Program-made: the position numbers and the translations under genes
Assembly (NCBI RefSeq): GCF_900114285.1
Contig: NZ_FOSN01000008.1
Span: forward strand, 124,001-188,000
Direction: 5' to 3'
From: Methylocapsa palsarum
GTDB taxonomy: Bacteria; Pseudomonadota; Alphaproteobacteria; Rhizobiales; Beijerinckiaceae
DNA: 64,000 nt
The notes under the pieces: generated by a model
The model's input: the letters and a program-made list of their open reading frames with translations, nothing else
What the model was told of the DNA's origin: nothing
Database searches by the model: none
Shown here: positions 1 to 64,000 of the stretch, one piece after another
Position numbering within the stretch: the stretch's first letter is position 1
Layout of the letters: each line of letters starts with the position of its first letter

Positions 1-1
1 A

Positions 2-319
2 CGCGCGAACGGCGGCAAGCCGGCGAGGAAAGGGCGCGCCGAAGCCGAACGCCAGTCCGGCCGGCGCGAGCCTTCGCCGCGCAAGGATACCGCCCCCGCA
101 AAAAAGCGGATTTGGGCGATCGAGGAAAAGATGCGCAAATTCCAGGATCTCATCGCGCGCATCGACAAGGCTCTGGCCAATCCGGCGGCGTTCTCCAAAG
201 ACCCGGCGAAGTCGGCGCAACTCTCGGCGCAACGGGGCGAACTTGAGAAAGCCCTCATGCTGGCCGAGGAAGAATGGCTTGAGCTTTCCGGCGAATCCGA
301 GTCCGCGCAGGCCGGGTGA
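2..319 (+). CDS. ABC-F family ATPase, C-terminal end only (Uup/EttA-like)
   Basis: About 105 codons of an open frame run in from the left edge without a stop and end at TGA. The visible part is a Lys/Arg-rich linker followed by a helical, probably coiled-coil segment. That segment has alternating acidic and basic residues, a short NPAAFSKDP turn, and ends in an EEEWLEL motif. This matches the C-terminal tail of ABC-F ATPases (Uup/YheS/EttA type), soluble proteins that act on ribosomes. Both ATP-binding cassettes would lie upstream of the window, so subfamily and substrate cannot be judged. The ATG at 131 is an internal methionine, not the start. It converges on the NRPS-like gene with a gap of about 30 bp. 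Confidence 0.75.
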   Translation, partial: RANGGKPARKGRAEAERQSGRREPSPRKDTAPAKKRIWAIEEKMRKFQDLIARIDKALANPAAFSKDPAKSAQLSAQRGELEKALMLAEEEWLELSGESESAQAG

Positions 320-348
320 AGCGCCGAAGATCCTGCTCCTGACGCAAC

Positions 349-3300
349 TCAGGCGTCAGCGAGTTCGCCGGATCGGGCCTTGATTTGTTCCGCGACCGCC
401 TTCGGCTCCGCCGGCGCGCCGACCCATTCCGAATTGCCCGGAATCTGTTCGCCCTTCATGACGAGGGTGAGCGGCCCGAGCCGCGCATAATCCGCGACCA
501 GAGTGTCGTAGAGGACCGTCGAGCCCGCCCCGACGCAGACGCCTTTGCCGATATGGACCTTGCCGACCTTCATCACGCGATCCTCGTAAAGATGCGTCTG
601 CAAGGCGCACAGATTGTTCAGCGAGACAAAATCGCCGACGGTGACGCAATCGAATTCCGTGAGATCGGTTGTGTCCATATAGACGCCGCGCCCGAACTTC
701 GAGCCAAAGAGCCGCAGCAGCCACGGCAGAAACGGCGTTCCACGCAGATGATCGAGCAGAACCTTGCCCGCCATGCCCCAATAGATCACGGCGACGGCTT
801 CCGTCCGCATCGCCCACCAGGACCACATGGGTTTGATCATCGGCTCATAGCGGCCCATCGTGATCCACTTCAGGACGATGACGACGAGGGTCAGGGCGAG
901 GCAAATGGCGATGGAGGCGACGACGAACAGGCCCAGCACCTCGAGATACTTGCCCTCGAGCGCGCTCTTGCTGAACCATTCGACCGCCCAGGTGCCGAAC
1001 GTGATGAACAGCATCGTCGGCATCGAAATCGTCATGGCCTCGAAAGAGGCGCGCGCGAACTTTTTCCAGCCCGGAGCCTCGTAGGTCCAGCTCGCGCCGC
1101 CGCCGTCGAATTTCTGCCGGACGGGAAGCTTGATGGGCGGCGATCCGAACCAGGTGTCGCCTTCGCGCATCATGTTGTTCGCCGGAGGCTTCGACTTGAT
1201 GCCGATCAGGGCGTTGGCGGGAATGTCCGAGCCGGTCGGCACCACCGCGTTGTTGCCGACGAAAACCCGGGGGCCGGTCCTTACTTTTTTCAGGTACATC
1301 CAGCCGTTGCGGATTTCCTCGTCGCCCAGGACGACTTCGTCGGCGATGAAGCATTTCTCGCCGATTTCGACGAGATCGTAACGTCCCGCGAGATTGGTCG
1401 AGATTTCCGCATCCTTGCCGATCTTGGCGCCCATCAAGCGGTACCAGGTGCGCATGTACATCGTCGCATAGAGCGATGACAGGGTTTCGAGTGTGATCTC
1501 GGTGGCGAGCGCGACGGCCCATTTGCGGAAATAGAACGAGGAATGGACCGAGTAAGTCCCTTCGCGGACCGAGGGGAGAATGATCCATCGGCACGCCGCG
1601 ATGAAGCCGACCGTGACCAGCACCATCACGAAGGCCGTCGGCCAGGCCATGACCGGAATGGAGGCCATATAGACAGTCCGGTCGATGTCGGCGGTGCCGA
1701 TCATATCGTCGATCCTGTCGAAAACCCAGAACGCCGGAAAAATCGGCAGCAATCCCAAAGGCGGAATCGCCAGGATCAGCACGAGGTAGAGCAGCGTCAT
1801 GAACCGCCGCTGAGCCAGCGGCGCCTTCGAGGGCGCGTCGAGCTCGTCGCGATCAACCATGCCGATCTTGCGGCCCGGAGAACCATCCCAGCTTTCCCAG
1901 GCGCCGACGCGGCCGCCGGCGCCGATCGAGGTCAGGTCCTGCAGCTCCGCGCCCTCGCCGATGACGACGTCGTTTTCAATCACGCAGGACGAGCCGATAT
2001 AGGCCTGCGCGCCGATGTCGACCGGACCAATGACGAGTTCCGCGCCCTCGATTCGCGCATTGGCCACGTTGGCGATCGACCCGATGCTGGCGCCGGCGCC
2101 GATCGACACGAGGTCGATCGCTCCCGCGTCGATTTCGCCGATGATCGCGTCGTCTCCGATTCTGGCGCCGAGCGCGCGCAGATAGATCCGGATAAGGGGC
2201 GAGCCCTGAAACCATTTGATGTGGACGAGACCAAGGAACCGTCTCACCAGCCACCACCGGAAATAATAGACGCCCCAGAGCGGATAGCGCCCTGGTCTCG
2301 TTCGTCCGATCAACAGCCATTTCATCGCGATCACGAGAAAGACCGTCACGACATTGATGCACATGTAAACGGCGATGAGCGAGACGACCTCCTCAAGGAA
2401 GCTCGCGTCGGCGCCGGTCAGCAGCATGTAGCTCACGAACACGCCGAGCCATTGCACGGTCACGAGCCCGAGAATGACCGGAAGCGCAGCCGCCTGGGCG
2501 AGACCGCACAGGAAACGCCGCAGCAAAGGAGGCGGCTCGAACGAAAGATCCTCCGGCGCTGCCGCGTTCATCCATTTCGAGTCGAAATGTTCAGCAAGGC
2601 CGCGCAGCGTGCGGGCGGTGTAGACGTCCTGCAAGGTGATTCGCGCCAGCGCGTGAGTCTCGCGCACAAACGAGACGAATCGCGCGGCGAGCAGGGAATG
2701 GCCGCCGAGGTCGGTGAAGAAATCCGCGTCAAAAGGTATGGGTTGAGGCGGAAAAACGCGTTTCGCCGCCTCGAGAAGTTTTGCTTCCGTGTCGTTACGC
2801 GGCTCTTCCTGCGCATCGCCCGGATCCGTGGCGGTGAGTTCCGCGATTTTCAGGCTCTTGCGGTCGACCTTCCCGGACGACAGCTTCGGCAGGCTCTCGA
2901 CGAATTCATACCGCGAGGGAACCATATAGGCTGGGAGACTGGCCTTCAGTTCCGCGCGCACGACTCGCGTTTCGATCTCGGCGCCAAAGGACGGAACGAC
3001 GAAAGCGACAAGCTGCTCCATTCCGTCGTCGGTGCGAAGCACCACCGCCGCATGCGCGACGCCGGGGATATCCGACAGCTTGGCTTCGATTTCGCCAAGC
3101 TCCACGCGAAAGCCGCGGACCTTCACCTGATCGTCGATCCTGCCGCGGAACAGGATATCTCCATTGACGCTGATCTCGACGGCGTCGCCGGAGCGATACA
3201 GGATCGGATCCTCGATCCCGGAAACGAAGGGCGAGGCGCCCGAGAAAGGATTGGCGATGAATTTTTCGGCGGTGAGCTCGGGCCGGCGCAGATAGCCTTT

Positions 3301-4512
3301 CGCGACCCCCGGGCCGCCGATGAGAAGTTCGCCTTCGACATTTGGTCCGACAAGAGCGAGACGCTCGTCCGCGACATAGCAGCTGTAATTCGGGATCGGC
3401 CGCCCGATGGTGACAGGTTCGCCGATCGCCACTTCGGCGACGGTCGCGACGACGGTCGCCTCCGTGGGTCCGTAGGAATTGAAGATCGTGCGCCCCGGTT
3501 TGCACCAGCGGCTGGCGATCGCCGGCGGACACGCCTCGCCGCCAAGGATGATGACGCGCAATGTGGCGACGTCGCGCGGCATGAGGGCGAGAAGCGTCGG
3601 CACTGTGTCGAGCACCGTGACGCCGTTGGCTTCCATGATGTCGGGCAGCTTTTCCGCCTCGCCCAAAGTTTCCTGGTTCGCGACAAGGAGGCTCGCGCCG
3701 ACCATGTACGGAAGCCAGATTTCCTCCATGGACAGGTCGAAGGCGGTCGAGGCGCCTTGAAAAACGACGTCGCTCGCGCGCAGGCCGTAGACTTCGTTGG
3801 CCGAGCGCAGATAATGGCAAATATTGCGGTTTGAAATCACGATGCCTTTGGGCGTTCCCGTCGAGCCCGAGGTATAGATCAGATAGGCGGGATCGTCGGG
3901 CGTGGCTCCAAGAGCCCTGGCGTCAACTCTCCCCGCCGCATAGGGATCGCCCCAGTTCTGTTCGCCGAAGGCCTTGGCCGCATCCCCGCCCCCGAAGTCC
4001 TGATGTCCGAACTCCGGTTCGGCCACGTCGTGAAAGATCCAGACGGGGCAGGCGACCTGTCCGGCGAGCTTCGGTTCAAAAGCGGCCGACGTCAAAATCC
4101 CTTTCGTCTCAGCGTCGGTCAGGCAAACGGCGATGCGCTCCACCGGCGCGTCCGCGTCGAACGGCAGCCAGGCGGCGCCGGTCTTTGCGATCGCGATCTG
4201 GGAAATCAGCAGCTCGTGGCCGCGCGGCATCCAGAGCCCGACGACGTCCCCCGGACGGATTCCGTTCCGCAGGAGACCGCGGGCGAGCGCTTCGGCCCTC
4301 GCGTCAACCTCGAAATACGTGAGTTTGACGTCCAGCGTCGCCATGGCGATCGCGTCGGGGCGGGAGGCGACCGTCGCAGCGAAGATCTCGCAGAGCAATT
4401 CATCCCGGATCAGATCCGGGCGCGACGCCCCGTAGAGGATGGCGTCTTTCAGAGGCTCCGGCGCGAAGCGATCATTTTGCGCAGTGGTGTCTGCGTTCGC
4501 CAGATGCGGCAT
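349..4512 (-). CDS. Pls/PosA-type NRPS-like protein: adenylation domain, carrier domain and three membrane/beta-helix modules
   Basis: A 1387-residue protein. The N-terminal 560 or so residues are an amino-acid adenylation domain with visible core motifs: YTSGSTGTPKG (near 213), NSYGPTEATV, YRSGD, GRIDDQVKVRGFR and LSSGKVDRK. A peptidyl-carrier domain follows, with the phosphopantetheine serine in LGGHSL near residue 603. The rest has no condensation or thioesterase domain. Instead it repeats three times: a pair of hydrophobic segments (about 665-740, 895-975, 1155-1220), each followed by a left-handed beta-helix hexapeptide-like stretch (about 780-870, 1025-1115, 1270-1375). That is the architecture of poly-lysine synthetase (Pls) and related PosA-type proteins, which condense an amino acid at the membrane. 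The substrate cannot be read reliably here. It stands alone, upstream of nothing obviously biosynthetic. No phosphopantetheinyl transferase or exporter gene is visible nearby. Confidence 0.88.
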   Translation of the reverse strand: MPHLANADTTAQNDRFAPEPLKDAILYGASRPDLIRDELLCEIFAATVASRPDAIAMATLDVKLTYFEVDARAEALARGLLRNGIRPGDVVGLWMPRGHELLISQIAIAKTGAAWLPFDADAPVERIAVCLTDAETKGILTSAAFEPKLAGQVACPVWIFHDVAEPEFGHQDFGGGDAAKAFGEQNWGDPYAAGRVDARALGATPDDPAYLIYTSGSTGTPKGIVISNRNICHYLRSANEVYGLRASDVVFQGASTAFDLSMEEIWLPYMVGASLLVANQETLGEAEKLPDIMEANGVTVLDTVPTLLALMPRDVATLRVIILGGEACPPAIASRWCKPGRTIFNSYGPTEATVVATVAEVAIGEPVTIGRPIPNYSCYVADERLALVGPNVEGELLIGGPGVAKGYLRRPELTAEKFIANPFSGASPFVSGIEDPILYRSGDAVEISVNGDILFRGRIDDQVKVRGFRVELGEIEAKLSDIPGVAHAAVVLRTDDGMEQLVAFVVPSFGAEIETRVVRAELKASLPAYMVPSRYEFVESLPKLSSGKVDRKSLKIAELTATDPGDAQEEPRNDTEAKLLEAAKRVFPPQPIPFDADFFTDLGGHSLLAARFVSFVRETHALARITLQDVYTARTLRGLAEHFDSKWMNAAAPEDLSFEPPPLLRRFLCGLAQAAALPVILGLVTVQWLGVFVSYMLLTGADASFLEEVVSLIAVYMCINVVTVFLVIAMKWLLIGRTRPGRYPLWGVYYFRWWLVRRFLGLVHIKWFQGSPLIRIYLRALGARIGDDAIIGEIDAGAIDLVSIGAGASIGSIANVANARIEGAELVIGPVDIGAQAYIGSSCVIENDVVIGEGAELQDLTSIGAGGRVGAWESWDGSPGRKIGMVDRDELDAPSKAPLAQRRFMTLLYLVLILAIPPLGLLPIFPAFWVFDRIDDMIGTADIDRTVYMASIPVMAWPTAFVMVLVTVGFIAACRWIILPSVREGTYSVHSSFYFRKWAVALATEITLETLSSLYATMYMRTWYRLMGAKIGKDAEISTNLAGRYDLVEIGEKCFIADEVVLGDEEIRNGWMYLKKVRTGPRVFVGNNAVVPTGSDIPANALIGIKSKPPANNMMREGDTWFGSPPIKLPVRQKFDGGGASWTYEAPGWKKFARASFEAMTISMPTMLFITFGTWAVEWFSKSALEGKYLEVLGLFVVASIAICLALTLVVIVLKWITMGRYEPMIKPMWSWWAMRTEAVAVIYWGMAGKVLLDHLRGTPFLPWLLRLFGSKFGRGVYMDTTDLTEFDCVTVGDFVSLNNLCALQTHLYEDRVMKVGKVHIGKGVCVGAGSTVLYDTLVADYARLGPLTLVMKGEQIPGNSEWVGAPAEPKAVAEQIKARSGELADA

Positions 4513-4695
4513 GTCAGTTCCAATTCAGGCTAATGCGCCGCCAAAGCTTGCATCCCCAGGAAGCGCTTTCACCGACGCTTTTGGCGCTAACGCGCGAATC
4601 CCGGCGGCGACAGCGACTTTCTGATAATTTCCTGAATGCGTCATGAACGCCATTGCGCGTTCAAGATCAAGACAAACCATTTCGCAGGGCGAGAC

Positions 4696-5544
4696 CTAGT
4701 CTTTGGCGACGACCGATATATCGGGAGCGGCCGGATTTTTCATTCCGACAATGTGATAGCCGGCGTCCACGTGAAGGATTTCGCCCGTTATCCCGCGAGA
4801 CATCGGCGACAACAAAAAAGCGGCGCTCTCGCCCACTTCCTCGATCGTCACCGAGCGGCGCAGCGGCGCGTTATATTCGTTCCACTTCAAAATATATCGA
4901 AAATCGCCAATGCCGGAGGCGGCGAGCGTCTTGATCGGCCCGGCCGAAATGGCGTTGATGCGGATATTGCTGCCGCCAAGGTCGGCGGCGAGATAGCGCA
5001 CGCTCGCCTCGAGCGCGGCCTTCGCGACGCCCATCACGTTATAATGCGGCATCCATTTCTCGGCCCCGTAATAGGTCAGGGTGAGCATCGACCCGCCGTT
5101 TGGCATCAGCTTTTCTGCGCGCTGCGCCACCGCGGTGAAGGAATAACAGGACACCAGCAGCGTATTGTTGAAGTTTTCCGCCGAAGTGTCGACATACCGG
5201 CCGGTCAGCTGGTCCTTGTCGGAAAAGGCGACACAATGCACGACGAAATCAAGCGTCCCCCAGATGCGCTCGATTTCCGAGAAAGTGGCGTCGAGGCTGG
5301 CCGGATCGGTGACGTCGCAATGACCGAGCACCGCGCCGTCAAGCTCGAGCGCCAGCGGACGGACCCGTTTTTCGAGCGATTCGCCCTGATAGGTGAACGC
5401 AAGCTCGGCGCCCGCGTCGCGGGCCGCTTTGGCGATGCCCCAGGCGATCGAACGATTGTTCGCGAGCCCCATCACCAAGCCGCGTTTTCCGGCGAGGATT
5501 CCAGATGTCGTGAAGCCAGGAGTCAGGGTTTCCGGTTGCGTCAT
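4696..5544 (-). CDS. fabI: Enoyl-[acyl-carrier-protein] reductase (NADH), FabI
   Basis: A short-chain dehydrogenase of about 282 residues that performs the last reduction of each fatty-acid elongation cycle. The N-terminal nucleotide-binding region reads GLANNRSIAWGIA, the usual FabI variant of the glycine-rich loop. The active-site region shows YYGAEKWMPHYNVMGVAK, which contains the two conserved tyrosines and the catalytic lysine. INAISAGPIKTLAASGI and the C-terminal GEILHVDAGYH are also typical. An in-frame ATG exists 33 bp upstream, but the start at 5544 has a GGAA-type ribosome site and fits family length better. In many Hyphomicrobiales fabI lies close to the dnaJ/pdxH group; here the sigma/anti-sigma pair lies between them (inference from remembered synteny). 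Confidence 0.95.
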   Translation of the reverse strand: MTQPETLTPGFTTSGILAGKRGLVMGLANNRSIAWGIAKAARDAGAELAFTYQGESLEKRVRPLALELDGAVLGHCDVTDPASLDATFSEIERIWGTLDFVVHCVAFSDKDQLTGRYVDTSAENFNNTLLVSCYSFTAVAQRAEKLMPNGGSMLTLTYYGAEKWMPHYNVMGVAKAALEASVRYLAADLGGSNIRINAISAGPIKTLAASGIGDFRYILKWNEYNAPLRRSVTIEEVGESAAFLLSPMSRGITGEILHVDAGYHIVGMKNPAAPDISVVAKD

Positions 5545-5584
5545 TCTGGTTCCGGATCTGAGCGTGAGGGAATGCAATCGATGT

Positions 5585-5610
5585 GGAACGACCGCCGTAT
5601 CCGCCGCGTT
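5585..5610 (+). promoter_or_regulatory. Candidate EcfG (general stress response) promoter
   Basis: GGAAC at 5585-5589 and CGTT at 5607-5610 are separated by exactly 17 bp. This matches the consensus GGAAC-N16/17-CGTT used by the alphaproteobacterial general stress sigma factor EcfG. It points toward the ECF sigma gene whose start is 227 bp away, implying a leader of about 220 bases. It also overlaps the fabI promoter region on the other strand. One perfect match can occur by chance. Confidence 0.45.
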
Positions 5611-5684
5611 TAAGCGCTAAGGGCTTTGAACGCAAGGCGGCGAGCGAACAAGAGCCGGGATTTCGAACCGCCCAGAAGTTCGAC

Positions 5685-5719
5685 GTTCGTTTCACATTTC
5701 TTTTTGAAGTTCGTTTCAC
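5685..5719. repeat. Direct repeat GTTCGTTTCAC, two copies 24 bp apart
   Basis: GTTCGTTTCAC occurs at 5685-5695 and again at 5709-5719, in a T-rich stretch between fabI and the ECF sigma gene. Spacing of about two helical turns is compatible with a regulator binding site, but no factor is recognised. The rest of the 5578-5836 spacer holds no supported gene. Confidence 0.4.
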
Positions 5720-5836
5720 TTTGTTTTGTTGTATGCGCGGGGCGCGGCGGGGATTATCATAAAAAAATTCGTCCGGACCGCGGGAAACGGTCGTTTGAAG
5801 GGCGCTGAATAAAATGCGCCGAAACGGAGCGCGGCG

Positions 5837-6409
5837 ATGAGCTTGCGAGACGAACTCAAGACATTCGCTCCGCGATTGCGCCGGTTCGCGCGCGCTCTGG
5901 CCGCCGGGCGTCCCGGCGAAAACGAATGCGCGGACAGTCTCGTTCGCGCGGCCCTGATGAAAACTCTCGAGATCGGCGGGCCTCGGCGGCTGAGCGATCT
6001 TAATATCCATCTCTACGGGCTGCTGATCGACCTGCATCATGAGGCCGCTCAAATTTCAAACTTGAGCGCGGCTTCGGCCCTGGAAAACCTCGGGAGCCAG
6101 GCTGGCGGCGGCCGCGCGGCGGAGGTTCCTTCTTCCTTTTCTCGCGACTCCCTGCCCGGAGCGCTCGCCAAATTGACCACGGAAGAAAGGGAAGCGCTAG
6201 CGCTCGTGGTGATCGAGCGGTTCAGCTATGCGCAGGCCGCCCGAATTCTCAAGATTTCCCGTCCCCTTCTAATCTCCAGGCTGTCGCGCGCGCGCGCGAC
6301 TCTTGGCGAAAATCTGCGGGGCGAAAACCTGTGGGGCGAAAACCTGCGAGGAACGACAATCCTGCACCCCTCCAGACCGCGCCCAAGCCATCTTCGCGTG
6401 GTGAAATAG
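5837..6409 (+). CDS. ECF-type RNA polymerase sigma factor
   Basis: A 190-residue protein. Residues about 7-60 resemble sigma region 2, and about 112-160 form a clear region 4 with a helix-turn-helix (FSYAQAARILKIS, then SRLSRARATL). A short linker replaces region 3, as in ECF sigma factors. The C-terminus is odd. After region 4 there are three in-frame 15-bp DNA repeats (6305-6349) encoding the tandem peptide GENLR/GENLW/GENLR, then a basic tail. The next gene, 32 bp downstream, encodes a membrane protein that looks like its anti-sigma factor. A candidate stress promoter lies upstream. The ECF subgroup cannot be assigned by eye. Confidence 0.8.
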   Translation: MSLRDELKTFAPRLRRFARALAAGRPGENECADSLVRAALMKTLEIGGPRRLSDLNIHLYGLLIDLHHEAAQISNLSAASALENLGSQAGGGRAAEVPSSFSRDSLPGALAKLTTEEREALALVVIERFSYAQAARILKISRPLLISRLSRARATLGENLRGENLWGENLRGTTILHPSRPRPSHLRVVK

Positions 6410-6441
6410 CTGCCGCCGTCGCCAAACAGGAAGGATCGAAA

Positions 6442-7362
6442 GTGAGCCGCGCGCCTCCGGTCACAGAGGAGGATCTGCACGCCCTTGTCGACGGGGAAAC
6501 AGATCCCGCCCGCCGCGACGCGGTCTTCAGCTTTTTGTCCGGGTCGCCCGCCGAGGCGGCGAAGGTTGACGCGTGGCGGCGCCAGAACGAGGCGATCCGC
6601 GCATGGTTCGCGCGGATCGAATCTGAGCCTTTCGATCTGTCGACGACCTTGGCCCCGGCCCCGCGCCCCGGCATCGCCGGAAAAGCCTCGGCGACGGCGC
6701 CAAATCAGGGGCGGAACGAAACAGCGAAAACTCCATGGAGCTTTCAATCCTCGAGGGGCGATCCGTCCTCAAAAAGCGACCCGTCCTCGACAAGCAAGCT
6801 GTCCTGGCCGGATATCGAATTCTGGCGGAGCTTTAAGGTTACCGGGATCGCGCTGGCGTTTCTGAGCGGGCTTGGCGTCGCGGCGGGGTTTATGTCGCTA
6901 TTCGGCTACGCCCATGTTGGAGGCTCGCCAGGCGAAGCCCCGGCCAGCGTCGGAGGGGACGCGTCTTTCATCAATCGGACGAAGGCTGCGCTGCTCGATT
7001 TCACGCCGTCCGGAGAGTCGGCTCCGACGCATCAGAGCGCTTCGCTCAAAGCGCTGATCTTGCCGAACCTTTCGGGAACCGGCCTGCGGCTCACCGGGGT
7101 TCGGGTCGTTCCTGGCGAAAAGGATCGGATGGTCTGTCTTTTTTACGCCAGGGGAACGGCCGGCGCGATCGCCCTCTGCGCCGAGGCGAAAGCCGACGGC
7201 GACAAGCCGGGGCTCCATGAAACCGAACAATCCCCAAATCGAACCATCTGGTGGACGCAGAACCGGGCGAAATACGCTCTGTCGGGGCCGCTGTCGGAGG
7301 CCGAACTTCATTCGCTCGCCAATCAGGCGCGCCATGAGATCGAGGCGTTCGACGCTCATTGA
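6442..7362 (+). CDS. Membrane-anchored anti-sigma factor (putative)
   Basis: About 306 residues from a GTG start preceded by a strong AGGAAGGA ribosome site. An in-frame ATG at 6331 would overlap the sigma gene and has no such site. The cytoplasmic N-terminus (EEDLHALVDGETDP) resembles the anti-sigma helical domain; the usual zinc-binding His/Cys set is absent. A disordered Ser/Pro-rich linker leads to one transmembrane helix near residues 130-150 (GIALAFLSGLGVAAGF), then a periplasmic domain of about 150 residues with a cysteine pair. Placement directly after an ECF sigma gene is the usual arrangement of sigma and its sequestering partner. The signal sensed is unknown. Confidence 0.7.
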   Translation: MSRAPPVTEEDLHALVDGETDPARRDAVFSFLSGSPAEAAKVDAWRRQNEAIRAWFARIESEPFDLSTTLAPAPRPGIAGKASATAPNQGRNETAKTPWSFQSSRGDPSSKSDPSSTSKLSWPDIEFWRSFKVTGIALAFLSGLGVAAGFMSLFGYAHVGGSPGEAPASVGGDASFINRTKAALLDFTPSGESAPTHQSASLKALILPNLSGTGLRLTGVRVVPGEKDRMVCLFYARGTAGAIALCAEAKADGDKPGLHETEQSPNRTIWWTQNRAKYALSGPLSEAELHSLANQARHEIEAFDAH

Positions 7363-7410
7363 TGGGCGCGGCGCGGCTTCACACGGGAACGGGCCTCGCG
7401 CCCGCGCAGT

Positions 7411-8358
7411 TCAGGCCATGTCGCCGCGCGGATTGTAGGGTTTTTGCGCCTCCCACCGGCGCATGAGCGCGAGAAGTTCGCTGTCCTGCTCGTCGGGCAA
7501 GACGATCCGCAAGGTGATCAGCAGGTCGCCAGCGGGAGATCCGGGCAATCCCTTGCCGCGCAGCCGCAAGGTGCGGCCGCCGTTGGAGCCGGCGGGAATC
7601 GCAAGCTCGACAGCGCCATCGAGGGTCGGAGCCGACACCTTCGCTCCCAGAACGGCTTCGTAAAGCGTCACCGGCAGGTCGAGCCGCAAATCACGCCCCT
7701 CGACGCGGAAAAACGGATGTTTGCCGATCCGGACGGTCACGATGGCGTCGCCGGGTTCGCCATTGGAGGCGCCAGGCTGACCCTGCCGCTTGAGCCGGAT
7801 CTGGCGGCCATCCTCGATCCCGGCAGGAACCGATACTTCAAGGGTGCGGCCCGTTGGCAGGCTCACCCGCGCCGTCGTGCCCTTGACGGCCTCCGGCAGG
7901 CCGATCGTCACGGTCGCCGCGACGTCTTCTCCTCGCGCGGGCGGCTGTCTCTGGCCAGCTCCCCTGCGCCCGCCCGCGCCGGCCCCGAAAATGTCGCCAA
8001 AGATATCCGCGGGATCGAATCCCGCGCGCCCCCGGCCCCCGCCAAAATTGAATTCGAAATTTTCAAACCCGGTCGCGCCCGCGCGCCGGCCGCCGCCGGG
8101 ACCTCCGGCTCCGAAACCCTCGAACCCCTGATAACGCGGCTTGCCTTCCGCGTCGATTTCGCCCCGATCGAACGCGGCCCGCTTTTTCTCGTCTCCGATG
8201 ATCTCGTAGGCGGCGCTCACCTCGGCGAACTTTTCCTTCGCCTTCGATTCCTGGCTATGATCGGGATGATATTTTTTCGCAAGCTTGCGGAAGGCCTTCT
8301 TGATCTCGGCAAGGTCGGCCGATTTCGCAACGCCCAAAACACTATATGGATCACGCAT
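7411..8358 (-). CDS. DnaJ C-terminal domain co-chaperone, CbpA type
   Basis: A 315-residue class B J-protein. An N-terminal J domain (about 1-70) contains the HPD motif at YHPDHS, which stimulates Hsp70 ATPase. A Gly/Phe-rich region with GGR repeats follows (about 80-140). Two beta-sandwich client-binding domains run from about 145 to 300, for example [18 protein letters not shown] and [21 protein letters not shown]. There is no Cys-rich zinc finger, so it is CbpA/DnaJ2-like rather than canonical DnaJ. The [13 protein letters not shown] signature is typical. It faces the anti-sigma gene convergently and is the downstream neighbour of a lipoprotein gene on the same strand. Confidence 0.92.
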
Positions 8359-8477
8359 CTATTGAGCCCACTCCCGCGCTCGCCCGTCATGGCGCCAGCG
8401 CCAATGTCTCACGCGCGATTTGGGATTTCCCCGCGCCGAGCGCAAGGTTTAGCGGTTTCGCGGCGCACGCGTCAAAA

Positions 8478-8909
8478 TTATGACGCCGCCATCAGCGTCT
8501 TTTGCGCGGGCTTGAGTTCGGTGATGCTCCAATCTGCGCCCTGGGCCGAACAGGCGGTGCCGCGCATCGATTGCTCCTCTCCCTTGCGATCGAGCTTGAC
8601 GGCGAAGGCGCGGCAGACCCGCGCGTCAGAGGAATAGGCCTTGCCCGAGGGCGTGAACGAGCCTTTGGCGCCCGACGCCGGATTGTCCCAGGCGACCGGC
8701 AAGCCATTGCCCTGGAGGTCAAGCGCGGTCGAGAGCGCCGCCCTGGCCCGGCGCCAATCCTCCGCGTCGAGCTGCCGGACGAGAACCGCCTCCGGAATGG
8801 CGCCTGTCGCATCGTCTCTTGACGCCGACAGCGAAGCGATCGGCATCGAAACAGCGCATCCCGCGAGCGTCAGGGCGAGGCAAGCGGCGGCGCCGGCGCG
8901 CCAGCACAC
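8478..8909 (-). CDS. RT0821/Lpp0805-family surface lipoprotein (putative)
   Basis: About 143 residues. A hydrophobic N-terminus ends in a lipobox, LTLAGC, so the mature protein is probably an acylated outer-membrane lipoprotein. The C-terminal half (GSFTPSGKAYSSDARVCRAFAV, then GTACSAQGADWSI) resembles the 17-kDa surface antigen/RT0821 domain with its paired cysteines. The frame stays open upstream to 9227, but that overlaps pdxH on the opposite strand. I choose a GTG at 8909 because it places a short basic stretch directly before the signal helix; an ATG at 9017 is the alternative. Neither has a convincing ribosome site. Lying between dnaJ and pdxH is a familiar arrangement in related genomes. 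Confidence 0.65.
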   Translation of the reverse strand: MCWRAGAAACLALTLAGCAVSMPIASLSASRDDATGAIPEAVLVRQLDAEDWRRARAALSTALDLQGNGLPVAWDNPASGAKGSFTPSGKAYSSDARVCRAFAVKLDRKGEEQSMRGTACSAQGADWSITELKPAQKTLMAAS

Positions 8910-9072
8910 GGCTGAAGCGCGCGTGGTTATGACTGGCCCGGGTTCTGGTCTAGGACAGCGGCTGGGTTTATACCTGTAATCGCAGCGCACGCTCTTCCCC
9001 GTCACGAACCGCAGCATTAAGAATTTTCTCGCAAAAATTGTCTCGCAAGAATTTTCTCTTTGGAGAGTAGCT

Positions 9073-9687
9073 TTGAACAAGTTAACGGCAGGTGACCTTG
9101 CCAGCGCGGCCGAACCCTTCGAGTTATTCGCCGCCTGGCTCGACGAAGCCGGCCGGACCGAGCCGAACGATCCCAACGCCATGGCGCTTGCGACTGTCGA
9201 CGCCGACGGCTTGCCGAACGTTCGCATGGTGCTGCTGAAGGCCGCCGATCCGGCCGGATTCGTGTTCTACAGCAACGCCGAAAGCGCCAAGGGCGAAGAA
9301 CTGCGCGTCAACCAGAAGGCCGCCGCCGTCCTGCACTGGAAATCGCTGCGGCGGCAAGTGCGGCTGCGGGGGACGGTGAGCCTTGTCGACGGCGCCGAAG
9401 CGGATGAATATTTCGCCAGCCGGCCGCTCCAGAGCCGGATCGGCGCCTGGGCGAGCCAGCAGTCCCGACCGCTCGAGAGCCGGTTCGCCCTCGAGACGGC
9501 GGCCGCGAAATACGCCGCCAAATTCGCCTTCGCCACGATTCCCCGGCCGCCCTATTGGGTCGGCTACAGGATCGCGCCGCTCTACCTCGAGTTCTGGTCC
9601 GACGGGGCGTTCCGGCTCCATGACCGGATCGCGTTCCGCAGGCGCAGCCTTGAGGAAGGCTGGAGCAAGGAGCGGCTGTTTCCATGA
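9073..9687 (+). CDS. pdxH: Pyridoxamine 5'-phosphate oxidase
   Basis: A 204-residue FMN enzyme that oxidises pyridoxamine or pyridoxine 5'-phosphate to pyridoxal 5'-phosphate. Family blocks are clear: NVRMVLLK and [12 protein letters not shown] (FMN-phosphate binding), [27 protein letters not shown], and the C-terminal [14 protein letters not shown], ending RLFP where most relatives end RLAP. It starts with TTG, supported by GGAGAG six bases upstream. It is the first gene of a four-gene overlapping run (pdxH, Nudix, TIGR02301, P1 peptidase). Each junction is an ATGA or GTGA overlap, implying translational coupling. Confidence 0.95.
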
Positions 9688-10208
9688 CCGTGAATGAAGC
9701 CGCGGCCCCGGACCTGGAAGCTCCCTGGAATTCAGAGCGCCGGGGATCAGAGGGGGAGAGTTCCGAGCGGACCTACCCGCCGCGTCCGTTTCTGGCGGTC
9801 AGCATCGCCGTCTTTCGCGAGGGCCGGGTGCTGCTCGCGGCGCGGACGCGCCCTCCGTTCAAAGGCCTGTTCTCCCTTCCCGGAGGGCTGGTCGAGACCG
9901 GCGAATCCCTCGCTGACGCCGCAGTGCGCGAATTGTTCGAGGAGGTGCGGGTCAAGGCGGCGATCGCTTCGTTCAACCGCCATGTCGAATCCATCGAATG
10001 GGATGCGTCCGGCAAGGTCCTGCGCCATTATGTGATCGCCTCGTTCGTCGGCGAATGGCTTTCGGGAGAGGGCGTTCCCGGCCCCGAAGCCAGTGAAATC
10101 ATCTGGGCCGACCCCTCCCGGCTCGGCCTCTTGAACTGCACGCCGCAAACCGAAGCCGTCGTCGGATCGGCGCAGCTTCTGTTGCGGGGACAAAGGCAGG
10201 TGTTGTGA
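9684..10208 (+). CDS. Nudix hydrolase
   Basis: 174 residues, starting at the ATG of an ATGA overlap with pdxH. The Nudix box is complete ([22 protein letters not shown]), with the catalytic REXXEE glutamates, so it should hydrolyse a nucleoside diphosphate linked to another group using Mg2+. About 28 N-terminal residues are polar and probably disordered before the fold begins at [14 protein letters not shown]. The domain resembles ADP-ribose/NADH-type Nudix proteins, but substrate cannot be assigned from this motif. Coupling to pdxH may be only positional. Confidence 0.88.
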
Positions 10209-10789
10209 CCGATCGAGCGCTTCGCCACCGTTTTTTTCTCGGATTGCGCACCGGGTTCCGCTCCCTGGTCGCGGGAACGGCTCTGGCCGCGATGTGCTGG
10301 TCGCTCACGCCTGCGCCCGCCGCGGCGAAAGTTCCGCATGCGGCCAAAACCGCGCACGACAAGACAGCACAGGCCAAAACCAAAGCCCTCGTCGACAAAA
10401 ATAAAAAAGACGCCCCCGGCGCCAAAGCGAGGGACGCCGCCGCCAAGGCGGTGGAGCCGGCCGCGCCCGAACCCGCGGAAGCCCCCCCTCAATACGAGCC
10501 GAAAATGATGCGGCTTGCGGAAATATTGGGGGGACTGTCCTATCTCGGCGATCTTTGCGGCGACGCCGGGGCGCCCGATTGGCGCGCAAGAATGCAGACG
10601 GTCCTGGAGACGGACGGCAATACGGCGCAACAAAAAGAGCGTCTCGCGGGGCTGTTCAATCGCAGTTTCAGAGGGTACGAGCGATCCTATCAGATCTGCA
10701 CTCCGAACGCGCAAGCCGCGATGACGCGGTTCCTGCTCGAGGGCGCGAACATCGTGCATGACCTCGTCAGCCGCTACGGCGCTTCGTGA
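10205..10789 (+). CDS. TIGR02301-family secreted protein of unknown function
   Basis: 194 residues, with a GTG start overlapping the Nudix stop (GTGA). An N-terminal signal-like hydrophobic stretch ends near APAAAKV. A Lys/Ala-rich low-complexity region follows (about 45-95), then a conserved helical domain: MMRLAEILGGLSYLGDLCG, FNRSFRGYERSYQICTPNA and a final LLEGANIVHDLV. Two cysteines about 60 residues apart could form a disulfide in the periplasm. The conserved part matches the TIGR02301 family, restricted to alphaproteobacteria and uncharacterised. Confidence 0.75.
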   Translation: MTDRALRHRFFLGLRTGFRSLVAGTALAAMCWSLTPAPAAAKVPHAAKTAHDKTAQAKTKALVDKNKKDAPGAKARDAAAKAVEPAAPEPAEAPPQYEPKMMRLAEILGGLSYLGDLCGDAGAPDWRARMQTVLETDGNTAQQKERLAGLFNRSFRGYERSYQICTPNAQAAMTRFLLEGANIVHDLVSRYGAS

Positions 10790-11811
10790 CGAGGAACCTC
10801 ATCACCGACGTCGGCGGCGTACTGGTCGGCCACGCGCGGGACGACAGGATCGGTTCCGGCGTCACCGCGCTGATCTTCGAGACGCCGGCGGTCGCCTCGA
10901 TCGCGGTCCATGGCGGGGCGCCGGGCCTGCGGGACACGGCCTTGCTCGAGCCGGAGATGACGGTCGAGCGGATTGACGCTTTGGCGCTGTCAGGCGGCTC
11001 CGTCTACGGCCTCGATTCCATGGGCGGAATCGTCGCTTTCCTGCGCGAGGCTGGCCGGGGCTTTGCGGTTGGCGACATCCGTGTCCCGATCGTTCCCGGG
11101 GCGGTCCTGTTCGACTTGCTCAATGGTGGCGATAAAGACTTCGGCGGCGACAAAGCGTTCGGCCGCGAGCCGGTCTACTGGCGCCTCGGCTACGAGGCGG
11201 CGCGCGCGGCGGCGAAGGATTTCAGGCTTGGAAGCGAAGGCGCAGGTTCCGGCGCAACGACGTTCAACCTGAAAGGCGGCCTCGGTTCGGCGAGCGATAC
11301 GTCGTCGAACGGCTTTCGCATCGGCGCGCTCGTCGCGGTCAATTCCCTCGGCCGGGCGACCATCGGCGACGGACCGCATTTTTGGGCCGCCCCCTATGAA
11401 AAAAGCGGCGAATTCGGCGGTCTTGGCTTGCCCTCCGCTTCGCCCACTTCCTGGCCCGCCGGCGCGCTCGACTGCAAGGTCAAGGGGGACGATCTCGAAA
11501 ACACCACCATCGCCATCGTCGCAACGGACGCGGACATGACAAAAGCCGAGGCCAAGCGCCTTGCCATCATGGCGCATGACGGCATGGCGCACGCGATCCG
11601 CCCCGCGCATGCGGCGATCGACGGCGACACGGTCTTCGCCGCCGCGACCGGAGCTTCGCGGAGAACGCCAACGATCCGCGACCGGACCGAGATCGGCATG
11701 CTCGCCGCGGACTGCCTCGCACGGGCGATCGCCCGAGCCGTTTTCGAAGCGTCGGCGCTCCCCTTCGCGGGCGCCTTGCCGAGCTGGCGCGGAAAATTCG
11801 GGACAGGGTAA
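10786..11811 (+). CDS. P1 (S58) family aminopeptidase/amidase, DmpA/NylC-like
   Basis: 341 residues, starting with the GTG of a GTGA overlap with the preceding gene. The protein belongs to the N-terminal-nucleophile P1 family (DmpA, BapA, NylC), which self-cleaves to expose the catalytic residue. Family blocks are ITDVGGVLVGHA at the N-terminus, ALSGGSVYGLDSMGGI and NTTIAIVATDADMTKAEAKRLA. The expected cleavage point is between Asn239 and Thr240 (ENTTI), so the nucleophile would be threonine, as in NylC, rather than the serine of DmpA. No signal peptide is visible. Substrate is unknown: beta-amino-acid, D-amino-acid or oligoamide hydrolysis are all found in the family. Confidence 0.85.
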   Translation: MTRNLITDVGGVLVGHARDDRIGSGVTALIFETPAVASIAVHGGAPGLRDTALLEPEMTVERIDALALSGGSVYGLDSMGGIVAFLREAGRGFAVGDIRVPIVPGAVLFDLLNGGDKDFGGDKAFGREPVYWRLGYEAARAAAKDFRLGSEGAGSGATTFNLKGGLGSASDTSSNGFRIGALVAVNSLGRATIGDGPHFWAAPYEKSGEFGGLGLPSASPTSWPAGALDCKVKGDDLENTTIAIVATDADMTKAEAKRLAIMAHDGMAHAIRPAHAAIDGDTVFAAATGASRRTPTIRDRTEIGMLAADCLARAIARAVFEASALPFAGALPSWRGKFGTG

Positions 11812-11926
11812 GGCTGGCTCCCGCAAGCCGGGCGACATACGAACAACGGCCGCGACTTTTGTCCCGCAGGGACCAAGGGCAGGCAGAGACAAGGGCAGGC
11901 AGGACAAGGGCGGGAGCGGCAGGACA

Positions 11927-12934
11927 ATGCGAAGGATCCTTGCGCAAGGATTAGCCGGAGCGACGATCGCAACCTTGATGGCGCTGGCCGGTCTGGGAGC
12001 CCCTTCGGCGTCCGCCGGCGATCTCGCCAGACCGGACGAAAAAACCTGGCGCGCGCCGGACGCCGGCGCCCTGCCCTATGATTCCCATGGACTGCTGGTG
12101 CGGCGCGGGCGTGATCTGATCACCGCGACCTACGCCCATATCGGCCCGGACGTCGCCAATTCCGCCAAACGTTTCGCCGGCAACAATCTTTCCTGCGGCA
12201 ATTGCCATCTCGACGCTGGCGCAAAGAAATTCGGCCTGCCCCTCTACGGGCTCTCTAGCGACTTCCCGAAATACAGCGCAAGGACCGGCGCCGAGATCTC
12301 CATCGAGGACCGCATCAATTCCTGCATGACGCGCAGCATGAACGGGCGGCCCCTCCCCGTGACGGGCCCGCAGATGAAGGCGCTGGTCTCGTATGTGAAG
12401 TTTCTGTCCTCGGGCCTTGCGCCGGGCGAGCAATTGCCGGGACATGGCGCGGGCAAGATGGCGGACCTCGACCGCGCGGCGGACCCCGCGCGCGGCGAAA
12501 AGGTCTATCAGCGCGCCTGCCTCGACTGCCACAACACAGACGGCTCCGGCGTCGCGCGCGACCCGAAAGCGTTGCAATTGGGCTATGCCGTGCCGCCGCT
12601 GTGGGGCAAGGACAGTTTCAACGAAGGCGCGGGCATGGCGCGGATCGGCGATCTCGCCAATTTCGTCCATTCCAACATGCCGCACGGCGCGGATTATTTA
12701 AACCCGCTGCTGAGCGACGAGGACTCCTGGGACGTCGCGGCTTATGTCGAATCGCAGCAAAGGCCGCAAAAACCCGGCCTCGCCGAGGATTTTTCCGGCC
12801 ATTTGCTGGATAAGCCGGTCGATGCGCCCTATGGCCCCTACGCCGATGATTTTCCTGAATCGCAGCACAAATACGGGCCGTTCGGGCCGATCAGGGCCGA
12901 AATTGCTCGGTTGAAGGGCGAGGGGAAGAAGTAG
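11927..12934 (+). CDS. Dihaem cytochrome c, thiosulfate dehydrogenase TsdA-like
   Basis: 335 residues from an ATG with AGGA just upstream; the frame is open earlier but overlaps the peptidase gene. A signal peptide ends near SASAGD. There are two haem-c sites: CGNCH and CLDCH. Forty-three residues after the first haem cysteine is DRINSCMTRSMNG, whose cysteine sits where TsdA has its unusual axial Cys ligand to haem 1. The second haem region has NFVHSNMP, supplying a plausible Met ligand. This spacing supports thiosulfate dehydrogenase/tetrathionate reductase rather than a generic cytochrome c. The protein would be periplasmic. Its spacer with the peptidase gene contains 15-17 bp near-repeats. 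No sox gene is nearby, so the direction of catalysis is open. Confidence 0.75.
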   Translation: MRRILAQGLAGATIATLMALAGLGAPSASAGDLARPDEKTWRAPDAGALPYDSHGLLVRRGRDLITATYAHIGPDVANSAKRFAGNNLSCGNCHLDAGAKKFGLPLYGLSSDFPKYSARTGAEISIEDRINSCMTRSMNGRPLPVTGPQMKALVSYVKFLSSGLAPGEQLPGHGAGKMADLDRAADPARGEKVYQRACLDCHNTDGSGVARDPKALQLGYAVPPLWGKDSFNEGAGMARIGDLANFVHSNMPHGADYLNPLLSDEDSWDVAAYVESQQRPQKPGLAEDFSGHLLDKPVDAPYGPYADDFPESQHKYGPFGPIRAEIARLKGEGKK

Positions 12935-13131
12935 CCCGGGAAATCGCGCTAAAAGAATGGTGACGGCGCGCCCGCCGGTCCAAAATCGCTATGCTCGCGG
13001 CTAGTCCGCGCGAGCTGTCGCATGCGCTTTGGTCGAGGCGTCCGCTGCCGACCTGCGATAATCAAGACCTGAGATAATCAAGAAACCCGCGCCGGCGGCT
13101 GATGCAGATTTCGAGGGCGCCGAGAGCTGGC

Positions 13132-13247
13132 TAGCGCCTATTCCGATCGGATTGAATCAATCCAATCGACAAGACTATGCTCAAGCTTTTGACTCTTGAG
13201 CGATTTCTGATCGATCGCATGACTTCATGCGATCGGAAAGCGCTCTA
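13132..13247 (-). repeat. Dispersed two-hairpin repeat, copy A (116 bp)
   Basis: Nearly the reverse complement of copy E (34974-35089). It consists of two imperfect hairpins joined by a link containing AAGCTT: one around GATTGAATCAATCCAATC and one around CGATCGCATGACTTCATG. The right end CTCTA provides, on the minus strand, the TAG stop codon of the DUF1398 gene (13245-13247). The 12935-13131 spacer before it holds no gene, only a 16-bp tandem duplication near 13057. Confidence 0.85.
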
Positions 13248-13646
13248 TTGCGGAAAATGCTCGACGTGCGTCTCGGCTGTGCGGCCGAAATAGACGGCGC
13301 GACGCCCGCTAAAAGAGACGATGTAGCCCGCGCACCCCGCCTCCATGACCTTTCGGCAAAAGCCCTCATAGGTGTAACCCGGCGCGAGCTGTTGCGCTTC
13401 GCGGATCGCGGCTTGGATGGAGGCCGCGTCAAAGAATTCCGCGACAGGCGCATTTGGCCGGAGCGTCCCCAGCTCGACGCTTTCGCCATCTGGGCGGTAA
13501 TAGACGGCTTTGGCGCGTCGGAAGTCTATGGAATAGCTTTCAAAGCCTTCCTGCATCAGCGCGCCCACGATTTGCGGGAACGTCATCGTGTGACGTTCCG
13601 CGCCTTGCAGGCATGTCTCGGCAATTTGTATGAGGCGATCTTCCAT
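13245..13646 (-). CDS. DUF1398 family protein
   Basis: 133 residues, starting at the ATG at 13646, which has a GGAAAGA ribosome site; the longer frame would run into the MarR gene. The sequence (FPQIVGALMQEGFESYSIDFRRAKAVYYRPDGES near residues 24-55; GYTYEGFCRKVMEAGCAGYIVSF later) fits DUF1398, small soluble proteins of unknown role. Its TAG stop lies exactly at the edge of repeat copy A, so the repeat may also end transcription. It is 17 bp downstream of the MarR gene on the same strand, so the two are probably co-transcribed and controlled by the MarR operator. Confidence 0.75.
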   Translation of the reverse strand: MEDRLIQIAETCLQGAERHTMTFPQIVGALMQEGFESYSIDFRRAKAVYYRPDGESVELGTLRPNAPVAEFFDAASIQAAIREAQQLAPGYTYEGFCRKVMEAGCAGYIVSFSGRRAVYFGRTAETHVEHFPQ

Positions 13647-13663
13647 TTTCTGTCTTTCCGTAA

Positions 13664-14119
13664 TCACTCGATGGGTATGGCGGTAATGCCCAAATGCACG
13701 ACGGCCTCCTTCAATATCCGCCTCAGCGTGGCGCGATCTTCGCTGCTGAAATGCCCGAAGCATTCGGCTTCGTTCTGTTCAGCCAGCGCGGCGAGTTCGG
13801 GCGCCATTTGCGCCCCTTGTGCTGTTAGCCGCAGAGTTTGCGCGCGCCCGTCAGTAGAGCTGGCTTTCCGTGCAACCAGCGACTTCGAGATGAGACGATC
13901 CGCCAGCTTTGAAATTGCGCCGCGCGTCATGCCCATCTCATCGGCGAGCTGACTTGGCGCTATGGGCTGTTTGCTGTGAAGCACGCGCATCATCGCCCAT
14001 TCTGCGACAGTCACGTCTTTTGTCGCCACTTTGCGAGCAAAGGCGTGGGACACGTGGTTCGAGACCTGGCGCAGCTGGTAGCCGAGGTGTGCGGTCAGTT
14101 CGGGAATGTTATCGGTCAT
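13664..14119 (-). CDS. MarR family transcriptional regulator
   Basis: 151 residues from the ATG at 14119 (AAGG ribosome site). The longer open frame would read through the operator and is rejected. The winged helix-turn-helix is clear at about 48-85: TVAEWAMMRVL, then IAPSQLADEMGMTRGAISKLADRL, followed by the wing with SSTDGRAQTLRLT. MarR proteins bind DNA as dimers and are usually released by a small ligand or oxidation; two cysteines are not obvious here. A perfect inverted repeat sits 13 bp upstream of the start, so autoregulation is very likely. DUF1398 is the probable co-regulated partner; purB is divergent. Confidence 0.9.
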   Translation of the reverse strand: MTDNIPELTAHLGYQLRQVSNHVSHAFARKVATKDVTVAEWAMMRVLHSKQPIAPSQLADEMGMTRGAISKLADRLISKSLVARKASSTDGRAQTLRLTAQGAQMAPELAALAEQNEAECFGHFSSEDRATLRRILKEAVVHLGITAIPIE

Positions 14120-14131
14120 TGCGCCTTCAAA

Positions 14132-14177
14132 TAGGTTGACTAGGAAACTAATCAGATAAAGTTTCCTAGTCAACCTA
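14132..14177. promoter_or_regulatory. MarR operator: perfect 18-bp inverted repeat, each arm itself a dyad
   Basis: Arms TAGGTTGACTAGGAAACT (14132-14149) and its exact complement (14160-14177) are separated by 10 bp. Each arm contains a smaller dyad, GTT-N2-CTAG-N2-AAC, the size of one MarR dimer site, so two dimers could bind side by side. A -35-like TTGACT lies in each arm. The site is between marR (minus) and purB (plus, start 14368). Confidence 0.8.
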
Positions 14178-14367
14178 ATTTCGCTCTTCGGCGCATTAAT
14201 CGGGACTTGCGCAGAGACCCGCACAGGAATGAGGCGCAAATCGCACTCCAACCCACGCTCGAAAACTTGAATTCATAAACGATTTCACGCCCCTCATTAG
14301 ACTTCCCGCCGCCTCCCATGGTACCGGCTGACGCCTCCCGAGCGCTCGCCTCACTGGAACCGCCAAA

Positions 14368-15675
14368 ATGATCCCCCGTTACTCCCGCCCCGAAATGGTC
14401 GCCGTCTGGGACGCGCAGACAAGGTTCCGCATCTGGTTCGAGATCGAGGCGCACGCCTGCGACGCTCTGGCGGAGATCGGCGTCATCCCCAAAGCCTCCG
14501 CCAAGGCGATCTGGGACAAGGCGGGCCATGTGGCCTTCGACGTCGCCCGCGTCGACGAGATCGAGAAGGTCACCAAGCACGACGTCATCGCGTTCCTGAC
14601 CCATCTCGCCGAGTTCATCGGCGAGGATTCGCGCTTCGTGCATCAGGGCATGACCTCGTCCGACGTGCTCGACACCTGCCTCGCCGTGCAGCTCGCCCGC
14701 GCCTCCGACCTTCTCCTCGCCGACATCGACGCCCTGCTCGCGGCGCTGAAGCGGCGGGCGTTCGAGCATAAATTGACCCCGACGATCGGCCGCTCGCATG
14801 GCATCCACGCAGAGCCGGTGACCTTCGGGTTGAAGCTGGCGCAGGCCCACGCCGAATTCGCCCGCGCGCGCGAACGTCTCGTCAACGCCCGCAAGGAAAT
14901 CGCCACCTGCGCGATTTCGGGCGCGGTCGGCACCTTCGCCAATATCGATTCGCGCGTCGAGGCGCATGTCGCCGCAAAGCTCGGGCTCACGGTCGAGCCG
15001 GCCTCGACCCAGATCATCCCGCGCGACCGCCATGCGATGTTCTTTGCGACGCTCGGCGTCATCGCCTCATCTATGGAGCGGCTCGCGACCGAAATCCGGC
15101 ACTTGCAGCGCACCGAAGTTCTTGAGGTCGAGGAATTCTTCTCGGAAGGCCAGAAAGGCTCCTCCGCGATGCCTCACAAGCGCAATCCGGTGCTGACCGA
15201 AAATGTCACCGGCCTCGCCCGCCTCGTGCGCGGCATGGCGCTGCCGGCGATGGAGAACGTGGCGCTCTGGCACGAGCGCGACATCTCGCATTCCTCGGTC
15301 GAGCGGATGATCGCGCCCGATGCCACGGTCACGCTGGATTTCGCGCTGAACCGGCTGACCGGCGTCATCGACAAGCTTCTCGTCTATCCTGCCAATATGA
15401 AGAAAAACCTCGACCGGCTCGGCGGTCTCATTCATTCGCAGCGCGTGCTGCTCGCCCTGACCCAAAAAGGCGTCAGCCGGGAGGACGCCTATTCCTTGGT
15501 GCAGCGCAACGCCATGCCGGTCTGGCGCGGCGAGGGGGATTTCCTCACCCTCCTGAAAAGCGACGGCGACGTCGCCAAGGCGCTGAGCGCCGCGGAACTC
15601 GAAGACCTGTTCGATCTCGGCTATCATCTGAAAAATATCGACATTATCTTCGATCGCGTCTTCGGAGAAGCTTGA
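14368..15675 (+). CDS. purB: Adenylosuccinate lyase
   Basis: 435 residues. It catalyses two fumarate-releasing steps of purine synthesis (SAICAR to AICAR, adenylosuccinate to AMP). The superfamily signature GSSAMPHKRNP is present around residue 265. The catalytic histidine region GRSHGIHAEPVTFG (near 140) and the N-terminal HDVIAFL/TSSDVLDT motifs are also present. Length and absence of insertions fit the short bacterial form. It is transcribed away from the MarR gene. The spacer of about 190 bp after the operator shows no other element I can support. Confidence 0.96.
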   Translation: MIPRYSRPEMVAVWDAQTRFRIWFEIEAHACDALAEIGVIPKASAKAIWDKAGHVAFDVARVDEIEKVTKHDVIAFLTHLAEFIGEDSRFVHQGMTSSDVLDTCLAVQLARASDLLLADIDALLAALKRRAFEHKLTPTIGRSHGIHAEPVTFGLKLAQAHAEFARARERLVNARKEIATCAISGAVGTFANIDSRVEAHVAAKLGLTVEPASTQIIPRDRHAMFFATLGVIASSMERLATEIRHLQRTEVLEVEEFFSEGQKGSSAMPHKRNPVLTENVTGLARLVRGMALPAMENVALWHERDISHSSVERMIAPDATVTLDFALNRLTGVIDKLLVYPANMKKNLDRLGGLIHSQRVLLALTQKGVSREDAYSLVQRNAMPVWRGEGDFLTLLKSDGDVAKALSAAELEDLFDLGYHLKNIDIIFDRVFGEA

Positions 15676-15705
15676 CGCCCTCCCCTGCCCGGAAAGGATC
15701 GCCGC

Positions 15706-16326
15706 TTGAACCCCAGCCTTGTCGACTTCACCGGACGGGCTCTTTCAAACGGCATCGAGCGCGACGAGATTTCGCGAGCGCTGCGCTCGGCGGGATGGCC
15801 CGAGGATGAGATCGCCGCGGCCCTCGGCGCGTTCGCGGAGGTCGATTTTCCGTTTCCCGTCCCAAAGCCGAAACCGCATCTCTCAGCGCGCGAGACATTC
15901 ATTCATCTCGTCCTTTTTGTCTCGCTCTACACCTGCCTCTGGGCGATTGTCTCGATCATTTTCAGCTTCATCGACCGCTCGCTCCCGGATCCGCTTCACG
16001 CCGGAGAAGGCTTCGCCGAGACGATCCGCAACGAGATTTCGACCCTGATCGTTTTCTTTCCCTTGTTCGTTTTGATGTTCCGCTATGCCGAGCGGAACCG
16101 GGCGGACCCCGCCCGCCGCGATTCCAAAGTGCGCCGATGGATCATTTTCCTCACGCTCTTCGTCGCGGCGATCATTTTCGCCGGCGATCTCGTGGCGCTC
16201 GTCCAGTCTGTCCTCGGCGGCGCACTGACGTCGCGGTTTTTCTTCAAAAGCCTCACCATCGCGATCGTCGCCGGCGGCCTGTTCGCCTTTTTCCTCCATG
16301 ACGTGCGCCAGGACGAACAGCAATGA
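15706..16326 (+). CDS. DUF5671 domain membrane protein
   Basis: 206 residues from a TTG start with a GGAAAGGA-like ribosome site. The N-terminal 45 residues form a small soluble helical region (ALRSAGWPEDEIAAAL) resembling a UBA-like helix bundle. Four transmembrane helices follow: about 65-90 (FIHLVLFVSLYTCLWAIVSI), 110-128, 145-165 and 178-195. The PKPHLSARETFIHLVLFVSLY block matches DUF5671. Function is unknown. The stop overlaps the next start (ATGA), so the two proteins are probably made together. Confidence 0.7.
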   Translation: MNPSLVDFTGRALSNGIERDEISRALRSAGWPEDEIAAALGAFAEVDFPFPVPKPKPHLSARETFIHLVLFVSLYTCLWAIVSIIFSFIDRSLPDPLHAGEGFAETIRNEISTLIVFFPLFVLMFRYAERNRADPARRDSKVRRWIIFLTLFVAAIIFAGDLVALVQSVLGGALTSRFFFKSLTIAIVAGGLFAFFLHDVRQDEQQ

Positions 16327-16769
16327 GCGGCGCAAGCCGCGCTCCGCTGATCTTTCTGACGGCAAGCTCCATTCTCGTCGCCGGCGTGATCGCCGCCGGA
16401 CTTTGGATCACGCCCTCGCCTTCGAGGCAGCGCGCGATCGATCTCGACCGACAGGAAATTTCCGACCTCACCGCCCTTGCGCAAGCCGTTCTCGCCTCTC
16501 AGCGCGCCAGCGGAAAATGGCCGGCCTCGCTTCGCACTCTGCCGGAGGCTGCGTCGCTGCGCCTCGCCGATGCGGCGACAGGCGCCGAATACGAATACAT
16601 CCTGAACGATTCCAAACGATTTCAGCTTTGCGCTGTTTTCACGACGGTTTCCGACCGCGCCGTCAGTTCGTCTCCGCCCGAAGCCTCCGGCTGGAAGCAT
16701 CAGCGGGGGCGCCAATGCTTCGCCTTTTCGACTTCGCCGGGCGCCACCCCACGCGAGACGCAGGACTGA
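16323..16769 (+). CDS. Uncharacterised single-span protein coupled to the DUF5671 gene
   Basis: 148 residues, starting in an ATGA overlap with the DUF5671 gene. One N-terminal transmembrane helix (LIFLTASSILVAGVIAAGLWI) is followed by a periplasmic domain. Its layout is a helix (DLTALAQAVLASQ), GKWPASLRTLPE, then strands around EYEYILNDSKRFQLCAVF and GRQCFAF. That pattern, with a late cysteine pair, loosely resembles pseudopilin-like C-terminal domains, but there is no prepilin cleavage motif. I do not recognise the family. Confidence 0.6.
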   Translation: MSGASRAPLIFLTASSILVAGVIAAGLWITPSPSRQRAIDLDRQEISDLTALAQAVLASQRASGKWPASLRTLPEAASLRLADAATGAEYEYILNDSKRFQLCAVFTTVSDRAVSSSPPEASGWKHQRGRQCFAFSTSPGATPRETQD

Positions 16770-16845
16770 GCCGGTTGAACGCCCGGGCCTTTCGTGTAGG
16801 AAAGGCGGCTACGGCGGCGCGCCCGCCACAGACAACGGAGTTTAG

Positions 16846-17493
16846 ATGAGAAGCGAAAATCGTCTTGACGGCCTGATCGCCCGGATCGTCGCGGATGAAA
16901 CCCTTCACGCGAGATGGCTCAATACGTTCTCCTTTCTCGAATATGTCGGGTTCCGCAAGATCGTGAAAAGCCAGCGGGCGGACATGATGTCGGCCGCGAT
17001 CCTGACTCATGCTCTCGAGGAAGGCCGCCATGCTCTCGGCCTCAAGAAACTTGCGACGAAACTCGGGGGCGCCGGCTTCGACTCCTATACGCACGAATCG
17101 CTTCTTTGCGGCGAGGAGGCCGAGACCTACTTCCAGAACCTCGACGGGGCCTGCGAAGACGCATTGCTGGCTTTGCCCGAGGCCGAACGCGCGAAGCTCG
17201 TCTATTGTTATGTGACCTGGCTCATCGAGCGCCGGGCGCTCGATGTCTATAGCGTTTATAAAGCGGCGCTCGGCGAATCCGAGATCGCGCGCAAGCTGCA
17301 TGGACTGCTCGCCGAGGAGGAGAAACACCTCGCCGACGTCGAAGGCTGGCTGCGGGCGAGCGACCCGCACTTCGCCGAACGCTCGAAAGCCTTCGAGACG
17401 ATCGAGGAGAACCTCTATGTCCGCTTTATCGACGCCCTGACCCAGGAACTCGCGTTCGCGGCGGAGCCGGCTCTCGCGCCGGCCGGCGGCTGA
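16846..17493 (+). CDS. Ferritin-like diiron protein, uncharacterised
   Basis: 215 residues, all helical. Metal-ligand spacing of a diiron four-helix bundle is visible: Glu32 (FLEYVGF), Glu59-x-x-His62 (EEGRH), a glutamate in LIERRALD near 126, and a second E-x-x-H in EEEKHLADV near 155. That resembles the ferritin-like superfamily (rubrerythrin, MiaE and related oxygenases) but not one named family. The protein is cytoplasmic. An alpha/beta hydrolase gene follows after 22 bp, suggesting an operon. Oxidation, iron storage or peroxide reduction are all possible. Confidence 0.65.
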   Translation: MRSENRLDGLIARIVADETLHARWLNTFSFLEYVGFRKIVKSQRADMMSAAILTHALEEGRHALGLKKLATKLGGAGFDSYTHESLLCGEEAETYFQNLDGACEDALLALPEAERAKLVYCYVTWLIERRALDVYSVYKAALGESEIARKLHGLLAEEEKHLADVEGWLRASDPHFAERSKAFETIEENLYVRFIDALTQELAFAAEPALAPAGG

Positions 17494-17515
17494 ACGTCTC
17501 GCCAGAATCGCGCCG

Positions 17516-18076
17516 ATGCGAAGTTCCGAGGCTGATATTCTCATCGTGCCGGGCTGGCTGAATTCGGGCCCGGATCATTGGCAGACCCGCTGGGAAGCCA
17601 AACTGCCGACCGCGCGCCGAATCGTTCAGGACGATTGGGAAAAACCTGAATTCAACGCCTGGATCAGCCGGATCGCCGACGAGGTCGCGCGCGCCGAGCG
17701 GCCGGTCGTGCTCGTAGCGCATAGCCTTGGGGCGGTCGCGACGGCCCACGCCGGCGCGCTGATCGAGGATCGGGCTCCGGGCAAGGTCAAGGGCGCGTTT
17801 CTGGTCGCGCCCGCCGCCGCTTCGGCCATCGCGGGGCTCGCGGATGTCGATCCGGCCTTCGCCGTCTTGCCCGAAAGACCGCTGGCGTTCCCGGCGCTGC
17901 TGATCGCAAGCCGGGACGATCCCTATGCGCCTTTCGAGGAAAGCCAGCGGCTCAGCGAAGCCATCGGCGCGACCCTCGTCGACGCGGGAGCCTCGGGCCA
18001 CATCACCGACGAAAGCGGCCACGGCCCCTGGCCCGAGGGACTGATGCGCTTCGCGGGATTTTTGAAGACGCTATAG
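17516..18076 (+). CDS. RBBP9/YdeN family alpha/beta hydrolase
   Basis: 186 residues. An N-terminal IVPGWLNSGPDHWQTRWE block and the nucleophile elbow AHSLGAV (Ser near residue 70) mark the RBBP9/YdeN serine hydrolases. The acid is probably in SRDDPYAP and the histidine in DESGHGPWPEG. Known members are small soluble esterases with poorly defined substrates. The TAG stop codon is the first three bases of repeat copy B. The gene follows the ferritin-like gene closely and converges on the dihydroorotase gene. Confidence 0.82.
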   Translation: MRSSEADILIVPGWLNSGPDHWQTRWEAKLPTARRIVQDDWEKPEFNAWISRIADEVARAERPVVLVAHSLGAVATAHAGALIEDRAPGKVKGAFLVAPAAASAIAGLADVDPAFAVLPERPLAFPALLIASRDDPYAPFEESQRLSEAIGATLVDAGASGHITDESGHGPWPEGLMRFAGFLKTL

Positions 18077-18126
18077 AGCGCTTTCCGATCGGATTGAATC
18101 AATCCAATCGACAAGAATATGCTCTA
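18074..18126 (+). repeat. Dispersed repeat, copy B: 53-bp single-hairpin form
   Basis: It starts TAGAGCGCTTTCCGATCG like the left end of the full unit and ends AAGAATATGCTCTA like the right end. The middle (GATTGAATCAATCCAATC) comes from one hairpin only, so it looks like a recombinant or internally deleted unit. It forms the stop codon of the upstream hydrolase gene and fills the gap to the convergent dihydroorotase stop, where it could act as a two-way terminator. Confidence 0.8.
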
Positions 18127-18138
18127 ACGGCTCCGCGA

Positions 18139-19464
18139 TCACAAAGCCTGCCCGAAGCGCACCGCCGCTCCTCGCCCGGGCGACTTCACCTCGCCCTCCC
18201 ACATCACCCGCGCGCCGCGCACGATGGTTCCGACCGGCCAGCCTGTCACTTCAACGCCGTCATAGGGCGTCCAGCCGCAGCGCGACGCGATCCAGCGGTC
18301 CTCGATCCTCATGCGGCGCTTCAGGTCGACGATCGTGAAATCGGCGTCGTAGCCCGCCGCGATCCTGCCCTTCCCGGCGATGCCGAACAACCGCGCGGGG
18401 CCCGCGCTGGTGAGGTCCGCGAACCGCGACAGGCTGAGCCGTCCCCGGTTCACATGGTCCAGCATGACCGGAACGAGGGTCTGTACGCCGGTCATCCCGG
18501 ACGGACTTTGCGGATAGGGCCTCGCCTTCTCCTCCAGCGTATGCGGCGCATGGTCCGACCCCAGAATGTCCACGATCCCCTGCTCCACCCCGTACCAGAG
18601 ATGGTCGCGATGGCGGGCCTCGCGCACCGGCGGGTTCATCTGCAATTTCGTTCCGAGCCGCGCGTAATCCTCAGCGCTCAGCGTCAGATGATGCCCCGTC
18701 GCCTCGACGCTGGCGATGTCCTTGTGCTGTTCGAGAAAATCGATCTCCTCCGCCGTCGAGACGTGCAGCACGTGAACAAGCGCGCGCTGCTCCCGCGCGA
18801 TCCGGATCAGACGCTGCGTCGAGCGCAGGGCGGACACTTCGTCGCGCCAGACCGGGTGCGAGGCGGGGTCGCCGGCGAGGCGGAGAGGCTTGCGCTCCTC
18901 CAGCCGGTATTCGTCCTCGCAATGAAACGCCGCACGGCGGCGGGTCCGGCTGAGGATCGCGGCGACGCCGGCGTCGTCCTTGACCAGAAGCGAGCCCGTG
19001 GACGAGCCCATGAAGACCTTGATCCCGGCCGCGCCCGGCAGCCGCTCCAGTTCGGGGATGTCGCACGGATTTTCATTCGCGCCGCCGACCCAGAAAGCGA
19101 AATCGCAATGCATCCGGCCTGTCGCCAGAGTCATTTTATGGGCCAAGGCTTCGGCGCTGGTCGTCAGCGGGCTGGTGTTGGGCATTTCGAAGACCGCGGT
19201 GACCCCGCCAAGGACCGCCGCCCGCGACCCCGTCTCAAGATCTTCCTTGTGGGTGAGGCCGGGCTCGCGGAAATGGACCTGCGTGTCGATGACGCCCGGA
19301 AGAACAGTCAGGCCCGCGAGGTCGATCGTCTCGCCCGCGCTCGCTTGCCGGAGATCGCCGATGAAGGCGGTCTTTCCGTCCCGGATGCCGATGTCGCGCG
19401 CGCCCACGCCATTGTGATCGACGACGGCGCCCCCCTTCAGGATGAGATCGTATGTTTGCCTCAT
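18139..19464 (-). CDS. pyrC: Dihydroorotase (class I amidohydrolase)
   Basis: 441 residues from the ATG at 19464 with an AAGGAT ribosome site; 64 upstream codons of the open frame overlap ygfZ and are excluded. The zinc motif is TQVHFREPG; the carbamylated lysine is in GIKVFMGSSTGSLL. FHCEDEYRL, LHVSTAEEI and SDHAPH supply further ligands. The enzyme cyclises carbamoyl-aspartate in pyrimidine synthesis. Related hydantoinases and allantoinases share the fold, but DHFREPG-like and SDHAPH motifs favour dihydroorotase. It could be one of two paralogues, as many alphaproteobacteria carry both. Confidence 0.85.
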   Translation of the reverse strand: MRQTYDLILKGGAVVDHNGVGARDIGIRDGKTAFIGDLRQASAGETIDLAGLTVLPGVIDTQVHFREPGLTHKEDLETGSRAAVLGGVTAVFEMPNTSPLTTSAEALAHKMTLATGRMHCDFAFWVGGANENPCDIPELERLPGAAGIKVFMGSSTGSLLVKDDAGVAAILSRTRRRAAFHCEDEYRLEERKPLRLAGDPASHPVWRDEVSALRSTQRLIRIAREQRALVHVLHVSTAEEIDFLEQHKDIASVEATGHHLTLSAEDYARLGTKLQMNPPVREARHRDHLWYGVEQGIVDILGSDHAPHTLEEKARPYPQSPSGMTGVQTLVPVMLDHVNRGRLSLSRFADLTSAGPARLFGIAGKGRIAAGYDADFTIVDLKRRMRIEDRWIASRCGWTPYDGVEVTGWPVGTIVRGARVMWEGEVKSPGRGAAVRFGQAL

Positions 19465-19552
19465 CGGCGATCCTTTGCCTGGAAAAGCGCCTTGCGCGCC
19501 GCGATAGGGGGTTTCATACAAGCCGGTCAGAATGAAAGTCGAGAAGCTTGTG

Positions 19553-20401
19553 ATGGAAAAGGCATGCCTCCTTAGCGACCGTGGACTCGTCACAATCATC
19601 GGAGCGGACGCGGCGACGCTTCTGCAGCGATTGGTGACCAACAGCGTGCTCGACATTCCCGCCGGGGAGAGCCGCTTCGCCGGGCTTCTTTCGCCTCAGG
19701 GCAAACTGATGTTCGATTTTTTCATCATTCCGACGCCGGACGGGACCGAGGCCGGTTATTATCTGGAATGCCCCGCCGCGCTGGCGCAAAATCTCGTGGA
19801 GCGCCTCAATTTTCACAAGCTGCGGGCGAAAATCAAAATCGAGAACCGGTCGGACGCATATGCCGTGGCCGCGGTCTGGGGCGGGACACCTCCCGCGGGC
19901 GACGGCCTGACGATCTATCGCGACATGCGCTCGCCCGGCATGGGGCTGCGGGTCATCGTTCCTCGCGAATCGTCGTCCCTCTTTGGCGCCGGAAACGAGG
20001 CCGCTTATGAGTCGCATCGCATCGCCGAGGGGGCGCCCAAGGGCGGCGTCGATTTCGCCTACGGCGAGCCCATCGTTCAGGACATCAATCTCGACTGGCT
20101 GAACGGCGTCGACTTCAAGAAGGGCTGTTTCGTCGGCCAGGAGGTCGCCTCCCGGGTTCATCATCGTAAATCCGCCCGCAAACGCATTGTGAAACTTCAT
20201 TTCACCGGCCCCGCCCCGGAAGTGGGCGCGGCTGTCATGGCGGGGGAGACGGCCATCGGAGAAGTCAGCTCCATCGCCGGATCCGAAGGTCTGGCGATGC
20301 TGCGGATCGACAGGCTCGAAGAAGCCCGCGGCGCGGGAGCCTCGTTCAAGGCGGGCGGCGCCGACGTCGAGATCGCGGCGCCAGTCTCCCCATCGGCGTA
20401 A
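19553..20401 (+). CDS. ygfZ: YgfZ/GcvT-domain folate-binding protein
   Basis: 282 residues. The start at 19553 has GAGAAG six bases upstream and gives the usual MxxACLL-type beginning; an ATG at 19532 is possible. The signature KGCFVGQEVASR, with its conserved cysteine, identifies the YgfZ family, tetrahydrofolate-binding proteins that assist iron-sulfur cluster enzymes such as MiaB. The N-terminal GcvT-like fold includes TNSVLDIPAGESRFAGLLSPQGK. It is divergent from the dihydroorotase gene with less than 90 bp between. Confidence 0.9.
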   Translation: MEKACLLSDRGLVTIIGADAATLLQRLVTNSVLDIPAGESRFAGLLSPQGKLMFDFFIIPTPDGTEAGYYLECPAALAQNLVERLNFHKLRAKIKIENRSDAYAVAAVWGGTPPAGDGLTIYRDMRSPGMGLRVIVPRESSSLFGAGNEAAYESHRIAEGAPKGGVDFAYGEPIVQDINLDWLNGVDFKKGCFVGQEVASRVHHRKSARKRIVKLHFTGPAPEVGAAVMAGETAIGEVSSIAGSEGLAMLRIDRLEEARGAGASFKAGGADVEIAAPVSPSA

Positions 20402-20461
20402 TGTGACCAGATGTGCTGAGCCGAAAGCAGCGCTTGCGCGCGCCGTCGCCTTGTTTGGCGG

Positions 20462-22873
20462 TTAATACAGCCCGCCCGTTCCTGTCCCCACCAGTTTGTC
20501 CGCATCCGGATTGACCGTCTGCACGCGCGGGCTTGAATCGCTCGCCGCGTAGGAATCGGGCGGCGCGGTGCCGGGCTTGAACGCCTCGAGGATTGCGCCC
20601 GCGCCGTTGGAGCGCATCCCCGACTTGGGATCGACGGAAATCAGCTTGATCCCCGGCGGCACGCGGAACGGCACGTCGGGCTTGTCTTTCAGCGCCATTT
20701 TCATGAAGTCGCGGAAAATCGGCGCCGTGTATTGCGCCGCCTGCGCCGAATCGCCGAGCGAGCGCGGCTGGTCATAGCCCATGAAGACCCCGACGGCGAG
20801 ATCGGGCGAGAAGCCAACGAACCAGAGATCCTTGGCCTCGTTGGTCGTTCCGGTCTTGCCGGCGAGATGCTTGCCGACCTCCTTGATCGACTGGCCGGTG
20901 CCGCGCTGGATGACGCCTTCCATGATCGAGGTGATCTGGTAGGCGGTCAGGGGATCCAGCACCTGCTCGCGCTTGTCGATCAGCTTCGGCTCGGGCTGGT
21001 TCTCCCATTTGGCGGCGTCGCAGCCGTCGCAGACGCGCTCGTCGTGGCGGTAGATCGTCTTGCCCCAGCGGTCCTGGATACGGTCGATGAGGGACGCCTT
21101 GATCCGTCGCCCCCCATTGGCGAGCATGGAATAGGCGGTGGTCATGCGCATCAGGGTCGTCTCGCCCGATCCAAGCGACATGGCGAGGAAGGGCGGCAGA
21201 TCGTCGTAGATGCCGAAGCGCTTGGCGTATTCGGCGATGAGCGGCATGCCGACGTCGCGGGCGAGCCGGACCGTCATCTGGTTGATCGAATGTTCGACGC
21301 CGTAGCGCAACGTGTGCGGGCCGCCCGACTTGCCCTCGAAATTTTCCGGACGCCAGACGCCAAGCCCCGGCCCCTGATCGATTTCGATCGGCGCGTCGAG
21401 AATGATCGAGGACGGCGTGTAGCCGTTGTCGAGCGCCGTCGCGTAAACGATGGGCTTGAACGACGAGCCCGGCTGGCGCAACGCCTGGGTGGCGCGGTTG
21501 AACTCGGACTGGTCGAACGAGAACCCGCCGACCATCGCGAAGACGCGGCCGGTGTAGGGGTCCATGGCGATGATCCCGCCGCTGACTTCCGGAATCTGGC
21601 GGAGCCGGAACTGGCCGGGCTTGCCGTCGACGGGCTCGACGTAGATCACGTCGCCCGGCCCGAGCGAGGCCCGGGAACCGGAGCCGCGGGTCCAGCGCAT
21701 TCCGGCGTTGATCAGCTGGCCCGATTCACGCTCGCGCTCGATCTCGCCCGATTTCTCGCGGCGGGGCTGGAGGCCGATGCGCGCCCCCGATTCCGTGGCG
21801 TCGATGACGACGGCGAGGCGCCAGGGCGCCACATCGCCAAGGTTCGGAACCTCGGCGAGCGGAACGCCCCAGTCCTGGCTGATGTCGATGTGGCGCATTG
21901 GCCCGCGGAAGCCGTGGGCCTCGTCGTAGCGCACGAGACCGTCGACCAGGGCGCGGCGGGCCATTAGCTGCATCTTCGGATCGAGCGTGGTGCGGACGGA
22001 GAGGCCGCCTTCGTAAAGTTTCTTCTCGCCGTATTTCTCACCCAGTTCGCGGCGGACCTCCTCGGCGAAGAATCCGGCGGCGAAGGCGTTCGGCGACAAG
22101 ACCCGCGGATTGACGCCGAGCGGCTCGGCCTTCGATTTTTCGCCTTCCTCGCGGGACACGTAGCCGTTTTCGACCATCCGGTCGATCACCCAGTTGCGGC
22201 GCTCGATCGCCCGTTCGCGCTTCTGGAACGGATGATAATTGTTCGGCGCTTTCGGCAATGCGGCGAGATAGGCGACTTGCGCGACCGTGAGCTCATGGAC
22301 CGACTTGCCGTAATAATTGAGCGCGGCGGCGGCGACGCCGTAATTGCCAAGGCCGAGATAGATCTGATTGAGATAAAGCTCGAGAATCTTGTCTTTCGAA
22401 TATGCGCCCTCGATCCGGAACGAGAGAAGCGCCTCGCGGATCTTGCGTTCGATCGAGCGTTCGTTGGTCAAAAGGAAATTCTTGGCGACCTGCTGCGTGA
22501 TGGTCGAGGCGCCCTGCACCCGCTTGCCGCCCTGGACCAGCACGATCAGATTGCGCACGATGCCTTCGGGATCGACGCCGGCGTGAGAATAGAAATTCTT
22601 GTCCTCGGCCGAAAGGAACGCCTCTTTCACGCGCGCCGGAATGGCGTCGCTCGGCAGATAGAGTCGGCGCTCGCGCGCATATTCCGCGACAAGCGAACCG
22701 TCGCTTGCGTGGACGCGCGTCATGACCGGCGGCTCATAGTTCTTGAGCTGCGTATAGTCCGGAAGATCCCGTTCGAACGTCCAGATCACCAGACCGGCCG
22801 CGCAGGCGCCAACGACGAAAATGACCGCGCCGGTCGCAAAGACAAATCCGAAAAAACGGGCGATGAGCCGCAT
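20462..22873 (-). CDS. mrcA: Penicillin-binding protein 1A (bifunctional transglycosylase/transpeptidase)
   Basis: 803 residues. A short cytoplasmic tail and one membrane anchor (about 7-30) precede the glycosyltransferase domain (about 55-230), with SAEDKNFYSH (catalytic Glu) and GASTITQQVAKNFLL. An OB-like insert around 330-430 is followed by the transpeptidase domain. Its motifs are QPGSSFKP (SxxK serine near 470), SINQ and KTGTTNEAKD. The enzyme polymerises and cross-links peptidoglycan. The tail is disordered and Pro/Asp-rich. The amidase gene lies upstream on the same strand. Confidence 0.95.
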   Translation of the reverse strand: MRLIARFFGFVFATGAVIFVVGACAAGLVIWTFERDLPDYTQLKNYEPPVMTRVHASDGSLVAEYARERRLYLPSDAIPARVKEAFLSAEDKNFYSHAGVDPEGIVRNLIVLVQGGKRVQGASTITQQVAKNFLLTNERSIERKIREALLSFRIEGAYSKDKILELYLNQIYLGLGNYGVAAAALNYYGKSVHELTVAQVAYLAALPKAPNNYHPFQKRERAIERRNWVIDRMVENGYVSREEGEKSKAEPLGVNPRVLSPNAFAAGFFAEEVRRELGEKYGEKKLYEGGLSVRTTLDPKMQLMARRALVDGLVRYDEAHGFRGPMRHIDISQDWGVPLAEVPNLGDVAPWRLAVVIDATESGARIGLQPRREKSGEIERERESGQLINAGMRWTRGSGSRASLGPGDVIYVEPVDGKPGQFRLRQIPEVSGGIIAMDPYTGRVFAMVGGFSFDQSEFNRATQALRQPGSSFKPIVYATALDNGYTPSSIILDAPIEIDQGPGLGVWRPENFEGKSGGPHTLRYGVEHSINQMTVRLARDVGMPLIAEYAKRFGIYDDLPPFLAMSLGSGETTLMRMTTAYSMLANGGRRIKASLIDRIQDRWGKTIYRHDERVCDGCDAAKWENQPEPKLIDKREQVLDPLTAYQITSIMEGVIQRGTGQSIKEVGKHLAGKTGTTNEAKDLWFVGFSPDLAVGVFMGYDQPRSLGDSAQAAQYTAPIFRDFMKMALKDKPDVPFRVPPGIKLISVDPKSGMRSNGAGAILEAFKPGTAPPDSYAASDSSPRVQTVNPDADKLVGTGTGGLY

Positions 22874-23326
22874 GCAGAAAGGCCTCTTAAAAAATCATCC
22901 GCGCCGTCCGGCGAAAATAAATGAGGGGCGTCGATTTCCCGGACAGAAACTGGAAAGTCGCTACACGCCGACCCATCCGGGCCGGCCAATTCAGTTTGAG
23001 GGCGTCACGAAGCATTGCCGAGACAAAACTAACGACGGACCCTGACCAAATCCCCTGAAACTTAAGCACTGCCAATGATGAACGGTAGATCATCCCTGCG
23101 GCGTATTTGTGTTGATAATTTGTCGGCCAGCGGCGACGGACTTCAATTTCCCGGCCGACGAATTGACCGGCGCGGCCGGCACCCGGCACATGAAGAAATT
23201 TGTTCGATCGATCATAAATCCCGTAAATTCAATAGTTAAGCTCTATCGATCTATCGTTTGTATGATGCTGACGATGCGACAGGCCGGTCTGCTTTCAAGG
23301 GCCTGCGTTCAACTAAAGGCTTCAGT
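22874..23326. other. Spacer between amidase and mrcA, no gene recognised
   Basis: About 450 bp, less GC-rich than its surroundings, with an A/T-rich part near 23095-23270. Short open frames exist on both strands but none has a ribosome site, a recognisable product or coding character. It probably contains the mrcA promoter; no clear -35/-10 pair is seen. Confidence 0.5.
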
Positions 23327-24790
23327 TCAATGCGAAGCGCCCGCTTGAACGTCCCGACGTCCCCCTCCAACAGTGGCGCCCGTGACTGCGCCAGGCGGAG
23401 CCTGCCCATCTGAGTTCGATACGTCCTTGTCGACCTTGCCGACGGGAGTCCAGTCCTTTTCCGCCGGGATCGAAGCCGTCGGACTTTCCTTTGAATCAAA
23501 AAATGCAGCGATCGCTTCGGCGACGCGTCCCGCGGCCTTATCGCGCCATTCAGCCGAACTCAACGACGCGTCATCCTTCCGGTTGGACAGATAGCCAAGC
23601 TCCAGAAGGACCGACGGCACATCGGGCGCCTTCAGGACTCGGAAGCCCGCGGAGCGCTGGGGGTTTTTGTTAAGTCGTCCAGCAACTTTCCAATAATTCG
23701 TGAGAGTTCGCGCGAAGACATGGCTATAAGCGCGGGTTTCGCGCCGGGTCAGGTCGAAAAGAATATCGGAAACGCCGCTCGCCTCCTCCGCGCCCTCGAT
23801 CCCCGCCTGCGCATCCGACTGGTTTTCCTTCTCGGCGACGCGCGCCGCCTCGGCGTCGGAGGCGCGGTCGGAAACCGTGTAGACGGTCGCTCCGGCGACG
23901 TCGGCGGCCTCGGAGAGAATGTCCGCATGGATTGAGACGAACAGCGCCGCATTGGCGCCGCGCGCCATCTTGACCCGGTCGGAGAGCGGGATGAAACTGT
24001 CGTCGGTCCGCGTCAGAACCGTCGTGAAACGCGGGTCGGCGCGAAGTTTGTCGGCGAGCATTCTGGCGAAATCGAACACGAGGTCCTTTTCGACCAGGCC
24101 GTTGACCATGGCTCCGCTGTCGATCCCGCCGTGTCCCGGATCAATCATGACGACCGGTTTCGACGTCGTCGCGGCCGCGGCTTCGAAAGGCTCAGCCTTT
24201 GCCGCTTTCGCCTGATCCGCCCTCGCCGAGCGCGCGGATTCGACGGCGGCCCGGAAGCTCGCGCGATCGGTTCGGGCGAGTTCTATGACCAGGCGCGGGC
24301 CTGTCCCCTCGCCGCTCGAATCGCAGATGGCGCGAACGATTCGCGCCGGCGAGTTAAGCTCAAGGATGATGCGGGATTTGCCCTGGCCCAATTGGCCGAA
24401 ACGGAACGAGTCGATCAAACTCGACCATTGCTGGGGATCAGACCGGCGCAAACGCCGCTTCGATAATTTTCCGGCCTCGGGGTCAATCGCGAAATCGATC
24501 TGGGGAAGATCCACGATGACGCGGTCGGGCCCTGACAGGACAAAACTCGCGGCGTCAACCGGCGCAGAGAGAACAAACACAAGCTTTGCTTTATCGTCGT
24601 TCTGCTCGAGGAGAGCCTCGCGAGCGAGGGGCCTTGCAATCTGCCGCTCGCCGGCTTCCGCCCGGGCGTTAACCGATTCATCGGCCCGGAGCGCTCCAGA
24701 AAAGATAACCGAGGAGATCGTCAGAACCGCCAGCGCCGCTGACGCCAAGCCGGGCGGCGCGGACTTCTGAAAATTCGCGCCCTTCAGCAT
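23327..24790 (-). CDS. N-acetylmuramoyl-L-alanine amidase with AMIN domain (AmiC-like)
   Basis: 487 residues, starting at the ATG at 24790, directly behind GGGAGGAAGG. An upstream ATG (24811) lacks such a site. A signal peptide is followed by an AMIN domain (about 65-170: KLVFVLSAPVDAASFVL), which binds the cell wall. The Amidase_3 zinc domain runs from about 215: MIDPGHGGIDSGA, NGLVEKDLVFDFA, VSIHADI, and the catalytic Glu in VLLELGYLSN. It cleaves stem peptides during daughter-cell separation. The tail is a low-complexity Gly/Asp region. No EnvC/NlpD activator is nearby. Confidence 0.92.
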   Translation of the reverse strand: MLKGANFQKSAPPGLASAALAVLTISSVIFSGALRADESVNARAEAGERQIARPLAREALLEQNDDKAKLVFVLSAPVDAASFVLSGPDRVIVDLPQIDFAIDPEAGKLSKRRLRRSDPQQWSSLIDSFRFGQLGQGKSRIILELNSPARIVRAICDSSGEGTGPRLVIELARTDRASFRAAVESARSARADQAKAAKAEPFEAAAATTSKPVVMIDPGHGGIDSGAMVNGLVEKDLVFDFARMLADKLRADPRFTTVLTRTDDSFIPLSDRVKMARGANAALFVSIHADILSEAADVAGATVYTVSDRASDAEAARVAEKENQSDAQAGIEGAEEASGVSDILFDLTRRETRAYSHVFARTLTNYWKVAGRLNKNPQRSAGFRVLKAPDVPSVLLELGYLSNRKDDASLSSAEWRDKAAGRVAEAIAAFFDSKESPTASIPAEKDWTPVGKVDKDVSNSDGQAPPGAVTGATVGGGRRDVQAGASH

Positions 24791-24928
24791 CCTTCCTCCC
24801 TTGGCGCCCATCCAGACATTATCTGGCGTGTCTCATTTTATCGTATCTCATTCTATAAGGTGCCTGAGTTTACACGAAATTCATAAGACGCAGCTGGTTA
24901 ACGCCGTGATAACCATCTCCCATGCCCT

Positions 24929-25041
24929 GGGCATAGTCCGATTGGATTGAACTCATCCAATCATCAAGAATATGCTCAAGTTTCTGAATCCGGAGCGATT
25001 TCTGATCTACCGAATGATCACATCCGTCCGAAAAACGCTCT
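24929..25041 (-). repeat. Dispersed two-hairpin repeat, copy C (diverged)
   Basis: Same order as copy A. It keeps CATCAAGAATATGCTCAAG and GGAGCGATTTCTGATC, but the second hairpin has many substitutions (ACCGAATGATCACATCCGTC). The ends are worn, with no clear terminal TAG. It lies in the long gap between the divergent amidase and rne genes, on the amidase side. Confidence 0.65.
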
Positions 25042-25239
25042 GGCGCCGCGCTTGCGGTCGAGTAAAACACTTGCCAAAGAGTTCGGAAACCCGATATGAA
25101 AGCTTTATCCCGTTCTCGGGGTTCGATTCTTGTTGTTCGATCCCGCAGCGAGTATGGCTCTCCGGGCCCACTTCGAATCTCGCTTTCGAGCGCGGCTGAT
25201 CGGTCGGCGTCGTCTGTTTCGTGTTCCCAGAAAATTCCT

Positions 25240-25269
25240 GGCGAAGGTGAAGCTGGCGAAGGTGAAGCT
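25240..25269. repeat. Perfect 15-bp tandem duplication in the rne leader
   Basis: GGCGAAGGTGAAGCT is present twice without change at 25240-25254 and 25255-25269, followed by a partial third copy (GGCGCTGG). It is non-coding as far as I can tell. Confidence 0.8.
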
Positions 25270-25340
25270 GGCGCTGGAAACCAGGCGCGGTCCTCGCGCC
25301 GGAATTGAATATAGTGAAATCTGGTTTTTGAGTTCTTCGG

Positions 25341-25464
25341 CTTGTCAAAAAAGGCAGGCGTCTTTTCAAAAAGGACGTTTTGTCAAAAACAACATGGCGT
25401 CTTGCCGATAAAGAGTACGGCGCCTTCCGAAAAGAACATGGCGTCTGGTCAACAAGGACATGGT
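25341..25464 (+). repeat. Six degenerate tandem repeats (18-23 bp) upstream of rne
   Basis: Units at about 25341, 25362, 25380, 25401, 25424 and 25445 share the pattern CTTGTCAAAAARRACATGGCG. Most keep TC-A-rich-ACATGGCGTC; unit 2 is short. The array is 330 bp upstream of the RNase E start and on the same strand as its probable leader. As RNA, each unit would show an A-rich single strand next to a GGCGYC segment able to pair with a neighbour. Confidence 0.7.
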
Positions 25465-25794
25465 CTAACCTAGTGTCGAGTTATTCGGCGACCGTCATGC
25501 TGAGAGACACGCTCCGCGCCGTCCCGCGAGAACGTTTCGTCGCCTTCCGCCCCGAAACATCGAAAATCGGCCGGGCGCGTCTGCGCCGGTTCGGTTCAAT
25601 TTTTTTACCTGGCGTAGAACTTCGCGGCTCTTGCTCCGCGAAAGATATCCGCCTTTCTGTTCCTGTTTTTCCCCCTTCCTTCCATCAAACGCCTGACGCG
25701 CCTCCGTGTCGGCCTCGCTCCGTTCCGAAAGCCCGTTTACGGGATTTCGCTTGCGGAGCCGGTCCCGAGCGCGCTGGGCCTCAAAGAGATTCAA

Positions 25795-28700
25795 ATGGCC
25801 AACAAAATGCTTATCGACACGTCCCACCCGGAAGAGACCCGGGTGGTTGTTCTACGTGGTAACCGGGTCGAAGAATTCGATTTCGAATCTGCAAGTAAAA
25901 AACAGCTCCGCGGGAATATTTATCTCGCCAAAGTCACCCGGGTCGAACCGTCCTTGCAAGCCGCTTTCGTCGATTACGGCGGCAACCGGCACGGGTTTCT
26001 CGCTTTTTCGGAAATTCACCCGGATTATTACCAGATTCCGGTCAGCGACAGACAAGCGCTGATCGAGGAAGACGCCAAAACCCAAAGCGAAGACGAGGAC
26101 GAAGACTCGCGGTCGCCGCGCCGCAGCCGGCGTTTCCGGCGCGGGGACCGCGACCGGAACGGCAGGCGCGCCGAAAAGCGGCGCGATGACGAAACGATCT
26201 CCGGCGCGCCCGACGGAAACCCGCCAGCGGAGGCGGGCTCGCAGTTCGAAGACGCCGCCGCCTCGGTGACGCAACCTGAATTCGGCCAGGCCGATGAGGG
26301 AGAGATTGCGGCGCAAGCCTCGAACCAAATTCCGGCGGAATTCTTTCCTCCCGAAGAAGACTTCGGCAGAGCCCCCGCGGCGGTCCCTGAAAACCGGGCG
26401 GAAGACGACAGCGCCCTTTCCGAATCTGGTTCGGCTGATCCAAGCCTTTCCCGCGAAGAGAGCGCCGCGCATGGATCTGCGGATTCGAACGAGAATCGTC
26501 CGTTCGCGCCGGAAAACCTTGACGTCTGGAACGCCGATTTCCAGCCGGACGAAACATCCTCCGGAACCCCGACGAACGCGGGAGCGGAGCTTCAGGGCGA
26601 CCGCGGGGCCGACGCGGGCAGCCGCGACTCAGATCACCGCCCCTCCGATCGCCGCCCATCCGACGCCGAAGAAGACGGCGAAGACGAAGATGAACACATT
26701 GAACAGCTCGGCGGCGACGCCATGGAGGAGTTGCCCTCACGTCCGCAGCGCTACCGCAAGCAGTATAAAATCCAGGAAGTCATCAAGCGCCGCCAGGTGC
26801 TTCTTGTTCAGGTCGTCAAGGAAGAGCGCGGCAACAAGGGCGCGGCGCTCACGACCTATCTCTCGCTCGCGGGAAGATATTCGGTTCTCATGCCGAACAC
26901 CGCGCGCGGCGGCGGGATTTCGCGCAAGATCACCGATTCGGAAGACCGGCAGCGGCTGAAATCGATCGCGCAGGAGCTCGAAGTTCCTGAAGGCATGGGC
27001 GTCATCCTGCGAACCGCCGGAGCGTCGCGGACAAAGGCCGAGGTCAAGCGCGATTTCGAATATCTGATGCGGATGTGGGAGATCGTCCGCGAAACGACCT
27101 TGAAATCGACCGCGCCCACCCTCGTCTACGAGGAAGGATCGTTGATCAAGCGTTCGATCCGCGACCTGTTCAACAAGGATATCGACGAAATCATCGTCTC
27201 CGGCGATACCGGCTACCGCGAGGCCAAGGATTTCATGGGCTTGCTCATGCCAAGCCATGTCCGGAACGTCCGCCCCTACCGTGATCCGCAGCCGATGTTC
27301 GCGAAATATGGCGCGGAATCCCAGCTTGACGCGATGTTCTCCAATCAGGTGACGCTGAAATCCGGCGGCTACATCGTCATCAACCAGACCGAGGCGCTTG
27401 TCGCGATCGACGTCAATTCCGGCCGCTCGACCCGCGAACACAATATCGAGGACACCGCGGTCCGCACCAATCTCGAGGCCGCCGACGAAGTGACCCGACA
27501 ATTGCGCCTGCGCGACCTCGCGGGCCTGATCGTCATCGATTTTATCGACATGGAGGAAGGCCGCAACAACCGCGCCGTCGAGCGCCGGCTGAAGGAGGCC
27601 CTTCGAAACGACCGCGCGCGCATTCAGGTCGGCCGAATCTCTCATTTCGGCCTTCTGGAAATGTCGCGCCAGCGCATCCGTACGGGAGTGCTGGAAGGGT
27701 CAACGGTCACCTGTCCGCATTGCGCCGGAGCCGGAACGCTGCGCTCGACGTCGTCGATCGCGCTGCACGTCCTCCGGGTGCTGGAAGACGCCCTGATCAA
27801 GAGCGCGAGCCATGACATCTTGGTCAAGACGACGAGCCCCGTCGCGCTCTATATCCTGAACCAGAAACGCGCCCATTTGAGCGATCTCGAGGCCCGCTTC
27901 GGCGTCTTTGCGACCGTCGCCGTCGACGACAGCCTGACCGGGGCCGTCTATTACGCGCTGGAGCGTGGAGAGCCAGCGTCGGGCGTCGCCGCGCCTGCGC
28001 CCGTCTTCGAGCCCGCCTCGTTCACGGAACCGCAGCCCGAAACGGTCTACGAGGACGCCGAGGACGACATCGAAGCCGGATTTCCCGACGACGCGGATCA
28101 GGCAGACGGCGAGTCGGCCGAAGGCGCCGTCTCCGCGTCGGGATCCGAGTTTCAGGGTGAAACGGATGCGGACGGACGGCGCAAACGCAGACGCAGGCGC
28201 AGACGCGGCCGCGGCGGCGATCGCGAAGGTTCCGGGATCGCGGCGAACGCGCCGCAGCCGCCCGACGATGCTCTCGACGCGATCGCGAAGCTTGGAGGTC
28301 TGCAGACGCCCTTCCATGCGGAGGCGGCCCATGGACACGAATCCGAGGCGTCGCCTCAGACCGAGACCGCGATCGAAGCGTCCGTTGAAGCAGAGGATCT
28401 GCCCGCCGCCCCGTCCAGCTCTGAAACGCAACTCTCGCTCGACAGCGCAGACGGCCAGGCTGGCGCGAAATCCGCTGACGGCGCCGAATCGCCTGAAGCT
28501 GAAGCACAAGACGCCGCTCCGCGCCGCAAGCCCCGCCGGGGAACACGCGCCGCAAAGGAAACGGCGGAGCCCGGCGCCGAGAGGCCGGAACTCAACCTCG
28601 CGCTCGACGCTACCGCCGAAATCTCTGCAGCCGAAATCTCTGCGGCGGAGGTCTCTGCAGAGGGCGGTCAGGACCCGGCGGCGCCCGCCCCCCGCGCGCG

Positions 28701-29016
28701 CCGCACGACAAAGGCGCGAACGCCCCGCCGCGCCATAGCGCTCGAACCCGCGGATGAAACCTCCTCCCCGTCGGCGGCGGAGGCCGTTGCGAAAGCGGAT
28801 CCGCAGGTGCCAGAAATCGGAGCACAAGACGCGTCCGCCGCCGCTCCCGCTGAGCCGGAGGCTCCAGCGCCGCGAATCGCATCTTTCGATGTTGAGGCGC
28901 TTTCCCAGCCGGCTCCCACGACCGAAGCAGCCAAGGCTCCGCCCGTCGCCGAGGAATCGACCCGCCCCAAGCGCTCCGGCTGGTGGCAGCGGGCGAAAGC
29001 AAGCCTCAAGGGGTAG
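25795..29016 (+). CDS. rne: Ribonuclease E
   Basis: 1073 residues. The S1 RNA-binding domain begins at about residue 36 (LRGNIYLAKVTRVEPSLQAAFVDYG). It is interrupted after about residue 85 by an acidic, low-complexity insert of roughly 220 residues, then resumes at YKIQEVIKRRQVLLVQVVKEE. The RNase H-like and DNase I-like catalytic parts follow, with AIDVNSGR and DFIDM carrying the Mg2+ aspartates and CPHC the zinc-link cysteines. The last 350 residues are disordered. They contain an Arg-rich segment (RRKRRRRRRRGRGG near 800), Pro/Ala/Glu-rich sequence and a 15-bp DNA triplication encoding AEISA repeats. That tail would scaffold a degradosome. The ribosome site is AAAGAG. Confidence 0.95.
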   Translation: MANKMLIDTSHPEETRVVVLRGNRVEEFDFESASKKQLRGNIYLAKVTRVEPSLQAAFVDYGGNRHGFLAFSEIHPDYYQIPVSDRQALIEEDAKTQSEDEDEDSRSPRRSRRFRRGDRDRNGRRAEKRRDDETISGAPDGNPPAEAGSQFEDAAASVTQPEFGQADEGEIAAQASNQIPAEFFPPEEDFGRAPAAVPENRAEDDSALSESGSADPSLSREESAAHGSADSNENRPFAPENLDVWNADFQPDETSSGTPTNAGAELQGDRGADAGSRDSDHRPSDRRPSDAEEDGEDEDEHIEQLGGDAMEELPSRPQRYRKQYKIQEVIKRRQVLLVQVVKEERGNKGAALTTYLSLAGRYSVLMPNTARGGGISRKITDSEDRQRLKSIAQELEVPEGMGVILRTAGASRTKAEVKRDFEYLMRMWEIVRETTLKSTAPTLVYEEGSLIKRSIRDLFNKDIDEIIVSGDTGYREAKDFMGLLMPSHVRNVRPYRDPQPMFAKYGAESQLDAMFSNQVTLKSGGYIVINQTEALVAIDVNSGRSTREHNIEDTAVRTNLEAADEVTRQLRLRDLAGLIVIDFIDMEEGRNNRAVERRLKEALRNDRARIQVGRISHFGLLEMSRQRIRTGVLEGSTVTCPHCAGAGTLRSTSSIALHVLRVLEDALIKSASHDILVKTTSPVALYILNQKRAHLSDLEARFGVFATVAVDDSLTGAVYYALERGEPASGVAAPAPVFEPASFTEPQPETVYEDAEDDIEAGFPDDADQADGESAEGAVSASGSEFQGETDADGRRKRRRRRRRGRGGDREGSGIAANAPQPPDDALDAIAKLGGLQTPFHAEAAHGHESEASPQTETAIEASVEAEDLPAAPSSSETQLSLDSADGQAGAKSADGAESPEAEAQDAAPRRKPRRGTRAAKETAEPGAERPELNLALDATAEISAAEISAAEVSAEGGQDPAAPAPRARRTTKARTPRRAIALEPADETSSPSAAEAVAKADPQVPEIGAQDASAAAPAEPEAPAPRIASFDVEALSQPAPTTEAAKAPPVAEESTRPKRSGWWQRAKASLKG

Positions 29017-29022
29017 AATATT

Positions 29023-29053
29023 GCGGCCGGCCGGGTTTGTCCCCGCCGGCCGC
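29023..29053 (+). terminator. GC-rich hairpin between rne and the SRPBCC gene
   Basis: GCGGCCGGC (29023-29031) pairs perfectly with GCCGGCCGC (29045-29053) around a 13-base loop, just after the rne stop. There is no U-tract, so it may be an mRNA-stabilising or Rho-assisted end rather than an intrinsic terminator. A perfect 15-bp duplication (CTGGGACGCCTCGGT, 29061-29090) follows. Confidence 0.4.
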
Positions 29054-29089
29054 GCCCTCACTGGGACGCCTCGGTCTGGGACGCCTCGG

Positions 29090-29572
29090 TCAGTCCTGTT
29101 TGGCCTCAAGCTTCGACTTGAGTTCCTGCAGCCCCGCCAGGTAATTGGCGGAGATCGCTTTCTCGGCGTCCGAAGCCGGGCCTACGGGTTTGAAAGCCCC
29201 GACCCACAAAATGTTGACCCGGCCGTGATCCATTGGCAGGACCCTGATCGTCGAGACGTAATGTTCGACGGGAAAAAGGCTTTCCAGGCCCCGGTAGGAA
29301 TAGGCGTGAGCCGCATCGCTCCGGGTCATTTCCCTCTCGACCGTCATCCCTCCGTCAACGCCGGTCAGGATCCTCTCCCTCGCCTTGCCATCCTGCTTCA
29401 GTTCGCAGGAGGCGACCGCCGGGTGCCACTCCTTGATGCCGCAGAAATCCCCGATCGCCGCCCAGGCCTTGTCAGGCGTTGTCCTGACCTCGACCTTCTC
29501 CAGCACCTGGTTCGCCAAAACGCTGGTCGGCAAAAGAAGGACGAACGCGGCCGTCAGCCCGGGATTTCGCAT
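29090..29572 (-). CDS. Secreted SRPBCC-family protein, MxaD-like
   Basis: 160 residues from the ATG at 29572. Its ribosome site AAGGAGCAGCG is itself part of a 14-bp tandem duplication, giving two possible sites. A signal peptide ends at SVLANQ. The START-like ligand-binding fold contains AWAAIGDFCGIKEWHPAVASCEL, a block shared with MxaD and related proteins. MxaD affects periplasmic methanol dehydrogenase electron transfer in methylotrophs, but this broad family has many members outside that system. No mxa gene is seen here. It converges on rne. Confidence 0.75.
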   Translation of the reverse strand: MRNPGLTAAFVLLLPTSVLANQVLEKVEVRTTPDKAWAAIGDFCGIKEWHPAVASCELKQDGKARERILTGVDGGMTVEREMTRSDAAHAYSYRGLESLFPVEHYVSTIRVLPMDHGRVNILWVGAFKPVGPASDAEKAISANYLAGLQELKSKLEAKQD

Positions 29573-29691
29573 CGCTGCTCCTTGATCGCTGCTCCTTGAA
29601 GGTGAAGACCGGAACGGATGGAGTTTGGCCCGCCGCGTTTCCATTCGGCCTCCGGCGCCCTATGTTGCGCCTCACTCAACGGAGAAACTCC

Positions 29692-30483
29692 ATGTTCCCT
29701 CGCAGCTTTTCGCAAATCACGTCTCGCGGCCTCGGCATCGCCATGCTCGCGTTCGCCGGTCTCGGGCTGGCCGGCGCTCCAGCGCGTTCGGAGGAATTTT
29801 CGGTCAGCCAGAAAGCCGAAATCGAAACCATCATCAAGAATTACCTTTTGCAGAAGCCGGAGGTGCTGCGCGACGCCATCGCCGAACTCGACGCCCGCGA
29901 GAAGCTTGCGGAAGCCAAGGCCCGCGACGCTGTCGTCAGCGACATGTCCAGCCCGCTCTACCGCGTCGAAAATCAGGCCGTGATCGGCAATCCCAACGGT
30001 AAGGTCACCCTGATCGAGTTCTTCGATTATAATTGCGGCTATTGCAAACGCGCCCTGGGCGATATGGCGCGACTCATGAAGGACAATCCCGACCTGCGCG
30101 TGATCTTGCGCGATCTGCCGATTCTTTCGCAAGGGTCTCTCGAGGCGGCCCATATCGCCAATGCGGCCGCGGTTCAGTTCAAGGGTGAAAAATTCTGGGA
30201 GTTCCACCAGCGGCTGCTGGGATCTCGTGGCCAGGTCGGCAAGGCAGAAGCGCTCGCCGCCGCCAAGGACCTTGGCGCCGACATGGACAAACTTGCAAAA
30301 GACGCCGAGCAGCCCTCGGTCGCCGCCAATATCGAGCAATCGACCCAGCTCGCGAAGTCGCTCGGGATGACCGGAACCCCGAGCTATGTCATCGGCGACG
30401 AGGTCGTCGTCGGCGCGGTCGGCTACAAGGATCTGCAGCCCAAGGTCGTCAATGTCAGGAAATGCGGCAAGGCGATCTGCTGA
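29692..30483 (+). CDS. DsbA-family thiol:disulfide interchange protein
   Basis: 263 residues from the ATG at 29692 (GGAG upstream); upstream codons overlap the divergent SRPBCC gene. A signal peptide ends near APARSEE. A helical N-terminal extension (SQKAEIETIIKNYLLQKPEVL) precedes the thioredoxin fold with FFDYNCGYCKRALGDM (active site CGYC) and the cis-proline loop GMTGTPSYVIGDEVVVG. It resembles the Com1/ScsC-like group, often isomerases or reductases, rather than classical E. coli DsbA (CPHC). It acts in the periplasm. Confidence 0.88.
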   Translation: MFPRSFSQITSRGLGIAMLAFAGLGLAGAPARSEEFSVSQKAEIETIIKNYLLQKPEVLRDAIAELDAREKLAEAKARDAVVSDMSSPLYRVENQAVIGNPNGKVTLIEFFDYNCGYCKRALGDMARLMKDNPDLRVILRDLPILSQGSLEAAHIANAAAVQFKGEKFWEFHQRLLGSRGQVGKAEALAAAKDLGADMDKLAKDAEQPSVAANIEQSTQLAKSLGMTGTPSYVIGDEVVVGAVGYKDLQPKVVNVRKCGKAIC

Positions 30484-30522
30484 GAAGGCGGCTTTGCGAC
30501 CTTTGAGCCGGACATCGTGAAC

Positions 30523-32199
30523 ATGGCGACCGCAATCGTGATTCTCGGCGGGGTCGGACTGTTCCTGCTCGGCATGTCGGTCATGACCGACGGTCTGAAG
30601 GCGCTCGCGGGCTCCGCGCTTCGCACGGTGCTGGGCAAGGCCGCGGCGACGCCGTTATCCGGGACCTTCTGGGGCGCGATCGTGACGCTCCTCGTGCAAT
30701 CGTCGAGCGCGGTGACGATGACGACGATCGGCCTCGTGAGCGCCGGTCTTCTCACCTTCCCGCAAGGGCTGGGTCTCGTGTTCGGCGCCAATATCGGCAC
30801 CACGGGGACCGGCTGGCTCATCGCGCTGGTTGGCGTGCGCGTCTCGCTGTCGACCTACGCGCTTCCACTGATCTTCGCCGGCGCGTTGACGAAGGTGCTG
30901 GCGAGCGGACGCATCGCCGCGGGGGGTGCCGCGGTCGCGGGCTTCGCTCTTGTCCTCTACGGGCTGACGACGCTCCAGCAGGGCATGGGCGGACTTGCGG
31001 CGAGCCTCAATCCCTCGGATCTTCCCGCCGTCATCGGTTCGCCGGGCGTCGGGTGGCTCGAAGGGTGGATCGGTCTCTTCACGCTGATCGCCGTCGGAAT
31101 TGCGATGACGGCGGTCATGCAATCCTCGACCGCGGCGATCGCGGTCACCATCTCCGCTTTCTACGCGGGAGCCGTCGGACTCGAACAGGGCGCGGCGCTG
31201 ATCGTGGGACAGAACATCGGGACGGCGACAAGTTCGGCGCTCGCCGCGATCGGCGCGAGCGTAACGGCGAAGCGCCTCGCGCTCGCCTATGTGCTGTTCA
31301 AGGTCATAGCGGCGCTCATCGCGCTCGCCGCCTTTCCTTTCACCGCCGCGCTGATGGGGCGCCTTTCGCCGAAAATCGACGGGACGACGCTGCTTGCGGC
31401 CTATCACACGGCCTACAACGTCGTCGGCGTCGCGGTCCTTCTTCCGGCGACGCAATGGTTCGGCCGCTTCGTGGAGCGTCTCCTGCCCTCAAAGGAATCG
31501 CCGCTCGAACGCGCGCTCGACCCCGCCGCGCTCGAAAACCCGGTTGTCGCCGTCGAGGCCGCCCGCCGCATCGTGGCGGAGACGCTCGCAACGATCGCGG
31601 TCTCCGTCGCCGCCTCCCTGTCCGGGGGGGACGGGCGGACGAAATTGGACCCGGCGCCCTCCGCCGCGGCGCTCAGGCAAGTACGAAACTTTCTCTCCGA
31701 ATTAAAGGAGCCGCCCGAAACCGAGGCGGAACGGTGCCGAATGACGAGCACGCTTCTCGCCCTCGACCACGCCTCCCGCCTCGTGGAGATCCTGGGAACT
31801 GGCGAACGTCCGGGGACGGAGACTGGCGATTCCGAGGATCTTCGCGCGGCCGAACTCTGCAAAGAGAGCGTCCTCTGGGCGCAGGCGGCAGTTGAATCGA
31901 TCATCACGGAATCCGCGCTCAGCGAGCGCGCCCGGCCAGTCGGATGGCGCGCGTCGCCTGAGGCGACCACCGCGGTCGCCGAGGTCGAAAAAGCCACAAA
32001 GGCGCTCGCCACCATGCTGCCCGGCCATCGCGCCGCGATCCTTATATCCGTGGCGCCGGGGCAAGTGACCGCCGCCGAGGCTTTGACGAGGATCGACGCG
32101 GCCCGACGCCTCGAGCGTATCGCGCATCACACGTGGCGTTCGACGGCGCATCTTCTGGGCGAGGGTCAAGCCATGCCGGCGACCAAGGCGGCCATATGA
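30523..32199 (+). CDS. Na+/phosphate symporter family protein (NptA/YjbB-like)
   Basis: 558 residues from the ATG at 30523; a GTG six bases earlier is an alternative. Eight or more membrane helices fill the first 310 residues. The two inverted repeats typical of Na/Pi-II transporters are present, each with a QSS motif: QSSSAVTMTTIGL with GANIGTTGT, and QSSTAAIAVTI with GQNIGTATSS. The cytoplasmic C-terminal half (about 330-555) is helical and PhoU-like. It should import phosphate with sodium. No pst or pho gene is near. Confidence 0.9.
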   Translation: MATAIVILGGVGLFLLGMSVMTDGLKALAGSALRTVLGKAAATPLSGTFWGAIVTLLVQSSSAVTMTTIGLVSAGLLTFPQGLGLVFGANIGTTGTGWLIALVGVRVSLSTYALPLIFAGALTKVLASGRIAAGGAAVAGFALVLYGLTTLQQGMGGLAASLNPSDLPAVIGSPGVGWLEGWIGLFTLIAVGIAMTAVMQSSTAAIAVTISAFYAGAVGLEQGAALIVGQNIGTATSSALAAIGASVTAKRLALAYVLFKVIAALIALAAFPFTAALMGRLSPKIDGTTLLAAYHTAYNVVGVAVLLPATQWFGRFVERLLPSKESPLERALDPAALENPVVAVEAARRIVAETLATIAVSVAASLSGGDGRTKLDPAPSAAALRQVRNFLSELKEPPETEAERCRMTSTLLALDHASRLVEILGTGERPGTETGDSEDLRAAELCKESVLWAQAAVESIITESALSERARPVGWRASPEATTAVAEVEKATKALATMLPGHRAAILISVAPGQVTAAEALTRIDAARRLERIAHHTWRSTAHLLGEGQAMPATKAAI

Positions 32200-32399
32200 C
32201 CGGGACAACAGCAGACAAGACATTCGCCGGCAACAACGCGGCGCGCGACGGCCAGCCGAGCGGCGCTCCCAAAATGGGCGATAAAAGCTGGATTGGATCA
32301 GATCGCTTTCGGATCCCGGAGCAGAGCCCGGAAGGTCTCGTGCGCAGGGAAGAAATGACGCGCAGGGAAGAAATTAAATGTGCGGCTGTTTGATATTAA

Positions 32400-32474
32400 T
32401 GGCAGGAGAGGAGGGACTCGAACCCCCAACCCCCGGTTTTGGAGACCGGTGCTCTACCATTGAGCTACACTCCT
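32400..32474 (-). tRNA. tRNA-Trp (CCA anticodon)
   Basis: Read on the minus strand. The acceptor is AGGAGTG, the D arm GCTC-AATGGTA-GAGC, the anticodon stem-loop CCGGT-CTCCAAA-ACCGG (anticodon CCA), then a T arm with GTTCGAGTC. Discriminator G and an encoded CCA tail end at 32400. One T-T mismatch lies in the acceptor stem. secE-nusG, the usual neighbours of trnW in many proteobacteria, are not downstream. Confidence 0.95.
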
Positions 32475-32562
32475 AGGCGCGACTGCTTTTAGCTTGAACT
32501 CACGCGCCATGGCAACTGGCTGTTTCAATCTTGCCGCCGCGCCGCGCGCTCAAAGAGCGCCG

Positions 32563-32672
32563 TGAGCGCTTTCCGGCTGTATGCGATCCATCGGTTGATC
32601 AGAAATCGCTCCAGATTCAAAAGCTTGAGCATATTCTTGTCGATTGGTCCAATCCAATCGGAATATGCTCTA
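32563..32672 (+). repeat. Dispersed two-hairpin repeat, copy D (110 bp)
   Basis: Same orientation as copy E. GAGCGCTTTCC, GATCAGAAATCGCTCCAGA, AAGCTTGAGCATATTCTTGTCGA and the right hairpin ending GGAATATGCTCTAG are all kept. The left hairpin has lost symmetry (CGGCTGTATGCGATCCATCGG). It ends 40 bp before the flavoprotein start, so it may sit in that promoter region. Confidence 0.8.
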
Positions 32673-32712
32673 GCAGGTCAATTCCTCTGAAAATCAGATT
32701 CGCCCGCGACCC

Positions 32713-34143
32713 ATGACCGTTAAAATCCTCAAACAGGCTTCGACCGCCGAAACCATCGCCCGTCTGGCGGCGATCGTCGGAGAACGCCATGTTCTGACCG
32801 GCGCGGCGGATATGGCGGGCTTCCTGCGCGAGCCGCGCGAATTGTTCGTTGGCGAGGCGGCCTGCGTCGTCAAGCCGGGCTCCACCGCCGAAGTCGCGGC
32901 CATCGCGCGGCTCTGCCACGAGACCTCCACTCCCCTCGTGCCGCAAGGCGGCAACACCGGACTTGTCGGCGGACAAACCTCCAGAACGCCGGACTCGATC
33001 GTGCTCTGGCTCGGCCGCTTGCAGGCGGTGCGCGAGATCGACGTCTCGTCCAACACGATGATTGTCGAAGCCGGGGTGACCCTTTCGCGCGCGCAGGACG
33101 AGGCCAGCCGCGTGGGGCGGCTGTTTCCGCTCTCCCTCGCCTCGGAAGGGTCCTGCACCATCGGCGGCAATCTCGCGACCAACGCCGGCGGGACCGCCGT
33201 CATCGCCTATGGCGGCGCGCGGCGGCTGGCGAACGGGCTCGAAGTCGTGCTCGCCGACGGGCGAATCCTGTCGAACCTCAGCAAGCTCGCGAAGGACAAC
33301 ACCGGCTACGACCTCAACGATCTTTTCATCGGCTCGGAAGGAACGCTCGGCATCATCACCGCCGCCGTCCTGAAGCTCTATCCAAAGCCGCGCGCGGTCG
33401 AGACGGCGCTGATCGGGCTCGCTTCTCCCGCCAAGGCCGTGGCCCTGCTCAACCTTGCGCTGGATCATGCCGGCGGCGAGGTGACCACATTCGAACTGAT
33501 CCCGCGAATCGGCCTTGATTTCGTCTTCGCCCATGCGCCGGGCGCGCGCGACCCGCTGGCGCGAGCGCACGCCTGGTACGTTCTGCTCGAACTCTCCTCG
33601 CAAAGCCGGCAAGGGCTTGGCGAGCGGCTGCTCGATCTCCTGAGCGCCGCCGCCGATCAGGGGCTTGTTGAGGACGCCGCCATTGCCGCCTCGGAGAATC
33701 AACGGGCGGCGTTCTGGCGCCTGCGCGAACTTTTGCCCGAGGTGCAGAAACATGAGGGCGGCTCGATCAAGCACGACGTCAGCGTCGCCATCGCGGACGT
33801 TCCTGTTTTTCTAAACGAGGTGGAGCGCGCCGTCAGCGCAGCCATGCCCGGCGCGCGCATGGTCCCCTTCGGTCATCTCGGCGACGGCAATATCCATTGC
33901 AACGTGTCCCAGCCCATCGGCGCGGACAAGGCCGTGTTCCTCTCGCGCTGGGACGAGATCAATTCCATCGTGCACGGCATTGTCGCGCAGCATCACGGCT
34001 CGATTTCGGCCGAGCACGGGATCGGGCAATTGAAGCGCGATCTGCTGCCGCAGGTGAAGGACAAGGTCGCGATGGAGGTCATGCGCGCCTTGAAAGCGAC
34101 GCTCGATCCGAACAATATCCTCAACCCCGGCAAGGTTCTCTAG
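32713..34143 (+). CDS. FAD-linked D-2-hydroxyacid dehydrogenase (D2HGDH/GlcD type)
   Basis: 476 residues. The vanillyl-alcohol-oxidase-type FAD domain is clear: PQGGNTGLVGGQ (pyrophosphate loop), SEGSCTIGGNLATNAGG, and GYDLNDLFIGSEGTLGIIT. The C-terminal substrate domain shows GHLGDGNIHCN and the final SAEHGIGQLKR. These match D-2-hydroxyglutarate/D-lactate/glycolate oxidising flavoproteins. No glcE/glcF or Fe-S partner gene is adjacent, so the stand-alone D-2-hydroxyglutarate type is more likely. A tautomerase gene follows after about 30 bp. Confidence 0.87.
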   Translation: MTVKILKQASTAETIARLAAIVGERHVLTGAADMAGFLREPRELFVGEAACVVKPGSTAEVAAIARLCHETSTPLVPQGGNTGLVGGQTSRTPDSIVLWLGRLQAVREIDVSSNTMIVEAGVTLSRAQDEASRVGRLFPLSLASEGSCTIGGNLATNAGGTAVIAYGGARRLANGLEVVLADGRILSNLSKLAKDNTGYDLNDLFIGSEGTLGIITAAVLKLYPKPRAVETALIGLASPAKAVALLNLALDHAGGEVTTFELIPRIGLDFVFAHAPGARDPLARAHAWYVLLELSSQSRQGLGERLLDLLSAAADQGLVEDAAIAASENQRAAFWRLRELLPEVQKHEGGSIKHDVSVAIADVPVFLNEVERAVSAAMPGARMVPFGHLGDGNIHCNVSQPIGADKAVFLSRWDEINSIVHGIVAQHHGSISAEHGIGQLKRDLLPQVKDKVAMEVMRALKATLDPNNILNPGKVL

Positions 34144-34172
34144 ACCCGCACCTCCATTGAAAGGCTCATACT

Positions 34173-34553
34173 ATGCCGCTGACCCGCGTCGCGCTCCTGA
34201 AAGGCAAATCCCGCGCCTATCGCAAAGCCATTCTGGATGGTGTCTACAAGGCCATGCGCGAGGCCTTCGACGTGCCGGAGGGCGATCTCTTCATGCTAAT
34301 CGACGAATACAAGCCGAGCAATTTTCTCTACGGCGAGACCTATCTCGGAATCGAGCGCGACGACGATCTGGTGATCATCCAGATCACCGCCAACAACACG
34401 CGCACCACGGAAAAGAAAAAAGCGCTCTACGCGAAGATCGTGGAATTGCTTGGAGAGGATCCGGGGATCAAGCCGGAAAACATCTTCATCAATCTGGTCG
34501 AGGTGCAGAAGGAGAACTGGTCGTTCGGGAACGGGATCGCGCAATATGGGTGA
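34173..34553 (+). CDS. Tautomerase family protein
   Basis: 126 residues. Pro2, which becomes the N-terminal catalytic base after Met removal, is present (MPLTRVALLKGKS). The beta-alpha-beta pattern with ALLKGKSRAYRKAILDGVYKAM and FINLVEVQKENWSFGNG places it in the long-chain tautomerase group (MSAD/cis-CaaD superfamily). Substrate is unknown. It probably shares an operon with the flavoprotein and ends two bases before the split hicB on the other strand. Confidence 0.82.
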   Translation: MPLTRVALLKGKSRAYRKAILDGVYKAMREAFDVPEGDLFMLIDEYKPSNFLYGETYLGIERDDDLVIIQITANNTRTTEKKKALYAKIVELLGEDPGIKPENIFINLVEVQKENWSFGNGIAQYG

Positions 34554-34554
34554 A

Positions 34555-34844
34555 TTATTGGGCGGCATCCTGCCGTAGACCAACGGGAAGCGGGATGAGC
34601 GCGATGATATGACGTGACAATTCCGCCGCCACTTCGGCATCGGATTTTAGTTCGATCAAACTTCGAGGCGATGGGATAATTTCGCCGGCCTCAATCATCG
34701 CGTCAGTAGTTCGAGGGCTTCAGCGGCGTTGAGCATTGCCTCGTCCAGCGTATCTCCTGCGGAAAGACAGCCGGGCAAATCCGGAAACCAAACGCCCACG
34801 GCCTTGTCCTCTTCCTCTTCGACGATAGCGATGTAGTAGGCCAT
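34555..34844 (-). pseudogene. Split hicB-like antitoxin gene
   Basis: Two adjacent frames together make one HicB-type protein. The first (34844 to 34695, 49 residues) has YYIAIVEEEEDKAVGVWFPDLPGC and DTLDEAMLNAAEALELL. The second (34698 to 34555, 47 residues) continues EAGEIIPSPRSLIEL and AALIPLP-like HIIALIPLP. The stop TGA of the first overlaps the ATG of the second (ATGA), so a one-base change has split the gene or the halves are translationally coupled. No HicA mRNA-interferase is visible on either side. An orphan, decaying antitoxin is the simplest reading; the C-terminal half lacks an obvious DNA-binding domain. Confidence 0.75.
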
Positions 34845-34973
34845 AAGGGTCAATCTTTGGACCAGTTTACAGCCCGGCAGCACCCTTTGAGTTTCATCGG
34901 AAATCTCCGAGCGCCCAAAGTTTGGACAGACCTCATAACATCGCGCTGGCGGTCGCCGCATCAAGGTAAGATC

Positions 34974-35089
34974 TAGAGCGCTTTCCGATCGCATGAAGTC
35001 ATGCGATCGATCAGAAATCGCTCCAGAGTCACAAGCTTGAGCATATTCTTGTCGATGGGATTGATTTAATCCGATTGGAATATGCTCTA
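34974..35089 (+). repeat. Dispersed two-hairpin repeat, copy E (116 bp, reference copy)
   Basis: Begins TAGAGCGCTTTCCGATCG and ends GGAATATGCTCTA. The left hairpin pairs GATCGCATGA with TCATGCGATC; the right pairs around GGGATTGATTTAATCCG. Between them is CCAGAGTCACAAGCTTGAGC. It lies between the split hicB and the uvrD stop (35096), so it may terminate uvrD transcription. Confidence 0.85.
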
Positions 35090-35095
35090 AAGGCC

Positions 35096-37477
35096 CTACC
35101 CCGCCTGCACAAAACTCTCCAGCACCAGCTTGCGTCCCGCCTTGTCGAAATCCACCGTCAGCTTGTTGCCGTCGACGCCTGCGACCGTGCCGTTGCCGAA
35201 CTTCTGGTGGAACACCCGCGCGCCCTTCACAAACCCCGACGCCGTGCTGGATTTGGCGATGAGTTCGCCCTCGATCTGCAACGGCCCGCGACGGTTCTGC
35301 TGGTAGGTTTTTCCCTGCTGCCCCCGCCCTTGCGCCTCGTGCTTCGATTCCTCCGCGCGCCGCCTCGCGCGCTGCCAGCCGGGCGTCGCGTAGGACGAAC
35401 CATAAGTGTCCATATTGGCGAATCGCGATTGCGCATAGCCGCCATAGGCCGCGCCCGAGGCCGCCTCGACGACCTCCACATGATCGGCGGGAAGCTCGTC
35501 GAGGAAGCGCGAGGGGATCGTCGTCTGCCACAGGCCGTGGATCCGCCTGTTGGTGGCGAAATAGATTTTGGCGCGGCGCTTCGCGCGGGTGACGCCGACA
35601 TAGGCGAGGCGACGCTCTTCCTCCAGCCCTGCCCTGCCCGACTCGTCGAGCGAGCGCTGATGCGGAAACAGCCCCTCCTCCCAGCCGGGCAGAAAAACGG
35701 TCTCGAATTCGAGACCCTTGGCGGCGTGGAGGGTCATGATCGAGACGCGCGGGCCGCCATCTACGCCGGCCGCCTCCATCACCAGCGAAATATGTTCCAG
35801 AAACGCGCCGAGGTCGGGAAACTCCTCCATCGAGCGGACCAGCTCTTTCAGGTTTTCAAGCCGTCCCGCCGCCTCGGCGGTGCGGTCCTTGCGCCAGAGG
35901 TCGGTATAGCCGGATTCCTCCAGAATCATCTCGGCGAGCTCGCCTTGCGGCTTCGAGTCGATCAGGGACGACCAGCGCGAGAAATCACTGAGGAGGCCGC
36001 GCAGGGTCTGGCGCTGTTTGGGCTTCAGCTCCTCGGTCTCGACCATGGCGGCGGCGGCCTGCATCAGGGGGATGCGCTGGCGGCGCGCGCAGTCGTGCAG
36101 CAATTGCAGGGTGGCGTCCCCAAGGCCGCGCTTCGGCAGGTTGAAGATGCGCTCGAAGGCGAGATCGTCGGCGGGCTGCGCGGCGCAGCGCAGATAGGCG
36201 AGCGCGTCGCGGATTTCGGCGCGCTCGTAGAAGCGCGGGCCGCCGATGACCCGGTACGGCAGGCCGAGCGTAATGAACCGCTCCTCGAACTCGCGCATCT
36301 GGAAGGACGCCCGCACGAGAATCGCAACCTCGTCCAGCGCATGGCCCTTGCGCTGCAATTGTTCGATCTCCTCGCCGACGGAACGGGCCTCCTCCTCACT
36401 GTCCCAGACGCCGGCGACAGTCGGCTTCGCGCCGAGTTCGCCGTCGGTGAAGAGGGTCTTGCCGAGCCGGCCCTCGTTATGCGCGATGAGCGAGGCGGCG
36501 ACCGCGAGGATATGGCCGGTCGAGCGGTAATTACGTTCGAGCCGGATGACTTTCGCGCCGGGAAAATCGGCCTCGAAGCGCAAAATGTTGTCGACCTCGG
36601 CGCCGCGCCAGCCATAGATCGATTGATCGTCATCGCCGACGCAGCAGACGTTGTGCCGGCCCTGGGCCAACAGCCGCAGCCACAGATACTGGACGATATT
36701 GGTGTCCTGGTATTCGTCGACGAGCATATAGCGGAAACGGCTCTGATATTGGGCGAGAACGTCCGGGTTTTCCTTGAAGAGCCGCAGACATTCGAGCAGA
36801 AGATCGCCGAAATCGGCGGCGTTCAGAATTTTGAGCCGCTCCTGGTACAGCGCATAGAGCTGGCCGCCCTTGCCGTTGGCGAAGGCGCCCGCCTCGCCCG
36901 CCGGAACATGAGCCGGGTCGAGCCCGCGGTTTTTCCAGGCGTCGATCTGAAACGCGAGCGCGCGGGCGGGCCAGCGCTTGTCGTCGATGTTCTCGGCTTG
37001 CAGGACCTGTTTCATCAGGCGGATCTGGTCGTCGGTATCGAGAATGGTGAAGCTCGACTTCAGGCCGACGAGTTCGGCGTGACGGCGCAGGATCTTGGTC
37101 GAGATCGCGTGAAAGGTGCCGAGCCAGGGCATGCCTTCGGCGACGGGACCGGCAAGCAGCGCCACCCGCTCCTTCATTTCGCGCGCGGCCTTATTGGTGA
37201 AGGTCACGGCGAGAATTTCATGCGCCCGGGCGCGTCCCTGCGCGATCAGATGCGCGATCTTGGTGGTGAGGACGCGGGTCTTGCCCGTCCCGGCGCCGGC
37301 GAGCACCAGCACCGGCCCGTCCATCGCCTCGATCGCCTCGCGCTGTTCCGGGTTCAGGCCGTCGAGGTAGCGCGGACCGCCAGCGGCGGCCCGGGCGCGG
37401 GCGGCGATTCCGCCCGGACGGGGGGAATGCGCGCCTTGGTCCGCATCGAGATCGTCAATGAAAAAGGGATCGGTCAA
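35096..37477 (-). CDS. uvrD: UvrD/PcrA family 3'-5' DNA helicase
   Basis: 793 residues with all superfamily 1A motifs: Walker A AGAGTGKTRVL (near 62), VDEYQDTN (II), GDDDQSIYGWRGA (III), LERNYRST (IV), VSIMTLHAAKGLEFETVFLPG (V) and AYVGVTRAKRRAKI (VI). The tail (about 690-790) ends in a beta-barrel VFHQKFGNGTVAGVDGNKL, as in UvrD/PcrA proteins that contact RNA polymerase. It removes the excised strand in nucleotide-excision and mismatch repair. Repeat copy E lies just beyond its stop. Confidence 0.95.
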   Translation of the reverse strand: MTDPFFIDDLDADQGAHSPRPGGIAARARAAAGGPRYLDGLNPEQREAIEAMDGPVLVLAGAGTGKTRVLTTKIAHLIAQGRARAHEILAVTFTNKAAREMKERVALLAGPVAEGMPWLGTFHAISTKILRRHAELVGLKSSFTILDTDDQIRLMKQVLQAENIDDKRWPARALAFQIDAWKNRGLDPAHVPAGEAGAFANGKGGQLYALYQERLKILNAADFGDLLLECLRLFKENPDVLAQYQSRFRYMLVDEYQDTNIVQYLWLRLLAQGRHNVCCVGDDDQSIYGWRGAEVDNILRFEADFPGAKVIRLERNYRSTGHILAVAASLIAHNEGRLGKTLFTDGELGAKPTVAGVWDSEEEARSVGEEIEQLQRKGHALDEVAILVRASFQMREFEERFITLGLPYRVIGGPRFYERAEIRDALAYLRCAAQPADDLAFERIFNLPKRGLGDATLQLLHDCARRQRIPLMQAAAAMVETEELKPKQRQTLRGLLSDFSRWSSLIDSKPQGELAEMILEESGYTDLWRKDRTAEAAGRLENLKELVRSMEEFPDLGAFLEHISLVMEAAGVDGGPRVSIMTLHAAKGLEFETVFLPGWEEGLFPHQRSLDESGRAGLEEERRLAYVGVTRAKRRAKIYFATNRRIHGLWQTTIPSRFLDELPADHVEVVEAASGAAYGGYAQSRFANMDTYGSSYATPGWQRARRRAEESKHEAQGRGQQGKTYQQNRRGPLQIEGELIAKSSTASGFVKGARVFHQKFGNGTVAGVDGNKLTVDFDKAGRKLVLESFVQAG

Positions 37478-37543
37478 ACTGCCCGGCTCCTGCGGCGCGG
37501 CGGCGAATCGGGTTGCATTATGCGCCTAATGCGTCAGACTCGG

Positions 37544-37885
37544 CTATAGGCCCTCGAACGAAGCTTCGCTGACGCCAGACCCTGGCTCATTCGCGGCCCC
37601 GTCGCGGGACGCAGCCGCCGTCGCGTTCAGGACAAAAACCCGTATCGCCGACGAAAGGTTCGCCCCGCCGCGATCGGCGTCAATCCGGGCGACGAGGCTC
37701 GCGACCGGCTCGCCCCGGCGCCTCGCGATAGCGCGAAGACCGTCCCAGAACGCCTGTTCCAGAGTGATGCTGGTCCGGTGTCCGGCAACGCTGAGCGAAT
37801 GCTTGACGTTCGCGGACGATTTTCGCCCGCTGACGTCACTCTCCGTCGCCACGATGACCTGGCGGCCCGGCGCCGATTTCAGCAT
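37544..37885 (-). CDS. Small ribbon-helix-helix domain protein
   Basis: About 113 residues from the ATG at 37885, or 102 from a GTG at 37852; neither has a strong ribosome site. The conserved core is SVAGHRTSITLEQAFWDGLRAIARRRGEPVASLV, followed by NLSSAIRVFVLN. It is a ribbon-helix-helix-like fold common in Hyphomicrobiales. Its start overlaps the DUF4169 gene, itself coupled to sspB, so it is the third gene of that operon. The role is unknown; DNA binding is plausible but not shown. Confidence 0.7.
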   Translation of the reverse strand: MLKSAPGRQVIVATESDVSGRKSSANVKHSLSVAGHRTSITLEQAFWDGLRAIARRRGEPVASLVARIDADRGGANLSSAIRVFVLNATAAASRDGAANEPGSGVSEASFEGL

Positions 37886-38075
37886 CCACCGAGTCCGCCC
37901 CCGCCTCGCGTCGATGAGCGTCAAGCCGGCGGGCCGCCAATTCCAGTCCCGCGCGCGTCCCGTCCCGCTCGGCCAGGGTCGCGCCAAATTTCCTTCTGTT
38001 GGCGGCGGCGAGGCTGGCGGCTTCCTCGCGCGCCTTGCCCTTGCGGGCCCGGCGGAGGTTGACGATCTCGCCCAT
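37836..38075 (-). CDS. DUF4169 family protein
   Basis: 79 residues, highly basic and helical. MGEIVNLRRARK, then AANRRKFGATLAERDGTRAG and ARRLDAHRRE, match DUF4169, a small protein of unknown function confined to alphaproteobacteria. It starts at the final base of the sspB stop (overlap at 38075) and overlaps the next gene. The shared operon with SspB suggests a link to proteolysis or translation quality control, but this is inference. Confidence 0.8.
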   Translation of the reverse strand: MGEIVNLRRARKGKAREEAASLAAANRRKFGATLAERDGTRAGLELAARRLDAHRREAGADSVDAEIGAGPPGHRGDGE

Positions 38076-38683
38076 CAGGGCTTTTTCCGGAACGCGTCGA
38101 TGGAGACGACCTTCGCCTCGCCCGGCTCAGGCGCGCCTTCGCCTTCGGGAAGCTCTGGTCCAAACTCCTGGCTTCGATCGCCGCCGCCGGCGCCCGCCGG
38201 CTTCGACGTTTGAGCATCGGCCGACGCCAGCGTCCTGACCGCGGTCAGGACCGGCGCCAGTTCCGGGCCGCCCGCCTTCCCGCCGCGCGGCGATCCGGCG
38301 TCATTCGCGCCGGTTTCGGCGGCTTCGTCCTCAAGCTCGAACTTCAGGTCGAACTCGACGGCCGGGTCAGAAAAACGGGTCACCGCGTCAAAGGGTATGA
38401 GCAGCATTTCGGGCGTGTTCTGAAACGACAGGCCTACCTCGAAGGCGTGTTCCGTCACGCTCAAACCCCAGAACTGATGCTGGAGGATGATCGTCATTTC
38501 GTCCGGATAGCGCTCGCGCATGCGCGCCGAGAGCCGCACGCCGCGCGCATGCGTCCGGAACGTAATGTAAAAATGATGTTCGCCGGGAAGGCCGTCGCGC
38601 GCTGCGTCGCCGAGCGCCTTGCGCACCACTCCGCGCAAGGCTTCCTGAACCAGAACATCGTAGCGAATCAAATCCGTCGCCAT
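38075..38683 (-). CDS. sspB: SspB-type ClpXP specificity adaptor (alpha type)
   Basis: 202 residues from the ATG at 38683; nine earlier codons are not family-like. The N-terminal domain (IRYDVLVQEALRGVVRKAL, HHFYITFRTHARGVRLS, FWGLSVTEHAFEVGLSF) is the dimeric substrate-binding fold that holds the ssrA degradation tag. A flexible Ala/Gly/Pro/Glu-rich tail ends in VVSIDAFRKKP, the probable ClpX-docking segment. The gene lies immediately downstream of ssrA on the same strand, putting the tag and its reader side by side. Confidence 0.92.
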   Translation of the reverse strand: MATDLIRYDVLVQEALRGVVRKALGDAARDGLPGEHHFYITFRTHARGVRLSARMRERYPDEMTIILQHQFWGLSVTEHAFEVGLSFQNTPEMLLIPFDAVTRFSDPAVEFDLKFELEDEAAETGANDAGSPRGGKAGGPELAPVLTAVRTLASADAQTSKPAGAGGGDRSQEFGPELPEGEGAPEPGEAKVVSIDAFRKKP

Positions 38684-38819
38684 ACAGCCCGCCCAAGTGA
38701 GTTCCAACATTCTATCGTATCGCAGGCTTTACCACGACTCTAGAGCATGATCACGACTTAGAGCATGACGCCATAAGACGATTCACACCTACGGGATCGC
38801 CCGACGCGTAAAATTTATC

Positions 38820-39160
38820 CGGCTCTAGCGAAAGTGGAGGCTTCTGTTGCCAGGTGCCTCCGAACCCCGCCTTAGAGTGCAACCCCCAAGGGCTTCAATT
38901 TCGGTACTATTACCGCATTACGCGGCAACGGCCACCGGAGCATAGTTGTCATTGGCAACTATAAGATCGGCCCGATGACGGCGGAACCATGCCGAGCGAA
39001 AGGACATCCTTTACACTCCCCGTCGAACCTATTTCGCCCCCGCCGAAACCCGCTTCGCCGCTAAGCGGGCTTTGGTGGAGGCGCCGGGTACCGCCCCCGG
39101 GTCCGAAGAGCTTATTTCGAAGCCGTTTATCGCCGTAGCCGCCGAGGCGGCAAAATCAAT
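38820..39160 (-). ncRNA. ssrA: Transfer-messenger RNA, two-piece alphaproteobacterial type
   Basis: On the minus strand the acceptor piece comes first: a T arm (CCGGG, loop, CCCGG) and the acceptor strand CGCCTCCA-CCA ending at 39073. A 31-base spacer forming a hairpin (39042-39072) would be removed. The coding piece begins GGGGGCG at 39041; it pairs fully with CGCCTCC, including the G3-U70 pair that specifies alanine charging. The tag frame (38956 to 38918) reads ANDNYAPVAVAA, stop TAA. Downstream are further pairing segments, for example GGAGGC with GCCTCC near 38835-38860. Outer ends are approximate. It rescues stalled ribosomes and marks proteins for ClpXP. Confidence 0.93.
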
Positions 39161-39224
39161 ATAAGCATTGCGGACAACTTTACAAAGGCGAAAGCCGCGC
39201 GCCCCCCCGAAGCCGGAGCCCAGT

Positions 39225-40004
39225 TTGGACACGACGACAAAACAACGCCTGATTACAAAGCTTTACAGCCTGTTCGGACTCGTTCTCAGCCTCGCCTCGA
39301 TTGCGGTTCTGGCGACGCTGGTCTGCACGATCGCCGCGGCCTTTGTGTTCGCCCTCGCATTTTTCCTCCCCAGAAACGCGCTGGGCGCCGCCCTGTCCGC
39401 GATGGTCCACGCCGTGCGAACGGGATCGCCCCCTGGAGCCCTGGCGGCTGCGGGCCTCGTCTCGTCCTTCCTGATCTATTCGGCCGTCGGCGCCGCGGTG
39501 CTGATCCTCGCCCGCTTGCGCGCCGGATCCGAATGGCGGCGACCCATCGCCTGGCGTCCCTGGCGATTCCTCGAACGCCGGCGCGCCTTTTGGATCATTT
39601 GCGCCTGCGCCCTTCTCTATAGTTTCGCCGCCGATGTCGCGTTCAATTATATTGATCCCAGAGCGGGCGCCTGGCTGAAAATGCCAGACGATCCGGCTCA
39701 GGCGGCGGCGATCGCCATTCTCGCGGTGATATTCGCGCCGGTCGTCGAGGAACTTGTGTTTCGCGGCTGGATCTTCACGCGGCTGCGACAGGATTTCGGC
39801 TTCGTCAGCGCGCTCCTCGTCAGCTCGGCCGTTTTCGCCGGGATGCATTACGAGGCGACGCATCTCTACGCCCTCGCGGTGTTCCCCATCGGCCTCGCCC
39901 TCGGCGCGATCCGCGAAGTCACCGGGACCATCAAGTCCACAATCGCATTTCACGCCTTCAATAATTTGGTCGCGTGCGTCCTGGGTTTCCTTGATACAGG
40001 CTGA
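39225..40004 (+). CDS. CPBP family intramembrane metalloprotease
   Basis: 259 residues from a TTG with GGAG six bases upstream; the earlier ATG at 39168 lies over the ssrA promoter region. Six to seven membrane helices. The CAAX-protease-and-bacteriocin-processing motifs are complete: PVVEELVFRGWIF (EExxxR, catalytic Glu), FAGMHYEA (FxxxH) and HAFNNL. Likely a glutamic-type intramembrane peptidase; substrate unknown. It is divergent from ssrA. A 14-bp repeated segment (GATACAGGCTGATC at 39993 and 40010) spans its stop codon. Confidence 0.85.
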   Translation: MDTTTKQRLITKLYSLFGLVLSLASIAVLATLVCTIAAAFVFALAFFLPRNALGAALSAMVHAVRTGSPPGALAAAGLVSSFLIYSAVGAAVLILARLRAGSEWRRPIAWRPWRFLERRRAFWIICACALLYSFAADVAFNYIDPRAGAWLKMPDDPAQAAAIAILAVIFAPVVEELVFRGWIFTRLRQDFGFVSALLVSSAVFAGMHYEATHLYALAVFPIGLALGAIREVTGTIKSTIAFHAFNNLVACVLGFLDTG

Positions 40005-40066
40005 TCTTGGATACAGGCTGATCCCGAAGCTCCGTCAGCAACGCCGCCGCAAATCCCAAAGGCCCC

Positions 40067-40876
40067 ATGCGCCCCTATCTCGATCTTATCGCGAACATCA
40101 TCGGCGGCGGCGACGCCAAGCCCGACCGGACCGGAACCGGCACGCGCTCGATTTTCGGCTATCAGATGCGTTTCGATCTTGCCGAAGGCTTCCCGCTCGT
40201 CACCACCAAGAAGCTGCATTGGAAATCCATCGTGCACGAGCTTCTCTGGTTTTTGCGCGGCGACGCCAATATCGCCTATTTGAAATCGCATGGCGTGACG
40301 ATCTGGGACGAATGGGCCAACGAGCAGGGCGAGCTTGGGCCCGTTTACGGCAAGCAATGGCGCTCCTGGCAGACCCCGGACGGACGCGCCATCGACCAGA
40401 TTTCAGACGTGATCAATGAAATAATACACAATCCATTCTCGCGCCGTCTGATCGTCTCGGCCTGGAACCCGGCGGACATTCCAAAGATGGCCCTCGCCCC
40501 CTGCCATTGCCTGTTTCAGTTTCATGTCGCGGAGGGAGCCGACGGGGTGAGGAGGCTCTCCTGTCAGCTCTATCAAAGATCCGCCGACGCGTTTCTTGGC
40601 GCGCCGTTCAACATCGCAAGCTACGCGCTATTGACCCGGATGGTCGCTCAGGTCACGGGGCTGACGCCGGGTGATTTCGTGCATACTTTCGGCGACGCCC
40701 ATCTTTACCTGAACCATTTCGAGCAGGCCCGGCTCCAGCTCAGCCGCGCGCCGCGCGCCCTTCCCCGGGTCACGCTCAATCCGGCGGTCAAATCCATTTT
40801 CGATTTCACCTTTGAGGATATCGTCCTCGAAGGATACGATCCGCATCCCTCCATCAGCGCGCCGATCGCCGTTTGA
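40067..40876 (+). CDS. thyA: Thymidylate synthase
   Basis: 269 residues. It converts dUMP to dTMP with methylene-tetrahydrofolate. The nucleophile is Cys146 in [29 protein letters not shown] precedes it, and [21 protein letters not shown] follows. The N-terminal [12 protein letters not shown] arginine region binds phosphate. The dihydrofolate made is recycled by folA three genes downstream, with eamA and a GNAT gene between; gaps are 10 bp or overlaps. Confidence 0.97.
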
Positions 40877-40886
40877 ACGCCCGCTC

Positions 40887-41825
40887 ATGACCCGTCCGGC
40901 GCAAAACGCGTCCCGTTCCGCACACCGCGCTTCCCCTTTGAAAGATCGAGGCGTTGTGACCGCCGCTCTGCACGAAGTCTCCTCGCCGCGCGCCGGGATC
41001 CACTGGATGCTGGTCACCACGTTTTTGTTCGCCTGTCAGGATTCGACCTCCGCCATCCTGCTCGCGACCTACCCCGCCATGGAGGTCACCTGGGCCCGGT
41101 ATTTCGTGCATCTCGTCGTCATGACCGCCCTGATCTCCTGGCGTAACCCGGATCTCCTGCGCACGCGCCGCCCCGCCTTGCAGATTTTCCGATCGAGCCT
41201 CGCGCTGGGGTCCACCCTGTTCGGCATGCTCGGCCTGCAAGTCATGCCCCTGGTCGACGTCTCCGCCGTCGTCTGGGTCACCCCTGTGCTCGTGACCGCG
41301 CTTTCGGTGTTCCTGCTCGGCGAAAAAGTCAGCCTTGGCGGCTGGCTGAGCGTCCTCGCCGGACTGACAGGCGTCTGGGTGATCATCAATCCGACAGGGA
41401 TCGAATTTTCTCCCGCGATGCTGTTCCCGTTTCTGTCAGCCTGGTCGGGCGCAACCTATCAGATCGCGACGCGGATGCTGCGGCTGAGCGACCCGCCCTT
41501 GACGACCCTGTTCTACACGGCGATCGTCGGCGTCGCCGTCTGCAGCACGTCGCTCCCGTTCACGGCCGTCATCCCCAACGCCAGGGACGCCGCTTTGATG
41601 CTGTTTCTCGGCAGTCTCGGGGTCGTCAGCCATTTCTGCATGATCCGCGCGTTCAACGCTGCGCCCGCCAATGTCGTCGCGCCCTTCGGGTATACGGCGC
41701 TGCTCTGGGCGAGCCTGTTCAGCGTCATTATTTTTTCCGCTATTCCCTCAACGCGCACATGGACCGGAGAAGCGATGATCGTCGGCGCAGGCCTGTTTAT
41801 TTTCTGGCGCGAGCGCAGAAAGTGA
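40887..41825 (+). CDS. EamA/DMT-superfamily transporter
   Basis: 312 residues from the ATG ten bases after thyA. Ten membrane helices arranged as two EamA repeats. The first begins around LVTTFLFACQDSTSAIL and includes MEVTWARYFVHLVVM; the second begins around LFPFLSAWSGATYQIATRML. The N-terminal 30 residues are polar. Drug/metabolite exporter substrates cannot be predicted. The stop overlaps the next start (GTGA). Confidence 0.85.
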   Translation: MTRPAQNASRSAHRASPLKDRGVVTAALHEVSSPRAGIHWMLVTTFLFACQDSTSAILLATYPAMEVTWARYFVHLVVMTALISWRNPDLLRTRRPALQIFRSSLALGSTLFGMLGLQVMPLVDVSAVVWVTPVLVTALSVFLLGEKVSLGGWLSVLAGLTGVWVIINPTGIEFSPAMLFPFLSAWSGATYQIATRMLRLSDPPLTTLFYTAIVGVAVCSTSLPFTAVIPNARDAALMLFLGSLGVVSHFCMIRAFNAAPANVVAPFGYTALLWASLFSVIIFSAIPSTRTWTGEAMIVGAGLFIFWRERRK

Positions 41826-42316
41826 AAACCCCCGCTCGCATTCGCGAAGCCGCCAGCGCCGACACCGCGCAGATCCTCGGCCTCATCCGCGAACTCGCCG
41901 AATACGAACATCTGTCGCAGGACGTCGAGGCGACGCAGGAGGCGATCGAGGCCGCGCTGTTTGGCCCGGGCCCAAAAGTCTTCTGCGACATCGCCGAGGA
42001 ACAGGGGACGGCCGCCGGGATGGCGATCTGGTTTTACACCTTCTCGACCTTTCGCGGACGCTGCGGGATCTGGATCGAGGATCTTTACGTGCGCCCCGAT
42101 TTCCGCGGCCAGGGCCTCGGCCGCGCGCTCATCGCGCGCGCCGCGCGCCGCTGCGCCGAAGAAAATCTCGGGCGGCTCGAATGGTCGGTCCTCGACTGGA
42201 ATGAGCCCTCTATCGGCTTCTACAGGAAGCTTGGCGCGCGGCTGATGAGCGAGTGGACGATATGCCGCATGGAGGGCGAGGCGCTCCATGCGGTCGCCGG
42301 TCCCGTCCGGCCATGA
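41822..42316 (+). CDS. GNAT family N-acetyltransferase
   Basis: 164 residues from the GTG in a GTGA overlap with the transporter gene. The acetyl-CoA loop is RPDFRGQGLGRALIARAARR (Q/RxxGxG/A). The N-terminal half reads IREAASADTAQILGLIRELAEYE, then GIWIEDLYV, like the diamine acetyltransferase (SSAT)-type group. The substrate may be a polyamine or similar amine, by resemblance only. It overlaps folA by ATGA. Confidence 0.85.
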   Translation: MKTPARIREAASADTAQILGLIRELAEYEHLSQDVEATQEAIEAALFGPGPKVFCDIAEEQGTAAGMAIWFYTFSTFRGRCGIWIEDLYVRPDFRGQGLGRALIARAARRCAEENLGRLEWSVLDWNEPSIGFYRKLGARLMSEWTICRMEGEALHAVAGPVRP

Positions 42317-42840
42317 GTCCGCCGCTCGCTCTCGTCGCCGCTGTCGCCAGCAACCGGGTCATCGGCGACGGCGATACCATGCCCTGGCGTTTGTCGAGCG
42401 ATCTCAAGCGCTTCCGCGCCCTTACGATGGGCAAGCCTCTCATCATGGGACGCAAGACATTCCAGTCGATCGGGCAGGTCCTTCCCGGTCGGGAAACCAT
42501 CATCGTCACCCGCGACGCGGCTTTTTCAGCGCCGCAAGCCGACGCTCCCTCGGCGGTTCATGTCGTCCACGATCTCGACGCCGCTCTCTCCGTGGCGGCG
42601 GCGCGGGCGGCGGCGATGGGCGCAGACGAAATGATCCTCGCCGGCGGCGGCGTTCTTTACGAGGCGCTGATGGATCGCGTTCAACGCATGTATCTGACCT
42701 TTGTCGACGCTGCCCCCGAAGGCGGAGTTCGGTTTCCCATCATCGATTGGTCGCAATGGATAGAGGAAAGCCGGATACGGCCGGCGCAGGGCCCGAAGGA
42801 CGAAACGAGCTTCACCTTCGCCGAGTTTCTCCGGCGCTGA
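42313..42840 (+). CDS. folA: Dihydrofolate reductase
   Basis: 175 residues from the ATG in the ATGA overlap. Family residues: LVAAVASNRVIGDGDTMPW (Trp near the Met20 loop), DLKRFRALTMGKPLIMGRKTFQSIG, and LAGGGVLYEALM. NADPH-dependent reduction of dihydrofolate completes the thymidylate cycle started by thyA in the same cluster. A conserved substrate-binding acid is Asp in SSDLKRF. Confidence 0.95.
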   Translation: MSPPLALVAAVASNRVIGDGDTMPWRLSSDLKRFRALTMGKPLIMGRKTFQSIGQVLPGRETIIVTRDAAFSAPQADAPSAVHVVHDLDAALSVAAARAAAMGADEMILAGGGVLYEALMDRVQRMYLTFVDAAPEGGVRFPIIDWSQWIEESRIRPAQGPKDETSFTFAEFLRR

Positions 42841-42976
42841 ATCGAAACCCGTCCGCAAGCGATCGGAAGCCGCGATCATTGTCGTGCAGAAATAGCTCCC
42901 ATATAAGGAGGCGGGCCGTCAGAGCGCCGCTTGCACTTGGCCCGGCGCGCTTCAGTCATATCGCGAAGAGAGATTC

Positions 42977-44098
42977 ATGCCCTGGATTAATGACGGCGGA
43001 AATGGCGGCTCATGGAAACCCGGCCCAAGCGGCCCGTGGGGCCAAAAGCCAAGCGGCGGTCCGCCGCCGGATTTCGAGGATTTTCTCCGCCGCGGCCAGG
43101 ACAAGGTCAAGCAGTGGATGCCGGGCGGTGGCGGAGCCTCGCTCGGCGGACGGGGTCTTCTCGCCCTGGTCCTCGTCGGCGTCATCCTCTGGCTCGTCTC
43201 CGGGTTCTACACGGTGGGGCCGAACGAAGTCGGTTTGAACAAGATATTCGGCCGCTACACCGGCAAGACCGGTCCCGGGCTGAACTATAATCTGCCGTTC
43301 CCGATCGGAGATGTGCAAAAGCTTCAGGTCACCGACCGCAACGCGATCAACATCGGCTTCGCGTTGCGGCAGGATTCCCGTACGCCCAATGCGCAATTGC
43401 AGACCGATCTGCCGGAAGAAAGCCTGATGCTGACCGGCGATGAAAACATCGCCGACGTCAAATTCGTCGTGATCTGGCAGATCGATCCTGTGCATCCCGA
43501 AGATTACGCCTTCAACATCGCCAACCAACGCGAAACGGTGAAGGCCGTGGCTGAAAGCGCCATGCGCGAGGTGATCGGCCGCAGCCAGATCCAGAAGATC
43601 CTGACCGCCGAGCGCAAGGTCATAGAACCCGCGGTGCAGGAGCTGATGCAGAAAATTCTCACCGAATACAAAGCGGGAATTCTGGTCCTTCAGGTTCAAT
43701 TGCAATCGGTCGATCCACCCGAGCAGGTCATCGCGGCTTTCCGCGACGTGACGGCGGCCCAGCAGGACCAGAACCGCCTGCGCAACGAGGCCGAGGCCTA
43801 CGCCAACCGGGTCGTTCCCGAGGCGCGCGGCAAGGCCGCCGCGACGGTTCAGGAAGCCGAGGGCTACCGGTTGCAGACCGTCGCCGAGGCTACCGGTCAG
43901 GCGTCGCGCTTCAACCAGATCTACGAACAGTACAAGAAGGCGCCCGACGTCACGCGGCAGCGGATCTATCTCGAAACCATGGAGCGCGTATTGGGCGGCA
44001 TGGACAAGGTCATCATCGACCAAAGCGGCGCGGGAGGACTGGGCGTCGTTCCTTATTTGCCCCTCGGCGCCTTGCAGCCGGAAGGAGCGCGCAAATGA
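42977..44098 (+). CDS. hflK: HflK, FtsH protease modulator subunit
   Basis: 373 residues. A Gly/Pro/Trp-rich cytoplasmic N-terminus (about 1-55) precedes one membrane helix (LLALVLVGVILWLVSGFYTVG, about 57-78) and a periplasmic SPFH/band-7 domain (GPNEVGLNKIFGRYT onward). A long coiled coil with EAEAYANRVVPEARGKA lies near 270. HflK and HflC form a cage around FtsH and regulate membrane-protein degradation. It overlaps hflC by ATGA. Confidence 0.95.
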   Translation: MPWINDGGNGGSWKPGPSGPWGQKPSGGPPPDFEDFLRRGQDKVKQWMPGGGGASLGGRGLLALVLVGVILWLVSGFYTVGPNEVGLNKIFGRYTGKTGPGLNYNLPFPIGDVQKLQVTDRNAINIGFALRQDSRTPNAQLQTDLPEESLMLTGDENIADVKFVVIWQIDPVHPEDYAFNIANQRETVKAVAESAMREVIGRSQIQKILTAERKVIEPAVQELMQKILTEYKAGILVLQVQLQSVDPPEQVIAAFRDVTAAQQDQNRLRNEAEAYANRVVPEARGKAAATVQEAEGYRLQTVAEATGQASRFNQIYEQYKKAPDVTRQRIYLETMERVLGGMDKVIIDQSGAGGLGVVPYLPLGALQPEGARK

Positions 44099-45021
44099 AG
44101 AACGTAGCCATTCTGGCGGGCGTCGCCGCCCTGATCGCTGTGTTGATCATCGCCTCCTTGTCCTTGTTCACGGTGCAGCAAACCGAACAGGCGCTCGTGC
44201 TCCGCTTCGGCGAACCGGTGTCCGGGCGCGGCCTGATCACCGATCCGGGGCTACACATGAAGATCCCCTTCATCGAAAATGTTGTCTACCTCGACAATCG
44301 GATCCTTGATCTTGAAGCGCCCAAGCAGGAAGTTCTGGCCTCCGACAACACCCGGATCGAGGTCGATTCATTTCTGCGCTACCGGATCGTCGATCCGCTG
44401 AAATTCTATCAGACGGTCGGCTCGATCCAGCGCGCGAACAGTCAGCTCGGTTTCATTTTGAATTCGGCCGTGCGGCGCGTTCTCGGCGAGGCCAATCTCA
44501 CGCAAATCGTGCGCGACGACCGCGCCGCGCTCATGCTCAAGATCCGCGCTCAGGTCAATCAGGAGGGCTCTCGCCTCGGCATTGTCGCGACCGACGTGAG
44601 AATTCGCCGGGCCGACCTGCCGAAGCAGATTTCGGAGAAGGTTTTCAGCCGGATGCAGACCGAGCGCGCCCGCGAGGCGGCGGAATTCCGCGCTCAGGGC
44701 TCGGAGCAGGCGCAGACGATCACCGCCAAGGCCGACCGCGACGTGGTCGTGTTGCGCGGCGACGCGCAGCGCAAGGCGGATCAGACGAGGGGCGAAGGCG
44801 ACGCGGAGCGGAACCGGATCTTCGCCGAGGCCTATGGAAAAGACCCTGATTTCTTCGCCTTCTACCGTTCCATGCAAGCCTACGAGACCGGCCTCAAGGG
44901 CAACGACACCCGCATGGTTCTCAGTCCGAAATCGGATTTCTTCCGCTTTTTCGGCACGCCTTCCGGACAAGGCGCCAAAACAGCCGGCTCATCCGCTGGC
45001 GCTCCAGCCGGGGCGCAATAA
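44095..45021 (+). CDS. hflC: HflC, FtsH protease modulator subunit
   Basis: 308 residues. An N-terminal membrane helix (AALIAVLIIASLSLFTV) leads into the SPFH domain (QTEQALVLRFGEPV). A coiled coil with FRAQGSEQAQTITAKADRD comes near 195-225; the conserved YGKDPDFFAFYRSMQAYE follows. It forms the HflKC complex. In many relatives degP follows; here mgtC (opposite strand) and DUF2252 lie between, with degP 2.6 kb on. Confidence 0.95.
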   Translation: MKNVAILAGVAALIAVLIIASLSLFTVQQTEQALVLRFGEPVSGRGLITDPGLHMKIPFIENVVYLDNRILDLEAPKQEVLASDNTRIEVDSFLRYRIVDPLKFYQTVGSIQRANSQLGFILNSAVRRVLGEANLTQIVRDDRAALMLKIRAQVNQEGSRLGIVATDVRIRRADLPKQISEKVFSRMQTERAREAAEFRAQGSEQAQTITAKADRDVVVLRGDAQRKADQTRGEGDAERNRIFAEAYGKDPDFFAFYRSMQAYETGLKGNDTRMVLSPKSDFFRFFGTPSGQGAKTAGSSAGAPAGAQ

Positions 45022-45095
45022 AGCGCCCCTCGCCCGGCCCGCCTCGCCTTGCGAGGGGAAAATTGCCCCGTCAAATCGGCGGCGCGCCTCTTGAC

Positions 45096-45806
45096 CTATC
45101 CAAGGCTGTTCACCGCCCGCCATCGGGCGGCGGTCACGTTTTTATCGAGACTGATCTGGCCGACGATGGTTTCGAGCGCGATTTCGCGTGGTCGTTCAGC
45201 TGTGAGCGACGCGCTCACCTCGACCCGATCGGTGCCTTCGATGTCGGCGCTCTCGAGGCCGCGAAGATGCAGCGAGCCGGCGCAGAACCCGTCGACCAGC
45301 ATCGCGCGGATATCGGCCTCCGAGACGCCCTTGCACACGACAGTGACGGCGTAGAAACTTTCAACCTCCGCGCTTTCGAGCGGCTGACGATTGATCAATC
45401 CGACGATCGGCCTCAGAACGAGGTTCACGAGAATCACCAGCGCGACGGCGACCGCGCCGCGGTCCCACTGTCCCGCGCCGGCCAAAAGCCCCACGGCGCC
45501 CGAACACCACAAGGTCGCGGCCGTGTTCAATCCGCGAACGTTGAGGCCCTCCTTGAAAATAACCCCGGCGCCCAGAAAACCTATTCCGGAGACCACCTGA
45601 GCGGCGACGCGGGTCGGCGCCGCATCCGTGAACTGACCGGCGAAAACGACATAGATCGCTGCGCCAAGCGAAACCAGCGTATTGGTCCTCAATCCTGCGA
45701 GGCGCTGGCGCCACTGGCGCTCAAAACCAATGGCCGATCCAAGAACGACAGCCGCAAAAAGATTAAAAGCGTCCCGCTCGAGGGACGGGTCGATGAATGA
45801 AGCCAT
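45096..45806 (-). CDS. MgtC/SapB family membrane protein
   Basis: 236 residues. Five membrane helices cover about 15-145, with the family signatures GSAIGFERQWRQRLAGLRTNTLVSLGA and GIGFLGAGVIFKEG. A C-terminal ACT-like soluble domain (about 160-236) follows. MgtC proteins affect growth in low Mg2+ or intracellular survival, partly by acting on ATP synthase, but the many SapB-like members are uncharacterised. It faces hflC convergently. No magnesium riboswitch is seen upstream. Confidence 0.88.
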   Translation of the reverse strand: MASFIDPSLERDAFNLFAAVVLGSAIGFERQWRQRLAGLRTNTLVSLGAAIYVVFAGQFTDAAPTRVAAQVVSGIGFLGAGVIFKEGLNVRGLNTAATLWCSGAVGLLAGAGQWDRGAVAVALVILVNLVLRPIVGLINRQPLESAEVESFYAVTVVCKGVSEADIRAMLVDGFCAGSLHLRGLESADIEGTDRVEVSASLTAERPREIALETIVGQISLDKNVTAARWRAVNSLG

Positions 45807-46024
45807 GGGAGGCCGGTTCGGTTACAAAATCGAAGGAACTGGGCCGATAGGCCTCTCGCATGACAATTGAATGACCGAATTCCGTGAATGACAGATTCGT
45901 AAGAAGCGGTCAGCGGTATAGTCACTTAGTCTCCGCCCCGGCCGATGATCAGACGAACCGTGGGCGCGAGCTTCGAGGGCAGGGCGGCCTGAATCAGACT
46001 TTCGCGACAATCGGGAGCGCGACC

Positions 46025-47437
46025 ATGACCGAACCGCCAAACACTGCCGCCGGAGCCCGTGCGACGCGCCAGGAGCGCTACGTCCTCGGCCGGAAACTGC
46101 GTCAGCGGGTCGCCCGAGAGTCTCATGCGCAATGTCCGCCCGCCGAGTCGCGCGACCCGATCGCGATCTTGACCGAAACAGACGGCGCGCGCCTCTCCGA
46201 ACTGTTGCCGATCCGCTACCAGCGCATGGCCAAATCCCCGTTCACTTTCCTGCGGGGTGCGGCGGCGGTGATGGCGCATGACCTTTCGGGCCAGGCTTCG
46301 ATAGGCGCCCATGTTCAGGCCTGCGGCGATTGCCATCTTCTGAATTTTGGCGTGTTCAACACGCCCGAATCGCAAATTCTTTTCGACATCAACGACTTCG
46401 ACGAAACGCTCCCTGGCGTCGACTTCGCCGTCGATGTGAAGCGGCTCGCCGCAAGCGTCGCCGTCGCCGCGCGCGACGCGGGAGGGTCTGACCGAAAGGC
46501 GAAAAGCCTCGCCCGGGCGGCGGTGGAGTCCTACCGGGAATTCATTCTCGAACTCGCCGCCAAATCACCGCTTCAAATCTGGCACACGCGGATGGAGATC
46601 GACCGCGAACTTGAGCTTGTCGGCGATGACAAGCTTCGCGGCAAGTTGCGCTCGACCATCGTCAAAGCGAAAAAAGATCTCGACGCGGACGACAACTTTC
46701 CTCATCTCGCGGCCAGCAAAAATGGAATCGCTTCGATCGAAAACCGTCCGCCGCTGATTTATCATTTTCCCGCCGGCGCGGACAAAGATCAGACCATCAA
46801 GGCGAGGACCGTGTTTTCGATCTACCGTCATTCGCTCCTGCCCGAGCGGCGGGCCTTGGCGGAGCATTATGACCTTCGCGACGTCGCGATGAAGGTGGTC
46901 GGGGTCGGCAGCGTCGGAACATTCTGCGCGATCGGACTCTTCATGTCCGCAGATTCCGAGCCGTTGTTTCTGCAGGTCAAGCAGGCGTTGCCTTCGGTCC
47001 TCGAAAAAATCGCAGCGCCCCCGGCCGGTTGGGTCAATCAGGGCAGCCGGGTCGCCGACGGGCAGCGCGCCCTGCAGGCGGCCAGCGATATTTTCCTCAG
47101 CTGGACATTGGACGAGAAAACGAACAGATTTTTCTACGTGCGCCAGCTCAAGAACCGGCGTCTTGGCTCAATCGGCGAAATCATCGAAGCCAAGGCGCTC
47201 GACGTCTACGCCAACCTCTGCGGACGCACCCTCGCGCGCGCCCACGCCCGCACCGGCGATCCGGCCCTCATCGCCGGATATATGGGAAAATCGGCGGTTT
47301 TCGACGACGCCATCGCGGCCTTCGCAATGGCCTACGCCAAGCAGACCGATTACGATCATGCGTGTTTGGTCGCCGCGCTGGACCCAAGGACGGGATTGCC
47401 GACGCGGACGCTCGAACGCGGCGCTCAAGGCCATTGA
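46025..47437 (+). CDS. DUF2252 family protein
   Basis: 470 residues from the ATG with GGGAG nine bases before it; 47 upstream codons in frame look non-coding. Kinase-like (APH-fold) motifs typical of DUF2252 are visible: RMAKSPFTFLRGAA, CGDCHLLNFGVF, FDINDFDETLPGVDFAVDVKRL, then a helical C-terminal half with GRTLARAHARTGD. Function is not known. Apparently monocistronic, divergent from mgtC with about 220 bp between. Confidence 0.82.
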   Translation: MTEPPNTAAGARATRQERYVLGRKLRQRVARESHAQCPPAESRDPIAILTETDGARLSELLPIRYQRMAKSPFTFLRGAAAVMAHDLSGQASIGAHVQACGDCHLLNFGVFNTPESQILFDINDFDETLPGVDFAVDVKRLAASVAVAARDAGGSDRKAKSLARAAVESYREFILELAAKSPLQIWHTRMEIDRELELVGDDKLRGKLRSTIVKAKKDLDADDNFPHLAASKNGIASIENRPPLIYHFPAGADKDQTIKARTVFSIYRHSLLPERRALAEHYDLRDVAMKVVGVGSVGTFCAIGLFMSADSEPLFLQVKQALPSVLEKIAAPPAGWVNQGSRVADGQRALQAASDIFLSWTLDEKTNRFFYVRQLKNRRLGSIGEIIEAKALDVYANLCGRTLARAHARTGDPALIAGYMGKSAVFDDAIAAFAMAYAKQTDYDHACLVAALDPRTGLPTRTLERGAQGH

Positions 47438-47631
47438 ACGAGGCGTCAGGCCTCGACCGACGCCCGCTTTGAACCCGGCGGGATTTGGTCTAAAGATTGA
47501 CTTCCCGCCCTAAAAGGGGCCGCTCGACCGGATGAGCGGCGCGTCCGTCCTTCGCCCGCAGGGCGCGATCAATGTCTGGGCTGGCGATCTATTTTTTTGC
47601 GGGCGATCGATATTTTTTGAAGGAGATGAGA

Positions 47632-49209
47632 TTGTCTGGTCCTTGCTCGAAATCCCGCGTCGCCGCGAGGCCGCTTGCTTTCTCTCCGGGGTCCGGGCGT
47701 CGGAGCGGCTGCATGCTGGGGCTTGCGGCGTTCGTCGCGGCCGCGCTGGCGATCGTCGGCGCGCCAGGCGCTTTCGCACGGGGCCCTGATTCGCTCGCGG
47801 ATCTCGCCGACGCGGTGAGCGACACCGTCGTCAATATCTCCGCGACCCAGACGATCGACGAGAAACGCGCCGGAGGGGATTCTCTTCAGGTTGAGCCCGG
47901 GACGCCGTTCGATGATCTTTTCGAGGAATTCTTCCGGCGTCACCAGCAAGGCGGAAAAGGGGGCAAGGGCGGCCAGGGGGACAATATGCCCGGGCGCCCG
48001 CACGAACGGCGCTCCAATTCGCTCGGCTCCGGGTTTGTCATCGACCCGTCCGGCATCGTCATCACCAACAATCATGTGATCGCGGACGCGAACGAGGTCA
48101 CCGTCATCTTCACCGACGGCCAGAAACTGAAGGCTGAAGTGATCGGAAAAGACGCGAAAGTGGATGTGGCGGTCCTGCGCGTCAAACCCGACAAGCCGCT
48201 CAAGGCGGCGAAATTCGGCGCAAGCGAAAACATGCGGGTGGGCGATTGGGTCGTCGCCGTCGGCAATCCCTTCGGCCTTGGCGGAACCGTGACGGCGGGC
48301 ATCATTTCAGCGCGCAACCGGAACATCGATTCCGGGCCGTACGATAATTATTTCCAGACCGACGCGGCGATCAACAAGGGCAATTCCGGCGGGCCCCTGT
48401 TCAACATGGCGGGCGAGGTGATCGGCATCAACACCGCGATCCTTTCTCCGTCCGGAGGCTCGATCGGCATCGGCTTTGCGACCCCTGCGGCGACGGTCAT
48501 GCCCGTCATCGAACAACTTCAGAAATTCGGCGAGACGCGGCGCGGCTGGCTTGGCGTGCGGATTCAGAATGTCGACGACACGATTGCCGAAAGCCTCAAC
48601 CTTGGCGCGGCGCGCGGCGCGCTCATCGCCGGAACCGACGACAAGGGGCCGGCCAAGGCGGCGGGCCTTCAGACCGGCGACGTCATCGTCAAATTCGACG
48701 GCGTCGAGATCAAGGAATCGCGTGACCTCCCCAAGATTGTCGCGCAGGCGCCGGTCGGCAAGGATGTCGACGTGACCGTCCTGCGCCAGGGCAAGGAGAT
48801 CATCAAGAAGATCCGGCTGGGCCGCCTTGAGGACAACGAGAAGCAGGCTTCGCTTTCGACGAAGGGCGGGCCGCCCGAGAAGACCCAGGTTGCGGGCCCG
48901 GTGGGCAAGGCGCTGGGCATGGAGTTCGCCGGCCTGTCCGAGGAGCTGCGTCAGAAATTCTCGATCAAGCCAAGCGTCGTCGCGGGCGTCGTCGTGACGG
49001 CGGTCGATCCCGATTCGGCGGCCGCTGAAAAGCGTATCCAGCCCGGCGAAGTCATCGTCGAGATCAACCAGGAGCAGGTCAAGGATCCTGCGGAAATCGC
49101 CAAGAAAATGGCGGCGCTCAAAACCGCGGGCAAGAAATCGGCGCTGCTGCTCGTCGCCAATGGACAAGGAGAGGTGCGATTCGTGGCGCTCGCCTTGCCC
49201 GAGAAATGA
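47632..49209 (+). CDS. degP: DegP/HtrA-type periplasmic serine endoprotease (Do)
   Basis: 525 residues. A TTG at 47632 has AAGGAG six bases upstream; an ATG at 47626 touches the same site with no spacing and is less likely, though in frame. A signal peptide runs to about AFARGP. The protease domain has the triad His in TNNHVI, Asp in KVDVAVLRV and Ser in NKGNSGGPLF. Two PDZ domains follow (RRGWLGVRIQNV; then near FSIKPSVVAGVVVT). A Gly/Lys-rich loop (GGKGGKGGQGDN) is the LA-like regulatory loop. It degrades misfolded envelope proteins. Confidence 0.93.
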   Translation: MSGPCSKSRVAARPLAFSPGSGRRSGCMLGLAAFVAAALAIVGAPGAFARGPDSLADLADAVSDTVVNISATQTIDEKRAGGDSLQVEPGTPFDDLFEEFFRRHQQGGKGGKGGQGDNMPGRPHERRSNSLGSGFVIDPSGIVITNNHVIADANEVTVIFTDGQKLKAEVIGKDAKVDVAVLRVKPDKPLKAAKFGASENMRVGDWVVAVGNPFGLGGTVTAGIISARNRNIDSGPYDNYFQTDAAINKGNSGGPLFNMAGEVIGINTAILSPSGGSIGIGFATPAATVMPVIEQLQKFGETRRGWLGVRIQNVDDTIAESLNLGAARGALIAGTDDKGPAKAAGLQTGDVIVKFDGVEIKESRDLPKIVAQAPVGKDVDVTVLRQGKEIIKKIRLGRLEDNEKQASLSTKGGPPEKTQVAGPVGKALGMEFAGLSEELRQKFSIKPSVVAGVVVTAVDPDSAAAEKRIQPGEVIVEINQEQVKDPAEIAKKMAALKTAGKKSALLLVANGQGEVRFVALALPEK

Positions 49210-49292
49210 TCCGGGGCCTGCGGCTGCGCACTTGCGGGCGCCCCGGCTCATGGTTATAAGCGGGGCTCCAAAGCGGTCCTGGACCGCACAGT

Positions 49293-49369
49293 CGGAGTGT
49301 AGCGCAGCCTGGTAGCGCACCTGCTTCGGGAGCAGGGGGCCGGAGGTTCGAATCCTCTCACTCCGACCA
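49293..49369 (+). tRNA. tRNA-Pro (CGG anticodon)
   Basis: Acceptor CGGAGTG pairs fully with CACTCCG, discriminator A, and CCA is encoded. D arm GCGC-AGCCTGGTA-GCGC, anticodon stem-loop CCTGC-TTCGGGA-GCAGG (CGG), T arm GAGG-TTCGAAT-CCTC. A 20-bp direct duplication (CGCCCATTTAARACAARSYY) follows at 49388-49427. Confidence 0.97.
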
Positions 49370-49554
49370 ATAAAACTCTCTTCTCTGCGCCCATTTAAGA
49401 CAAGCTCCGCCCATTTAAAACAAAGCCTTCGCCCCCCTCCCCCCAGTTTTAAAAATGCGGCGAACGGCGTTCACTTGAGGCTGGCTCGACTGCGAACGCC
49501 GCAAATCTTCTGGCGGATCGTCTTCGGGCAGATCGTCTTCGGGCGGATCGAAAA

Positions 49555-50181
49555 ATGAAGCGAGCGCAGCAGCGGCCAAATCCGCCGGATCCTCTTGCGA
49601 CAGGGCGCTGCGTCTGGCCGGGCGCCGATCCCATCTATCTCGCCTATCACGACGAGGAATGGGGGACGCCCGAGCGCGACGACAGGGCGCTCTACGAGAA
49701 ACTCGTACTCGACGGCTTCCAGGCCGGGCTCTCGTGGATCACCATCCTGCGCCGGCGCGACGCGTTCCGCGCGGCCTTCGATCAGTTCGATCCTGAAAAG
49801 ATCGCTTCATACGACGCGGCCAAGGTCGAAGCCCTGATGCAGGACGCGGGCATTATCCGCAACCGCGCCAAGATCGTCGGAGCGATCGCCTCCGCCCGCG
49901 CCTACCTCGACATTCAGCAGCGCGAAGGGTTCTCGAACTATCTCTGGGGGTTCTTCGACGGACTGAGCGTCCAGAACGCCTATCGGACATCCGCGGAGAT
50001 TCCCGCCCAGACCGAGTTATCGGCGACAATAGCCAAGGATCTGAAACAGAGGGGCTTCCATTTCTGCGGCCCGACGATCGTCTATGCGTTCTGCCAGGCC
50101 ACAGGCATGGTCAACGATCATCTCGTCTCCTGCGGGCGGCACAAGGCATGCGCCGCCCTGGCGCGAAAACAGAAAAAATGA
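49555..50181 (+). CDS. tag: DNA-3-methyladenine glycosylase I
   Basis: 208 residues. It removes 3-methyladenine from alkylated DNA. The family N-terminus RCVWPGADPIYLAYHDEEWG supplies one zinc Cys and His; the C-terminal MVNDHLVSCGRHKAC supplies the others. LVLDGFQAGLSWITILRRRDAFR and the RNRAKIVGAI helix contact DNA and base. The TAG-type catalytic Glu lies in the EEWG region. 15-bp tandem repeats (49515-49544) lie just upstream of the start. Confidence 0.95.
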   Translation: MKRAQQRPNPPDPLATGRCVWPGADPIYLAYHDEEWGTPERDDRALYEKLVLDGFQAGLSWITILRRRDAFRAAFDQFDPEKIASYDAAKVEALMQDAGIIRNRAKIVGAIASARAYLDIQQREGFSNYLWGFFDGLSVQNAYRTSAEIPAQTELSATIAKDLKQRGFHFCGPTIVYAFCQATGMVNDHLVSCGRHKACAALARKQKK

Positions 50182-50199
50182 ACTCGCTCTGCGCCTCTC

Positions 50200-50412
50200 T
50201 CAAAAGTCGCTGGCGATTCCCTTGACCTCCCAATCTCCGTAGCGGACCGGCTCTGGACCGTCGCGGCCATCGATTTCCTTCGGCCGCGCAATCGCCTCGC
50301 GTTCGGCGCGGAGCCGACGCTCGTTCGCCTCCGCGAGCGCGCGCCGGGCCTCCGGGGTGAGCGCCGGGCGGCGCGCGCCGCTTCCGTCCTCGTTTTTTCC
50401 CAGCTTATTCAT
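50200..50412 (-). CDS. DUF1674 protein, SDHAF4-like
   Basis: 70 residues. The C-terminal GPEPVRYGDWEVKGIASDF is the DUF1674 signature; the first 50 residues are charged and helical (TPEARRALAEANERRL). The eukaryotic relative SDHAF4 helps flavinated succinate dehydrogenase subunit A assemble; the bacterial role is presumed similar. It converges on tag with under 20 bp between, and is divergent from rsmB. Confidence 0.88.
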   Translation of the reverse strand: MNKLGKNEDGSGARRPALTPEARRALAEANERRLRAEREAIARPKEIDGRDGPEPVRYGDWEVKGIASDF

Positions 50413-50446
50413 GCCGCTTTCTCGTCATAGCTATAAATGTGGCGCC

Positions 50447-50468
50447 TAGAGCGCTTTCCGATCGCATG
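50447..50468 (+). repeat. Dispersed repeat, copy F (left-end fragment)
   Basis: TAGAGCGCTTTCCGATCGCATG matches the left end of copy E over 22 bp. Beyond that it degrades, although TCCGTCCGAAAT just after recalls copy C. It lies in the DUF1674-rsmB gap. Confidence 0.6.
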
Positions 50469-50585
50469 TCTACGTCTGTATCCGTCCGAAATCTTACACG
50501 CACTGTACCCGATCATGGTATAAAAGCGGATGATTCTTCAGCAAAGCCTTGGTCTTCGGCCAAACCTTCGGACCGGAGTATAAGT

Positions 50586-52007
50586 TTGAACGCACCTCCG
50601 CGTCCGCCCTCGGCCAAGCGACCGGTCCGCAAGGCGTCGAACAACCGGCCGAGCCAGATGGCTTCCGCGGAATCCCAAAGACAAGAAGCTGAGCATCATC
50701 CCGGACTTCCCGCCCGTCTCGCCGCCGCCGCGATCTTTGGGGACATTATCGCCAAAGGCCATTCCCTGGAGGAATGTTTCAGCGCCGGGGCCATTCCGGC
50801 CCGGCTTGGCGGCCTCGCGCCCCGCGACGTCGCGCTCGCGCGATCGATCGTGACGGCGGGCCTGCGCCGTCTCGGAACGATCCGGGCGGCGCTGGCCGCG
50901 CTTCTGGACAAGGGCTTGCCGCGTCAGGCGGCGCACCTCGAATGGAGCCTCATCGCCGGCGCGGCGCAGATCCTGTTTCTCGATGTGCCCGATCACGCCG
51001 CCGTCGACCTCGCCGTTCGCGCCGCCCGCCTCGAATCGAAGACCGCGCCGTTCGCCGGCCTCGTCAACGCCGTCTTGCGCAATCTGATTCGCGGCCGCGA
51101 GAAAATCCTCGCGGAGAGCGATCCTCTCGAACACGACACGCCGCCCTGGCTCGGCGCGCGCTGGCGCAAGACCTATGGCGACGATCTCGCTTTCGCCATC
51201 GCCCGCGCCAATCGCGCCGAACCGACGCTCGATCTGACTGTGAAGTCCGATCCTGAGCTTTGGGCGCAGCGGCTGGGAGGACGGCTTTTGCCGACCGGCT
51301 CGATCCGGCTCACAACCCACACGCCGGTCACGGAACTTCCCGGATTCGCCGAAGGCGAATGGTGGATACAGGACGCGGCGGCGGCTCTGCCCGCCCGCCT
51401 CCTTGGGGTTGCCCCCGGCATGCGCGTGGGCGATTTTTGCGCCGCGCCCGGCGGCAAGGCGGCGCAGCTCGCGGCGGCGGGCGCGGACGTCACGGCGATC
51501 GACCGTTCGGCCGAACGGCTGAAACGGCTCGCCGCCAATTTCGAGCGCCTGCGCCTTCACGCGGACGTCATCGTGGCCGATATCGTCAGCCTCAAGGCGC
51601 CGCCCTTCGACGCCGTGCTGGTGGACGCGCCCTGTCTTTCCACGGGCACGATCAGACGCCACCCCGACATCGCCTGGACCAAGAAGCCGGGCGACATCGC
51701 CGCTTTGTCCGCGATCCAGGCCCGCATGCTCGACAAGGCGGTCGAACTCGTGAAACCGGGCGGCCAGATCGTCTATTGCACCTGTTCGATCGAACCCGAG
51801 GAAGGCGAAATGCAGATCGCCGCGCTGCTGCGCCGCAATCCGGATGTGGCGCGCGTGCCGATCAGACCATCGGAAGTCGGCGGTCTCGACGAAATTCTGA
51901 ATGAAAACGGAGAGTTGCGCAGTCTGCCGCCGCACCTTCCGGCGGACGAGGACAGGCTCGCCGGCCTTGATGGTTTTTTCGCCGCCCGCCTCGTGCGGCG
52001 GCCCTGA
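50586..52007 (+). CDS. rsmB: RsmB/NOP-family rRNA m5C methyltransferase
   Basis: 473 residues from a TTG with GGAG seven bases upstream; ATGs at 50439/50466 fall in spacer and repeat. An N-terminal NusB-like domain (RLAAAAIFGDIIAKGHSLEECF, about 35-165) precedes the SAM methyltransferase fold: GDFCAAPGGKAAQLAAAGADVTAIDRS. Both catalytic cysteines are present: VDAPCLSTGTIRRHPDIAW and IVYCTCSIEPEE. It most likely methylates C967 of 16S rRNA. The heparinase-like gene follows in the same direction. Confidence 0.92.
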   Translation: MNAPPRPPSAKRPVRKASNNRPSQMASAESQRQEAEHHPGLPARLAAAAIFGDIIAKGHSLEECFSAGAIPARLGGLAPRDVALARSIVTAGLRRLGTIRAALAALLDKGLPRQAAHLEWSLIAGAAQILFLDVPDHAAVDLAVRAARLESKTAPFAGLVNAVLRNLIRGREKILAESDPLEHDTPPWLGARWRKTYGDDLAFAIARANRAEPTLDLTVKSDPELWAQRLGGRLLPTGSIRLTTHTPVTELPGFAEGEWWIQDAAAALPARLLGVAPGMRVGDFCAAPGGKAAQLAAAGADVTAIDRSAERLKRLAANFERLRLHADVIVADIVSLKAPPFDAVLVDAPCLSTGTIRRHPDIAWTKKPGDIAALSAIQARMLDKAVELVKPGGQIVYCTCSIEPEEGEMQIAALLRRNPDVARVPIRPSEVGGLDEILNENGELRSLPPHLPADEDRLAGLDGFFAARLVRRP

Positions 52008-52251
52008 CCACGCCGCCCGCCTGAGAAATTAACCATTTTAGTACACCCTTACTTGTGAATGCGGCCCTGGAGGAATGCGGCTCCGGCGCGACGCGCCGAG
52101 CCGACAGCGTTCAACCGGCGAAGCTCAATGACGTCAAAGGCTTCAGCCCGCTGGACGCCGCTGGCCGAAATGGGCAAACAAGGAGCGCCATCGCGCGCGA
52201 CTCGAATCGGACGGGGCCGAAATTTACCGCGAACATGAGGAAACGAATTTC

Positions 52252-53958
52252 GTGGCCGGCGTGACATTCAATGACCGGTTGCGCGTCGCGGGCCGTCTCG
52301 CCGCGCGCGCGGCGGCGGCGGCGGCCCGCATTTTCCGCACGCCCTTGCTGGCGGTCGCGGGGTTGAGGCGGCGCGCGCCGGTCCGTCTGCTCATCGCGCC
52401 ACAGGACATCCGGACCAGCGATCCGACGCTCGCCGCCGATATCTACGCCGGATATTTCGCGTTCGGCGGCAAGATCGTCAATGCGCACGGACGTTCGCCG
52501 TTCGAGCTGGAGCCGGGCTCTCCGGCATGGGCGCGCGCGCTCGCGGGTTTCAGTTGGCTGCGCCACCTGCGCGCCGCCGATACGGCCATCGCCCGGGCCA
52601 ACGCCCGCGCCCTCGTCGATGATTTCCTGACTCTCGCCGGCCAGCCAGGCCACAGCGAGGCCTGGGAGCCGCAGGTCGTGGCGCGCCGCCTGCTTGCGTT
52701 CCTGTCGCAATCACCGATCATTCTCGAAGGCGCCGACCGCGCCTTTTATCGCCGCTTCATGAAGGGGATCGGACGCTCGCAGGCCTTTCTCGAGCGCAAA
52801 CTGGCGATGGGCCTGCAAGGCGAGGCAAGGCTCGCCGCGTTGATCGCGCTTGCGGAACTCGGTCTGTGCGCGGAGGGTCCAAACAAGACGCAGCAGAGAA
52901 GCACAAGGCTCCTCACCGACGAACTGACGCGGCGGATACTTCCCGACGGCGGACACGTCAGCCGCAATCCGCAGGTTCTGATCGATTTGCTGCTCGATCT
53001 TCTTCCGCTGCGGCAGGCTTACGCCGCGCGCGGCCTGCAGCCGCCGGCGCAGCTCCTCAACGCGATCGACCGCATGATGCCGATGCTGCGCCTGTTCCGG
53101 CATGGCGACGGAACGCTCGCCCTGTTCAACGGCATGGGGGTGACGCAGCCCGAATTGCTGGCGACCGTTCTCGCCTATGACGACGTTCGCGCCCGCGCAC
53201 TGACGAACGCGCCGCATTCCGGCTATCAGCGCCTCGAAGCGCCCGACGCGATCGTTCTCGCCGACGCCGGCCGGCCGCCGCCCAAGGATTTCTCCCAGCG
53301 CGCCCACGCCGGCTGTGCATCATTCGAAATGTCGATCGGCGCGTTCCGGCTCGTCGTCAATTGCGGCGCGCCCGACGCCAACCGGCCTGCGGCCCGCGAA
53401 GCCGCGCGGACCACCGCGGCGCATTCGACCCTGATCATCGACGACACGTCGTCGTGCCGCTTCGCCGCGCAGGCGGGGATGAGCAAATGGCTCGGCGGAG
53501 AGATGGTGTCGGGACCAGACAGCGTCGATGTCGAGCGGTTCGACGACGCCTCGACATCGAGCCTGACCGTCGCGCATAACGGCTACGATTCGCGATTCGG
53601 CTTCATTCATGAACGCCAGCTTTCGCTGCACAAGGACGGCAGACGGCTCGACGGCGTCGACCGCCTTCGCCCAACGATCTCGCACCCCGAGAACCGCTCC
53701 TTCGTCGTGCGTTTCCATATTCATCCCGGCGTCCGCCTGAAGCGGGTGCGCGCGGGCTATGCTGTCCTCTGCGTGCTTCCCAGCGGCCGGCGCTGGCTGT
53801 TCGAGAGCCCGAGGCTCCCGGTCGAGATCGAGGAGAGCATCTTTTTCGCCGGTCCCGACGGGCCGCGAAGCTGCGCCCAGATCGCCGTTCACGGCTATAC
53901 ATTGGACGATTCCGAGGTCGAATGGAGTTTCCTTCAGGCCGAACGGAAGAAAGAGTGA
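52252..53958 (+). CDS. Heparinase II/III-like protein
   Basis: 568 residues from a GTG with GAGGAAAC upstream. The N-terminal half is an alpha-helical toroid (LSQSPIILEGADRAFYRRFMKGIGRSQAFLER). The C-terminal half is a beta-sandwich with GYQRLEAPDAIVLADAG, FEMSIGAFRLVVNCGAPDA, AHSTLIIDDTSSCRF and the late HIHPGVRL block, as in heparinase II/III family proteins. Known members are polysaccharide lyases; in alphaproteobacteria this subgroup commonly accompanies rsmB and may act on an exopolysaccharide or envelope glycan. No signal peptide is obvious. The 52008-52251 gap holds nothing I recognise. Confidence 0.82.
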   Translation: MAGVTFNDRLRVAGRLAARAAAAAARIFRTPLLAVAGLRRRAPVRLLIAPQDIRTSDPTLAADIYAGYFAFGGKIVNAHGRSPFELEPGSPAWARALAGFSWLRHLRAADTAIARANARALVDDFLTLAGQPGHSEAWEPQVVARRLLAFLSQSPIILEGADRAFYRRFMKGIGRSQAFLERKLAMGLQGEARLAALIALAELGLCAEGPNKTQQRSTRLLTDELTRRILPDGGHVSRNPQVLIDLLLDLLPLRQAYAARGLQPPAQLLNAIDRMMPMLRLFRHGDGTLALFNGMGVTQPELLATVLAYDDVRARALTNAPHSGYQRLEAPDAIVLADAGRPPPKDFSQRAHAGCASFEMSIGAFRLVVNCGAPDANRPAAREAARTTAAHSTLIIDDTSSCRFAAQAGMSKWLGGEMVSGPDSVDVERFDDASTSSLTVAHNGYDSRFGFIHERQLSLHKDGRRLDGVDRLRPTISHPENRSFVVRFHIHPGVRLKRVRAGYAVLCVLPSGRRWLFESPRLPVEIEESIFFAGPDGPRSCAQIAVHGYTLDDSEVEWSFLQAERKKE

Positions 53959-54077
53959 CTTCCGTTCGATAGATCGCCGCGCCGACGCTGCTTTACGCCT
54001 CCGGCGCGCGCGTCTACACATTTATCCTGGGCGGGCGGAAGATTCGTCTGGCGCAAGGGATCGAAAGGGAGTTCCGG

Positions 54078-54887
54078 ATGACCAGGGGCGGGAAGTTCAA
54101 GACCATCGCAGCGGCGGCCTTCGCGGCGCTCGCCTGCATGGGCGGCGAGGCGGGCGCCGCGCAGTGCGGCAACACGGGCGCCGGCTTCGATGCATGGAAA
54201 CAGCAATTCGCCAACGAAGCGAAGGGACGATACAGCGCCAACGCGATCGCGGCGCTTATGAGCACCCACTACAACACCGCGACCATCGCCGCCGACCGCG
54301 GCCAGAAGAGCTTCCATTTGTCGCTCGACCAGTTTCTCGCCAAGCGGGGCGGCTCGGCCATCGCCGCGCGCGGACGGGCGTTAAAGCAATCCAACGCCGC
54401 CCTGTTCGCCAGCATTCAGCAGCGCTATGGCGTCCCGCCGGGGCCGCTCATCGCCATCTGGGGCATGGAGACGGGATTTGGCGCCGTGCATGGCAACCAG
54501 AACGCGCTGTCGGCCGTCGCGACGCTCGCCTACGACTGCCGCCGGACGGCTTACTTCACCGACCAGCTCGACGCCGCCCTGACGCTCGTCGACCATGGAG
54601 TCCTCAACGCCAACACGCGCGGCTCCATGCATGGCGAAGTCGGCCAGACGCAATTCATGCCGAAAAACATCCTCAATTACGGCGGCGGAGGCAATCTCGA
54701 CACGTCGTCGGGAGCGCTGAACGCGACGGCGAATTTCCTGCGGGCCCATGGCTGGAGCCCCGGCGCCGGTTATCAGCCGGGCGAACCCAATTTCGCCGCG
54801 CTCCAGGCCTGGAACGCCGCCTCGGTGTATCAGCAGGCGATTGCGATCGTCGGGCGGCAGATCGACGAAGGCGGCGGGAGACACTGA
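54078..54887 (+). CDS. Lytic murein transglycosylase (MltB-type)
   Basis: 269 residues. A signal peptide ends near GGEAGAAQ. The SLT_2 domain has the catalytic Glu in AIWGMETGFGAVHGN, then LSAVATLAYDCRRTAYF, GEVGQTQFMPKNIL and FLRAHGWSPG. It cleaves glycan strands to 1,6-anhydro ends in the periplasm. Shorter than E. coli MltB, with no lipobox and no C-terminal peptidoglycan-binding domain. Confidence 0.9.
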   Translation: MTRGGKFKTIAAAAFAALACMGGEAGAAQCGNTGAGFDAWKQQFANEAKGRYSANAIAALMSTHYNTATIAADRGQKSFHLSLDQFLAKRGGSAIAARGRALKQSNAALFASIQQRYGVPPGPLIAIWGMETGFGAVHGNQNALSAVATLAYDCRRTAYFTDQLDAALTLVDHGVLNANTRGSMHGEVGQTQFMPKNILNYGGGGNLDTSSGALNATANFLRAHGWSPGAGYQPGEPNFAALQAWNAASVYQQAIAIVGRQIDEGGGRH

Positions 54888-55044
54888 GACGGCGAGGGAG
54901 AGCCACGGTCTGACAAAGACCTCTAGCCTTCTTCCTCGACGTCCCTCGACCGCAACCTGTGGATAGAAGCCGCGCTCGAATAGAAAACGCGGCGGGCGGC
55001 GGGCATGATAAACCCGTCCGCCGCCCTCAGTCCGCAAAGTCCGC

Positions 55045-58000
55045 GTGAACAAAAGCCGAATCTTCACCATCGCCCCCGGCGCGCCCTTCCTGCGGACCTT
55101 CGCGGAGGCGCTTCTCGACGGCCTCGTCGTCGAAGGATTCTCGCGCCGCCTTTCTCCGCTCGACCTCGCCTCGGCCACCATCTATGTGCCGACGCGTCGA
55201 TCCGCGCGGGCGCTCCTTGCCGAACTCGTCCGCGCTCTGGGACGGTCTTCGATTCTGGCCCCGCGCATCCTGCCGCTCGGCGCGCTGGAGGATGCGGAGA
55301 CCCGGCTATATTTCGACGATGACGCTATCGATCGCGCGCACGCGCCGGAACTCTCGCCCGCCATGGGCGAAACCGCGCGGCGGATGCGGCTCGCCGAGAT
55401 GATCCTGACCTGGGCGCAAGTCTTGAAACACGCCATCGTGTCCGTCGGCCCGCAAGGCGAGTATCAGCTCGACGAAGCCGAAGCGTTCCACGTGGCGGCG
55501 AGCGCGGCGGACGCCTGGCATCTGGCGGGGGAGCTGGCGGGCCTCATCGACGAATTGATCATCGAGGACGTCGCCTGGAACAGGCTCGATCCATTGGTTC
55601 TGCCGGAGTTCGACCGTTACTGGGGCATCACCCTCGCCTTCCTCACCATCGCCATCACGGAATGGCCGAGGATTCTCGCCGGCTTCGGCGTGGTCGATCG
55701 GGCGCGGCGCCAGGTTGAACTCGTCGAGGCGCAAAGCCAGCGCCTGAAAGAAGAGCGCGGCGAGGGTCCGGTGATCGCCATTGGCTCCACCGGCACCAAC
55801 CGGGCGACGGCGCGCCTCCTTGCCGCCATCGCCGCCTCGCCCCGCGGCGCGGTGGTGCTTCCAGGTCTTGATCTGTCGCTCGACGCCGGAGCATGGGCGC
55901 TGATCTCGGGCGGCGGCCAGGCGGACGACGAGCCCTCGTTCACCCATCCGCAGGCTGCGCTCAGCCGCTTGTTGAAAGCGCTGAAGGTTCAGCGCGAGGA
56001 CGTTTTGAGCCTGGGCGCAGTCGCTCCCGGGCGCGCCGCCCGCGCGCGCTTTGTGTCCGAGGCGTTGCGGCCGGCGGCAGCGACCAGCGCATGGATCGGC
56101 TACCGCGCGGGTCTTGCGGACGGCGAACTCTCCCGCGCGCTGGCGGACGTCGCGCTGATCGAGGCGAGTGACGAACGGGAGGAAGCGCTCTGTCTCGCCA
56201 TCGCCCTGCGCGAGGCGCTGGAGACCCCGGGCGAGACAGCGGCGCTCGTCACCCCGGACCGCGAACTCGCCCGCCGCGTCGGGGCGGAGCTCCTGCGCTG
56301 GGGGATCGAGATCGAGGACACCGCAGGCGAACCCTTGAGCGCTTGCCCTCACGGCGTTCTCGCCCGCCTTGTGGCCGGCTGCGCGGCGGACGGACTGACC
56401 GCGCAAAGCCTGAGCGGCCTGCTCGCGCATCCATACCTGCGGCTTGGACTTGAACGCCGCGAGATTGATCGGCTCGCGCCGCAGCTCGAGATCGGCGTCT
56501 TGCGCTCTCCCTCCGCCGCGGGACCGCTGCGGGACAGGGTCCGCGGCGATCCGGGCACCCTCATCGCGCGGGCGAAAGCGGAAGCGGCCGATCGTTTCGC
56601 GCATCCGGCGAGGCGGCGCATTTCGCCGCCCGAATGGGAGGCGCTGGAAGATCTTCTCGTCCGCGTCGGCGCGGGACTGAAGCCCCTGTTCGATCTTGAG
56701 GGGCCGCAATGCCTCAAGACCTGGATCGGCGCGCACCGCGCGGCGCTGGCCGCCATCGCCGACCAGGACCGCGCCGACCAGGACCGGGACAGCGCCAGTC
56801 TCGACGCTCTCGAAGCCCTGTTCGACGATCTCGCCGAGTCAGCGACGCCCGGCATGGTCTTCGACAGCGAATCCTATGACCGTTTCTTCGCGGCGGTCGC
56901 TGGCGCAACCGTCGTGCGCGACAAAAGGACGGTTCATCCGCGCCTGAAAATATACGGCCTCCTCGAGGCCCGCCTGATGGAGGCCGACCTGATACTGATC
57001 GGGGGGCTCGACGAGACCGTGTGGCCGCCGCTCGCCCGCACCGACGCGTTTCTGAACCGGCCGATGCGCGCCGCGCTGGGATTGACCCCGCCGGAACGCA
57101 AACTCGGGCAGACCGCGCATGATTTCGAGCAGGCGATGGGACGGACCCGGGTGATCCTGAGCCGCGCGGCGAAACGGGGCGGTTCTCCGACCGTCGCCTC
57201 GCGTTTCATCCAGCGCATGGCGGCGGTGGCGGATCGCGAGCTCGACGAATGCCGCGCGCGCGGCGACGCCTATCTGCGGCTCGCCCGGACGATCGACCGG
57301 CCGGACAAAACGGCGCCAGCGCTGAGGCGGCCGGAGCCAAAGCCTCAAATCGCCCTGCGCCCCACCCGGCTGAGCGTCACGGCGATCGAGAAACTGCGGC
57401 GCGATCCTTACGCCATCTACGCCGAACATGTTCTCGGCCTGTTTGAACTCCGCGCTCTTGGCGCAGCCCCGGAGGCGGCGGAACTCGGCGGCGCGGTCCA
57501 CGCCGCGCTGGAGCAGTTCGGGAGAAAATATCCCGGCCCGCATCTGCCGTCCCAGGATGAGGCGAGGCGGCAATTGCGCGTTCTCGTCCGGACCGCGGTC
57601 GCCGCCGCGCATCTCGACGATCCCTCCTTCGAGGCCTTGCGTTGGCCCTGGATCGAAAAGACGATCGATTTTTGCCTCGGCTTCGAAGCAAGGCGGCGCC
57701 CTTCGATCGCCTCGTTGCTGGTTGAATGCGCCGGCGAGATCGACATTCCCCTCGCCGACGGGACGCGCTTCACGCTGTCGGCTCGCGCCGACCGCATCGA
57801 GATCGGTCAGGACGGGCGCGTGACGCTGGTCGATTACAAGACCGGAACGCCGCCCGGCGCGCAGGAGATATTGGTGGGCTTCGCGCCGCAGCTCACGCTC
57901 GAAGCCGCGATGGCGTCGCGCGGAGCGTTCTCTCTTCCCGCCGACGTCGGCGCCCTCGACGCGCTCTATGTCAAACTGGGCGGTCCGGGAGGCGGCAAGG

Positions 58001-58230
58001 AACATTTGGTGGCGTTCAAAGGCGGTCCAGACTTCCTCGAGGTCGCGGAGGCGCATTTCATCGGGCTCGTCGATTTGCTCGAACAGTTCCGCGATCCGGG
58101 AACGCCCTACCCGCCTCGCCCCTTTCCAAAATTCGCCGCCGCCTACAATTGCTACGACCATCTCGCCCGGGTCAGGGAATGGTCGCTGAGCGGCGAACCG
58201 GACGGCGCCGGCGCGCAGAGCGGCGCATGA
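55045..58230 (+). CDS. addB: AddB subunit of the AddAB double-strand-break repair helicase-nuclease
   Basis: 1061 residues from a GTG. The inactivated helicase-like N-terminus shows a degenerate Walker region (IAPGAPFLRTFAEALLDG), as in alphaproteobacterial AddB. The RecB-type nuclease lies at the C-terminus: LSVTAIEKLRRDPYAIYAEHVLG, ELGGAVHAALEQFG and ARADRIEIG, with LVDYKTG carrying the PD-(D/E)xK acids. No iron-sulfur cysteine set is visible, unlike firmicute AddB. A 15-bp duplication (56761-56790) encodes DQDRA/DQDRD. It overlaps addA by ATGA. Confidence 0.95.
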   Translation: MNKSRIFTIAPGAPFLRTFAEALLDGLVVEGFSRRLSPLDLASATIYVPTRRSARALLAELVRALGRSSILAPRILPLGALEDAETRLYFDDDAIDRAHAPELSPAMGETARRMRLAEMILTWAQVLKHAIVSVGPQGEYQLDEAEAFHVAASAADAWHLAGELAGLIDELIIEDVAWNRLDPLVLPEFDRYWGITLAFLTIAITEWPRILAGFGVVDRARRQVELVEAQSQRLKEERGEGPVIAIGSTGTNRATARLLAAIAASPRGAVVLPGLDLSLDAGAWALISGGGQADDEPSFTHPQAALSRLLKALKVQREDVLSLGAVAPGRAARARFVSEALRPAAATSAWIGYRAGLADGELSRALADVALIEASDEREEALCLAIALREALETPGETAALVTPDRELARRVGAELLRWGIEIEDTAGEPLSACPHGVLARLVAGCAADGLTAQSLSGLLAHPYLRLGLERREIDRLAPQLEIGVLRSPSAAGPLRDRVRGDPGTLIARAKAEAADRFAHPARRRISPPEWEALEDLLVRVGAGLKPLFDLEGPQCLKTWIGAHRAALAAIADQDRADQDRDSASLDALEALFDDLAESATPGMVFDSESYDRFFAAVAGATVVRDKRTVHPRLKIYGLLEARLMEADLILIGGLDETVWPPLARTDAFLNRPMRAALGLTPPERKLGQTAHDFEQAMGRTRVILSRAAKRGGSPTVASRFIQRMAAVADRELDECRARGDAYLRLARTIDRPDKTAPALRRPEPKPQIALRPTRLSVTAIEKLRRDPYAIYAEHVLGLFELRALGAAPEAAELGGAVHAALEQFGRKYPGPHLPSQDEARRQLRVLVRTAVAAAHLDDPSFEALRWPWIEKTIDFCLGFEARRRPSIASLLVECAGEIDIPLADGTRFTLSARADRIEIGQDGRVTLVDYKTGTPPGAQEILVGFAPQLTLEAAMASRGAFSLPADVGALDALYVKLGGPGGGKEHLVAFKGGPDFLEVAEAHFIGLVDLLEQFRDPGTPYPPRPFPKFAAAYNCYDHLARVREWSLSGEPDGAGAQSGA

Positions 58231-61200
58231 GCGCGATAATCGACCTTCCAGCGCATACGCTCGCAAAGCAGCGCGCCGCCTCCGATCCGGCCGCCTCGGC
58301 CTGGGTCTCGGCCAACGCCGGATCAGGTAAAACGCATGTGCTGATCCAGCGCGTGGTGCGGCTTCTCCTTGAGGGTACGGCGCCCTCGAAAATCCTCTGC
58401 CTGACCTTCACCAAGGCGGCGGCGGCCAACATGGCTTCGCGCGTTTTCGAAATGCTGGCGCTCTGGACGCGGCTGTCCGACGAGGACCTGAGGGAGGCGA
58501 TCATCGCGACAGGCGCTCCCGCCCCGACGGGCGTCGCCCTCGACGCGGCGAGAACGCTGTTCGCGCGGACCGTCGAGACGCCCGGCGGGCTCAAAATCCA
58601 GACCATCCACGCGTTTTGCGAAATGCTGCTCCACCTGTTTCCGTTCGAGGCCAATGTCGCCGCGCGTTTCGAGGTGGCGGATGAGCCGCGTCAGGCCGAA
58701 CTCCTCGCTCGCGCGCGGCGCGAGGTTCTGGCCGGCGTCAGCGGCGATCCTCGCGGGCTTGGCGCCCATATCGCGCGGCTCGTGGACGAATGTTCGCCCG
58801 CCGATTTCGAGGCTCTGATCAAGGAGGCGATGGCGTTTCGCGGCCTGCGCGAGCTTTGGGACAAGGATCCTGAACAAGATCTGAGAAAGGCTCTACATCT
58901 GGCCGCGGGCCGCGACGGCGCCGCGGTCGAGCGGGATATCATCGAGAACGGACTATCCCCGGCGCTTTGGCCCGATGTCGCCCACTGGCTCGATCACGGC
59001 GGTTCGACCGACCAGAAGCTGGCGAAGCAGTTCCGCGACGCGGCCGCCGCGCGAGAAATCGCCGCGGGGCGGGCGTCCCAGGGCGATCTGCTGTTTTGTT
59101 CTCAAGATTGCGTCGCCGCCTATCTCGCGATCTTTTTCATCGATGCGGGCGAGGGACACGCAAGATCCAGCCTGGCGACAAAAAAGCCTGCCGCCCTCCG
59201 CCCGGACCTCGCGGCCATGCTCTACGCCGAGCAAGCGCGGCTCGAACCGCTTCGCATCGAGCGCAGGTCCGCCGCGACGCTGTCCCGGACCCTGGCGCTG
59301 CTCGGGGCGGTTCAGGCGGTCTTCACCCGCTATCATGCGATCAAAGCGGCGCGAGGGATTCTGGATTTCGACGATCTCGTCGAGCGCGCCCTGGCCCTGG
59401 TCGAGCGATCGGACGCCGCCTGGGTGCTGTACAAGCTCGACGCGGGAATCGACCACATTCTCGTCGATGAAGCGCAGGACACGAGCGCTCCGCAATGGCG
59501 AATCCTCGAGCGGCTCACGGGCGATTTCGCCGGGGCCGGGCGAGGCGGGAGACCGCGCACGTTCTTCGCGGTCGGCGACGAAAAGCAGTCGATTTTTTCG
59601 TTCCAGGGCGCAGCGCCCGAAATGTTCGCGCAGATGCTGCGACGGTTCCGGGTCAAATTCAGCGCGGGAGAGGCCGCCTTCGAACATGTGCGCCTCGGCT
59701 TGTCGTTCCGCTCGTCTCCCGGCATTTTGAGCGCCGTCGATCAGGTGTTCGAGCATGGCGAGCATCAAAGCGGGCTCATCGCAGACGACGACCTCTGGAT
59801 GCCGCACGAGGCGTTGAAGAGGTATTTGCCGGGCCTTGTCGAAATCTGGCCGCCCGTTGGACCGGAAGCCCGGGAAGACCCACGCGACTGGAAACTGCCG
59901 CTCGACATTCGCGATTCGCAAGATCCCGTCGCGCTCGTCGCCGATCGCGTCGCCCGGAAGATCGCGCTGCTGATCGCCGAGACAGGCGAAACGGTGTTCG
60001 ACACGCGCGACAGGCGGCCTCGCGCGATTCGCGCCGGAGACATATTGATCCTCGTGCGAAGACGGGGGCCGCTGTTCGAGGCCCTGATCCGCGCCTTGAA
60101 GAACTGCAATGTGCCCGTCGCGGGCGCCGACCGGCTTGAACTCGCGGATCATATCGCGATCATGGACCTTGTCGCCGCCGGCCGGACGGCGCTGTTGCCG
60201 CAGGACGATCTGACGCTCGCCTGCGTGCTCAAATCGCCGCTGATCGGACTTGACGACGACGATCTGCTGGCCTTTGCGCCGAACCGGAGCGGCAGCCTTT
60301 TCGACGCTCTCGCGCATTCGGGGGAGCCCCGCCACACGCGCGCCTTCGCCAGAATCGCCGCCTGGCGCGCCCGCGCGGCGCAAAGCCCGTTCGCCTTTTA
60401 TTCGAGCCTGCTCTGCGAGGACGGCGGCCGCCTTGCCTTCGCGGCGCGGCTCGGGGCCGAGGCGGCCGACGCGGTGGACGAATTCCTGCGTCTCGCCCTG
60501 TCGCACGACAACGAGTCCGCGCCGTCCCTCGTCGCCTTTCTCGACACTTTCGAGAACATGGAATGTTCCATCAAACGCGACATGGAGACCGGCGCCGACG
60601 CCGTCCGCGTGATGACCGTCCATGCGGCCAAGGGTCTTGAAGCCAAGATCGTGTTCCTGCCCGACACCTGCGGCGCGCCGACGCATCGCCACGACCCGAA
60701 ACTCTTCAAGCTGAGCTCCGGCCGCGATGACCAGCCCTTGCTGGCGTGGTCGCCGAAGAGCGCGCTCGACTGTCCCGCGACAGCCGAGGCCCGGACCAGG
60801 GCGAGGGCGGCGGCTCTCGAAGAATACAGGCGGCTTCTTTACGTCGCGCTGACGCGGGCCGAAGAGAGGCTCTACATCGCCGGATGCCATGGGGCGAAAG
60901 GCCCGAGTCCGCAGTGCTGGGCGACGATGATCTTGGCGACGCTCGGCCAGGGCGGCGATTTTGAATCTTTTCCCGCATTTTGGAATATTGACGACAAAAT
61001 CCTGCGCCGGGCGAGCGGTTCGTCTGCATCAACGTCAATCGATAGCCCGCCACCGCCGGCGCCTCCCGTGGCGGCGCCCGACTGGCTGGCGCGTCCGGCT
61101 TTCGAGGAAGCTCGGGACGCTCCGCTGGTGCGGCCCTCGGGGGCCCTCGCCTCGAGAAGCGGCTTTATAAGCGGCTCGGACGCTCCGCCGGCGACCACGG

Positions 61201-61724
61201 CTCGTCGTCTCGCGATGGAGCAAGGCAGGCTGGCGCATCTGTTGTTGCAATATCTGCCGGGTCTCGCGCCCGATCTTCGCAGGACGGCGGCGCTGAACTA
61301 TCTTGCCGCCGCGGCGGGCGGTCTTGGCGCGGCCTGGCGACAGGCGCTTGCGGACAAGATCATCGCCGTCCTCGACCTGCCCGCCCTCAAAGACCTGTTT
61401 TCGCCGGGCTCCATTGCGGAAGCCCCCCTCGAAGGCGCCGTCGCCTTGCCGGGCGGGCGCAAAATCGCCGTCGCCGGTCAGGTCGATCGAATCGCGGAGA
61501 CGCCGGAGGCGGTGCTGGTCGCCGATTTCAAGACGAGAGGCGGCGCGGCCGGCGGCGTCCCCGCGAGCTATATCGCGCAGATGGCGCTTTACCGCGCAGT
61601 TCTCGCCCCCCTCTGGCCCGGAAAGCCATTGCGGATGAGTCTGGTCTGGATCGACGACGCGAGCGTCGTCGAGCTTGAGACCGGCGCTCTCGATGCGGCT
61701 CTCGCCTCAATTGAAACGGATTGA
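58227..61724 (+). CDS. addA: AddA subunit of the AddAB helicase-nuclease
   Basis: 1165 residues from the ATG in the ATGA overlap; the longer in-frame extension runs through addB. Motif I is [11 protein letters not shown], motif [10 protein letters not shown], then [13 protein letters not shown], and late [18 protein letters not shown] and [12 protein letters not shown]. The C-terminal nuclease has [12 protein letters not shown]. With AddB it processes broken ends to recombination substrates by a Chi-like mechanism. trxA follows after about 75 bp. Confidence 0.95.
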
Positions 61725-61800
61725 TCGACCCAGCCTGACTTGACGCCCGCCCCCGCTCTTCCTAGGTTCAGGTTCTTCTATTCCAGCGACGAGAGCCCCC

Positions 61801-62121
61801 ATGTCCACTGTGAAAGTTACAGACGCCACGTTCGATGCGGACGTGGTGAAAGCCGGCGGCCCTGTCGTCGTCGATTTCTGGGCCGAATGGTGCGGGCCGT
61901 GCAAGATGATCGGACCCTCGCTCGAGGAAATCGCCAAGGAGCTGGACGGGAAAGTGACGATCGCGAAGCTCAACGTCGACGAAAATCCGGGCGTCGCGGG
62001 CGCTTACGGGATTCGCTCCATTCCGACCCTCATGCTGTTCAAGGGCGGCAAAATGGCTTCGACGAAGGTCGGGGCGGCGCCCAAGAGCGAATTGAAGAAA
62101 TGGATCAGCGAAGGCATTTGA
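61801..62121 (+). CDS. trxA: Thioredoxin
   Basis: 106 residues. The redox site is WAEWCGPCK; the cis-proline loop is [14 protein letters not shown]. It is cytoplasmic and reduces ribonucleotide reductase and other disulfides. The addB-addA-trxA order is common in Hyphomicrobiales. An intrinsic terminator follows 46 bp after the stop. Confidence 0.97.
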
Positions 62122-62166
62122 GCCGCCGCCCCATTTACCCGCCTGATGAAGGAGCGGGAGTGTGAT

Positions 62167-62192
62167 AAAAGACCTCGAGAGAGGTCTTTTTT
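62167..62192 (+). terminator. Intrinsic terminator after trxA
   Basis: AAAAGACCTC pairs perfectly with GAGGTCTTTT around a GAGA tetraloop, followed by further Ts. It is a classical Rho-independent end, separating addB-addA-trxA from queE-queD. Confidence 0.92.
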
Positions 62193-62272
62193 GTTTCGGC
62201 CGCGCTCCAGAGAGCGGGACAAGAACCTCCCCCATCGAAATCGCCGCTTTGAAGGAGCTTCGGGGCGATCCC

Positions 62273-62908
62273 ATGCGCATCTATTCCGTCAAGGAAATCT
62301 TCCTGACCTTGCAGGGGGAAGGCGCGCACGCCGGGCGCGCCGCGGTGTTTTGCCGCTTTTCCGGCTGCAATCTCTGGTCGGGCCATGACAAGGACCGCGC
62401 CGGCGCGGACTGCTTCTTCTGCGACACTGATTTCGTCGGGACGGACGGGATCGGCGGCGGCAAATTCGCCCACGCGGGGGAGCTGGCCCTCGCGATCGAG
62501 CGGACCTGGGACGCGGGCGCGACTGACCGGTTCGTCGTTTTCACCGGCGGCGAACCGCTGTTGCAACTCGACGCGGCGCTGATCGAAGCCGTCCACGCGC
62601 ACGGCTTCGAGATCGCGGTTGAAACCAACGGAACCCTTCCGCCGCCGGACGGCCTCGACTGGATCTGCGTCAGTCCCAAGGCCGGAGCGGACCTCGTCGC
62701 CCGGAAGGGATCCGAATTGAAGCTCGTCTTTCCGCAGGAGGGTCTTGGGCCCGAAGATGTCGCCGACCTTGCCTTCGAGCGGTTCTGGCTTCAACCCATG
62801 GACGGCGCCAACATCGCTGAGAACACGAAGGCGGCGGTGGCCTATTGCCTCGCCCATCCGCACTGGCGCCTCAGCGTCCAGACCCACAAGATGATCGGCG
62901 TCCCGTGA
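62273..62908 (+). CDS. queE: 7-carboxy-7-deazaguanine synthase (radical SAM)
   Basis: 211 residues from the ATG at 62273; an earlier GTG frame runs across the terminator and is rejected. The N-terminal YSVKEIFLTLQGEGAHAGR is typical. The radical-SAM cysteines occur as C-x14-C-x2-C (CNLWS to CFFC), the spacing of the Burkholderia-type QueE. GGEPLLQLD and VETNGTLPPPDGLDW follow. It makes CDG from the QueD product in queuosine synthesis. queD follows after 46 bp. Confidence 0.95.
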   Translation: MRIYSVKEIFLTLQGEGAHAGRAAVFCRFSGCNLWSGHDKDRAGADCFFCDTDFVGTDGIGGGKFAHAGELALAIERTWDAGATDRFVVFTGGEPLLQLDAALIEAVHAHGFEIAVETNGTLPPPDGLDWICVSPKAGADLVARKGSELKLVFPQEGLGPEDVADLAFERFWLQPMDGANIAENTKAAVAYCLAHPHWRLSVQTHKMIGVP

Positions 62909-62954
62909 GCCTCTCACGAGTCCCGCACTCTCCCCTCGCGTCGAAGTTTAGCTC

Positions 62955-63311
62955 ATGAAAATCACGCAAGCCTTCAGTTTCGAGGCGGCTCACCGGCTGC
63001 CCAATGTCCCCGAAAAACATCGCTGCCACCGGCTCCACGGACATTCCTATCGCGTCGAGCTGAAGCTTGAGGGCCCGGTCGATCCGTTCACCGGATTCGT
63101 CGTCGACTTTTTCGACATCGAGGCGGTCTTCGGACCGCTTTTGGAACAGCTCGATCATCAATATCTGAACGAGATCGAAGGGCTGCAAAATCCGACCGCC
63201 GAGAACATCTCGATCTTCATCTTCGAGCGCATCGTCAAAACGCTTCCGCAGCTTGCGAGCGTCGTCGTCTTCGAGACGCCCGATTGCTGGGCGGAATATA
63301 ACGGGCAGTAG
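62955..63311 (+). CDS. queD: 6-carboxy-5,6,7,8-tetrahydropterin synthase
   Basis: 118 residues. Zinc ligands are the His in FEAAHRL and the HxH in RLHGHSY; the catalytic cysteine is in HRCHRLHGH. Later LDHQYLN and PTAENISIF are family-conserved. It converts dihydroneopterin triphosphate to carboxytetrahydropterin, the step before QueE. It converges on folC with under 20 bp between. Confidence 0.95.
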   Translation: MKITQAFSFEAAHRLPNVPEKHRCHRLHGHSYRVELKLEGPVDPFTGFVVDFFDIEAVFGPLLEQLDHQYLNEIEGLQNPTAENISIFIFERIVKTLPQLASVVVFETPDCWAEYNGQ

Positions 63312-63329
63312 CAGGCCGGCGCTGCTCTT

Positions 63330-64000
63330 TTACTCCGGCAGCGTGCCGTTCAGCGCCAGCACCTGCCCCGCGAGATAAAGGCTGCCGGTGATCAAAATCC
63401 GGGGAGGAACGCGCCATTCCCGGGCCGCGAGAAACCGCAACGCCAGTTCGACGCTGCCGCAGGCCACAGCGCTCAATCCGACGGCGTTGGCGGCGGCCGC
63501 GACTTCGCTGGCCGGCTTCGAATATTGATCGGCTTCGACGGGAACGGCGAGAACCTCCTGCGCGAGACCCTTGAAGGCGCGCAGAAAGGCGGCGGTGTCT
63601 TTCGAGGCGAGCGTGCCGCACACGACGATCAGCGGCCTTTGCGCCTTGTCCTCGATGTCGGCGATGGCCTGCGCGAGAGCGCGCCCCGCATCCTCGTTAT
63701 GGCCGCCGTCAAGCCAGATTTCCGCGCCCGGCGGCGCGAGAGCCGCCACATGGCCCTTGGTGAGATTTTGCAGCCGCGCCGGCCAGTCCGCCTGCGCCAG
63801 TCCGCGTTCATAGACGTCTTGAGCGAGGCCTGGTTCCACGTAACGGATGGCGGCGATCGCCGTCGCCGCATTTTGATGCTGGTGGCGGCCGGGAAGGCGG
63901 GGCAGCGGCAGGTCGAGGAGGCCGTTGACGTCCTCGAAGATGAGCCGCCCGTTCTCTTCCCTCGCCGAGAAATCCTGCCCGCCGACTGTCAGCGGAGCGC
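63330..64000 (-). CDS. folC: Folylpolyglutamate synthase/dihydrofolate synthase, 3' part
   Basis: About 222 C-terminal residues, running off the right edge without a start. The visible part has LPGRHQHQNAATAIAAIR, EIWLDGGHNEDAGRALA (Mur ligase-type DGAHN variant), VVCGTLASKDTAAFL, and the final RILITGSLYLAGQVL. The ATP-binding P-loop lies outside the window. FolC adds glutamates to folates, serving thyA/folA metabolism elsewhere in the window. The GTG at 63839 is an internal codon. Confidence 0.93.
   Translation of the reverse strand, partial: APLTVGGQDFSAREENGRLIFEDVNGLLDLPLPRLPGRHQHQNAATAIAAIRYVEPGLAQDVYERGLAQADWPARLQNLTKGHVAALAPPGAEIWLDGGHNEDAGRALAQAIADIEDKAQRPLIVVCGTLASKDTAAFLRAFKGLAQEVLAVPVEADQYSKPASEVAAAANAVGLSAVACGSVELALRFLAAREWRVPPRILITGSLYLAGQVLALNGTLPE

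Follow-up and report, generated by a model that had tools for sequence, protein, structure and literature searches.

Several bacterial repeats are known whose ends supply or overlap the 3' ends of genes. GTAG-tagged REP termini are reported to "often provide" a TAG stop to flanking ORFs (PMC3733652). For the BOX repeats of S. pneumoniae, 36 genes are reported to end in a BOX-encoded stop, and that account gives no strong evidence of truncated proteins (PMC3049150). The MITEs QMITE1 and QMITE2 of Coxiella burnetii are described as overlapping gene 3' ends by 1–50 bp with little change in protein size (PMC5896051). ISY100, a member of the IS630 family, is reported to insert almost only at TA, which is duplicated (PMC2170065).

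We examined 64,000 nt of the Methylocapsa palsarum genome (the window), in which a short repeat supplies the stop codons of two genes. Stop supply by repeats is thus already known from GTAG REPs and BOX, and the present element is another such case. GTAG REPs, as described, show the same phenomenon of a repeat end serving as ORF stop, but here the preceding base is mostly C or T, the unit is 112 bp with two hairpins, and a RAYT gene was not detected in the genome. The stop supply is shared with BOX, whose described sequence and modules are different and whose proposed partner is ISSpn2 rather than IS630. QMITE overlaps are reported to vary in length, whereas the overlap of the present element is exactly the stop codon. 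RUP of S. pneumoniae is like the present element in its size (107 bp), TA target and proposed IS630-type partner (PMC2229807, PMC3049150); by these accounts RUP ends match IS630-Spn1 well, whereas the likeness of the present ends to an IS is limited to the terminal TAGAGC and a few more bases. By description the element may also resemble RIME, the mosaic repeats that lie between rhizobial genes (PMC2573895).

The repeat and the two genes that it closes

The element is ~116 bp long, 112 bp from GAGC to GCTC, and consists of two palindromic modules with a 15-nt spacer between them. Its exact 14-mer end, TAGAGCGCTTTCCG, has 121 matches in 4.1 Mb. It has the features of a MITE, being short (112–116 bp), multi-copy and without a transposase gene. 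In the window the repeat is present at six places, five identified by profile (nhmmer) and one as a fragment (Table 1).

The first-pass annotation had read the terminal TAG of copies A and B as the stops of the DUF1398 and hydrolase genes, and both assignments held. Copy B starts with TAGAGCGCTTTCC, and its first three bases close the hydrolase ORF. Copy A has its G-end (TAGAGCGCTTTCC) toward the DUF1398 gene, whose stop is the first three bases of the copy read on the minus strand; its A-end is degenerate (GGAATAGGCGCTA). With copy B and one TA removed, the hydrolase reads ACG CTA TAA CGG, and with copy A and one TA removed, the DUF1398 gene would read ..CCG CAA TAG CCA. Replacement of stop codons, which had also been suggested, is not needed, since an in-frame TAA or TAG is left in both genes. 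Elsewhere in the window, the stop closest to the copy at 34974-35089 is on the opposite strand, 9 nt off its A-end. In the fragment the 14-mer is followed by ATCGCATG and then by sequence unlike the element.

Table 1. Copies of the repeat in the window and the features at their ends
Feature	Position	Strand	Remarks
Copy A, full-length element	13132-13247	-	nhmmer report 13136-13245
DUF1398 stop TAG, terminus of copy A	13245-13247	-	
DUF1398 gene (Pfam PF07166, 31.6 bits)	13245-13667	-	part compared with relatives: coding 13248-13646
TAG at copy A's far end (TA plus adjacent G)	13131-13133	-	likely remainder of the original stop, judged from sequence
Serine hydrolase (RBBP9-type), 186 aa (Pfam Ser_hydrolase PF06821, 192.9 bits)	17516-18076	+	
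Copy B, short (53 nt), a hybrid of both hairpin modules, TAGAGC...GCTCTA	18074-18126	+	nhmmer report 18076-18128
Hydrolase stop TAG, terminus of copy B	18074-18076	+	
TAA on the side of copy B away from the hydrolase	18125-18127	+	likely left from the original stop, as the bases suggest
Diverged copy, away from any stop codon	24930-25040	-	
Copy away from any stop codon	32564-32672	+	nhmmer report 32564-32670
Full-length copy, TAGAGC...GCTCTA, away from any stop codon	34974-35089	+	nhmmer report 34976-35087
Fragment, exact terminal 14-mer TAGAGCGCTTTCCG	50447-50460	+	

Zero-distance stops beyond the window

Distances from element ends to gene ends were recorded in two samples, with genes called by our own simple dicodon scorer and no annotated record. 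The unselected set comprised 21 stretches (464 kb) picked independently of the repeat, including the window where the finding arose, and held 43 elements with 71 ends, 13 of which had no exact GAG start. Fourteen ends lay at a distance of exactly 0, 12 of them outside the window. Where a same-strand gene end lay within -140 to +400 nt, offset 0 accounted for 14/42 ends and no other offset for more than two. These repeats end 14/402 called genes, and 14 TAA/TAG stops are occupied, against 158 empty ones.

The selected sample consisted of 60 stretches around exact TAGAGCGCTTTCCG matches from the first 100 of the 121 listed, two intended stretches with four matches being left out; with the window it has 100 exact ends, and it is biased to ends having TA. 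Offset 0 was found in 60/143 cases, the next highest count being 3. Among A-ends, where there was no selection for TA, 17/52 were at offset 0. Two congeners gave the same picture, with offset 0 in 15/60 (G004; next count 4) and 10/31 (G014; next count 3) ends with a nearby gene end. Their copies were drawn from lists of DNA-similarity matches and of exact ends, and matching the ends loosely yielded 119 and 53 putative ends; ends without a GAGC start were left out of these counts and those of the selected sample. The first-pass annotation would have given up its reading if zero-distance stops were not enriched genome-wide; over about a fifth of the genome, they are.

Junction sequences

Junctions mostly read YTA/GAGC...GCTC/NAR, N being most often T. 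In 63 near-full-length copies of the selected sample, the left junction had C or T at -3 in 60 and T at -2 in 60, while the right junction had A at +2 in 55 and G or A at +3 in 62. The constraint on R past the right end equals that on Y ahead of the left end, so the target is palindromic. TAGAGC-type G-ends (n=120) were preceded by C (73), T (34), A (8) or G (5). Occupied TAG stops without a preceding pyrimidine numbered 5/60 in the selected sample and 5/15 in the unselected set, and from the latter we take the pyrimidine as a preference and no rule.

The base next to the element is variable. T stood at right +1 in 37/63 near-full-length copies, and in the unselected set A stood at -1 in 23/37 G-ends and 23/34 A-ends. 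A simple TA duplication does not predict a variable base next to GAGC/GCTC. No internal column was associated with it as a mark of subfamily (best p 0.07 of 16 columns), and divergence as a measure of age was equal. A tie to G at +3 (23/42 with G versus 0/12 without, p=0.0005) was not repeated in the unselected set (p=0.39).

Protein C-termini in relatives

Comparison with relatives lacking the repeat, a check that the first-pass annotation had proposed, showed that the proteins end unchanged. The end residue was identical in 67/93 related loci for the hydrolase, at least six genomes occurring twice among the 93, and in 19/29 relatives for DUF1398. No printed stop among the hydrolase relatives runs into TAGAGC. 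We queried 57 of the 60 zero-distance genes of the selected sample; 14 could be judged through an element-free ortholog in the sampled relative loci and the other 46 could not, orthologs flagged with an element near the stop being left out. The median length difference was 0 in 10/14 and at most three residues in 13/14, compared with 22/34 and 28/34 for control genes. The exceptions were L088 +1800, which is 2 and 11 residues longer than its orthologs, and L117 +10489, whose orthologs range from -4 to +10.

Probable insertion at TA within stop codons

We consider it probable that the pattern reflects a non-autonomous, MITE-like element that inserts at TA in stop codons, with the TA duplicated and hits in coding sequence purged. 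The element would move into TA dinucleotides, mostly YTAR and best CTAG, probably duplicating the TA as the junction bases suggest. Since it opens with GAGC, the target TA and the first G would make TAG. Were the TA of a TAA or TAG stop hit, the last sense codon would be kept, TAG would become the new stop and the old TAA or TAG would lie on the far side. Given A-R on the far side, a phase-0 insertion can only have struck TAR, that is, a stop. Insertions within genes would be purged, and the stop codon may be the place at the gene edge that commonly offers the target motif and takes an insertion without harm. No element of the unselected set lay inside coding sequence (0/43), though 297/756 empty YTAR sites were coding. 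Insertion at stop codons, as the first-pass annotation had put it, is thus supported by the junction bases together with the unchanged C-termini in relatives without the repeat.

Mobilisation would most likely be by an IS630/Tc1-mariner-type transposase. IS630-family copies of the genus had Y-TA/GAGC at both ends in 6/30 loci (L349, L350, L352, L355, L364, L378). Three of these are one IS of G001, and one copy with such ends lies in the window's own genome. Further inward, the six loci show little likeness to the element. Among 36 transposase loci (30 DDE_3, 6 Y1), none was a partner IS sharing long terminal repeats with the element; there was only short terminal likeness, the best being L355 of G008 with 9/10 terminal bases at one end and 8/10 at the other. 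In G008 the exact 14-mer end is absent. Nine loci passed the inverted-end threshold; L353, L363 and L377 were set aside as being without TA at one or both ends.

In a gene-dense, GC-rich genome, a mobile repeat of this kind can spread and do little harm, its target lying in the stop codon and its end rebuilding the stop. For annotators, a TAG at the edge of a repeat can be a true stop and no truncation. Orthologs that differ in whether they carry the 3' hairpin also form a natural set in which hairpin effects on mRNA could be tested.

Alternative explanations

The stops could instead have arisen if the element's own TAG truncated or extended the genes that it entered, leaving survivors with tolerable C-termini. 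An element in frame 0 does halt translation at once, and in 2/14 zero-distance genes there is some disagreement with the orthologs. However, element-free orthologs share the end residue about as often as controls do (10/14 versus 22/34), and 0/42 distinct ortholog ends were more than 10 residues longer. Truncation or extension was rejected as the cause on these grounds and is scarcely credible. A GTAG-class REP/BIME, moved by a RAYT (Y1) transposase and supplying stops through its terminal TAG, is very improbable too. Paired palindromes with TAG at the hairpin foot are what such a repeat would show, and GTAG REPs are reported as suppliers of TAG stops (PMC3733652). Against this, G precedes TAG in only 5/120 G-ends, so that the GTAG tetranucleotide is rare; the target is palindromic, with R on the right as constrained as Y on the left; and Y1_Tnp (PF01797) had no match in the window's genome (G000) and matches in 3/15 genus genomes. 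This origin is mostly refuted by what precedes TAG and by the lack of a Y1 gene in the window's genome.

Target availability and purging from coding sequence explain much of the pattern, and a roughly 2–4-fold excess is left. Relative to their share of non-coding sites in the unselected set, stops were occupied 3.1x for YTAR (p=0.003) and 2.0x for CTAG (p=0.12), and target choice alone is therefore insufficient. Relative to sites 1–100 nt downstream in the selected sample, the excess was 4.2x for YTAR and 3.5x for CTAG. Selection may favour a stop joined to a strong 3' hairpin, as terminator or as protection of the mRNA 3' end, so that elements are kept or recruited there. The excess over availability fits this, as do the predicted hairpins of copy B, copy A and the 34974 copy (-19.0, -52.7 and -48.8 kcal/mol; z -3.9, -6.8 and -5.0). 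So does the frequency of convergent neighbours, found for 34/60 zero-distance genes (selected sample) versus 17/51 genes with an empty YTAR stop (unselected set; odds ratio 2.6, p=0.02), but purging of insertions between co-transcribed genes would produce it just as well. At up to 30 nt downstream of stops, moreover, the counts are in line with CTAG availability alone (42:5 versus 23:1, p=0.66), YTAR leaving 2.5x (p=0.02). The hairpins have no U-run past them, and the seven terminator-like sites in 13000-18400 (5.4 expected from shuffles) all lie outside copies A and B, which led us to reject an intrinsic terminator. An Rfam search of 12900-18400 gave no match up to E=1. The suggestion that a combined stop and terminator is selected therefore finds little support beside target preference and purging, while the residual and convergent excesses leave it some room; we regard such selection as unlikely. 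It is also rather doubtful, if conceivable, that the excess beyond sequence choice reflects a transposase drawn to translation or transcription ends, or stop-joined hairpins selected as 3' modules, so that ~8% of TAA/TAG stops would carry a functional mobile hairpin.

One element closing two genes

Insertion at the TA of a stop is also supported by the 2/75 paired copies (L088, L129) whose element terminates both of two convergent genes. In an alignment of L088 with six relative loci for an empty site, both sides aligned in only two overlapping G004 loci. Without the element and one TA, L088 reads GGCTAATTG, in which, by eye, a TAA and a TAG of the other strand overlap in a single TA. If duplicated, this shared TA would split into two stops, and the case thus fits the proposed insertion.

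Element termini coincide with stop codons

The first-pass annotation held that, for two of the six copies of the repeat in the window, the TAG at the end of the copy serves as a gene's stop codon. Both were found exactly as described, at the 3′ ends of the hydrolase and DUF1398 genes.

Genes ended by the repeat in the window and the stop codons beyond it
Feature	Position	Strand	Remark
Hydrolase ORF	17516-18076	+	Ser_hydrolase (PF06821); stop is TAG 18074-18076 of copy B
DUF1398 ORF		minus	PF07166; stop TAG 13247-13245 is the end of copy A
TAA past copy B	18125-18127		proposed former hydrolase stop
TAG past copy A	13131-13133	minus	proposed former DUF1398 stop

Stop distances were recorded in two samples. 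The selected sample comprised the window together with stretches surrounding exact hits (579 kb in all, holding 100/121 exact ends). It contained 215 distinct ends, 143 of which had a same-strand gene end at -140 to +400 nt. The offset was exactly 0 for 60/143, while every other offset occurred at most 3 times. Because this sample was picked for TAG-bearing ends, an unselected sample was also taken, made up of the window and 20 stretches placed at fixed coordinates (400 kb). Among its 43 elements and 71 ends, 42 ends had a gene end in range; the offset was 0 in 14/42, and every other offset occurred at most twice. Outside the window lay 12/14 of these zero-distance ends and 38/43 elements. In the congeners G004 and G014, the offset was 0 for 15/60 and 10/31 of the ends that had a gene end within range. 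The zero-distance observation is confirmed, and generalised beyond the window, for the stretches examined, where a lack of enrichment at zero distance is excluded.

C-termini were compared with those of relatives. Hydrolase orthologs had the identical last residue in 67/93 loci and were at most one residue off in 83/93; two other loci stopped 41 and 122 residues early, one at the locus end and one after a partial match. Relatives of DUF1398 had the identical last residue in 19/29. Comparison with element-free orthologs was possible for 14/60 zero-distance genes, of which 10 had a median C-terminal difference of 0 and 13 of at most 3 residues; the control genes gave 22/34 and 28/34. Relatives thus show the unchanged protein ends that insertion at stop codons predicts.

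Architecture and affinities of the element

The usual form is 116 bp, flanking TAs counted, and consists of two palindromic modules, TA-GAGCGCTTTCCGATCGCATGA...TCGCTC and GAGCATA...GGAATATGCTC-TA, separated by a spacer of 15 nt. Copy B, at 53 nt, combines the two modules as a hybrid. The 4.1-Mb genome holds 121 exact matches to the terminal 14-mer (66 + 55), and a reversed-pattern control gave 0. A non-A base precedes GAGC in 45 further occurrences of this end, part of them in tandem arrays. Such arrays occur at C47:205691-205926, C43:45079-45204, C56:111751-111876, C40:90202-90327 and C37:168350-168475, with G-ends (the GAGC ends) every 111-112 nt, a unit shorter than the 114 nt expected with a TA separating copies. 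At least one exact end was found in 11/14 same-genus genomes versus 3/45 others; the genus as sampled spans Methylocapsa and Methylocella, since hydrolase loci agree with named records in identity and ends. The sequence TAGAGCATGATC at window positions 38741-38752 (+ strand) is perhaps an end of another palindromic repeat family, of the GAGCATGATC type.

Genes for DDE_3, the IS630-family transposase, were present in 15/15 genus genomes searched, with 4 matches in the window's own genome, where a Y1 (RAYT) transposase gave no match. Y-TA|GAGC occurred at both IS ends in 6/30 loci examined, including L350 in the own genome and three copies of one G001 IS. Because the likeness of the element to IS630-family ends goes no further than TAGAGC and a few more bases, the element is placed in that family only putatively. 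Among the loci examined, the IS ends closest to it belong to an IS630-family copy in G008 (L355, about 1371-2425; ends TAGAGCAGTTTC / TAGAGCGTTTTC), a genome with no exact copy of the 14-mer end. For ISY100, a member of the IS630 family, TA is described as almost the sole insertion site and is duplicated, in the available text (PMC2170065).

Proposed insertion into stop codons

The conserved junction bases are a pyrimidine and T ahead of the junction base and A and a purine past it. Since the far side reads A-R, an insertion with TA as the first two codon bases must have struck TAA or TAG. We infer an IS630-like MITE with TA-targeted insertion: the element would enter the TA of such a stop, TA plus its first G would form the new stop, and the former stop would be kept at its far end. 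With the stop rebuilt in place and the old one left beyond the element, the protein is expected to be unchanged. At locus L088 a single element terminates two convergent genes, one per side. The site minus the element and one TA would read, by eye, GGCTAATTG, in which the TAA of one gene and the TAG of the other share a single TA; duplication of that TA is the easiest route to two stops. A second element terminating two genes was found at L129.

In 63 near-full-length copies (L081-L140 plus the window) the base after GCTC was T in 37, C in 15, A in 6 and G in 5. The next two positions are conserved (A, then G/A), and the variable base showed no tie to divergence or internal variants. One guess is that the donor site contributes this base, through imprecise joining of the IS630 type.

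Target choice, purging and selection

According to its title, a 1991 paper reported that an IS630-associated transposon favours TA within CTAG. In the unselected set, empty YTAR sites numbered 62 at stops, 397 intergenic and 297 coding, and elements 14, 29 and 0. Taking in all elements, stops were over-used 3.1-fold versus intergenic YTAR sites (p=0.003) and 2.0-fold for CTAG sites only (17 empty at stops, 72 intergenic; p=0.12), ratios that may be somewhat high since the pyrimidine was missing at 5/15 TAG stops running into an element. In the selected sample, compared with the first 30 nt downstream of stops, CTAG use agreed with availability (42:5 vs 23:1, p=0.66) and YTAR showed a 2.5-fold excess (p=0.02); against 1-100 nt downstream the excesses were 3.5-fold (CTAG, p=0.006) and 4.2-fold (YTAR, p=2e-7). 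Target choice plus purging account for much of the enrichment at stops. The modest remaining excess may reflect purging upstream of genes, the transposase, or selection.

Selection for a combined stop and terminator had been suggested, and finds little support. Predicted RNA folding of the copies is strong (z -3.9 to -6.8); despite this they have no U-tract, a terminator scan found no terminator-like site within them, and Rfam gave no match. Convergent neighbours were more frequent among zero-distance genes (34/60) than among genes that have an empty YTAR stop and are followed by another gene (17/51, p=0.02), and tight tandem junctions numbered 3/60 versus 8/51 (p=0.11). This pattern is expected if structured inserts are harmful within operons, and likewise if the element contributes to transcript termination.

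Comparison with known repeats

Repeat-supplied stop codons are already known in kind, going by the accessible parts of several papers: the ends of GTAG-REPs "often provide" flanking ORFs with their TAG stop (PMC3733652), a BOX-encoded stop ends 36 pneumococcal genes, truncation being without strong evidence (PMC3049150), and QMITEs overlap the 3′ ends of genes (PMC5896051). In the available text of a 2024 review of prokaryotic MITEs, the terms "stop codon" and IS630 are both absent (PMC10969869). No description of the element was seen in the open-access literature, which leaves out most subscription papers: among the matches listed, none on inverted repeats, palindromes or MITEs names Methylocella or Methylocapsa, and none on IS630 and miniature inverted repeats contains the wording "into the stop codon"; a repetitive element "overlapping the stop codon" had no match. 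An element at a stop is ordinary in kind; its precision and frequency are neat.

CTAG is scarce in 464 kb of the own genome (L415-L434 plus the window), with 174 seen versus 333 expected from trinucleotides, so stop codons make up a notable share of CTAG sites. At L264:3175 (G004), in an ortholog of the element-bearing gene of L117, the same stop leads into a different hairpin-like sequence starting TAGAGCATTTTCGACC, and two other relatives have a plain CTAG there. It is possible that this one stop has been used repeatedly by different repeats.
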